Part shown: positions 1 through 41,063 of the stretch, in pieces
How the letters are laid out: each line of letters opens with the position of its first letter
Numbering within the stretch: the first letter of the stretch is position 1
From: Candidatus Fonsibacter sp.
GTDB lineage: Bacteria; Pseudomonadota; Alphaproteobacteria; Pelagibacterales; Pelagibacteraceae
Length of the DNA stretch: 41,063 nucleotides
NCBI GenBank assembly: GCA_018882565.1
Contig: VERQ01000003.1
Span: 1 to 41,063 of the forward strand
Direction: 5' to 3'
Position numbers and translations under genes: made by a program
The notes under the pieces: generated by a model
The model's input: only the letters and a program-made list of their open reading frames with translations
The model's database searches: none
What the model was told of the DNA's origin: nothing

Positions 1-47
1 CCTGATACTAAGCCAACATAACCTGTTCCAATAAAACAAATTTTCAT
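1..47 (-). CDS. UDP-glucose 6-dehydrogenase, N-terminal fragment (cut by window edge)
   Basis: Only the first 15 codons lie in the window, reading MKICFIGTGYVGLVS. This is the start of the NAD-binding Rossmann fold (GxGxxG as GTGYVG) typical of the UDP-glucose/GDP-mannose dehydrogenase family, which oxidises UDP-glucose to UDP-glucuronate. The ATG is one base downstream of the galU stop codon, so the two genes are very probably co-transcribed: galU makes the UDP-glucose this enzyme would use. The substrate assignment rests on this neighbour, because the diagnostic part of the protein is outside the window. Confidence 0.7.
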   Translation of the reverse strand, partial: MKICFIGTGYVGLVS

Positions 48-48
48 A

Positions 49-852
49 TTACATTTTTTTTAGTGAGTTATTATATCCATTAACAGTTCCGCAGTCCAAA
101 TATGCTCCAGAAAATAAATGTCCCACAAATTTATTATCATTATAAATTAAATGTTTCATGGCATCTGTAATCTGAACTTCTCCAGAAGAACCTTTTTTTG
201 TTTTTTTTAATGAAGAAAATATTTTAGATGGCAGAATATATCTTCCTATTATTGCATAGTTTGATGGAGAATTTTTTACACTAGGTTTTTCAACTAAATC
301 ACTAATAAATAAATTATTATTAATTTTTTTTGAATATTTTATAATTCCATATCTTGATACCTCAGAGTTATTTACTTTTTTAGAAGCTATTACTGAGGAT
401 TGATATTTGTTGTGAATATTTATCATTTTTTTTGAACAGTTTTCTTTAATAATTATATCGTCTGGCAAAACCAAAAGGAAAAACTTTTCCTTAACTATTG
501 ATTTTGCTGTCAATACTGCATCTCCAAGGCCTTTTGGAGAATTTTGATAAACAAATTTAATTTTTTTTCTGTAACGATCTAAAATTTTAAGTTTTTGAAT
601 AGATTTAATATCGTTCTTTTTTTTTAAATAATTTAATAAATAAGGATCAGGATAAAGGTAATCCTTAATAATTCTTTTTCTTTTAGAAGTAACTAAAATA
701 ATTTTTTTTATACCCGCTTCTAAACATTCATCTAAAATATGTTCCAAAATAGTTTTATTTCCTAGTGGTAATAGTTCTTTTGGGAGTATTTTGCTAAATG
801 GTAGAAGTCTTGTACCTAAACCAGCTAATGGTATTATCGCTTCTTTTATCAT
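49..852 (-). CDS. galU: UTP-glucose-1-phosphate uridylyltransferase
   Basis: Makes UDP-glucose from UTP and glucose 1-phosphate in the cytoplasm, for surface polysaccharide and sugar nucleotide synthesis. The nucleotide-binding loop PLAGLGTRLLP is at residues 8-18, followed by PKELLPL at 24-30, matching the GalU consensus; the PDD stretch near residues 130-132 and GEVQITDAM near 222-230 are also typical. At 267 residues it is slightly shorter than most bacterial GalU (about 290). The next gene is a UDP-glucose dehydrogenase one base away. The start codon is only 24 bp from the divergent panC start, so its promoter must sit inside panC or in that tiny gap. Confidence 0.93.
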   Translation of the reverse strand: MIKEAIIPLAGLGTRLLPFSKILPKELLPLGNKTILEHILDECLEAGIKKIILVTSKRKRIIKDYLYPDPYLLNYLKKKNDIKSIQKLKILDRYRKKIKFVYQNSPKGLGDAVLTAKSIVKEKFFLLVLPDDIIIKENCSKKMINIHNKYQSSVIASKKVNNSEVSRYGIIKYSKKINNNLFISDLVEKPSVKNSPSNYAIIGRYILPSKIFSSLKKTKKGSSGEVQITDAMKHLIYNDNKFVGHLFSGAYLDCGTVNGYNNSLKKM

Positions 853-876
853 TAAATATTATAGTTAATTTCTTAA

Positions 877-1686
877 ATGAAAATAATTAAAACAGCAAAT
901 AAAATAACAACTGAGTTAACAAATAAAAAAAATATTGGCTTTATCCCGACTATGGGATGCTTGCATGATGGTCATGTATCTTTAATCAGAAAATCCAAAA
1001 AGAAAAAATTATTAACGATAGTGAGTATATTTGTAAACCCACTCCAATTTAATAATAAAAAAGATTTTAAAAAATATCCTAAAACTATTTCAACAGACTT
1101 AAGAATTTGTAAAAAAAATAAAGTAGACTATGTTTATCTGCCTCAAGAAAATGACATTTATCCTGAAAAAAAAATTGTTACAAAAAATAAGATTCATTTT
1201 TTTAAGAATTATATGGAAGGTAAATTTAGACCGGGGCATTTTGAGGGTGTTATAGAAGTGGTAAAAAGATTATTAAGTCATATAAAAACTACTTATCTTT
1301 TTCTTGGAAAAAAAGATTATCAACAATTAATTATTATTAAAAAATATTTAGAAAGCATTAAATCAAAAATAAAAGTTGTGCCTTGTGACACTATTAGAGC
1401 TAAAAATGGTATCGCTTTATCTTCTAGAAATAAATTGTTAGATCAAAAATCATTAAATACTGCTGGAAAAATAATTAATTTTTTAAAAAAAAATAAAAAT
1501 CAAATTATTAAATCTAATAGAAACATATTCTTTATAAATAAAATAAAAGAATTTGGTGCTAATAAAGTAGATTATTTATCTGCTTTTAATTTAAAACAAT
1601 TAAAAAAAACTAATAAACCTTCAGTAAATACGAGAGTATTTCTCGCCTATTATATAAATGGTGTAAGATTAATAGATAATTTTTAA
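877..1686 (+). CDS. panC: pantothenate synthetase (pantoate-beta-alanine ligase)
   Basis: Joins pantoate and beta-alanine with ATP to give pantothenate, the coenzyme A precursor, through a pantoyl-adenylate. The nucleotidyltransferase HIGH-type signature PTMGCLHDGH is at residues 24-33, SIFVNPLQF at about 51-59, and the ALSSRN segment (KMSKS-like position) near residues 175-180. Length of 269 residues is normal. The stop codon shares one base with the lipB start (TAATG), indicating translational coupling. The spacer to divergent galU is 24 bp with no obvious Shine-Dalgarno, so a very short or absent leader is likely. Confidence 0.95.
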   Translation: MKIIKTANKITTELTNKKNIGFIPTMGCLHDGHVSLIRKSKKKKLLTIVSIFVNPLQFNNKKDFKKYPKTISTDLRICKKNKVDYVYLPQENDIYPEKKIVTKNKIHFFKNYMEGKFRPGHFEGVIEVVKRLLSHIKTTYLFLGKKDYQQLIIIKKYLESIKSKIKVVPCDTIRAKNGIALSSRNKLLDQKSLNTAGKIINFLKKNKNQIIKSNRNIFFINKIKEFGANKVDYLSAFNLKQLKKTNKPSVNTRVFLAYYINGVRLIDNF

Positions 1687-2306
1687 TGGAAATTAAAATT
1701 TCTCACAAACCTGTTCCTTACAAAGAGGCAATGGATTTTTTAGAAAAAAAAGTAGAAAAAGTTCATGCAAACATAGAAGATGAGATTATCTGGATATTAG
1801 AACACAATTCAGTTTATACAAAAGGCATAAGTGCATCAGATGATGATTTATTGATGCCTAATTTATTTCCTATAATAGAAACAAATCGAGGTGGAAAATT
1901 CACCTATCATGGTCCTGGACAAAAAATTGTTTATTTTGTCATTAATTTAAATAAGCGTGAAAAAGAAATTAAAAAATTTGTGCGTAATGTTGAAAAATGG
2001 ATCATTGCCGTTCTTAATGATTTTAATATTTCATCATTTGCTGATCCTAAAAATATAGGCATCTGGATAAGAAATAATAATGAAGAAAATAAAATTGCAG
2101 CAATTGGCATCAAAGTTAAAAAATGGATTGCTTATCATGGCTTCTCCTTAAATATAAATGTGAACAAATCTGACTATCGAGGAATAGTACCCTGTGGAAT
2201 ATCTAATAAAGGAATTATTAACATTTCTGATTTATGCAATGTTCCAAATGATGAAAAAATTAATAACTCAATAAAAGAAAACTTTTATAAGTTATTTAAT
2301 TCATAA
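1686..2306 (+). CDS. lipB: lipoyl(octanoyl) transferase
   Basis: Transfers octanoate from acyl carrier protein to the lipoyl domains of 2-oxoacid dehydrogenases and the glycine cleavage H protein, the first step of endogenous lipoate synthesis. The family signature RGGKFTYHGPGQ is at residues 68-79. The catalytic pair is present as K143 (in AAIGIKVKKW) and C170 (in VPCGIS). Length of 206 residues fits the family. The start overlaps the panC stop by one base, and the 3' end overlaps the convergent rluC gene by 22 bp, so the two mRNAs are complementary at their tails. Confidence 0.95.
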   Translation: MEIKISHKPVPYKEAMDFLEKKVEKVHANIEDEIIWILEHNSVYTKGISASDDDLLMPNLFPIIETNRGGKFTYHGPGQKIVYFVINLNKREKEIKKFVRNVEKWIIAVLNDFNISSFADPKNIGIWIRNNNEENKIAAIGIKVKKWIAYHGFSLNINVNKSDYRGIVPCGISNKGIINISDLCNVPNDEKINNSIKENFYKLFNS

Positions 2307-3214
2307 GTTAACTCTTGTTCCTTGCAAAAATTCTGAAAATATAATGATGGCTCTGCATAGTGCACTATTTTTTTGCCATTTATTAAAAACTCAACTTTAT
2401 AAGCATGAAGCATTAAATGAAGTTCTTTAGATTTATTTAGACCTTTATTTGTGTACTTTTTTTCTCCTAAAATAGGATGTTTGATAAAACTTAACTGTCT
2501 TCTCAATTGATGTTTTCTTCCTGTCTCAGGATTTAGCAATAGCAACGAATAATCTTTTGTCTCCGAAATAACTTCATAATTAGTAATTGATAAATGTATT
2601 TTTTCTTTATCATTTTCAATATATTTAAGTTCATTTTTTAAAGTACCATTTTTATCATTTAGTACCCCATCCACTATAGCCAAATAACTTTTTTTTATAG
2701 TTTGATTTTTAAATAATTCTGAAAAAAATTTTGCGCTTTTATGTGTTTTACTAATAATTAAAATTCCAGTTGTTTCGGCATCTAATCTATGAACCAAATG
2801 AGGCGATGGATATTCTGTATCCGAATGATTTTTTAATATATCGAAAATATTTTTTCCTGTTTTAGTCCCCGATTGTACAGCTAAATTATAAGGCTTGTTC
2901 AAGACTAAATAGTGCTCATTCTCAAATAGAATATTGTTTTTAATTAAATCGTAATCCTTTTTTGAAGGTAGATATGAAAATTTCTTTTTGATTATTTTAT
3001 CGTCGTTATCAATATCGGTATATATCTTAATTTCATCATTTACCTGTATTTTATAAGAACTTTTTACCTTTTTGCCGTTAACAAGGATTTTGCCTTTTCT
3101 TAGGGTTCTTTCAATAAGTGATTGGGGTAAAGGTTTTACTTTTTTTTTAAACCATTTATCGAGACGGATATTTTCAAAATCTTCTTCAATTTTAAAAATA
3201 TGCTTAGGTTCCAT
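2285..3214 (-). CDS. rluC: 23S rRNA pseudouridine synthase, RluC/RluD family
   Basis: Isomerises uridines of 23S rRNA to pseudouridine. An N-terminal S4 RNA-binding domain covers about residues 15-65 (RLDKWFKKK at 18-26, then LRKGKILVNGKKVK). The catalytic motif HRLD is at 142-145 with D145 the expected nucleophile, followed by AETTGILII. The S4 region resembles RluC more than RluD, but the two are hard to separate by eye. Start ATG overlaps the crcB stop by one base, so it is coupled to crcB at the distal end of the ribosomal cluster; its 3' end overlaps lipB. Confidence 0.85.
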   Translation of the reverse strand: MEPKHIFKIEEDFENIRLDKWFKKKVKPLPQSLIERTLRKGKILVNGKKVKSSYKIQVNDEIKIYTDIDNDDKIIKKKFSYLPSKKDYDLIKNNILFENEHYLVLNKPYNLAVQSGTKTGKNIFDILKNHSDTEYPSPHLVHRLDAETTGILIISKTHKSAKFFSELFKNQTIKKSYLAIVDGVLNDKNGTLKNELKYIENDKEKIHLSITNYEVISETKDYSLLLLNPETGRKHQLRRQLSFIKHPILGEKKYTNKGLNKSKELHLMLHAYKVEFLINGKKIVHYAEPSLYFQNFCKEQELTYELNNL

Positions 3215-3594
3215 TATGAAATAATATGAATAAACTTGTCTCCTAAATAAAACATCAGTAATCCAAAAAACACTGAAATAAAAATATAAATAAAAGCTAA
3301 TAGATAATTTGAATTATTAACAAGATTAAAAAAATCTTGAGAGAAAGAAGAAAACGTTGTGAAACCTCCTAAAAATCCAATAGTAATATAATTTTTAAAA
3401 TTTTCATCTATCGATATGAATTTTGTATCTAATATTCCTGAAAATAAACCAATTAAAAAACAACCTAATAAATTAACTACGAGAGTTCCAATAGGAAAAG
3501 TAGATTGAAATATTTTTGGGGTAATTTGTACAACTGAAAATCTTGCTACTGTTCCAAAAGCACCAAATAAAGCAATTAATAAATACGACTTCAT
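3214..3594 (-). CDS. crcB: fluoride ion exporter CrcB/FluC
   Basis: Small four-helix membrane protein that works as a dual-topology dimer to export fluoride. The family motifs are clear: GTLVVNLLGCFLIG at about residues 36-49 and GFLGGFTTFSSFSQDF at about 73-88. Hydrophobic segments lie at about 3-23, 36-57, 68-85 and 97-120. At 126 residues it has normal length. It sits 7 bp after rplQ and overlaps rluC by one base, so it appears to ride on the alpha-operon transcript; no fluoride riboswitch fits in the 7-bp gap. Confidence 0.93.
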   Translation of the reverse strand: MKSYLLIALFGAFGTVARFSVVQITPKIFQSTFPIGTLVVNLLGCFLIGLFSGILDTKFISIDENFKNYITIGFLGGFTTFSSFSQDFFNLVNNSNYLLAFIYIFISVFFGLLMFYLGDKFIHIIS

Positions 3595-3601
3595 TAATTG
3601 T

Positions 3602-4042
3602 TTACTTGCTTAGCTGCTGAGCTTCTTCCTTTGGTTGCTCAGGTTTTTTCTGAACTGGACCTGAATCTTGGCCTTTTGCATTAAAATCTTTATCTACTAA
3701 TTCAATGTACGCCATCGTTGAATTATCTCCAAAACGATTTCTTGTTCTAATAATTCTAGAATAACCGCCTTTTCTATTTTCATATCTCTTAGACAAAACA
3801 GTAATTAATTTCTCTGCTGAAGTTTCATCTTGCAATTTTGAAATTAAAGATCTTCTAGCTGATAAATCTTTCTTTTTTCCAATAGTAATAACTTTATCAA
3901 TTAATGGCTTTAATTCTTTTGCTTTGGGCAGAGTTGTTTTAATTTGCTCATGCTTAATTAAAGAATTAAGCATATTTTTAAACAAAGCTTTACGGTGCTC
4001 TGAAGTTCTGTTTAATTTTCTATGAGCAATTTTGTGTCTCAT
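3602..4042 (-). CDS. rplQ: 50S ribosomal protein L17
   Basis: Large-subunit protein near the peptide exit tunnel. The N-terminus MRHKIAHRKLNRTSEHRKAL is a near-invariant L17 signature, and the core ends at about residue 118 (NSTMAYIELVD). The remaining 28 residues are a Gln/Lys/Glu/Pro-rich tail not found in typical 116-130 residue L17 proteins. It begins 5 bp after the rpoA stop codon, the standard rpsM-rpsK-rpoA-rplQ order of the alpha operon. Confidence 0.97.
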   Translation of the reverse strand: MRHKIAHRKLNRTSEHRKALFKNMLNSLIKHEQIKTTLPKAKELKPLIDKVITIGKKKDLSARRSLISKLQDETSAEKLITVLSKRYENRKGGYSRIIRTRNRFGDNSTMAYIELVDKDFNAKGQDSGPVQKKPEQPKEEAQQLSK

Positions 4043-4047
4043 TATTA

Positions 4048-5061
4048 TTAATAGTTATCCTCTAATTTTTTAGAAAGTTCAGCAATATTTTCTGGTGGCC
4101 AATTTGGAACTTCCATTCCAAGATATAATGACATTGTCGTAAGAACTTCTTTAATTTCATTCAAAGATTTTCTTCCAAAATTAGGAGTTCTTAGCATTTC
4201 GCTTTCACTCTTTTGAACTAAATCACCAATATAAATAATATTGTCATTCTTCAGACAATTCATTGATCTTACAGAAAGTTCTAGTTCATCAACTCTTCTA
4301 AGTAAGTTTCTATTAAATTCTGGCTCAGAAGGTTTTTTCTCTTGAATTGTAGCAACAGGTTCGTCGAAATTTACAAACATTGCTAATTGATCTTGTAAAA
4401 TTCTAGCTGCAAAAGCAACAGAATCTTCTGCTGTTACAGAACCATTTGTTTCAACTTCCATTGTTAATTTATCATAATCTAATGTTAATCCTTCTCTTGC
4501 ATTAGACACATTATAAGAAACTCTCTTAACTGGACTAAAAACAGCATCAATAGCTATTAATCCTAATGGAGAATTGCTAGCTTTGTTTCTATCTGCAGGA
4601 ACATAGCCTTTTCCAGTGTTTACCGTTAACTCCATATGAAATTTAGTTTTTTCATCTAAGTTACAAATTACTAAATCGGGATTTAAAATTTCAATGTCTG
4701 AATTTGGAGCGATCATTTTTGCTTTAATTTCGCCAGGGCCTTTAGCATCTAAAATTAATTTTTTTGGTCCAGAAGTTTTTAAGTTTAAAGCCAAAGCTTT
4801 AACGTTAAGAACGATATCAGTAACATCTTCTCTAACACCATCGATTGATGAAAATTCATGAAGAACTCCATCAATTTGTATAGCTGTTACAGCTGTGCCT
4901 TGAACTGAAGATAATAAGACTCTTCTTAAAGCATTTCCTAAAGTTAAAGCATAACCTTTTTCTAAAGGTTCAGCGATAATTTTTGCATGTTTTTTGTCAT
5001 CACTTTGCGTAATATTTAATTTTGATGGTTTTATAAGTTCTTTCCAATTTTTATCTATCAA
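4048..5061 (-). CDS. rpoA: DNA-directed RNA polymerase subunit alpha
   Basis: Dimerises to start RNA polymerase assembly and contacts UP-elements and activators through its C-terminal domain. The N-terminal domain (about 1-235) carries the [12 protein letters not shown] motif near residues 41-52; a linker rich in Glu/Pro/Lys follows; the C-terminal domain (about 255-325) shows the helix-hairpin-helix pattern with [13 protein letters not shown]. Length of 337 residues matches alphaproteobacterial RpoA. Spacers are 24 bp to rpsK and 5 bp to rplQ. Confidence 0.98.
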
Positions 5062-5085
5062 GTTACTTCTCCTATTTAGTTATTA

Positions 5086-5559
5086 TTAAACACGTCTTTT
5101 CTTTGGAGGCCTGCAGCCATTATGCGGCATAGGACTCATATCTTTAATAGAGGTAATCTTAAAACCTCTAGCCTGTAATGCTCTAAGAGCAGTTTCTCGA
5201 CCTGAACCAGGCCCTTTAACTTCAACTGTAATATTTTTTAATCCATGCTCTAATGCTTTTCCTGCTGCATCGTCTGCTGCAACTTGCGCTGCATATGGAG
5301 TTGATTTTCTAGAACCTTTAAATCCTTTTGATCCTGCAGATGACCAAGAAATCACGTTACCTTGTTTATCTGTAATAGTAACAATAGTGTTATTAAAAGT
5401 GGCATTTACGTAAACATTCCCATTAACGACGTTTTTTTTCTCTTTCTTCTTAACTTTTATTTTTTTCTTTATTCCACCTTCTTGCTTAGCGTCTTTTGCT
5501 GGTGCTGCAGCTCCTTCGGCTTTTGGTTTTTTATCTTTAATATTTTTATCTTCAGCCAT
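5086..5559 (-). CDS. rpsK: 30S ribosomal protein S11 with N-terminal extension
   Basis: Platform protein of the small subunit, near the mRNA exit. The S11 core begins at about residue 44 ([17 protein letters not shown]) and ends in the conserved [13 protein letters not shown]. At 157 residues it is about 28 longer than usual S11 (129): the first 40 or so residues are a low-complexity Lys/Ala segment. The start at 5559 is the only in-frame ATG before the core and lies 4 bp after the rpsM stop, so the extension looks genuine. Confidence 0.96.
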
Positions 5560-5563
5560 TTAA

Positions 5564-5944
5564 TTATTTCATGCTAGTTAATTTTTTACCTGCAATTGCA
5601 ATAGCCTTGCCTTTTCTTGTTCTTGCATTGGAATGTGTTCTCTGTCCTCTAACTGGAAGTCTTTTTCTGTGTCTTGATCCTCTGTAAGTTCCTAAATCTT
5701 TTAATCTTTTAATATCTAAAGATACGTTTCTTCTAAGATCTCCTTCAACTGAATATTTACTATCAATAAACTCTCTTATCTTTAAAACTTCATCATCAGT
5801 AAGAGAATTTGTTCTTTTATGTTTGTCAATTTTTAATTCGTTACAAATGTCATTTGCTGTTTTGTCTCCAATACCATGAATATAAGTAAGAGCTGTTTTA
5901 ACAACTTTATTTTGAGGAATATTTACTCCAGCTATACGAGCCAT
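5564..5944 (-). CDS. rpsM: 30S ribosomal protein S13
   Basis: Head protein of the 30S subunit that forms bridges to the 50S and touches P-site t[16 protein letters not shown] at the start, [10 protein letters not shown] near 22-31, and the C-terminal [20 protein letters not shown] are S13 hallmarks. Length of 126 residues is standard. It is the first gene after the 55-bp gap that follows adk; that gap carries a strong sigma-70-like promoter, so rpsM-rpsK-rpoA-rplQ (and perhaps crcB-rluC) can be transcribed independently of the upstream spc genes. Confidence 0.98.
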
Positions 5945-5975
5945 AAATTAAAAGTCTATTTTTTGAAAAAATGCG

Positions 5976-6003
5976 ATTATATGAATCAAACTATCAAAGT
6001 CAA
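5976..6003 (-). promoter_or_regulatory. promoter of the alpha operon (rpsM-rpsK-rpoA-rplQ)
   Basis: Read on the minus strand: TTGACT (5998-6003), 16-nt spacer, TATAAT (5976-5981). The -10 is a perfect consensus and the -35 matches five of six bases. The -35 box overlaps the adk stop codon (TGA at 6000-6002). Predicted start is near 5969, giving a leader of about 25 nt before the rpsM ATG at 5944. Confidence 0.75.
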
Positions 6004-6653
6004 CTGCGTACGGCACGGATTATTGTAAATAATTGATCAGTTATCGCATTAATTTCCTGCATTCCGTCTATATTTTTCATTATTCCTTTTTTTAAGTAGT
6101 AATCTAAGACTGGAAAAGTTTTTTCATCATAAGTTTTTAATCTTTTTACAATTGTCTCTTCATTGTCATCAGATCTTGTAATCAGTTTTCTTTGACCGCA
6201 CTCTTTCAAGTCGCAATTTTTTGGTGGATCAAAAAAAGTGTTAAATGTTTTATTGCATGCTGAACAAGTAACTCTGCCAGTAATTCTCTTAACTAAAATT
6301 TGATTATCGACTTTTAAATTGAGTGCCAAACTCATTTGTTGATTATATTTTTTTAATAAATTGTCTAAACTTTTTGCTTGCTCAATATTTCTTGGAAAAC
6401 CATCAAAAATAATTCGATTTTTATATTCTGGATTAGAAATTTTATTCTCAATTAAATTATTTATAATTTCATCAGAAACTAAACCGCCTGATTTCATAAT
6501 TTCTTCAATCTTATTTCCAAATTCAGTTTTCTTGCTTACTTCGTCTCTAAGTAAATCGCCTGTTGATAATTGAAATAAATTGAATTCTTTAACTAATTTT
6601 GCTGACTGAGTTCCTTTTCCTGCGCCTGGAGGGCCAAAAATTACGAGATTCAT
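6000..6653 (-). CDS. adk: adenylate kinase
   Basis: Interconverts ATP + AMP and 2 ADP. The P-loop GPPGAGKGTQ is at residues 7-16, AMP-binding STGDLLRDEV at 30-39, DGFPRN at 84-89. The LID region (about 125-162) has four cysteines, C130, C133, C147 and C152, a zinc-finger-type LID, although the second pair is spaced by four residues rather than the usual two. It follows secY with a one-base overlap, the alphaproteobacterial arrangement. No rpmJ (L36) gene lies between secY and rpsM. Confidence 0.97.
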   Translation of the reverse strand: MNLVIFGPPGAGKGTQSAKLVKEFNLFQLSTGDLLRDEVSKKTEFGNKIEEIMKSGGLVSDEIINNLIENKISNPEYKNRIIFDGFPRNIEQAKSLDNLLKKYNQQMSLALNLKVDNQILVKRITGRVTCSACNKTFNTFFDPPKNCDLKECGQRKLITRSDDNEETIVKRLKTYDEKTFPVLDYYLKKGIMKNIDGMQEINAITDQLFTIIRAVRS

Positions 6654-7963
6654 TAACGATTAAACTTTGTTTTTTTAATTAGACTTTCGTATTGCTGGCT
6701 CATTAGTCTAGTTTGTACTTGTGCAACTGTGTCCATTGCAACTACAGCAACGATAAGAAGTGAAGTTCCACCTAAATAAAATGGAATTGGATAATTTGCG
6801 ATAATTAATTCTGGCAATAAACAAATTAAAACCAAATATAAAGATCCAATTGCTGTTAGCTTCAATAACAATTGATCTATAAATTGTTCTGTTTGCTCTC
6901 CTGGTCTTATACCAGGAACAAATCCACCATACTTTCTTAAATTTTCTGCTGTTTCTTTTGGATTAAAAATTATTGAAGTGTAAAAAAATGAGAAGAATAT
7001 TATGCCGGCTGCGTAAATAATCATGTAAAGGGGTTTTCCTTGACCTAGCATAGAGGTAATTCCCACAACAATTTCATTTGAAGAAGATGTAAAATTAGAA
7101 ATTGTAATTGGTAAAATTAAAAGAGCTGATGCAAAAATTGCAGGAATAACACCAGCAGTATTAACTTTTAATGGAAGATGAGAAGCGTCTCCCCCGTACA
7201 ATTTATTTCCTATCTGTCTTTTAGGATAATGAATTAAAATTTTTCTTTGAGCGCGTTCTACAAAAACAATAAAGTAAATGGCAGCTATAAGAATGGTTAT
7301 AATGACTAATATTACTCCAGCAGAAATAGCCCCTGTTCTTCCTAATTCAAAAGTAGATGCCAACGCTCCTGGAATTTCAGCGACAATTCCTGCAAAAATA
7401 ATCAATGATATACCATTACCAATGCCTCTCGCTGTAATTTGTTCGCCAAGCCACATTAAGAACATTGTTCCTGTTAGCAATGTGATTGTAGTTACTAATC
7501 TAAAGTAAAAACCTGGCTCTAAAACGATTCCTTGTGAATTTTCTAAACTAACAGCCACTCCATAACCTTGAACCAACGCCAAAAGAACTGTTCCATATCT
7601 AGTGTATTGAGTGATTTTTCTTCTTCCAATTTCTCCAGAATTTTTTAAATTTTTAAAATAGTCTGTAACACCAGTTAATAATTGAATAATAATAGATGAA
7701 GAAATGTAAGGCATAATACCTAATGCAAAAATTGCCATTCTCGATACAGCTCCGCCTGCGAATAGATTGAACATTCCAAGTAATGATCTTTGATTGTCAG
7801 AGATCAATCCTTTTAATGCCTGCGCATCAATCCCTGGCAAAGGAACATAGGTGCAAAACCTATAAATAATTAAAATAAATAAAGTATAAAAAATTCTTCT
7901 TTTAAGATCATCTAAAGACGAATTTGGCTTTACAGATTCTACTGATCCAAAAGAACTAGACAT
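6653..7963 (-). CDS. secY: protein translocase subunit SecY
   Basis: Pore of the Sec translocon in the inner membrane; works with SecE (encoded at 30882-31067) and SecA. Ten hydrophobic segments can be traced, with the first at about residues 26-45 and the plug-region sequence GGAVSRMAIFALGIMPYISSS near 68-88 typical of SecY. The cytoplasmic loop FNPKETAENLRKYGGFVPGIRPG near residues 333-355 is strongly conserved. Length of 436 residues is normal. The start is 5 bp after the rplO stop; its stop overlaps adk by one base. Confidence 0.98.
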   Translation of the reverse strand: MSSSFGSVESVKPNSSLDDLKRRIFYTLFILIIYRFCTYVPLPGIDAQALKGLISDNQRSLLGMFNLFAGGAVSRMAIFALGIMPYISSSIIIQLLTGVTDYFKNLKNSGEIGRRKITQYTRYGTVLLALVQGYGVAVSLENSQGIVLEPGFYFRLVTTITLLTGTMFLMWLGEQITARGIGNGISLIIFAGIVAEIPGALASTFELGRTGAISAGVILVIITILIAAIYFIVFVERAQRKILIHYPKRQIGNKLYGGDASHLPLKVNTAGVIPAIFASALLILPITISNFTSSSNEIVVGITSMLGQGKPLYMIIYAAGIIFFSFFYTSIIFNPKETAENLRKYGGFVPGIRPGEQTEQFIDQLLLKLTAIGSLYLVLICLLPELIIANYPIPFYLGGTSLLIVAVVAMDTVAQVQTRLMSQQYESLIKKTKFNR

Positions 7964-7968
7964 AGAAA

Positions 7969-8445
7969 CTATTTAGCCTCTGCTTGTTTCAATAAATTAA
8001 CGCTACCGCCTGCTTTTTCAATTTTTGTTTTAGCAGATGCGCTGATTTGATGTACCTCTATTTGTATTTTTGATTTAATTTCACCATTACCTAAAATTTT
8101 TAATCTCTTAAAATTATTCTTAATATTTTTAACTTTTCTAAGACTATCTAATGTAACTTTAGAAGTTGTGTCTAATTTCTTCTTCTCTATTAAATGTTGA
8201 ATATCATTTAAGTTAATAATCATTTGATCGTATGAATGTTTTTTAATAATTGCATTAAAACCTCTTTTAGGAAGTCTTCTATAAAGAGGCATTTGACCTC
8301 CTTCGAAACTCTTAATAGATACACCCGATCTTGCTTTCTGACCTTTAACTCCTCGTCCAGCAGTCTTACCTTTTCCAGAACCTATTCCTCTACCATACCT
8401 TTTTGCTTTTTTATAAAGAGAAACGTTTAATGTATTTAATTTCAT
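7969..8445 (-). CDS. rplO: 50S ribosomal protein L15
   Basis: Late-assembly 50S protein. The Gly-rich N-terminal arm RYGRGIGSGKGKTAGRG at about residues 16-32 followed by GQKARSGV and FEGGQMPLYRRLPKRGF is diagnostic. Length of 158 is within the family range. It directly follows rpsE with a 4-bp gap; in most bacteria rpmD (L30) sits between them, and there is no space for it here. Confidence 0.97.
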   Translation of the reverse strand: MKLNTLNVSLYKKAKRYGRGIGSGKGKTAGRGVKGQKARSGVSIKSFEGGQMPLYRRLPKRGFNAIIKKHSYDQMIINLNDIQHLIEKKKLDTTSKVTLDSLRKVKNIKNNFKRLKILGNGEIKSKIQIEVHQISASAKTKIEKAGGSVNLLKQAEAK

Positions 8446-8449
8446 AATT

Positions 8450-8947
8450 TTATCTTCTTGCTACAACTTCACTAATTTTTTTACCACGAAGTATAGAAAT
8501 GTCTTTAGGTGATCTTTGCTTTGATAACGCTAACATACATGCTCTAACAACGTTGTAAGGATTTGATGAGCCAATTGATTTTGCAACAATATCTTGCATA
8601 CCTAACATTTCACATATTGCTCGGATAGCTCCACCTGCAATAATTCCTGTTCCAGCCGGTGCGCTTCTAAGAAGAACTTTTCCAGATCCACTTTTTCCAT
8701 AAGTATCATGGTGTATAGTTCTTCCTTCTCTTAAAGGAACTTTAACTAATGAACTTTTTGCTTCTTCTGATGCTTTCTTAATGGCATCAGGAACCTGTTT
8801 TGCTTTACCATGCCCATAACCAACTAAACCTTTTTGATTTCCAACTACAACAAGAGCTGCAAATCCAAATCTTCTTCCACCTTTTACCACTTTAGTAATT
8901 CGGTTAATCGCGACTAATTTTTCTTTAAGTTCTGATTGAGTATTCAT
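8450..8947 (-). CDS. rpsE: 30S ribosomal protein S5
   Basis: Small-subunit protein involved in decoding accuracy and mRNA unwinding. The double-stranded RNA-binding-like N-terminal domain contains [20 protein letters not shown] at about residues 16-35 and [14 protein letters not shown] near 44-57; the C-terminal domain has [15 protein letters not shown] and [10 protein letters not shown]. Length of 165 is slightly below average but complete. It lies 3 bp after rplR. Confidence 0.98.
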
Positions 8948-8950
8948 AAA

Positions 8951-9289
8951 TTAAAATTTTAATCCTTCTTTTCTAGCAGAGTCTGCTACTGCTTTAATAC
9001 GACCGTGATACTTATATCTACCTCTGTCAAAATAAACCTCTTTAATTCCTTTTTCCAAAGCTCTTTTTGCAACTAATTTGCCAACTTCTACTGATAATTC
9101 CATTTTTTTTTTCTTATCCATAGCTTTTTCAACTGAAGATGCTGAAACTAGAGTTTGATTTTTAGCGTCATCGATAACTTGAGCATAAATATTTTTTAAA
9201 GATCTAAAAACGGTAAGGCGCAATCCTGTAGGATTGTACTTTTTCATTTTTCCTCTAATTCTGCTCTGCCTTTTAATATCACTAGCCAT
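8951..9289 (-). CDS. rplR: 50S ribosomal protein L18
   Basis: 5S rRNA-binding protein of the central protuberance. Typical features are [18 protein letters not shown] at about residues 24-41 and the C-terminal [20 protein letters not shown]. Length of 112 residues is near the usual 117. It starts 2 bp after the rplF stop, inside the spc gene series. Confidence 0.97.
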
Positions 9290-9291
9290 AA

Positions 9292-9828
9292 TTATTTCTT
9301 TTTACCTTCTTTTCTTAAAACAAATTGATCAGAAGAAGTTATTCCTTTTCCTTTATAGGGTTCAACTGGTTTTAAAAACTTAATATCAGCACATACTTTT
9401 CCTACTAATTCTTTGTCTATTCCCTTAACTTTTATTGCTGTTTGTTTATCTATCGCAACTTCAATACCTTCGGGAATATCATAATGAACATCGTGGCTAA
9501 ATCCTAATTGAAAAATAATCTTTTTCCCTTGTAATGTAGCTCTAAAACCAACGCCTGTTAGTTTTAAATCCTTTTCGAATCCTTTTGATACACCAATAAT
9601 ACCATTATTAATTAAGCTTCTATGTAATCCCCAAGTAAGTTTGTTTGCATTTTTTTTATCAACGGGCTCAAGAGAAACTTTATTATCAGCAACTATTACT
9701 TTTAAAATACTTTGGTCTATAACCACTTCTTTTTTACTTTTAGCGCCTTGAATAATAACTTTATTATTCTCAACTTTAACAGTAACTCCAGATGGTAATG
9801 CAATAGGTGTTTTTCCAATTTTTGACAT
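9292..9828 (-). CDS. rplF: 50S ribosomal protein L6
   Basis: Two-domain 50S protein near the factor-binding site. It starts [15 protein letters not shown] and carries the signature PEPYKGKGI in the variant [10 protein letters not shown] near residues 153-162. Length of 178 is normal. It begins 3 bp after rpsH. Confidence 0.97.
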
Positions 9829-9831
9829 ATC

Positions 9832-10227
9832 TTAAGAAACCTTACAAAGGACCTCCCCCCCTAGTTTTTTTTCTCTAGCTTCATTGTCAGAGAAAATTCC
9901 TTTTGAAGTAGAAATAATAGATATTCCTAATCCGTTTTGAATTTTTTGAATACTGTCTGATCTAGAGTAAATTCTTCTTCCTGGTCTTGAAACTCTTTCA
10001 ATCTCTTTAATAACAGGATCTCCATACATATATTTTAAATTAATTTCTATTGTTTCAAAACTTTTGTCTTTTGAAACGGTATACTCTTGAATAAATCCTT
10101 CTTTTTGAAGAACATCTAAAACTGCTTTTCTTAATTTAGAACCAGGAACTGAAACTTTTTTTAAACCACGCATTTGCCCGTTTCTAATTCTTGTAATCAT
10201 ATCACCTATTGGATCTGTAATTTTCAT
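9832..10227 (-). CDS. rpsH: 30S ribosomal protein S8
   Basis: Primary 16S rRNA-binding protein; in E. coli it also represses spc-operon translation. The start DPIGDMITRIRNGQ and the end GISIISTSKGIFSDNEARE-K match S8. Length of 131 residues. A strong Shine-Dalgarno, GGAGGA at 10231-10236 on the minus strand, lies 3-8 bases before the ATG and supports this start. Confidence 0.97.
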   Translation of the reverse strand: MKITDPIGDMITRIRNGQMRGLKKVSVPGSKLRKAVLDVLQKEGFIQEYTVSKDKSFETIEINLKYMYGDPVIKEIERVSRPGRRIYSRSDSIQKIQNGLGISIISTSKGIFSDNEAREKKLGGEVLCKVS

Positions 10228-10236
10228 ATTTCCTCC

Positions 10237-10542
10237 TTACCAGCTAGCTTTCGTCATGCCTGGAATTTTTCCACTAGAAGCAAATTTTCTAAGTGCAATT
10301 CTAGACATTCTTAGTTTTCTATAATAACCACGCGATCTTCCAGTTATTTCACATCTATTTTTAACTCTATTTTTTGCTGAGTTTCTTGGAACTTTTGATA
10401 GTTTTAAACTGGCTAAAAATCTTTCATTTAATGTTAAGGTTTTATTCATGATAATTTTTTTAAGCTTAGATCTTTTGTTTTCATATCTCTTAGCCATTTT
10501 TACTCTTTTTAAATTTCTCTCGATTGAACTTCTTTTTGCCAT
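10237..10542 (-). CDS. rpsN: 30S ribosomal protein S14
   Basis: Head protein of the 30S subunit. It is the long (101-residue), zinc-independent C- type found in most proteobacteria: no CxxC pairs are present, and the conserved C-terminal block [19 protein letters not shown] lies near residues 63-81. The start codon abuts the rplE stop with no gap. Confidence 0.97.
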
Positions 10543-11181
10543 TTAATTTAGCTCCTTATTTTTTTCTTTATCTTTTCCTTTTTCATTATCCTCAACTTTT
10601 TTAACTTTTTTCTTATCTGCTGAAAAAATTCCAACTTTAGCAAATGGAAAATTAAAACTATCAAGCAACATTCTAGCTTGTTCTTTAGTCTTTGCGGTCG
10701 TCACAACGGTAATATCTAGCCCTCTAATTTTATCTACTTTATCAAAGTTAACTTCTGGAAATATAATATGCTCTTTAACTCCAAAGCTGTAATTTGCTTC
10801 GCTATCAAAACTATTAGGATTTAATCCTCTAAAGTCTTTAATTCTTGGTAAGGCTATGTTTACTAAACGATCTAAAAAGAAATACATTTGATCTTTTCTT
10901 AAAGTAACTTTTAAACCCAAAGGAATACCAACTCTTGTTTTAAAATTAGAAATAGACTTTCTAGATTTTGTAACTTGAGCTTTTTGACCAGCAATAGCTG
11001 AAAGATCATCTTCTGCGCTTTTTAAAATTTTATTATCAGTTCCATCTAATCCTAGACCCATATTTAAAACTATTTTCACTAATCTAGGAGCTTGCATTTT
11101 ATTACTAAAAGATAAATTCTTACATAGTGTAGGTACTATTTCTTTTATGTACTTCTCTTTTAATCTAGGTACTAGTTTCAT
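10543..11181 (-). CDS. rplE: 50S ribosomal protein L5 with Lys/Glu-rich tail
   Basis: 5S rRNA-binding protein of the central protuberance. [13 protein letters not shown] near residues 32-44, [30 protein letters not shown] near 95-124 and [12 protein letters not shown] near 153-164 identify it. Typical L5 ends at about residue 180; here a highly charged tail of about 30 residues follows. The start overlaps rplX by 4 bases (ATGA). Confidence 0.97.
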
Positions 11182-11489
11182 TTTTTACTCTTCGTTTTTG
11201 GTTTCTCTTCTTTTATAATTTTTTTTGTTTCTTCTTTTTTTTCAACTTTTTTCTCTACTTTTGCATCAGACAATTTAACAACATTTGATATGTCAATTGG
11301 TCTTTCAATAGTAATAATTCCACCTTTTTTTTCTCTAGTTGGTTTTTGATGTTTTTTCTTTTCGTTAATGCCTTTAACCAAAACTTTTCTAATATCAGGA
11401 AATACTTTAATTACATTGCCAGTTTTCCCTTTATCGTCACCTGTAATAACTTTTACATTATCTCCTTTTTTAATTTTTAGTTTAATCAT
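11178..11489 (-). CDS. rplX: 50S ribosomal protein L24
   Basis: Assembly-initiating 50S protein at the tunnel exit. The KOW motif [20 protein letters not shown] is at about residues 7-26. The core ends near residue 75, after which about 28 residues are almost entirely Lys, Glu and Thr. A good Shine-Dalgarno (GGAGGTG on the minus strand, around 11492-11498) lies inside the end of rplN, which overlaps rplX by 4 bases. Confidence 0.97.
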
Positions 11490-11854
11490 AGCACCTCCGG
11501 AGCTAAAGAAATTATCTTCATAAAATTTTTATTTCTTAATTCTCTTGTGACTGGTCCAAAAATCCTAGTTCCAATAGGTTCACCATTTGGCTGCACTAAA
11601 ACTGCAGCATTAGCATCAAATTTTATTGAAGTTCCATCTAATCTTTTAATCTCTTTTCTTGTTCTTACGATTACTGCTTTATGAACATCACCTTTTTTTA
11701 CTTTACCTTTGGGAATAGCATCTTTAATTGAAACAACAATAATATCTCCTATTGTTGCATATCTTCTTTTAGATCCACCCAAAACTTTAATGCACTCCAC
11801 TTTTCGAGCTCCTGTATTATCAGCGACAAATAATTCTGTTTGTACTTGGATCAT
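11486..11854 (-). CDS. rplN: 50S ribosomal protein L14
   Basis: 50S interface protein, bridge to 16S rRNA and binding site of silencing factor. It starts [28 protein letters not shown] and has the invariant length of 122 residues, with [23 protein letters not shown] at the end. A Shine-Dalgarno GGAGGTGA lies within the end of rpsQ, whose stop abuts the rplN start. Confidence 0.98.
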
Positions 11855-12091
11855 TTATTTTTCACCTCCAACAACTATCCAACGTTTAAGTTTAGAAATT
11901 GGTTTGCTTTCTATAATAGAAACCATGTCTCCAACTTTTGACTTATTTTTTTCATCATGCGCATGATACTTTTTATAAGTAGTCATCACTTTTTTATATA
12001 TTGGATGAACAAATCTTCTGCTAACTTCAACAACAATAGTTTTGTTACTTTTGTCGCTAACTACTTTTCCTTTTAAAATTCTTTTAACCAT
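11855..12091 (-). CDS. rpsQ: 30S ribosomal protein S17
   Basis: Primary 16S rRNA-binding protein with an OB fold. Key parts: [18 protein letters not shown] near residues 6-23 and the signature [18 protein letters not shown] near 53-70. Length of 78 residues is standard. It overlaps rpmC by one base and abuts rplN. Confidence 0.97.
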
Positions 12092-12282
12092 TATTTAGCT
12101 CTGTTTAAATTAATAAAAGTTTTAACTGTAGCAATAGAACGTCTATTAGTTTTAATAGAAGCTGTATTTGTTACTTGACCATTTTTTTTCTTAAATCGGA
12201 TATTAAATTGTTCTTTTTTTAATTTTTCCAATTCAGAAAATAATTGATCCTGTGTTAATTTTTTTATTTCTTTTGTTTTCAT
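12091..12282 (-). CDS. rpmC: 50S ribosomal protein L29
   Basis: Small coiled 50S protein at the tunnel exit, part of the docking site for SRP and trigger factor. It reads [29 protein letters not shown] in the first helix, then a second helix from about residue 38. Length of 63 residues fits. It overlaps both neighbours (rplP and rpsQ) by one base. Confidence 0.96.
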
Positions 12283-12698
12283 TATTGCGTTCCTAATCTT
12301 TTAACCATTTTAGTTTTAATTGATAGTTTTGCCTGAGCTCTCTCAAAAGCTTCTTTGGCTACTATCTCGTCAACACCATCAATTTCAAAAATAATTCTTC
12401 CTGGTTTAACTCTAAATACGTAATACTCTAATCCACCCTTACCTTTACCCATCCTAACTTCTATTGGTTTTTTTGTGACAGGAATATTTGGGAAAATTCT
12501 AAGCCAAACTCTACCTGCTCTTTTCATATGTCTAGTTAAAGCAACTCTAGCAGCTTCAATTTCTTTAGAAGTTACTCTATTAGGTTCGGTAGCTTTTAAT
12601 CCAAACGATCCAAAATTCAATTCAGCTCCACGTGTAGCAACTCCGTGAATTTTTCCTTTAAAGGCTTTTCTATATTTTGTTCTAGCTGGCTGTAACAT
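12282..12698 (-). CDS. rplP: 50S ribosomal protein L16
   Basis: 50S protein contacting A-site tRNA. It begins [16 protein letters not shown], an invariant L16 start, and has [26 protein letters not shown] near residues 60-85. Length of 138 residues is normal. Because the ATG is fixed by this N-terminus, the 17-bp overlap with the end of rpsC is real. Confidence 0.97.
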
Positions 12699-13380
12699 TT
12701 TCTTTCTCGTTTATATTTTTAATTTCAGTATCATCATTTTTTTTCTTATCTTTTTCAAAAACAATACCTTTGTAAATCCAAACTTTTACCCCAATAATTC
12801 CATAAGTAGTTTCTGCTTCTGCTTCTCCGTAATCAACATCGGCTCTTAATGTATGAAGCGGAATACTTCCTTCTCTTAACCATTCTGTTCTTGCAATCTC
12901 TGTTCCTGCTAATCGTCCTGCAACAGTTATTTTAATTCCTTTAGCGCCCAATCTAAGAGTAGATTGCATAGCCCTTTTCATTGCTTTTCTATATGCAATT
13001 CGCTTTTCAAGTTGCTGAGCTACATTTTCTGCAACTAAATATGCATCTAATTCCGGTTTTCTTATTTCTTTTATATTCACTGAAACTTCCGAACTTGAAA
13101 TCTTATTTAGATTGCTTTTGATTTTATCAATATCAGAACCTTTTTTTCCAATTACAAAACCAGGTCTTGATGTAAAGATTGTTACTATGCATTTTTTAGT
13201 TGGTCTTTCGATAAAGATTTTTGAAATTCCAGAATTTTTAAGATTTTTATGAATATATTCTCTAATTTTAAAATCTTCGATTAAATATTGGCCATATTCT
13301 TTTTTCTTGGCAAACCACATTGAATCCCAGTTTTTATTAATACTTAATCTAAAGCTAATTGGATTAACCTTCTGACCCAT
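12682..13380 (-). CDS. rpsC: 30S ribosomal protein S3
   Basis: mRNA entry-channel protein with helicase function. [20 protein letters not shown] opens the protein; the KH domain has [13 protein letters not shown] near residues 76-88; the C-terminal domain has [31 protein letters not shown]. After about residue 208 the sequence becomes a Lys/Asn/Glu-rich tail. It overlaps the rplV stop by one base and rplP by 17 bases. Confidence 0.97.
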
Positions 13381-13760
13381 TACTTAGCGGCCTCCACCGG
13401 AGTTTTTTTATTTTCCGAAACAATAATAGTTAAATTAGAAAAATGTTTTTTAATTCCAGCTGACCTTCCTCTTGCTCTTGGCATAAAACGTTTTAGTGTA
13501 ATTCCTTTTCCAACGTACGCTTCTTTTACAATTAAATTATCGATATCTAATTGATTGTTATTTTCAGCATTAGCAATTGCTGACTTTAAAGTTTTTTTAA
13601 TCTCACCCGCTACTCTTTTATCTGTAAATTCTAAATCTCTCATAGCAACATTAGCATTTTTTCCTCTAATACTTTTTAATATATTATTAATTTTACGAGG
13701 ACTTGATCTTAAGTTCCTGTAAATAGCCTTAACTTGATTTAAATCTTTATTTTTTGTCAT
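13380..13760 (-). CDS. rplV: 50S ribosomal protein L22
   Basis: Tunnel-lining 50S protein. The core reads [23 protein letters not shown] near residues 12-34 and carries the C-terminal [25 protein letters not shown] chose the ATG at 13758-13760 (MTKNKDLNQ; 126 residues), because it gives the usual L22 length and only a 14-bp overlap with rpsS. An in-frame ATG further upstream, giving 143 residues, would overlap rpsS by 65 bp and adds a Gln/Lys-rich segment with no L22 counterpart. Confidence 0.9.
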
Positions 13761-14052
13761 CTTTTTTTTCAGTTGCCGGAGCAGCTTTTTTATCTGCTGG
13801 TGTATGTCCAAAGAATTGTCTTGTTGCTGAAAACTCTCCTAATTTATGTCCAATCATTTCGTCTGTGATAGTCACTGGGAAGAATTTTTTTCCATTATGA
13901 ACTTCAAAAGTCATTCCAATAAATTCTGGAATAATTGTAGATTTTCTTGACCAAGTTTTGATTGGTTTTTTAATATTTTGATCTTTATGCTTTTGCACTT
14001 TCTTCATTAAACTTAATTCAACAAAAGGACCTTTCCAGACTGATCTACTCAT
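13747..14052 (-). CDS. rpsS: 30S ribosomal protein S19
   Basis: 30S head protein contacting S13. [19 protein letters not shown] at the start and [23 protein letters not shown] near residues 52-74 followed by GHTPADKKA are S19 signatures. The protein is 101 residues, with a C-terminal Ala/Lys/Asp tail about 9 residues longer than most. It starts 2 bp after rplB. Confidence 0.96.
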
Positions 14053-14054
14053 AA

Positions 14055-14882
14055 TTAATTAATACCTCTCTTCTTCTTTCTTGAGATAATATACTTATCG
14101 GTATTTTTATTTTTTCTAGTTTTCTTTCCTTTAGTCTTGATTCCCCAAGGAGTAACAGGATGTCTTCCTCCATTAGTTCTTCCTCCGTGTGGGTGGTCAA
14201 CCGGGTTCATTGCTATACCTCTTGTTTGCGGTCTAACTCCTAACCATCTGCTTCTTCCAGCTTTACCAATTTTAATATTTTTTTGATCAGGATTTGATAC
14301 AGCGCCGATAGTAGCTTTGCATAAACTTTGTACTCTTCTTACCTCGCCTGAGGCTAATTTTAATGTTGTGTAATCTTGGTCATGACTCATAATTTGAACA
14401 GAAGTTCCAGCTGATCTTGCTAATACTGCTCCATTACCTGGTCTCATTTCAACATTATGAACGACAGTTGCAGGTGGGATATCTATTAAAGGCATACAAT
14501 TTCCAATTTCTATATCTTTTTTTCGCCCAGTATGGATTTTAGTTCCAACTTTAATGTCTTGTGGAGCAATTAAATAGCTTTGAGTTTTATCTTCATATTC
14601 AATAAGCATAATATTAGCTGTTCTATAAGGATCGTACTCAAAACGAATTACTGTAGCAGGCATGTCAAACTTATTTCTTTTAAAATCTACAAATCTATAT
14701 TTTTTCTTATGTCCAGCTGAACGATGTCTTGATGTAATTCTTCCTAAATTATTTCTTCCATATGAGCCATTAATTCCTGAAGTCAAAGATTTAACAGGCT
14801 TACCTTTCCAAAGACCCGTTCTATCCAGTATAATTGTTCCTCTAGTAGATTTTGTATAAGGTTTATATGTTTTTAAAGTCAT
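14055..14882 (-). CDS. rplB: 50S ribosomal protein L2
   Basis: Essential 50S core protein close to the peptidyl transferase centre. [15 protein letters not shown] in the first 25 residues, the [18 protein letters not shown] block near 52-69, and the invariant C-terminal [23 protein letters not shown] near 225-247, which includes the functionally important His. Length of 275 is standard. Two bases separate it from rplW. Confidence 0.98.
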
Positions 14883-14884
14883 TT

Positions 14885-15187
14885 TTATATTCCAGTTGTA
14901 ATATCAATTGATTGTCCTTTTTTTAAAGTAACAATAGCTTTTTTGTAGCCTGAAGTTCTTGCAATTCTTCCTCTGACCATTTTAAATCTTGGGTGAAGAT
15001 TAATTGTGTTAACTTTAACAACATTTACTTTAAAAAGTTTCTCAATACTTTTTTTAATATTTGCTTTTGTTGCAAATGGTGCAACTTTAAACACTACTTT
15101 ATTTAGTGAGCTTAGATTTGTAGATTTTTCAGTCACTACAGGCTCAAGAATAATATCATATGAGAAATTGTCAGCTCTTTTTTTCAT
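14885..15187 (-). CDS. rplW: 50S ribosomal protein L23
   Basis: Tunnel-exit protein that forms the trigger factor and SRP docking site. It contains [23 protein letters not shown] near residues 14-36 and ends with the basic loop [28 protein letters not shown]. Length of 100 residues is typical. The start overlaps rplD by 4 bases. Confidence 0.97.
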
Positions 15188-15810
15188 TTTAATAATCTTT
15201 CTTGTAGTTTTTTAATTGAAGAATGAGTGAATAAAACATTGTGATATTTTAAAATGTCATAAACATTTGTTCCAATCTCCGGAATATTTTTAATATTCTT
15301 AATATTTTTTACATTATTTAATAAAACTTCATTTTCGTTATCATAAATTAACAATGCGCTTTTTGAATTTATTTTTGATAAAAATTTACTGAAATCTTTA
15401 GTTTTGAAATTTTTAAAATCCTTATCTGATAAAATATTAATTTTATTATCCAATACTTTGCTTGATAAAGCGTGTTTTAATCCTAGTTTTCTAACTTTTT
15501 TATTTAATCTTTTCACTCTGTGCTTTCCTTTTGCCTTTGGTCCATGCGCAATACCACCACCAACAAATATTGGAGCTGTGATATTACCATGTCTCGCTCC
15601 TCCAGATCCTTTTTGTGGTCCAATCTTTTTTCTAGATCCAGCAACTTCTCCTCTAGTTTTTGTATAACCAGTTTTTTTTGAGTGACGACTTATTTGCCAA
15701 TCTACAACCATTTTTATAATGTCTTTTCTAGGTTTTAATGAAAATACACTGTCAGAAACCTCAATATTTCCAACATCTTTTCCATCAATTCCTAATTCTT
15801 TTATTTTCAT
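15184..15810 (-). CDS. rplD: 50S ribosomal protein L4
   Basis: Tunnel-constriction protein; in E. coli it is also the repressor of the S10 operon. The conserved extended loop reads [25 protein letters not shown] near residues 53-77. I chose the ATG at 15808-15810 ([14 protein letters not shown]; 208 residues): it matches usual L4 starts and lies 4 bp after the rplC stop. An upstream in-frame ATG at 15855 would add a 15-residue Gln/Arg stretch that overlaps the rplC tail by 41 bp. Confidence 0.93.
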
Positions 15811-15814
15811 ATAA

Positions 15815-16597
15815 TTACTTCTTCTCTGCTGCAGGCGCTGCTGCTGGCTTTGCATCTTTTTTATTAGTTTCTGCGCTTTTTTCTTTTTTATTTGATTTTT
15901 CTTTTAATCCTTCAGCAAGATCTTCTTTGAAAGCTTGAATAGTATCTTTCATAGTTCTTTTGTTTCGTTCTTTAACAGCCTTATTAATCTCAACTACGGA
16001 ATTTTTTGCTCCTGGCACTGATCCTTTAACAAATAACAAGTTATTTTCTAAATCTGTTTCGATAATCTCTAATCTTTCAACTGTTCTAAATTTGTCACCC
16101 ATGTGTCCGGCCATTTTTTTACCTTTAAACACTCTACCTGGATCTTGTCTTTGTCCTGTAGAACCATGAGATCTGTGAGAAACTGAAACACCGTGAGTTG
16201 CTCTTAATCCTGCAAAATTATGTCTTTTCATAACTCCTGCAAAACCTCTTCCAATTGTTTTTGATCTAACGTCTACAAAATTTATATCTTTGAAAATATT
16301 TAAATCTATGTCCGACCCTAATTTCAAATCACTGTCTTTTTCTACTCTAAACTCTTTTAAAATTTTTTTAGGTTCTAGAGATTTTTTTGCAAAAACGCCT
16401 TTCATCTGTTTTGTTACTTTTGAATTTTTAATATGTCCAAAACCAACTAATACGGCGCTGTAACCACGTTTCTCTTTAGTGATAACATCAACTACTTTGC
16501 CTGGCTCAACATGAAGAACTGTAACAGGAACAGATTGACCATTTTCGTAGAACCTTCTTGTCATACCAATTTTTTTACCTATTAAACCTAAAGTCAT
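15815..16597 (-). CDS. rplC: 50S ribosomal protein L3 with Ala/Lys-rich tail
   Basis: Early-assembly 50S protein near the peptidyl transferase centre. It starts LIGKKIGMTRRFYENGQSVPVTVL and carries the L3 signature FAGLRATHGVSVSHRSHGSTGQRQDPGRVF around residues 128-157. Typical L3 ends near residue 210; here a tail of about 45 residues rich in Lys, Glu and Ala follows, ending in repeated Ala-Pro. It lies 3 bp after rpsJ. Confidence 0.97.
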   Translation of the reverse strand: MTLGLIGKKIGMTRRFYENGQSVPVTVLHVEPGKVVDVITKEKRGYSAVLVGFGHIKNSKVTKQMKGVFAKKSLEPKKILKEFRVEKDSDLKLGSDIDLNIFKDINFVDVRSKTIGRGFAGVMKRHNFAGLRATHGVSVSHRSHGSTGQRQDPGRVFKGKKMAGHMGDKFRTVERLEIIETDLENNLLFVKGSVPGAKNSVVEINKAVKERNKRTMKDTIQAFKEDLAEGLKEKSNKKEKSAETNKKDAKPAAAPAAEKK

Positions 16598-16600
16598 AAT

Positions 16601-16909
16601 TTAAATCTTAATTTCTACATCTACGCCTGAAGCTAGATCTAATTTCATTAACGCCTCAACTGTTTGAGGTGTTGGATCTAGAATATCTATCATTCGTTTA
16701 TGTGTTCTAGTTTCAAACTGTTCTCTACTTTTTTTATCAATGTGAGGCGATCTTAATACTGTAAAAATTTCTTTACGTGTAGGAAGTGGTATTGGTCCTC
16801 TAACCTGAGCTCCAGTTCTTTTTGCTGTATTTACAATCTCGATTGTAGACTGATCTAAAACTTTATGATCATACGCTCTTAATTTAATTCTAATATTCTG
16901 TTTGTCCAT
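16601..16909 (-). CDS. rpsJ: 30S ribosomal protein S10
   Basis: 30S head protein and NusE antitermination factor. It reads [16 protein letters not shown] near the start and [29 protein letters not shown] near residues 39-67. Length of 102 residues is standard. It begins 3 bp after fusA, with no tuf gene and no S10 leader between them, so the S10 genes appear to be a continuation of the str transcript. Confidence 0.98.
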
Positions 16910-16912
16910 AAT

Positions 16913-18988
16913 TTAAGCCATTTTCTTTGTAACTTCGTCCTGAACGTTTTGAGGAACGCGATCATAATGATCAAATTGCATTGTGTACTGTGCTCTACCT
17001 TGTGACATTGATCTTAAAGTGTTTACGTAACCAAACATATTTGCAAGTGGGACCATTGCATTAATAACGGCAGCATTACCTCTTTTGTCAGTTGATCCAA
17101 CTTGACCTCTTCTGCTATTTAAATCTCCGATAACATCGCCCATATAGTCTTCTGGTGTCACTACTTCAACTTTCATAATTGGTTCTAAAAGTTTTGGATG
17201 AGCTTGAAGGCACATTTCTCTGAAACAATATCTCGCTGCTAATTCGAATGCTAATGGACTTGAGTCTACTTCATGATGTAATCCATCTATTATTTGAACT
17301 TTGTAATCTAACAATGGAAATCCAGCTAATACTCCTGAATCCGCAACACTTAAAATTCCTTTTTCAACTCCAGGAATAAATTCTCTTGGAATAGATCCAC
17401 CTTTAATTAAATTTTCAACAATTCTTCCTTCTCCTTGAGCAAGAGGCTCAACTGCTAATTTAACTTTGGCAAATTGACCAGCTCCACCACTTTGTTTTTT
17501 ATGCGTATACTCAAGTTTTGCAGGCGAAGTAATCGTTTCTCTATAAGCAACTTGTGGTGCTCCAATATTAGCTTCAACTTTAAATTCTCTTTTCATTCTA
17601 TCTACAATAATTTCAAGGTGTAACTCTCCCATTCCTTTAATAATAGTTTGACCAGATTCATTGTCTGAAGAAACTCTAAATGAAGGATCTTCTTTTGCTA
17701 AACGATTAAGAGCTTCTCCCATTTTTTCTTGGTCATTTTTTGTTTTAGGCTCAACGGCAATTTCAATAACTGGTTCAGGAAAATCCATAGACTCTAATAC
17801 GATTGGATTATTTTTGTCACAAAGAGTATGTCCTGTAATTGTATTTTTAAGACCTGCTAAAGCGACAATATCTCCAGCGCTTGCACTTTTAATGTCTTCT
17901 CTGTTATTCGCATGCATCAACAACATACGACCAATTCTTTCTTCTTTACCAGTTGAAGCGTTAAGTACTCCTGTGCCTGTGGATAAAGTGCCTGAATAAA
18001 TTCTTATAAAAGTCAATGATCCAACAAATGGATCGTTTGCTATTTTAAATGCTAAAGCAGAAAATGGTTCAGCATCATTACATTTTCTAACTAGTTCTTC
18101 GTCTGAATCTGGTTTAGTTCCTTTTACTTGACCAACGTCCTTAGGACTTGGCAAGTAATCAACTACTGCATCTAAAATTAATTGAACTCCTTTATTCTTA
18201 AAAGCGGCTCCACAAATTATAGGAACAAAAGCAAAAGAAATTGCTCCTTTTCTAATACAAGCTTTTAGTTCTGCCTCCGATGGATCTTTACCATTAAGAT
18301 AATTTTCCATTACTTTTTCATCTTGCTCAACAGCAAGCTCTACTAATTCTTTTCTATATTTAACTGCTTGTTCCTTAAGATCCGCTGGAATTTCAACATA
18401 ATCAAATTTTGCACCTAAACTTTCATCCTGCCAAACAACACCTTTCATTGTCACAAGATCAACAACCCCTTTAAACGTACTTTCAATACCAATTGGAAGC
18501 TGAAGGACCATAGGAGTTGCTCCTAAACGCTCTTTAATCATATCAACGCACATGAAAAAATTAGCTCCAGTTCTATCTAATTTATTAACAAAACAAATTC
18601 TTGGAACTTTATATTTGTCTGCCTGTCTCCATACTGTTTCAGACTGAGGTTCAACACCTGCAACTCCATCAAAACAAGCAACAGCTCCGTCTAAAACTTT
18701 TAATGATCTTTCAACTTCAATAGTAAAATCTACGTGTCCTGGTGTATCAATAATGTTAATTCTATGTCCTTTCCAAAAACAAGTTGTTGCTGCAGATGTA
18801 ATTGTAATTCCTCTTTCTTGTTCTTGCTCCATCCAATCCATAGTAGCGGCACCGTCGTGCACTTCACCAATTTTATGAGCTTTTCCTGTGTAATATAAAA
18901 TTCTTTCTGTAGTGGTAGTTTTGCCAGCGTCAATGTGGGCAGCGATACCTATGTTTCTATATTTATCGATTGGATATTTTTCGCTCAT
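16913..18988 (-). CDS. fusA: translation elongation factor G
   Basis: GTPase that drives translocation of tRNA and mRNA on the ribosome. P-loop AHIDAGKTT is at residues 17-25 of the 691-residue protein, switch [10 protein letters not shown] and base-specific NKLD follow, and the C-terminal domain ends [15 protein letters not shown] chose the ATG at 18986-18988 ([15 protein letters not shown]), which aligns with known EF-G starts and leaves 4 bp to rpsG. An ATG eight codons upstream would overlap rpsG by 20 bp. Confidence 0.97.
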
Positions 18989-18992
18989 AAAT

Positions 18993-19837
<845 letters not shown>

Positions 19838-19944
19838 AAATTTATAAAAAATTTTAATAATTTAAGGATAGAAAATAAGGTCGAAACCTAAAATCTGGTA
19901 GGAGTTTAAGTGCTCGAGAGCCTTACTTACTACCTTAAAAAAGT
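19838..19944 (-). promoter_or_regulatory. structured 5' leader of the rpsL-rpsG-fusA transcript
   Basis: Minus-strand leader between the promoter and rpsL. Potential pairings, read 5' to 3' on the transcript: TTTAAGG near the start with CCTTAAA about 70 nt later (closing stem); GGTAG with CTACC and, inside it, TAAGT with ACTTA (an interrupted hairpin topped by the CTCGAG region); and AGGT-TTCG-ACCT, a 4-bp hairpin with a UUCG-type loop. The first two stems share two G residues and may be alternatives. A regulatory role is inferred from position; no known leader family is recognised. Confidence 0.45.
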
Positions 19945-19950
19945 GTGGGC

Positions 19951-19978
19951 ATAATACTTAAATTAAGCAAAAGGTCAA
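19951..19978 (-). promoter_or_regulatory. promoter of the str operon (rpsL-rpsG-fusA and onward)
   Basis: Read on the minus strand: TTGACC (19973-19978), 16-nt spacer, TATTAT (19951-19956). Both boxes are near consensus. Predicted start is near 19944, about 107 nt before the rpsL ATG. It lies in the 194-bp gap after rpoC, one of the longest gaps without a gene in the ribosomal cluster. Confidence 0.75.
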
Positions 19979-20031
19979 ATTGTAGTTGTATAAATAGCTA
20001 CTTAATTAATATTGAAAAACTTAGCTAATTG

Positions 20032-23000
20032 CTACTTAGTAACCTCTAATTGCTCTGGGGCTTTTGCTTTGCTGCTTTGAAGCTCCATGTCTCTTTCACG
20101 AGCGATTTTAGAGTATTTAAATGTGCTATCACCTGTTCCCGCTGGAATTAATCTTCCAACGATAACGTTTTCTTTCAATCCATGAAGCACATCAACTTTA
20201 CCTTTGATTGCTGCCTCAGTAAGAACTCTTGTTGTTTCTTGGAATGAAGCTGCAGAAATAAATGATTTCGTCTGTAATGAAGCCTTTGTAATACCCAGTA
20301 ATACTGGATCAACTTTTGCAGGAGCTTTACCTTCTGAAACTAATTTTTTATTTAATTCATCCAGATCGATTTTATCTACTAATTCTCCTACTAAGAATGG
20401 AGTATCACCAGAAGCTTTGATTTCAACTTTTCTTAGCATCTGTCTAACGATAACTTCTATATGTTTATCGTTTATTATAACACCTTGTAATCTATAAACT
20501 TCCTGAACTTCGTCTATAAAATAATTTGCAAGAGCTTCTACTCCTAAAATTCTTAAAATATCGTGGGGAGCTGGACTGCCGTCTAATAAATATTCTCCTT
20601 TTTTAATTTCTTCGCCTGGGTTGAAGTTAACTTGTTTTCCTTTTGGAATTAAATATGAAGATTCAATTCCAGTTTTTGATTTAATTGTAATTTTAAGTTT
20701 TCCTCTAACTTCTTTTCCAAATTCAATTTTACCATCATTCTCAGCAATGATAGCTCCTTCTTTAGGTTTTCTCGCTTCAAATAATTCAGCAACTCTTGGT
20801 AATCCGCCAGTAATATCTTTTGTTTTGGAAGTTGCTTTTGGTAATCTAGCCAATACATCTCCTGCATTAACTTTGTCACCATCTTCAACTGACAAAATTG
20901 TTTCTGGAACTAAATAATATCTTGCTTCGTTGTCGTCAGCTTTTTTAACAACTTTTCCTTTGCTATCTCTTAGAGTAATTCTTGGTTTAAGATCAAGATT
21001 CTTAGATTGACCTCTCCAATCTAGAACAACTTTAGAAGAAATTCCTGTAGCTTCATCTGTAGCATCTGTAATTGATGCTCCATCAATCAAATCTACAAAA
21101 TTAACAATACCATCCGTTTCTGAAATAACTGGTAGAGTGTATGGATCCCACTCGCAAATTTTTTGACCTTTTTTAACAGGCTGATCTGGTTTTGCAAAAA
21201 GTCTAGATCCGTATGGAATTTTATACATTGCAACGTTTGTTCCGTTTTTTTCAATGATAATTTCTGTATTTCTTCCCATTACTATTAATTCTTTTTTAGA
21301 ATCCTCAATTAAGTTTTGATTAGAAACTTTTAATACTCCTTCTGAAGGAGCAGTTATTGAAGACTCTTGTTTAATTTGTGCTGTACCTCCAACGTGGAAC
21401 GTTCTCATTGTAAGCTGCGTTCCTGGCTCTCCAATTGATTGAGCCGCTATCATTCCAACACATTCGCCGATTGATACTAATCTTCCTCTTGCTAAATCTC
21501 TTCCATAACAAGTTGAACAAATTCCATCTTTTGCTTCGCAAGTAATTGGTGAGTAAACATCTATAGATTTAACACCAGCGGCATCCATTAATTCACATTG
21601 TTTTTCTTCAATTAATTGTTTTGCTTTTACGATAACATCTCCTGTATTTGGAGCTTTAATATCTTTAGCAGCAATTCTTCCTAGAGATCTTTCTGTTAAA
21701 GACACGATGATATTACCGCCTTCTATGATCTCGCTAATATTAATATGTTTTTTAGTTCCGCAAAATTTAAGTCTTACAATAACATCTTGAGAAACATCAC
21801 ATAATCTTCTTGTTAAATATCCAGAGTTTGCTGTTTTTAAAGCCGTATCTGCAAGTCCTTTTCTTGCTCCGTGAGTAGATGTAAAGTATTCCAAAACTGT
21901 CAAACCTTCTTTAAAGTTTGAAATAATAGGTGTTTCAATAATCTCACCAGATGGTTTTGCCATTAGACCTCTCATACCAGCTAACTGTTTCATTTGAGCT
22001 GCCGAACCTCTGGCACCAGAATCTGCCATCATGAATATAGAGTTAGTTGTTATTGAGCCATCTTCTTTGTTGATTTTCGAAGCAGAGATATTTTTCATCA
22101 TCTCACTTGCAATTTTGTCTGTACATTTAGACCATTGGTCTACAACTTTGTTATATTTCTCGCCTTTAGTAATTAAACCTTCGGAATATTGAGTTTCATA
22201 CTCCTCAACCATTTTTTTAGCTTCGGTTATAATTTTTTCTTTTGACTCAGGAATAACTAAATCATCTTTTCCAAAAGATATTCCTGCTTTAAATGCATTA
22301 AGAAAACCAATAGTCATTAATCTATCGCAAAAAATTACTGTTTCTTTCTGACCGCAGTATCTAAAAATAATATCAATAAGTTCAGAAATTTGTTTTTTAG
22401 TTAATAATTTATTTACTAAATCAAATGAAATTTTATGATGCTTTGGAAGAACGTCAGCTAATAAAAATCTGCCAACACTACTTTGATATGTTTTAAAAAC
22501 TGGCTTGCCTTTTTCATCTACTGTTTCAAATCGAGATACAATTTTAGAATGAATATTTATAGATTTATTTTCAAGTCCTTGTGCAATTTCATCTAAGTTT
22601 AAGAAGTAGCCAACAGGTTTGGTATCTTGATCTCCAAAAAACTGTGACATGTAATAAATTCCTAACACCATATCTTGTGATGGAACAATAATAGGTTTTC
22701 CGTTTGACGGGCTTAAAATGTTATTTGTCGACATCATTAAAACTCTTGCTTCTAACTGAGCTTCTATACTTAAGGGAACGTGAACAGCCATTTGATCACC
22801 GTCAAAGTCAGCGTTAAAAGCGGCTGTAACTAAAGGATGTAATTGAATTGCTTTTCCTTCAATTAATAAAGGTTCAAAAGCTTGAATTCCTAATCTATGA
22901 AGTGTCGGAGCTCTGTTTAAAAGAATTGGATGTTCTCTAACAACTTCCTCTAAAATATCCCAAACTTCTGATTTTTCTTTTTCTACTATTTTTTTAGCCT

Positions 23001-24192
23001 GCTTAATTGTTGTCGCAAGACCAAGTTTATCTAATTTTGCATAAATAAATGGCTTAAATAATTCTAGTGCCATTTTTTTTGGAAGACCGCACTGATGAAG
23101 TTTTAATTCAGGACCTACAACAATTACAGATCTTCCTGAGTAATCTACTCGTTTTCCCAATAAGTTTTGTCTGAAACGTCCCTGCTTACCTTTAAGCATG
23201 TCTGCCAAAGATTTAAGAGGTCTCTTTCCAGTTCCTGTGATTACTCTTCCTCTTCTTCCGTTATCAAATAAAGCGTCAACTGCTTCTTGCAGCATACGTT
23301 TTTCATTTCTAACAATAATATCTGGGGCTCTTAATTCCATTAATCTCTTTAATCGATTATTTCTATTAATAACTCTTCGATATAGATCGTTAAGATCAGA
23401 TGTTGCAAATCTTCCACCATCAAGTGGAACTAAAGGTCTAAGCTCTGGTGGAATAACTGGTATAACAGTTAAAATCATCCATTCAGGTTTGTTTCCAGAG
23501 TTAATAAAATTCTCAACTAGTTTTAATCTTTTAATAGTTCTCTCTTCAGCAACCTTAGAAGTTGTTGTTTTTAAAACTTCTCTTAATCTTTCTCTTTCAG
23601 CTGGTAAATCGATAGCAGCTAACACTTCTCTAATAGCTTCAGCGCCAATTCCTGCTGAGAACTGATCTTCACCGTATTTTTCTTGAGCTTTTAATAATTC
23701 TTCTTCTGTAATTAATTGATTTTTCTTAAATTCTGTTAATCCTGGTTCAATAACGATAAAATTTTCAAAATATAAAACTTTTTCAAGGTCTTTAAGCTTC
23801 ATGTCCATCGCAAGAGCAATTCTACTTGGCAATGATTTTAAAAACCAAATATGAGAAACTGGCGTTGATAGTTCTACGTGACCCATTCGTTCACGTCTTA
23901 CATTTGCTTTAGTAACTTCTACTCCGCACTTTTCGCAAATAATTCCTCTGAATTTCATACGTTTATACTTACCGCATAAACATTCGTAATCTTTTACTGG
24001 TCCAAATATCCTAGAACAAAATAATCCATCTTTTTCAGGTTTAAATGTTCTGTAGTTAATGGTTTCAGGTTTTTTAATTTCACCAAATGACCAAGATTTA
24101 ATCTTTTCAGGACTAGCTAAGGAAATTTTAATATTATTAAAATTTTCTTTATTAATATTTTTTTTAAATAAATTTGTTAATTCTTTGCTCAT
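20032..24192 (-). CDS. rpoC: DNA-directed RNA polymerase subunit beta'
   Basis: Catalytic subunit of RNA polymerase. The N-terminal zinc site is C71, C73, C86, C89. The magnesium-binding NADFDGD motif supplies D462, D464 and D466. The second zinc site lies around the [11 protein letters not shown] stretch near residues 884-894. Length of 1386 residues is normal for alphaproteobacteria. It starts 3 bp after rpoB. Downstream the DNA leads into the str promoter with no classical U-tract terminator visible, so read-through into rpsL is possible. Confidence 0.99.
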
Positions 24193-24195
24193 AAT

Positions 24196-27100
24196 TTAAT
24201 TTGTTAATTCAATATTTAAACCTAAAGATCTGATCTCTTTAATTAAAACGTTGAATGATTCTGGAACTCCTGATTCAAAATCATCATCTCCTTTAACAAT
24301 AGTTTCGTAAACTTTTGTTCTTCCCGCCACATCATCCGATTTAATTGTCAAAATTTCTTGCAAAGTATATGCTGCTCCGTAAGCTTCTAATGCCCAAACT
24401 TCCATTTCTCCAAATCTTTGACCACCAAATTGAGCTTTTCCGCCTAAAGGTTGTTGTGTAACTAGACTGTAAGGACCAGTAGAACGAGCATGAATTTTAT
24501 CATCAACCATGTGGGCTAATTTTAACATGTAAATAATTCCAACTGTAACTTGACGATCAATTTTTTCACCAGTTCTGCCATCATATAAATCAGTCTGTCC
24601 AGATTCTGGTAATCCACAAAATTTTAACATTTCAGTAACGTCATTTACACTAGCCCCATCGAAAACTGGTGTAGCTATAGGAACGCCACTTGATAGATTG
24701 TAACTTAATTCATTAAGTTCTGTATCAGATAAATTTTTAATTTCATCACCTACATCTCCTTTGTAAATTTTTCCTAAATAATTTTTTAATTCTTCTTTTT
24801 TAGATGAATTTTTTTGAACATCTTCAATTAATTTTTTTATTTTCTCACCCATTTCAGAACAAGCCCATCCTAAATGTGTCTCTAAAATTTGACCTACGTT
24901 CATACGACTTGGAACACCTAATGGATTTAGAACAATATCAACTGGTCTTCCATCCTTCATGTAAGGCATATCTTCAGCTGGTACAATTCTACTAATAACT
25001 CCTTTGTTTCCATGTCTTCCTGCCATTTTATCTCCGGCCTGAAGTTTTCTCTTCATGGCAACGAAAACTTTCACCATTTTCATAACACCTGGCAATAAGT
25101 CGTCGCCTTTTTGAATTTTATCTACTTGGTCTTCAAATCTCGTTTGAATATCTTTTTTAGCTTTAACAAATTGTTCTTTTAAAATTGCTAAATTTGATTG
25201 AACTTTTTTATCTTCAATGACTAATTTGAATAATTCATTAGCAGTTAATTCAGACAAATTATCTTCTGATAAAACTGTACTTTTTTTAAAAGATTTAAAA
25301 TCTTCTTCAAGTTTTGCAGAAACTAAAGTGCTTTTTACTCTGGCTTTAATATTTGATTCTAAAATTTCTTCTTCGGCATTTTTATCATTTTGAACTGACT
25401 CAATTTCAGCTCTTTCAATAGATATTGCTCTTTCGTCTTTTTCAATACCATGTCTATTAAATACTCTTACTTCAACCACTACACCATTCGTTCCTGAAGG
25501 CATTTTTAGAGATGTGTCTCTTACATCAATTGCTTTTTCACCAAAAATTGCTCTTAATAATTTTTCTTCAGCGTTAACTGGTGAATCTCCTTTTGGCGTA
25601 ACTTTTCCAACTAATATATCTCCAGGTTTAACTTCTGCTCCAACATAAACAACTCCGGATTCATCTAAATTAATTAAATTTTCCTCGGCAGTGTTTGGAA
25701 TGTCTCTTGTAATTTCTTCAGGCCCAAGTTTTGTATCTCTAGCCATGACACTATATTCTTCAATGTGAATTGATGTAAAAACATCATCTGTTACACATCT
25801 TTCGGAAATTAATATTGAGTCCTCAAAGTTGTAACCACGCCATGGCATAAATGCTACCATTACGTTTTTACCTAGGGCTAATTCACCAAATTGAGTTGAT
25901 GGACCATCCGCAATAACATCACCTTTTCTAATTTTATCTCCAACCTTAACTAATGGTCTTTGATTGATGCATGTATTCTGGTTTGATCTTTGAAATTTGC
26001 TTAAGTTGTAAATATCAACACCAGATTTTGTAAGATCCTTTTCACTAGTTACTCTGACAACAATTCTTTTTCCATCAATTTTATCTACAACGCCGTCTCG
26101 TTTTGCAACTAATGTTGCTCCTGAATCTACAGCAACATCTTTTTCTATGCCTGTTCCAACTAATGGAGATTCGTTTTTAATTAAAGGAACTGCTTGTCTC
26201 ATCATGTTCGATCCCATTAACGCTCTGTTAGCATCGTCATTTTCTAAGAATGGAATTAAAGCTGCAGCAACTGACACAACTTGTTTTGGTGAAACGTCCA
26301 TAAAGTCAACGTTTTCAGGTTTCGCTAATTCAAATCCTAATGATTTTCTGCAAGAAACTAAATCATCAACAAAAGTATTTTCTTTGCTTAACGGAGAGTT
26401 AGCTTGAGCAATTGTATATTTGCCTTCTTCCATTGCAGATAAATAATGAATCTCTTTTGTAACTTTTCCATTAACAACTTTTCTATACGGACTCTCAATG
26501 AACCCATATTTATTAATTCTTGAATAAGTTGCTAGACTATTTATTAATCCAATATTTGGTCCTTCCGGTGTTTCGATCGGACATATTCTTCCATAATGAG
26601 TTGGGTGAACATCTCGAACTTCAAATCCTGCTCTTTCTCTATTTAATCCTCCGGGTCCAAGAGCTGATACTCTTCTTTTATGAGTAATTTCAGCAAGTGG
26701 ATTTGTTTGATCCATAAATTGAGATAATGGAGAAGTTCCAAAAAATTCTTTAAGACAGGCAGCTATTGGTTTTGCGTTAATTAAATCTTGCGGCATTACT
26801 GAATCGATTTCAACAGAAGCCATTTTTTCTTTGATGGCTCTTTCCATTCTTATTAGTCCAATTCTAAATTGATTTTCTACAAGCTCTCCAACCGATCTAA
26901 GTCTACGATTTCCAAGATGATCAATGTCATCCACTTCTCCTTTGCCGTCTTTGAGGTCCAGCATATGTTTAACGATTGTAACGATGTCTTCTTTTCTTAG
27001 AACGGTTAATTTTGGATCGCAATCAAGGTCCATTCTCGCGTTCATTTTTACACGACCTGTTTCTGAAAGGTCATATCTTGTATGATTAAAGAATAGGTTA

Positions 27101-28278
27101 CCAAATAAATTTTTAGCTGTTTCTATTGTTGGTGGCTCACCTGGTCTTAGAACACGATAAATATCCATGCTAGCTTCATCTTGATTAAGATTTTTATCAA
27201 TAGTTAAGGTATTTCTTAAGAATGGCCCTCTATTTACGCCATCAATATCAAGTAGATAAATTGTTTTTGTTTTAAGATCTGTAAGCTTAGTAATTAAATC
27301 ATTAGAAATTTCATCTCCGGATTCAGCAATTACTTCACCAGTTTTTTCATTAATAATATCGTTTGCTAAATATTTTCCAAATAAATCAGGAGTTTTAACT
27401 AAGTAACTATTTAGTCCTTCTTTCTTTAATTTTAATGCCATTGGATACAAAATTTTTGTATCTTTTTTGATGATAACTTTCTTAGTTTCGGCGTTAATTA
27501 AATCATTTTTTAACTTATAATTTCTAAAATTCTCTGGGGTAAATTTTGTTTTCCACTCATCTTCTGAAGTTAGATCGTATCTAATATTTTCATAAAAAAG
27601 ACTTAAAATATCATCTCTATTATAACCAAGAGCCATTAATAATGTCGTTACTGGCAACTTTCTTTTTCTATCAATTCTAAAATTTAAAATATCTTTTGTG
27701 TCATATTCGAAATCTAACCAAGATCCTCTGTAAGGAATAACTCTGCAACTAAATAATAATTTTCCACTTGCATGGGTCTTACCTTTGTCATGATCAAAAA
27801 AAACTCCTGGACTTCTATGCATCTGGTTTACACAAACTCTTTCAATTCCATTTACAACAAATGTTCCTCTTGGAGTCATAAGAGGAATATCACTCATGTA
27901 AACTTCTTGTTCTTTGGCAGACAAAACTTGCTTAGTTTGCTTTTCTTCGTTGATGTCATACGCAACTAATCTAAGTGTTGCTTTTAATGCCGCTGAATAT
28001 GTTAATCCTCTTTGATTACATTCTTCAACTGTGTATTTTGGTTTTTCAAATCGATAAGAAATATATTCTATAGTTGCGAGACCTGAAAATTCTTCTATTG
28101 GAAAAATATCCTTAAATACTTTTGTAATTCCAGAATCAACTTTATGTTCTGTGTTTGCTTCTAAAAAATTTTTATAAGAGTTAACTTGGACTTCTATTAA
28201 ATCGGGAATATTAAGTATATTTTCTAATTTACCAAAACTTTTTCTAACTTTTTTCTTATCTGTAAAAGATAACAACAT
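24196..28278 (-). CDS. rpoB: DNA-directed RNA polymerase subunit beta
   Basis: Core RNA polymerase subunit that lines the active-site channel and binds rifampicin. The rifampicin region [16 protein letters not shown] is followed by [16 protein letters not shown]; the residues matching E. coli D516, H526 and S531 (here D523, H533, S538) are wild type, predicting a sensitive enzyme. [15 protein letters not shown] and the C-terminal [15 protein letters not shown] are also conserved. 1360 residues. It is preceded by a 49-bp spacer with a hairpin after rplL. Confidence 0.99.
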
Positions 28279-28286
28279 AGTTTATT

Positions 28287-28310
28287 AACCGAATATTTTA
28301 TTATCCGGCT
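28287..28310 (-). other. hairpin in the rplL-rpoB intercistronic spacer
   Basis: The two arms, 28302-28310 and 28287-28295, can form a 9-bp stem on the minus-strand transcript (two G-U pairs) with a 6-nt loop. No T-tract follows, so it is not a classical terminator. Its position matches the E. coli rplL-rpoB spacer, where an attenuator and an RNase III site reduce rpoBC expression relative to rplJL. A similar role is inferred only from position. Confidence 0.5.
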
Positions 28311-28327
28311 CTAAAAAAAATTTAAAT

Positions 28328-28702
28328 TTACTTAAGTTCTACTTTTGCGCCAACTGCTTCAAGTTTCTTTTTAACATCGTCAGCATCTTTTTTGCTAACG
28401 CCAGCTTTAAGTTGTTTTGGTGCACCTTCAACTAAATCTTTAGCTTCTTTTAAACCTAAACCAGTGAACGCTCTTACTTCTTTAATTACTCCAATCTTGT
28501 TGTCGCCAGATGAAACAAGATTAACTATGAAATCATTTTTTTCTTCAGCTGCTGCGCCGCCTGCTGCTGCTGCTGGAGCTGCTGCTGCAACTGGTGCCGC
28601 TGCTGATACTCCCCATTTTTCTTCTAAAGTTTTTGAAAGTTCTGCTGCTTCAACAACAGTTAATTTTGATAAATCTTCTACAATTTTATTTAAGTCTGGC
28701 AT
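28328..28702 (-). CDS. rplL: 50S ribosomal protein L7/L12
   Basis: Multicopy stalk protein that recruits translation GTPases. N-terminal dimerisation domain at residues 1-32 ([19 protein letters not shown]), an Ala-rich flexible hinge at about 33-53, and the C-terminal factor-binding domain with [21 protein letters not shown] near 77-97. Length of 124 is standard. The hinge is encoded by a run of GCN-type codons that is locally GC-rich in this AT-rich chromosome. Confidence 0.98.
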
Positions 28703-28721
28703 TTTGAATATCCTAGTGGGT

Positions 28722-29231
28722 TTAATTTTTTAAATTTTTAGCGTGCATCAAATTAACTATTTTTGCGCTTGGTGCAAGCAAAATACTAACAATTTTTTGA
28801 GCTGGGGCAGCTAAAATACCTACAATTTTAGCTCTTGCTTCATTTAACGTAGGTAAAGTCGCTATATGAGCAACATCTGCTGGCTCTAAAAGCTTCTCAT
28901 CCATTAGGCCGCCAAGAATTTTTAGCTTTTCATTCCCTTTAGAAAAAGTAACTAAAGTCTTCGCAAGAGTAATTGGATCTTTTGAGCATGCAATAGCTGT
29001 TGGTCCTTTAAAAAATTTTTCTAACTTTTCAGCCTTAGATCCTTTAAGCGCAATTTTTGTAATTCTATTTTTTGTAATTTTCAAGAAAGCTCCGCTTTCT
29101 CTCATTTTAGCACGAAGACTTTCCAAATCTTTAACTGTGATCCCTTCGTAATGATAAACTAAAATTCCTTCATTAGCTGCGATGACAGTTTTTAAATCAT
29201 TCACATATGTATTTTTTTGTTCTCTATTCAT
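28722..29231 (-). CDS. rplJ: 50S ribosomal protein L10
   Basis: Stalk base protein that anchors L7/L12 dimers. It starts [17 protein letters not shown] and contains [24 protein letters not shown] near residues 38-61 and [12 protein letters not shown] near 79-90; the C-terminal helix that binds L7/L12 is the last 35 residues. Length of 169. The start overlaps the rplA stop by one base, so there is no space for an E. coli-style L10 operator leader. Confidence 0.97.
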
Positions 29232-29923
29232 TATATACTCGAAAGTTGAAGTTTAACTGAAGGACCCATAGTCGTAGATAAATAAATTGAATTTATAAAA
29301 TTTCCTTTAATACCAGCTGGCTTTTCTTTTGAAACAACTTCATAAACACTTTTAAAATTTTCAGATAATTCTTTGTCAGAAAATTTTACTTTGCCAATTG
29401 ACAAACCTAAATTTCCATCTTTATCACATTTAATTTCAATTCTGCCTTTCTTAATTGCCTCTACAGTAGATTTTATGTCTTTTGCAACAGTACCTAATTT
29501 TGGGTTGGGCATTAATCCTTTTGGTCCAAGAACTTTTCCTAATTTTCCAACTTTTGCCATCATGTCAGGAGTTGAAATTAATACATCAAAATTTACTTTT
29601 CCTGAATTAATCTCGTTAATTAAATCTTCTGATCCAGTTATTTCAGCTCCTGAAGATTTAGCTTCGCTCAGTTTGTCGTTACCACAAATAACTGCAACTT
29701 TAACTTTTCTACCGTTACCATTTGGTAAATCTACCACTGTTCTTAAATTTTGATCTGTTTTAGCTTTATCGACATTTAAAAAGAAAATAGCTTCCATTGA
29801 TTCTGGAAACTTTGTATTCGATTTTGTTTTTAATAATTTAATAGCTTCAGGTAACGCAAGTTCTTTTGTCTTATCATGACCCTTGATTAAAGCTGTATAT
29901 CTTTTTGAATGTTTTTTTGACAT
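29231..29923 (-). CDS. rplA: 50S ribosomal protein L1
   Basis: Mobile L1-stalk protein that contacts E-site tRNA; translational repressor of rplK-rplA in E. coli. Conserved segments: PDMMAKVGKLGKVLGPKGLMPNPKLGTV near residues 119-146 and the C-terminal IYLSTTMGPSVKL. Length of 230 is standard. It overlaps rplK and rplJ by one base each. Confidence 0.98.
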   Translation of the reverse strand: MSKKHSKRYTALIKGHDKTKELALPEAIKLLKTKSNTKFPESMEAIFFLNVDKAKTDQNLRTVVDLPNGNGRKVKVAVICGNDKLSEAKSSGAEITGSEDLINEINSGKVNFDVLISTPDMMAKVGKLGKVLGPKGLMPNPKLGTVAKDIKSTVEAIKKGRIEIKCDKDGNLGLSIGKVKFSDKELSENFKSVYEVVSKEKPAGIKGNFINSIYLSTTMGPSVKLQLSSI

Positions 29924-30348
29924 TAATCTTTTACCTCAACTCCCATAGACCTTGCTGAACCAGCTATAATCTTAATCGCTTGTTCAATATCAAAAGCATT
30001 TAAATCTTTCATTTTAATTTCTGCAATTTTTTTAAGCTGAGCTTTAGTAATAGATCCAGCAACAACTCTACCTGGTTCTTTAGAACCACTCTTTAGCTTG
30101 AGAGCTTCTTTAATTAAAAAAGACGCTGGTGGAGTTTTAATTATAAAATCAAATTTTTTATCTTTATATATAGTAATAACAACTGGAACTGGCTGTCCCA
30201 TTAACGATTTAGTTTTGTCGTTAAAAGATTTGCAAAATTCCATTATGTTAACTCCTCTTTGTCCAAGAGCAGGTCCAACAGGAGGAGCTGGGTTGGCTTG
30301 GCCGCCTTTAATTTGTAATTTTAAAATCCCTGAAATTTCTTTAGCCAT
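29923..30348 (-). CDS. rplK: 50S ribosomal protein L11
   Basis: GTPase-centre protein that binds 23S rRNA and supports factor function and the stringent response. The N-terminal [30 protein letters not shown], with its conserved proline helix, is at about residues 10-39, and [13 protein letters not shown] ends the RNA-binding domain. Length of 141 is standard. It starts 2 bp after nusG, leaving no room for an L1-binding leader. Confidence 0.98.
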
Positions 30349-30350
30349 AC

Positions 30351-30878
30351 TTAAATCTTTTCTACCTGTCCGTATTCTAACTCTACAGGTGTGGGCCTAC
30401 CAAATATCGAAACTGAAACCTTTAGTCTAGACTTTTCTTCATCAACTCCCTCTACTAAACCACTAAACGAAGCAAATGGTCCATCACATACTCTTACTTG
30501 TTCTCCGATATCAAAGCTTATGCTAGTTGAAGGTTTAAGAGCCCCATCTTCAATTTTTCCCATAATCTTTGTGACTTCAGCTTCTGAAATTGGAGTGGGC
30601 TTTCCTGGAACGCCTAAAAATCCTGTAATTCTTTTTATAGATTTAATTAAATGATAAACTTGATCATTCATATCAAGCTTGGCTAAAAAATAACCTGGAA
30701 AGTATTTTTTTTCAGAAGTTGTTCTTTTGCCTTTTTTTACTTCTGTAACTTCGTGTGTTGGAACTAATGTCTCCTCGAAGTGATGCGCTAAACCTTCTTT
30801 TTCAAGTTTCTCAGGAATAAGACTGGCTACTTTCTTTTCTGCTCCTGAATGAGCCTGAATTATATACCATTTCATCAT
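30351..30878 (-). CDS. nusG: transcription termination/antitermination factor NusG
   Basis: Binds RNA polymerase to promote processivity and couples it to S10 or Rho. The NGN domain begins [20 protein letters not shown] and includes [14 protein letters not shown] near residues 58-71; the KOW domain is at about 122-150 ([20 protein letters not shown]). Length of 175. Two consecutive ATG codons start the gene, so the true start could be one codon later. It lies 3 bp after secE. Confidence 0.97.
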
Positions 30879-30881
30879 AAA

Positions 30882-31067
30882 TTAAATTCCCAGTAAATAA
30901 TTTAGACCTAGTTTAAAAATTTGATCTAACAACAAAAAAAATAAAGCTGCTATTACCGACATAACAAAAACTGTAAATGCCCCAATAGTAGTTTCTTTTC
31001 TTGTTGGCCAAGATATTTTTAAAGCCTCCTGCTTAACAGATCTTAAAAATTGAATAGGGTTAAACAT
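30882..31067 (-). CDS. secE: protein translocase subunit SecE
   Basis: Single-span stabilising subunit of the SecYEG channel. The amphipathic segment FLRSVKQEALKISWPTRKET at residues 7-26 with the conserved WP pair precedes one membrane helix at about 29-56. At 61 residues it is the short single-helix form. It starts 13 bp after the 3' end of tRNA-Trp, so processing of the tRNA would define the mRNA 5' end. Confidence 0.96.
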   Translation of the reverse strand: MFNPIQFLRSVKQEALKISWPTRKETTIGAFTVFVMSVIAALFFLLLDQIFKLGLNYLLGI

Positions 31068-31080
31068 ATTTAATAATCTG

Positions 31081-31156
31081 TGGCAGGAGTGGAGGGACTT
31101 GAACCCGCAACCTCCGGTTTTGGAGACCGGCGCTCTACCAATTGAGCTACACTCCT
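31081..31156 (-). tRNA. tRNA-Trp (anticodon CCA)
   Basis: A 76-nt cloverleaf on the minus strand: acceptor AGGAGTG/CACTCCT, D-stem GCTC/GAGC, anticodon stem CCGGT/ACCGG with loop CTCCAAA, T-loop TTCAAGT, encoded 3' CCA. The second T-stem pair is a C-U mismatch (bases at 31107 and 31093); other pairs are intact. It sits five bases after the tuf stop and 13 bases before secE, the usual alphaproteobacterial arrangement. Confidence 0.97.
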
Positions 31157-31161
31157 AAGAT

Positions 31162-32349
31162 TTATTCTATAATCTTAGTAACTACTCCAGCTCCTACGGT
31201 TCTGCCTCCTTCTCTAATCGCAAATTTCAAATTATTATCCATTGCAATTGGAGTGATTAGGGTAACAGTCATTTTGGCATCGTCACCAGGCATAATCATT
31301 TCAACACCAGCTGGTAACAAAACTTCTCCTGTAACGTCTGTAGTTCTAAAGTAGAACTGAGGACGATATTTAGTAAAGAATGGAGTATGTCTTCCACCCT
31401 CTTCTTTTTTCAGAATGTAAGCTTGAGCTTCAAATTTAGTGTGAGGCTTAATTGATCCTGGCTTAGCCAAAACCTGTCCTCTTTCTACTTGATCACGTTC
31501 GATACCTCTTAAAAGAATACCAACGTTATCTCCAGCTTCACCCGAGTCTAAAAGTTTTCTAAACATTTCAACACCAGTACAAACTGATTTTTGAGTAGCT
31601 TTAATTCCGATGATTTCCATCTCTTCACCAGTTTTAATTACACCCGCTTCAATTCTACCAGTAACAACTGTTCCTCGGCCAGAAATTGAGAACACATCCT
31701 CTATCGGCATTAGGAACGGTTTGTCTTTTGGTCTGTTTGGTTGAGGAATGAATGCATCAACAGCATCCATTAATGCAAGAATTGGTTTTTCTCCCAGTTC
31801 AGCGTCGCCTTCGATTGCTTTTAATGCTGATCCTTTAATAATTGGAGTTTTGTCACCTGGGTATCCATAAGATGTTAGGAGTTCTCTAATTTCCATTTCA
31901 ACAAGATCTAAAAGTTCTTTGTCATTAACAGTGTCAACTTTATTTAAAAAAACAACTAGAGCCGGAACTCCAACTTGTCTTGCTAAAAGAATATGTTCTC
32001 TTGTTTGTGGCATTGGACCGTCAGCTGCATTCACAACTAAAATAGCTCCGTCCATTTGCGCAGCACCTGTGATCATGTTTTTTACATAGTCAGCGTGTCC
32101 TGGACAATCAACGTGTGCGTAGTGACGTTTTGCTGTTTCGTATTCAACGTGAGCTGTAGAAATAGTAATACCTCTTGCTTTTTCTTCAGGTGTTTTGTCA
32201 ATCTGATCGTAAGCAACAAATTTTGCTCCTCCAGTTTTTGCAAGAACTTTTGTGATCGCGGCTGTTAAAGTTGTTTTACCATGATCGACGTGACCAATAG
32301 TACCAATGTTGCAATGTGGTTTCGTTCTTTGAAATTTTTCCTTAGACAT
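31162..32349 (-). CDS. tuf: translation elongation factor Tu
   Basis: GTPase that delivers aminoacyl-tRNA to the ribosome. P-loop GHVDHGKT at residues 19-26, DCPGHADY near 80-87 and NKVD near 136-139, then the two beta-barrel domains ending [14 protein letters not shown]. 395 residues. A GAGAGG ribosome binding site lies about 14 bases before the ATG. This is the only tuf copy in the window; there is none between fusA and rpsJ. Confidence 0.99.
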
Positions 32350-32389
32350 TTACTTTTTCTACACCTCTCAGTTTATTATTAATTTAATC

Positions 32390-32463
32390 TGGAGCGGGTG
32401 AAGAGAATCGAACTCTCACAACCAGCTTGGAAGGCTGGAGTTCTACCATTGAACTACACCCGC
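32390..32463 (-). tRNA. tRNA-Gly (anticodon UCC)
   Basis: A 74-nt cloverleaf on the minus strand: acceptor GCGGGTG/CACCCGC, anticodon stem CCAGC/GCTGG around loop CTTCCAA, T-loop TTCGATT, encoded CCA. It lies 40 bp upstream of tuf and 65 bp after tRNA-Tyr, the same order as the tyr-gly-tuf segment of E. coli tufB. Confidence 0.97.
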
Positions 32464-32528
32464 GTAACCAAACCTTACTCCTAATTTTATTTTGTTGCCA
32501 ACATTTCTTTTCTTTAAACACTCCCTCT

Positions 32529-32614
32529 TGGTGGAGGGGGAAGGATTCGAACCTTCGTAGGCCGGAGCCAACGGTTTTACAGACCGTCACCTTTAACCAC
32601 TCGGTCACCCCTCC
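32529..32614 (-). tRNA. tRNA-Tyr (anticodon GUA)
   Basis: An 86-nt class II tRNA with a long variable arm on the minus strand: acceptor GGAGGGG, anticodon loop CTGTAAA, T-loop TTCGAAT, encoded CCA. It is the first gene after the promoter at 32736-32764. The roughly 115-nt leader before it can form a small hairpin (stem 32624-32629 with 32636-32641). Confidence 0.97.
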
Positions 32615-32735
32615 AATTTTTCACAAAACTACGGGGTTTTGCTTTGAGTGGCTTTCAAGTGTTCTAAAAAAGAAAAATTTTACAACACAACTTCCTAACC
32701 ACACTATTGCGATTTTGAAGCTTAAAATTATGCGG

Positions 32736-32764
32736 AATATAATTAGTGAGCAATATTAATGCAA
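32736..32764 (-). promoter_or_regulatory. promoter of the tRNA-Tyr/tRNA-Gly/tuf/rpoBC transcript
   Basis: Read on the minus strand: TTGCAT (32759-32764), 17-nt spacer, TATATT (32736-32741). It is the only convincing promoter upstream of tRNA-Tyr, in the 193-bp gap shared with divergent rlmB. Because the genes down to rpoC are spaced tightly and all on the same strand, this promoter may drive the tRNAs, tuf, secE, nusG and the rplKAJL-rpoBC series. Confidence 0.65.
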
Positions 32765-32807
32765 TACATTTTTAGCTCAAATTAAGATAGTTATAACGAT
32801 TATATCA

Positions 32808-33545
32808 ATGAAAACAGGCTCATTTTGGATAGGTGGCAAACATGCAGTTTTATCTGCCATCAAAAACCCTAAAAGAAAAATAAATAAGCTAATTATCACC
32901 CAAGAAAACCAAAAGGATTTTAATCCTAAAGATTTAAATAAAAAAATTCTAATTGAAGTTAAAGATAAGAAAGAAATAGATAAAATTTTTATTAACGAAA
33001 ATATTGTTCATCAGGGGGTTGCTGCTGAAATAGAAAGTATTCAAGCAATTGAGTTAAAAGAATATTTAAAAAACAAAAATAATTCAAAAAATACAGTGGT
33101 TGTACTTGATGACATCACGGATCAAAGAAATATAGGATCAATAATAAGATCATGTAGCGCATTTAATATTGATGCAGTTATTCTTTTAGATAAAAATTAC
33201 AATCCTAAGAACAAAATGATGTACAAAAGTGCGAGTGGAGCGATGGAGCTTGTAAATATTATACCAGTTTCAAATATCACTAATGCACTAGAGGTTCTTA
33301 AAAAAAATAATTATTGGGTTTATGGATTAGATGGTCATGCAAAAGAAAATATTGAAGATCAAAAATGGTCAAATCAAAATGCTTTTGTTTTTGGATCTGA
33401 AGGAGAGGGACTTAGAAGGCTAGTAAAAGAAAATTGCGATCATCTTATAAAAATTCAGATTAACAAAGAAATTGAAAGTTTAAATGTTTCAAATGCAGTA
33501 TCAGTAACTTTGGGTATTTTTAGATTACTTGAAAGAAAAAATTAA
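32808..33545 (+). CDS. rlmB: SpoU/TrmH-family RNA 2'-O-methyltransferase, probably 23S rRNA Gm2251 methyltransferase RlmB
   Basis: Methylates a ribose 2'-OH using S-adenosylmethionine through a knotted SPOUT fold. Motif 1 is DQRNIGSIIRSC at residues 105-116 (N108), motif 2 FGSEGEGL at 195-202 (E198), motif 3 SLNVSNAVSVTLGIF at 224-238. An N-terminal substrate-binding domain (about 5-80; GKHAVLSAIKNP) favours RlmB over other family members. 245 residues. It is divergent from tRNA-Tyr and overlaps convergent marC by 4 bp at its 3' end. Confidence 0.88.
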   Translation: MKTGSFWIGGKHAVLSAIKNPKRKINKLIITQENQKDFNPKDLNKKILIEVKDKKEIDKIFINENIVHQGVAAEIESIQAIELKEYLKNKNNSKNTVVVLDDITDQRNIGSIIRSCSAFNIDAVILLDKNYNPKNKMMYKSASGAMELVNIIPVSNITNALEVLKKNNYWVYGLDGHAKENIEDQKWSNQNAFVFGSEGEGLRRLVKENCDHLIKIQINKEIESLNVSNAVSVTLGIFRLLERKN

Positions 33546-34168
33546 AATCCAAAACTAGATTTTATTCCATCTACAATAAATTGAATTGCAAGAGATGCTA
33601 ATATTAAAGCTATAACCCTTGAAAATACATTTAAAATATTTTTACTAGTATAGTTTGCAAGAATTGCAGAAAATATCATATGAAGAAATGTTACAATCAT
33701 CACAGCAGTTAAGGCTACATAAACCATAATTAATTTTTCAGGTGACTTAGAGCTAGCATTTACCAAAAGTAAAACTGAGGTTAACGCTGCTGGTCCTGCT
33801 ATTAAAGGAATAGCAAGTGGAAAAATTGCAATTTCTTCTAATGTTTTTTCATGCAAAACTTTATTAGCGCTCTCTTCTCTCCTTAATCTTCTTTTATCCA
33901 GTAACATTTCAATTGAGATAATAAATAAAATTATTCCCCCAGCGATTTTTAAAGAGTCTATTGAAACGCCAATCCAATTAAAAAAAAATTTACCACCGTA
34001 TGCAAAAATAATTAATACTATAAAAGAAATTAAAGAAGCCTTAATTGCAATTTTAAACCTCTGCTCTCTTGATGCTCCTTCCGTTAACAATAAAAATAAA
34101 GGACCAATTCCTGCGGCATCAATTGCAACAAACAAAACTGCAAAAGAGTTAAAAAAAGCTGAGCTCAT
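33542..34168 (-). CDS. MarC-family integral membrane protein
   Basis: Six hydrophobic segments can be placed at about residues 5-27, 43-62, 70-90, 115-135, 147-165 and 183-202. The family hallmarks are VAIDAAGIGPLFLLLTEG near residues 14-31 and FPLAIPLIAGPAALTSVLLL near 116-135. The biochemical role of MarC proteins is unsettled; the name comes from the E. coli mar locus, but a role in multidrug resistance was not upheld. 208 residues. The start is 42 bp after tRNA-Asp with no terminator seen between them, so the tRNA transcript may read into it. Confidence 0.85.
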   Translation of the reverse strand: MSSAFFNSFAVLFVAIDAAGIGPLFLLLTEGASREQRFKIAIKASLISFIVLIIFAYGGKFFFNWIGVSIDSLKIAGGIILFIISIEMLLDKRRLRREESANKVLHEKTLEEIAIFPLAIPLIAGPAALTSVLLLVNASSKSPEKLIMVYVALTAVMIVTFLHMIFSAILANYTSKNILNVFSRVIALILASLAIQFIVDGIKSSFGF

Positions 34169-34210
34169 TTAAATATTAATAAAATTATTTTTCATACTCT
34201 TAATAAATAC

Positions 34211-34288
34211 TGGCGGGAGTGACGGGACTCGAACCCGCGGCCTCCTGCGTGACAGGCAGGCGCTCTAACCAAGCTGAGCTACACCCCC
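34211..34288 (-). tRNA. tRNA-Asp (anticodon GUC)
   Basis: A 78-nt cloverleaf on the minus strand: acceptor GGGGGTG/CACTCCC (one G-U pair), D-stem GCTC/GAGC with a 10-nt loop, anticodon stem CCTGC/GCAGG around CTGTCAC, T-loop TTCGAGT, encoded CCA. A possible promoter, TTAACT with CATAAT 16 nt later, falls inside the inverted-repeat element at 34298-34373. Confidence 0.97.
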
Positions 34289-34297
34289 TAAAATTAA

Positions 34298-34373
34298 AGT
34301 GATGAGGCTAAGATTATGCTGTCACCACAATTCAAGTTAAGCTTGAAGGTAATCTTATACACTGATTTTTTTT
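34298..34373 (+). other. nested inverted repeat followed by T8: candidate small RNA or terminator
   Basis: On the plus strand three nested stems can form: AGTG (34298-34301) with CACT (34360-34363); TAAGATTA (34309-34316) with TAATCTTA (34350-34357), extendable by one G-U pair; and TTCAAG (34331-34336) with CTTGAA (34342-34347) around a 5-nt loop. Eight T (34366-34373) follow directly. This is the layout of a roughly 75-nt RNA ending in an intrinsic terminator, or of a terminator alone. No plus-strand gene runs into it: the DNA upstream is the antisense of tRNA-Asp. GTGA (34299-34302) could alternatively pair with TCAC (34322-34325). Confidence 0.4.
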
Positions 34374-34416
34374 GGATGTCTTTTGTAAAATATTATTAGA
34401 GCTTTTTAAAAAACAT

Positions 34417-34444
34417 AAAAAAAACTCTTTATAAAGTAAAAAGA
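34417..34444 (-). terminator. possible terminator after tRNA-Val
   Basis: Directly after the tRNA-Val CCA end, the minus strand has TCTTT (34440-34444) that can pair with AAAGA (34426-34430) around a 9-nt loop, followed by G and eight T (34417-34424). The stem is short and A-T rich, so the case rests mainly on the T-tract. Confidence 0.4.
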
Positions 34445-34520
34445 TGGTGGGCGATCAAGGACTCGAACCTAGGACCCTCTCGGTGTAAACGAGATGCTCT
34501 ACCAACTGAGCTAATCGCCC
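34445..34520 (-). tRNA. tRNA-Val (anticodon UAC)
   Basis: A 76-nt cloverleaf on the minus strand: acceptor GGGCGAT/ATCGCCC, D-stem GCTC/GAGC, anticodon stem TCTCG/CGAGA around TTTACAC, T-loop TTCGAGT, encoded CCA. It lies 156 bp upstream of tRNA-Asp; the inverted-repeat element and a putative terminator lie between them, so the two tRNAs probably have separate promoters. Confidence 0.97.
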
Positions 34521-34536
34521 TTTTACTAAGAAGCTT

Positions 34537-34564
34537 TGTATAACAATAAAAATAGAAAGTTAAA
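34537..34564 (-). promoter_or_regulatory. possible tRNA-Val promoter
   Basis: On the minus strand a TATACA box (34537-34542) is preceded after 16 nt by TTTAAC (34559-34564). The predicted start would be about 10 nt before the tRNA 5' end, a sensible distance. In such AT-rich DNA a chance match is quite possible. Confidence 0.35.
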
Positions 34565-34571
34565 ATAATAA

Positions 34572-34826
34572 TTAATGAGGTAAGTACTTTTTAAATGCAG
34601 TAGTTTTTGAAAAGACTCTACCTTTTAGAAGATTAAAAGTATTTAGATCTTCTTTTTTAATCTTTGAGCAAGTAATTAAACCATACTGATCTGCAAATTG
34701 ATTTTTATAGTATGTTTGTTTTTCTTTAAAATCGCTTACACAGTTCTTTAAATAATCTCTCGGATAAAAATACCAAACTAATAGTAATATAGGGATTATG
34801 TACCAATATTTCTTAATTTTTTTCAT
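34572..34826 (-). CDS. small membrane-anchored protein of unknown function
   Basis: 84 residues with a Lys-rich start, one hydrophobic segment at about residues 7-21 (aromatic-rich, ending YFYP), then a hydrophilic domain with two cysteines, C29 and C53, and many Lys and Tyr. The basic N-terminus predicts that the C-terminal part faces the periplasm, where the cysteines could form a disulfide. I do not recognise the family. The open frame fills the space between tRNA-Val and the divergent permease gene; no Shine-Dalgarno is obvious. It may be a lineage-specific gene. Confidence 0.55.
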   Translation of the reverse strand: MKKIKKYWYIIPILLLVWYFYPRDYLKNCVSDFKEKQTYYKNQFADQYGLITCSKIKKEDLNTFNLLKGRVFSKTTAFKKYLPH

Positions 34827-34835
34827 ATTTCAATA

Positions 34836-34857
34836 TTAACTACTATTTATTAGTTAA
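34836..34857. repeat. inverted repeat in a divergent intergenic region
   Basis: TTAACTA (34836-34842) and TAGTTAA (34851-34857) form a perfect 7-bp inverted repeat with an 8-bp spacer, midway between the divergent starts at 34826 and 34883. It could be an operator for either gene; in AT-rich DNA it could also be chance. Confidence 0.3.
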
Positions 34858-34882
34858 AAATATATATGTTAAGAATATTTTT

Positions 34883-35713
34883 ATGATTGATTGGTCTCAA
34901 ATATTTTATCTTATAATTGTCATGGTTATGGCAGCATCTGTTGCCGGTTTTGCAGCGGGTCTACTTGGTGTCGGTGGTGGTTTAGTAATGGTACCTGCGC
35001 TCTACTACGCATTCACAGTTCTTGATTTTGAAATGGCAACTAAAATGCATTTAGCTTTAGGAACATCTCTTGCAATTATTATTCCAACATCAATCATGTC
35101 CACTAGAACTCACATGAAATTTAATGCAGTTGATTTTGGTCTTATTAAATCTTTTGGTATTTATATAGTTTTAGGAGTCATTATTGGAACTTTTTTAGCT
35201 TCAAATCTTAAAACAGCAAATTTAGTTTTATTCTTCGCATTATTTGCATTTTTAGTAGGCTTGTTTTTTTTGTTTTTAAAATCAAAATTAGAAGAAACCG
35301 AAAGAAATATTCCAAAAATTTATAAAATTATAATTGGAAACTTTATTGGCTTTGTTTCTGTTCCGTTGGGCATTGGGGGTGGATCGTTATCTGTACCTTT
35401 TATGAGACTATTTGGTTATGACATGAGAAAGGCTATTGGAACATCTGCAGCTATTGGAATTTTAATTGCAATCTCAGGAACGATTAGCATGATCTCAAGT
35501 GGCGCATTATTTGCCAAGGTTAATTCACCTCTAAGCTTTGGCTATTTTAATCTTGCTGGATTTTTAGTTTTTGTTCCAGTTACAATGATGATGGCTCCTC
35601 TTGGAGCAAAAGTCGTTCATAAAGTAAGTAGAAATTTAATTACTAAGATATTTGGAATTTACCTAATTTTAATTTCTCTTAGAAGCTTTGTTGAATATTT
35701 AAATATTAAATAA
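34883..35713 (+). CDS. TauE/SafE-family (DUF81) membrane permease
   Basis: Eight or so hydrophobic segments arranged as two repeats. The family motif occurs in each half: AGLLGVGGGLVMVPAL at about residues 25-40 and VPLGIGGGSLSVPF at about 160-173. Characterised members export sulfite or organosulfonates or take up related small anions, but the substrate cannot be read from sequence. 276 residues. It is divergent from the small unknown membrane gene and converges on lon with one base between the stop codons. Confidence 0.88.
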   Translation: MIDWSQIFYLIIVMVMAASVAGFAAGLLGVGGGLVMVPALYYAFTVLDFEMATKMHLALGTSLAIIIPTSIMSTRTHMKFNAVDFGLIKSFGIYIVLGVIIGTFLASNLKTANLVLFFALFAFLVGLFFLFLKSKLEETERNIPKIYKIIIGNFIGFVSVPLGIGGGSLSVPFMRLFGYDMRKAIGTSAAIGILIAISGTISMISSGALFAKVNSPLSFGYFNLAGFLVFVPVTMMMAPLGAKVVHKVSRNLITKIFGIYLILISLRSFVEYLNIK

Positions 35714-35714
35714 T

Positions 35715-38126
35715 TTAATTAACTGGTCTTTCACTTGTAAGTTCTTTACTTTTTTGTGTTTGCGAAAGGTCAATTTCTACCCAATCAATCGGCGTTAAAG
35801 ATTTAGTTAAAGCAACCTTCAATACTTCATCCACTGTTTTAACTGGAATAATTTTTAAACCTTCGATTACATTTTTGGGTATTTCGGCTAAATCCTTTTC
35901 GTTCTCATCTGGGATTAAAACAGTCTTAATTCCTCCTCTAAGAGCTGCTAATAATTTTTCTTTTAAACCACCAATTGGAAGAACTCTTCCTCTTAAAGTA
36001 ACTTCTCCGGTCATTGCAACTTCTCTCTTAACTGGGATTCCAGTTAAAGATGAAACAATTGAAGTTACCATTGCAATACCAGCTGAAGGTCCATCTTTTG
36101 GTGTTGCGCCTTCAGGTACGTGAATGTGGATGTCTTTTTTTTCAAAAACTGGAGGAATAATTCCATATTCTAAGCATCTAGATCTTACAAAAGATTTTGC
36201 AGCTTTAACTGACTCTTGCATCACTTCGCCTAATTTTCCAGTGATCTCCATTTTACCTTTTCCTGGCATAATTACAGATTCGATTGTTAATAACTCACCA
36301 CCAACTTCAGTCCAAGCTAGTCCAGTTACAATTCCTGTGCCATCTTTATTTTCTATTTCACCGTATTTAAACTTTTTAACACCAAGATAATCATTAAGAT
36401 TTTTTTCATCAATTTTAATTGTATCTTTAGTTTTGGTAACAATGTCTTTAACGCCTTTTCTTGCAAGTTTTGAAATCTCTCTTTCCAAACTTCTAACGCC
36501 GGACTCTCTTGTGTAATATCTGATAATATCTTTTAAGGCCTCATCAGAGACAGTCCATTCACCTGGTTTTAATCCGTTTTCTTTAATTTGTTTTGGTAAA
36601 AGATATTTTTTAGCTATCTCCATTTTTTCATCTTCGGTGTAACCAGAGATTCTGATAACTTCCATTCTGTCTAATAATGGACCGGGGATATTTAAAGTAT
36701 TTGCAGTAGTAACAAACATTACATTCGATAAATCATAATCAACTTCAAGATAATGATCGTTAAATGTTGGGTTTTGTTCGGGATCTAACGCTTCTAATAA
36801 TGCCGACGAAGGATCGCCTCTATAGTCATTACCAATTTTATCAATTTCATCTAATAAAATTAAAGGATTATTTTTTCCAGACTTTTTCATCATCTGAATT
36901 ATTTTTCCAGGCAAAGATCCAATGTAAGTTCTTCTATGACCTCTGATTTCAGCTTCATCTCTAATTCCGCCTAAAGACATTCTTACAAATTCTCTTCCAG
37001 TGGCTTTAGCAATAGATTTACCCAAAGAAGTTTTTCCAACTCCCGGTGCTCCTACTAAGCAAAGAATAGGACCTTTAATTTTATTAATTCTACTCTGTAC
37101 TGCTAAAAATTCTAAAATTCTATCTTTTACTTTTTCTAAACCATAATGATCTTCATCAAGAATTTTTTTCGCATTATTAATATCAGTGTTTACTTTTGAA
37201 GTTTTTCCCCAAGGCAACGAAACCATCCAATCCAAGTAATTTCTAACTACCGTAGATTCTGCTGACATGGGGCTCATTGATTTTAATTTTTTTAACTCAG
37301 CTAAAGACTTTTCTTCAGCTTCTTTTGTCATTTTAGCTTTTTTAATGGCCTCTTCTAAGTTTTGAATTTCATCTTTACCATCTTCAGTTTCGCCTAGCTC
37401 TTTTTGGATAGCTTTTAACTGTTCATTTAAATAATATTCTCTTTGAGTTTTTTCCATTTGATTTTTAACTCTGCCTCTAATCTTTTTCTCAACTGACAAA
37501 ACTTCAATTTCACTTTCAATAAAAGTTAAAAGAGATTCAAGTCTATTTTGCACCGACAAATTTTCTAAAATTTTTTGCTTTTCTACTAAACTGATTTGCA
37601 ATTGGTTAGCTACTGCATCAGCAACTTTTGATGGTTCTTTTGTATCTTTAATTGTCTCAAGACCCTCTTCAGATACTTTTTTTGAAACTTTTACTAATTT
37701 ATCAAATTTATTTAAAACAGCTTTTGATAATAAAGATAAATCTTCTTTGCCAAGATCATCAGCTAATTTTGAGCACGAAGCTAATAAATAATTCTTTTCT
37801 TCATTGTGATACTCATTAATTTTAACTCTTTCTTTTCCCTCTACTAAAATTTTAACTGTTCCGTCTGGAAGTTTTAACAATTGTAATATTTCGCCTAAAC
37901 AACCGACTTGATAAATCTCATTATCTTTTGGATCGTCAACATCATGACTTTTTTGAGCGGCAAGGATAATTTTCTTATATTTATCCATTACACTGTTAAG
38001 AGCATTTATAGACTTTTCTCTTCCAACAAAAAGTGGAACTACCATTCCTGGAAAAACAACAATATCTCTCAATGGCAATACAGGGTATTGGCCTTGATCG
38101 GTTTTTTGTGGCTCTTTATTCTCCAT
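35715..38126 (-). CDS. lon: ATP-dependent protease Lon
   Basis: Cytoplasmic AAA+ protease that degrades misfolded and regulatory proteins. N-terminal substrate domain at about 13-205 ([22 protein letters not shown]), coiled region near 210-300, Walker A GAPGVGKT at 359-366, Walker [11 protein letters not shown] following, and the Ser-Lys dyad S681 (KDGPSAG) and K724 ([13 protein letters not shown]). 803 residues, normal length. It follows clpX after 81 bp containing a heat-shock-type promoter, so it is likely induced separately from clpX. Confidence 0.98.
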
Positions 38127-38144
38127 AATTTAATAATAGTAATA

Positions 38145-38167
38145 GTTAAGTTTATAACAAGCTTAAC
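38145..38167 (-). other. inverted repeat in the lon leader
   Basis: GTTAAG (38162-38167 on the minus strand) can pair with CTTAAC (38145-38150) across 11 nt. It lies between the predicted lon promoter and the ATG, so it would be in the mRNA leader. The stem is short; a thermosensor or stability role is only a guess. Confidence 0.3.
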
Positions 38168-38169
38168 AC

Positions 38170-38197
38170 TATATGGGGACGTTTAATGTTATTTCAA
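38170..38197 (-). promoter_or_regulatory. heat-shock (sigma-32/RpoH-type) promoter of lon
   Basis: Read on the minus strand: TTGAAA (38192-38197), 13-nt spacer, CCCCATATA (38170-38178). This fits the enterobacterial sigma-32 consensus (CTTGAAA, 11-16 nt, CCCCATNT) in every position except the leading C of the -35. lon is a classical RpoH target. The predicted start is near 38163, about 37 nt before the lon ATG. Confidence 0.75.
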
Positions 38198-38207
38198 CTG
38201 TGAATAA

Positions 38208-39488
38208 CTAGCCTATTTTACTCTCTTTATTAATAGGAGTGCTTGAGGTTTGGTTGTTTTTCTTTGAGTAAGTAAGTAACGGTTTTATTTTTCCATCAAC
38301 AACGTCTTTATTAATTACAACTTCACTAATATTAGACTGCGAAGGAAGCTCAAACATTGTTTCAAGTAAAATATCTTCTAAAATTGATCTAAGTCCTCTT
38401 GCCCCTGTTTTTCTTATTAAAGCTTTTTTAGCAATAGCTGACAGGGAATCTTTTGTAAAAGTAAGCTTAGCTCCTTCAATTTCAAAAAGTTTAGCATATT
38501 GTTTAAGAAGTGCATTTTTTGGTTCTTGTAAAATTTTAATTAACGCTTCTTCATGCAAATCATCTAACGTTGCTACAATTGGAAGTCTTCCTATAAACTC
38601 TGGTATTAAACCAAATTTTAATAAATCTTCTGGTTCTAAGTCTTTTAATATTTGACCAATACTTTTATTATCATGCTCTCTAAGTGTAGCTCCAAATCCC
38701 ATCGCAGTTCCTTTGCTTCTTAATGATACAATTTTCTCTAATCCACCAAATGCCCCACCGCATATAAATAGGATATTTGTTGTGTTAACTTGTAAAAATT
38801 CTTGTTGAGGATGTTTTCTTCCTCCTTGTGGTGGAACGCTTGCAACTGTTCCTTCCATTATTTTCAAAAGGGCTTGTTGAACACCCTCTCCAGATACATC
38901 TCTTGTAATAGAAGGATTTTCTGTTTTTCTGCTAATTTTATCAACTTCATCAATATAAACAATTCCTCTTTGTGCCTTTTCAACATTATAATCAGCAGCT
39001 TGTAATAATTTTAAAATAATATTTTCTACATCTTCTCCGACATAACCAGCCTCTGTTAATGTAGTAGCGTCAGCCATAGTAAATGGTACATCTAAAATTT
39101 TAGCAAGAGTTTGCGCTAATAAAGTTTTTCCGCAACCTGTTGGACCTATAAGTAATACGTTAGATTTTGAAATTTCAACATCTTTGCTGCTCTTAGAATC
39201 TTGATTTAATCTCTTATAATGGTTGTGTACGGCAACAGATAAAACTTTTTTGGCTTTGTCTTGACCAATTACGTACTCATCTAAAACTTTACAAATTTCT
39301 TTTGGTGTTGGAACTCCAGCATCATCTTTAACAAAATTGCTTTTGTTCTCTTCTTTGATGATGTCCATACAAAGCTCGACACATTCATCGCATATAAAAA
39401 CTGTGGGGCCGGCTATGAGTTTTCTAACTTCGTGCTGACTTTTTCCGCAGAAGGAACAATAAAGTGTGTTTTTATTATCTTTAGCCAT
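38208..39488 (-). CDS. clpX: ATP-dependent Clp protease ATP-binding subunit ClpX
   Basis: AAA+ unfoldase that feeds tagged proteins to ClpP. The N-terminal zinc domain uses C11, C14, C33 and C36. Walker A GPTGCGKT is at residues 115-122, Walker [11 protein letters not shown] follows near 180-190, and the pore loop [10 protein letters not shown] near 148-157. The IGF-type ClpP-binding loop lies near 265-275 but reads AMGFGA (normally IGF), as in other ClpX of the class. 426 residues. It follows clpP after 111 bp. Confidence 0.98.
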
Positions 39489-39512
39489 GTTTAAAATGAT
39501 CGAATCAGTTAA

Positions 39513-39524
39513 GTTTTATAAAAC
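39513..39524. repeat. 12-bp perfect palindrome before clpX
   Basis: GTTTTATAAAAC reads the same on both strands. It lies 24 bp before the clpX start, after the strong hairpin at 39528-39549. It may be an operator, or an A-T rich chance palindrome. Confidence 0.3.
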
Positions 39525-39527
39525 AAT

Positions 39528-39549
39528 GACTTGCTACTAAAAGCAAGTC
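39528..39549 (-). other. strong hairpin in the clpP-clpX spacer
   Basis: GACTTGCT (39528-39535) and AGCAAGTC (39542-39549) form a perfect 8-bp stem around a 6-nt loop. On the minus strand it is followed by ATTGTTTT, a weak T-rich stretch, so it could end part of the clpP transcript or protect a processed clpP 3' end. It also lies in the leader of any clpX transcript started at the TATAAT at 39582-39587. Confidence 0.6.
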
Positions 39550-39581
39550 TAAGTTGAATCTAATCTCTATATTGTGTGTAA

Positions 39582-39587
39582 ATTATA
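39582..39587 (-). promoter_or_regulatory. possible -10 box of a clpX promoter
   Basis: A perfect TATAAT on the minus strand, 13 bp after the clpP stop codon. No good -35 hexamer lies at 16-18 nt upstream, so the call is weak. A start here would give a leader of roughly 85 nt containing the hairpin and the palindrome. Confidence 0.3.
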
Positions 39588-39599
39588 TATGTAATTTAA

Positions 39600-40214
39600 C
39601 TAATCGGCTTTCTTTTCTACTACTTTATCAATTATCCCAAAATCTTTAGCTTCTTCAGGGCTCATAAACTTGTCTCTCTCTAAGGCTTCTTGGATTGACT
39701 TAATATCTTTGCCAGTATGCTTTGCGTAAATTTCATTAAGGCGTTTTTTCACATAAGAAATTTCATTTGCATGAATTTGAATATCGGTTGCTTGTCCTTG
39801 AAAACCTGCTGAAGGTTGATGAACCATTATACGTGCGTTAGGTAAAGAAAACCTATGACCTTTTTCTCCTGCGGCTAGCAAAAATGAACCCATGGAAGCT
39901 GCTTGTCCGATACAAATTGTTGAAACAGGAGATTTAACATATTGCATAGTGTCATAAATTCCAAGTCCGTCAGTAACTACTCCTCCTGGACTGTTAATAT
40001 ATAAAAAAATTTCTTTCTTTGGATTTTCAGACTCTAAAAAAAGTAATTGAGCGCAAACTAAACTTGCAACATGAGAGTGCACTGGTCCTACTAAAAAAAT
40101 AATTCGTTCTTTTAATAGCCTTGAATAAATATCGTAAGCTCTTTCTCCTCTGCTGGTTTGTTCAACAACCATTGGAATAAGAGTATTCATCTGGATATCA
40201 ATCTGATCATTCAT
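39600..40214 (-). CDS. clpP: ATP-dependent Clp protease proteolytic subunit ClpP
   Basis: Serine protease that forms the double-ring chamber used with ClpX. The catalytic triad is S107 (GQAASMGS), H132 ([11 protein letters not shown]) and D181 ([11 protein letters not shown]). The N-terminus [26 protein letters not shown] is conserved; an earlier ATG (M1, eight codons upstream of MNTL) is used in the call because it fits usual alphaproteobacterial starts. 204 residues. It lies 26 bp after tig. Confidence 0.98.
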
Positions 40215-40240
40215 AGAGAATCAGATTCTACAGGCTTTGC

Positions 40241-41063
40241 TTATTTTTTACTAATCTTTTTTGTGGATTTTGATTTATCCTCTGATTTTGTATCTTTTTT
40301 TGATTTATCATCAACACTCTTTGCTGACTTGGCTGATGATTTAGACTTAAGATTAGATGATAAATCTTTTACAAGTTCTTCTAATTCTTTTTTGTTAACT
40401 TCTTTAACGGTAACCTTAGCTTTAGACTTAACCAGTTCAACAATCTTATCTTCATATATTGGTCCTCTAAGTCTTGTGATTTCTGAAGGATTTTTTTGAT
40501 AATAATCTCTAATTTGTTTTTCCTGTCCAGGATACATACTCATTTGTTTTTGTAATTCCTGCTGAAGTTCTTGTGTCGTCACTTGGATTTTATAATCTTC
40601 TCCAATTTGGTTTAATACTAGAGCAAGTTTTACTCTTCGTTTTGAAATGTCCAAAATGTCTTCTTCTTCTTCTTTACTAAGTTTTATATCTGAATGATCA
40701 TGTCCATGTTTTTGATCATCATGAGGTTCATCTTTATGAGCTTTTTCATGAATAAAACTATGTTTAACTATTTCTTGTTCATTTTTGACTAAATCTTCAG
40801 GCAAATCAAACTTACAGTTTTCATCTAGATAATCTAAAATTTCTTTTCTAACGATTGTTTCCGTAATTGAAGACTGTTCTTTAGAAAGTTGTTTTTCTAA
40901 TAGAATTTTTAAATCGCTTAAATCTTTTGCTCCTAAATTTTTTGCAAATTGATCATCAATAACTACTGGTTCTGATTTTTTAACTTCTAATATTTTACAA
41001 TTAAATATTGCAGTTTTATTCATTGGTAAAGAGGTTGGCGGGGCAAAATCATGGTTTGGATTT
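40241..41063 (-). CDS. tig: trigger factor, C-terminal part (5' end outside window)
   Basis: Ribosome-associated chaperone that binds nascent chains at L23/L29. The frame is open to the window edge, so the ATG at 41021-41023 is internal; about 274 codons of a protein usually 430-480 long are present. They include the end of the PPIase-linker region, the VVIDDQFAKNLGAKDLSDLK block, and RRVKLALVLNQIGE of the C-terminal domain. A His-rich segment (seven His in 23 residues) is encoded at 40694-40762. The C-terminus is a long Lys/Ser/Asp-rich tail. The downstream order clpP-clpX-lon supports the call. Confidence 0.93.
   Translation of the reverse strand, partial: NPNHDFAPPTSLPMNKTAIFNCKILEVKKSEPVVIDDQFAKNLGAKDLSDLKILLEKQLSKEQSSITETIVRKEILDYLDENCKFDLPEDLVKNEQEIVKHSFIHEKAHKDEPHDDQKHGHDHSDIKLSKEEEEDILDISKRRVKLALVLNQIGEDYKIQVTTQELQQELQKQMSMYPGQEKQIRDYYQKNPSEITRLRGPIYEDKIVELVKSKAKVTVKEVNKKELEELVKDLSSNLKSKSSAKSAKSVDDKSKKDTKSEDKSKSTKKISKK

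Follow-up and report, generated by a model that had tools for sequence, protein, structure and literature searches.

What is new here is a His-rich arm tip, lineage-specific and recurrent, on a trigger factor that is otherwise ordinary; it is present in freshwater SAR11 bacteria of the LD12 lineage (Candidatus Fonsibacter) and, at the same place, in scattered other alphaproteobacteria. We read the LD12 tip as a selected His/Asp-rich tip of arm 1 that would bind Zn(II), perhaps Fe(II), reversibly and act mainly as a metal buffer; we put the probability of this reading at about 0.5. To our knowledge, trigger factor is usually regarded as a uniform, metal-free folding helper, and a literature search confined to open-licence papers returned no description of a His-rich trigger factor.

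Results

A His-rich tract inside trigger factor

The window, i.e. the whole stretch of DNA that was analysed, is the entire contig G000:C75 (41063 bases). Reading of the codons on the reverse strand from 40762 to 40694 (CAT AGT TTT ATT CAT GAA AAA GCT CAT AAA GAT GAA CCT CAT GAT GAT CAA AAA CAT GGA CAT GAT CAT) gave HSFIHEKAHKDEPHDDQKHGHDH, which contains 7 His, 4 Asp and 2 Glu within 23 residues. The His-rich segment of 7 His in 23 residues that the first-pass annotation had placed inside trigger factor was thus exact. HSFIHEKAHKDEPHDDQKHGHDH lies in a 273-residue open frame (40241-41062) that matched Trigger_C (PF05698) at 1.6e-24, with 87 bits against a cut-off of 22.7, indicating that the substrate-binding domain is present, and that matched E. 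coli trigger factor (1w26) at 7e-7. The features are as follows, with His numbered as in the full-length relatives L033 and L003.

40241..41023, reverse strand: trigger factor (tig), C-terminal part, comprising the end of the PPIase domain and the substrate-binding domain (open frame, PF05698 and 1w26 matches, N-terminal part on contig G000:C93)
40694..40762, reverse strand: His-rich tract, 7 His in 23 residues (translation, His count, conservation in the genus)
40733..40798, reverse strand: predicted final helix leading into the arm 1 tip, where three His lie (316, 320, 324) (helix 304-325 of the AlphaFold2 model of L033, transferred by ungapped alignment)
40676..40732, reverse strand: tip of arm 1, predicted to be a disordered loop and containing four His (329, 334, 336, 338) (model residues 326-344 not helical, pLDDT below 50 at 328-336)

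The trigger factor frame contains 8 His in total, and 100,000 random shuffles never brought 7 of them into a window of 23 residues, showing that the cluster is more than chance. Among the 35 frames of at least 150 residues in the window, it was the densest in His, the runners-up having 4. The gene stands in what we take to be the order tig-clpP-clpX-lon, clpP, clpX and lon having been named by inspection of their own sequences.

The trigger factor gene is split by the assembly. It is cut by the end of the contig, its N-terminal 209 residues are found at the edge of contig G000:C93 (locus L358), and about 20 residues are missing in the gap between the two contigs. The last 40 or so bases of the window (41024-41063) did not agree with the corresponding stretch of the four relatives used for comparison, whose sequence there is INLP(E/K)NYP(N/K)KEL(A/V)NKTAIF, and are likely an assembly error that created a false Met codon. 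The internal Met at 41023, taken as a reference point in the first-pass annotation, is then to be regarded as a contig-end artefact, since these bases differ from all four relatives. The N-terminal part on G000:C93 and the full-length relatives carry GFRPGKAP, an instance of GFRxGxxP, the ribosome-binding signature of trigger factor (excerpt of PMC5988418). Between the ribosome-binding and substrate-binding domains, a single FKBP-type PPIase domain (PF00254) was found in the trigger factor frame of six genus members; the match in G000 is partial owing to the contig break.

Structural position of the tract

An AlphaFold2 model was built for the relative L033, which is 96% identical, from a 28-row alignment (mean pLDDT 81.9, pTM 0.63). 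The top Foldseek matches of the model were the E. coli trigger factor structures 2vrh and 1w26, indicating an overall trigger factor fold. In the model, residues 304-325 and 345-371 are helices, and residues 326-344 between them have no secondary structure, with pLDDT below 50 at 328-336. His 316, 320 and 324 are spaced i, i+4 and i+8 on the first helix, and His 329, 334, 336 and 338 fall in the loop. The tract had been placed earlier between two helices, and the model bears this out, with the addition that the tip is predicted to be disordered.

In a sequence alignment the tract adjoins Arg321-Phe322 of E. coli trigger factor on the N-terminal side. In the E. coli dimer, Leu314, Arg321 and Phe322 of arm 1 touch the ribosome-binding domain of the partner, and three of the five substrate sites are partly buried (excerpt of PMC5988418). 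The model and this alignment therefore identify the tract as the tip of arm 1, beside the dimer and substrate surface. The E. coli (1w26) and LD12 proteins have Trigger_C, the FKBP-type PPIase domain and the GFRPGK motif in common, but the corresponding stretch of the E. coli protein has no His, whereas the LD12 linker has 7-9. The linker at the LD12 arm 1 tip is also longer than in most marine SAR11, 67 residues against 46.

The tip is conserved within the LD12 genus

We searched 13 genomes of the same genus, our own included; a trigger factor match was obtained in 10 and none in the other three. Six of the seven His were invariant in all 10 of these proteins, each of which spans the tract, even though two of them are merely 68-70% identical; the seventh, His 316, is replaced by Glu in the most distant member. 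At five of the six invariant positions the codons have changed synonymously between CAT and CAC, and an eighth position near an invariant His varies freely among Q, H and T. Other neighbours change among D, N and G or between P and E.

Among eight close members (28 pairs), pN/pS was 0.040 for the loop (314-341) and 0.033 for the tract (320-339). The remainder of the C-domain gave 0.059, residues 2-231 (N-terminal and PPIase part) 0.128 and the disordered C-terminal tail 0.52. Taking in all 10 members (45 pairs) raised these figures, in the same order, to 0.103, 0.082, 0.157, 0.206 and 0.56. The LD12 loop is under strong purifying selection, and its His do not vary freely among close relatives, the outcome that the first-pass annotation had named as speaking against its proposal. 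The His were invariant at 6 of 7 positions and the other loop residues at 12 of 21, a difference that was not significant (Fisher p = 0.18). Because the loop is conserved as a whole and not at its His alone, selection could act on something other than metal.

Distribution of His-rich tips

For the surveys, a trigger factor was called His-rich if its linker, delimited by fixed anchors, had a stretch of 15 residues with at least 4 His. All 10 trigger factors of the genus were His-rich. Under this strict rule none of the four trigger factors of g12 and none of the three of g9, the clade III sister genera, qualified; their linkers contain 5-6 His (g12) and 1-4 His (g9) and share the pieces HEK, HDHDKIKL or DHSKIKL with LD12. 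No His-rich linker was found in 20 other trigger factors of the SAR11 family or in 77 further named SAR11 proteins, the marine SAR11 being without the tract, nor in 26 trigger factors of the sister family f2. One member of another SAR11 genus (L025 in G027) has a small His cluster, GQHKAHKHFND, in the C-terminal tail and not at the arm tip. The trigger factor matches of L011/L012 (G012:C1:81998-82781) lie in two frames and that of L245 (G055:C21) runs through several stops, probably owing to sequencing or assembly errors.

The class survey gave matches in 107 genomes, from which 103 trigger factors of other alphaproteobacterial families were counted; G000 and G020 were read separately and are not among the 103, and two genomes were left out: G247, which is cut off by the end of a contig, and G251, whose match was weak. 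His-rich linkers were found in 11 of the 103, and 10 of these carry a real His run. The eleventh, L143, was set aside, as its four His form no run in a linker of the usual length; L190 and L198 were kept among the 10 despite linkers of usual length (57 and 56). Three borderline cases (L175, L178 and L229) were left uncounted. In L175/L308 (G212:C59) the arm tip is a long run of unknown bases (N), which masks the tract, followed by a visible DHDHDHEE; a His/Asp-rich tract on this contig may have resisted assembly. In the same 103 proteins the rest of the C-domain contained no His-rich segment by this measure. Trigger factors from 17 additional alphaproteobacteria that came up in the phylum search, and 31 from other Pseudomonadota (31 of the 97 non-alphaproteobacterial genomes in that survey were read) included no His-rich linker. 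The earlier statement that alphaproteobacterial trigger factors are acidic here and lack His thus holds for most of the class and fails for the 10 of 103 proteins from other families that are His-rich at the same place.

The longest tracts elsewhere are of the (HD)n type, with 19 linker His in L177, 13 in L199, 12 in L173, 11 each in L193 and L209 and 10 in L208. These six proteins belong to six alphaproteobacterial families. The (HD)n tracts of other lineages vary in length, with linkers of 56 to 95 residues. The tracts use mixed codons, CAC and CAT for His and GAC and GAT for Asp, which argues for selection at the protein level over slippage of a DNA repeat. Counting overlapping matches of one tract, the pattern CAYGAYCAYGAYCAY fell inside trigger factor in 4 of 4 matches in G284, 1 of 1 in G283, 14 of 15 in G273, 8 of 14 in G258, 8 of 14 in G233 and 5 of 9 in G272. 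In G273 (L177) and G284 (L193) the trigger factor tract holds all or nearly all HDHDH-coding sites of the genome.

The His-rich state probably arose several times

A tree was made from 116 C-domains (141 columns) with the linker left out and with L180 and L184 excluded, as they are cut by contig ends. This tree requires 11 changes of the His state. Shuffling the labels gave 13.4 on average, with 11 of 500 shuffles as low, and well supported branches force at least 3 changes. These counts argue against the class having acquired the His-rich state only once, and several origins are likely.

Linkers measure 62 residues in the sister family f2, about 59 in typical alphaproteobacteria and 46 in marine SAR11. 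Given the first two lengths, it is unsafe to call the SAR11 tract an insertion; judging from these lengths, the shortness of the marine SAR11 linker may itself be derived.

Metal genes in the same genomes

A CDF exporter (PF01545) was found in 8 of 10 genus genomes and 2 of 4 g12 genomes, but in none of the 16 SAR11 genomes that belong to genera other than g1 and g12. This pattern agrees with the presence of fieF in IIIa.3 and LD12 (excerpt of PMC10030771). The g12 trigger factors have their 5-6 His with or without CDF. ZnuA (PF01297) was found in 0 of 10 genus genomes compared with 13 of 20 other SAR11. A ZIP importer in place of ZnuA was considered and rejected, as no match above the cut-off was obtained in any of the 30 SAR11 genomes. 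In profile searches of the 10 genus genomes, with ZnuA and ZIP both without a match, a zinc importer of the LD12 genus is not evident.

The association of His-rich trigger factor with loss of ZnuA holds inside SAR11 and fails across the class, where ZnuA was missing from 3 of the 12 genomes whose trigger factor is His-rich or nearly so (a set that includes G212 and G198) and from 17 of the 68 others. We therefore do not use ZnuA loss as general support. The CDF/ZnuA pattern seen in SAR11 cannot be separated from membership of one clade.

From 30 pattern loci we obtained seven HDHDH proteins other than trigger factor, of which six are metal-related (three of CobW/HypB type, NicO, CbiX and the nitrile hydratase alpha subunit) and one is an ABC ATPase; the seven frames were picked by eye as real-looking proteins, which limits the figure of six in seven.

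Discussion

A proposed metal-binding, buffering tip

From the spacing of the His, their conservation, the recurrence of such tips and published peptide data we infer that the LD12 tip probably binds metal, and infer likewise which metal this would be and that the tip would buffer it. Three His on one face at the end of a helix, together with four in a flexible loop, would provide a site of 3-4 ligands per chain. Such a site would hold a divalent transition metal reversibly, Zn(II) being the likeliest candidate and Fe(II) another possibility. The peptide HDHDHDHDH binds Zn(II) with a Kd of 1.8e-7 M and Fe(II) with a Kd of 6.3e-6 M, and cytosolic His6-GFP guards E. coli against cadmium (excerpts of PMC11938343 and PMC6064632, respectively). 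A metal-binding role fits the His spacing, the (HD)n tracts that recur at this position in unrelated alphaproteobacteria, these affinities and the metal genes of LD12; nickel or copper as the bound metal finds no particular support here. Trigger factor is a very abundant cytosolic protein, and because of this abundance the tip would be mainly a metal buffer, at work in cells that rely on an exporter and are without ZnuA. Metal binding could possibly be coupled to dimerisation or client binding.

Several His-rich proteins invite comparison. SlyD is a separate FKBP-type PPIase with an insert-in-flap chaperone domain and a His/Cys-rich, nickel-binding C-terminal tail. The first-pass annotation had likened the tract to this tail, and the likeness is one of character, both being PPIase/chaperones with a flexible His-rich stretch; it does not extend to place, since SlyD belongs to another protein family and the LD12 His are internal to the substrate-binding arm of trigger factor. 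That the LD12 protein itself is a SlyD is ruled out by its identity as trigger factor, by the position of the tract, by the C-terminal tail, which is Lys/Ser-rich and has no His, and by the absence of a second FKBP domain: in each of the seven genus genomes searched, trigger factor was the sole FKBP-domain protein found. His-rich flexible loops that are taken to store or sense metal occur in HypB, in CobW-type GTPases and in ZnuA. These loops are likewise (HD)n or HDH-rich, and CobW-family and NicO tracts occur in the same survey genomes, but metal handling is the main task of these proteins, unlike trigger factor. General chaperones with His-rich metal-binding tails are the GroES protein HspA of Helicobacter pylori and mycobacterial GroEL1 (excerpts of PMC7840056 and PMC10170517, respectively). 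Both are chaperonin tails, whereas the LD12 tract is an internal loop of a ribosome-associated chaperone and recurs in several families.

Alternative explanations

The alternative that survives best, although we consider it unlikely, requires no metal. The tip would then serve as a hydrophilic, charge-patterned or pH-titratable linker, either for the solubility of the arm or for contact with nascent chains or the ribosome, with His as one acceptable residue of several. The similar conservation of all loop residues is in keeping with it, as are the acidic linkers of most alphaproteobacteria, which function without a His run. However, solubility alone would not require that the same six His persist while the residues beside them change, and the independent lineages are enriched for alternating His and Asp and not for other polar residues.

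Next, and the main metal-based rival to buffering, is a metal-gated switch, in which metal at the tip of arm 1 would alter dimerisation or client binding so that the metal level sets holdase activity. We regard this as rather unlikely. The tract adjoins residues that in E. coli form part of the dimer interface (excerpt of PMC5988418), and conservation of the loop as a whole is what a working part would show; yet the very long (HD)n tracts elsewhere vary in length, as would be expected of a loose binder more than of a finely tuned switch.

Combining these ideas, trigger factor in LD12 and scattered alphaproteobacteria might be a metal-handling chaperone at the ribosome exit, whose tip captures Zn or Fe and then hands it to nascent metalloproteins, or in which the metal level sets dimerisation and client holding. 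Metal supply would in that case be tied to protein folding on the ribosome. This can be entertained as a speculation, less probable than the switch itself.

Trigger factor sits at the ribosome tunnel exit, where it could load metal onto nascent metalloproteins. Such delivery alone is improbable. It would be favoured by the position of the tip in the arms, which have a cavity between them (excerpt of PMC9527764), and by the finding that trigger factor is the only FKBP-domain protein in the seven genus genomes searched, so that there is no SlyD there for metal delivery; but the trigger factor of most relatives works without the tip.

Neutral drift or repeat slippage without function is very improbable: linkers are generally permissive and the (HD)n tracts elsewhere differ in length, but pN/pS of the LD12 tract (0.033-0.040) is below that of the folded domains, and mixed codons disfavour slippage in the (HD)n tracts.

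Significance

A selected His-rich tip in LD12, which is among the most abundant freshwater bacterial groups, together with like tips in roughly one in ten of the other alphaproteobacterial families surveyed, would imply that trigger factor has taken on a part in metal homeostasis, probably on more than one occasion. It offers a simple, testable link between the metal level and folding at the ribosome. In SAR11, the His-rich tip is a possible marker of the shift from marine to freshwater life.
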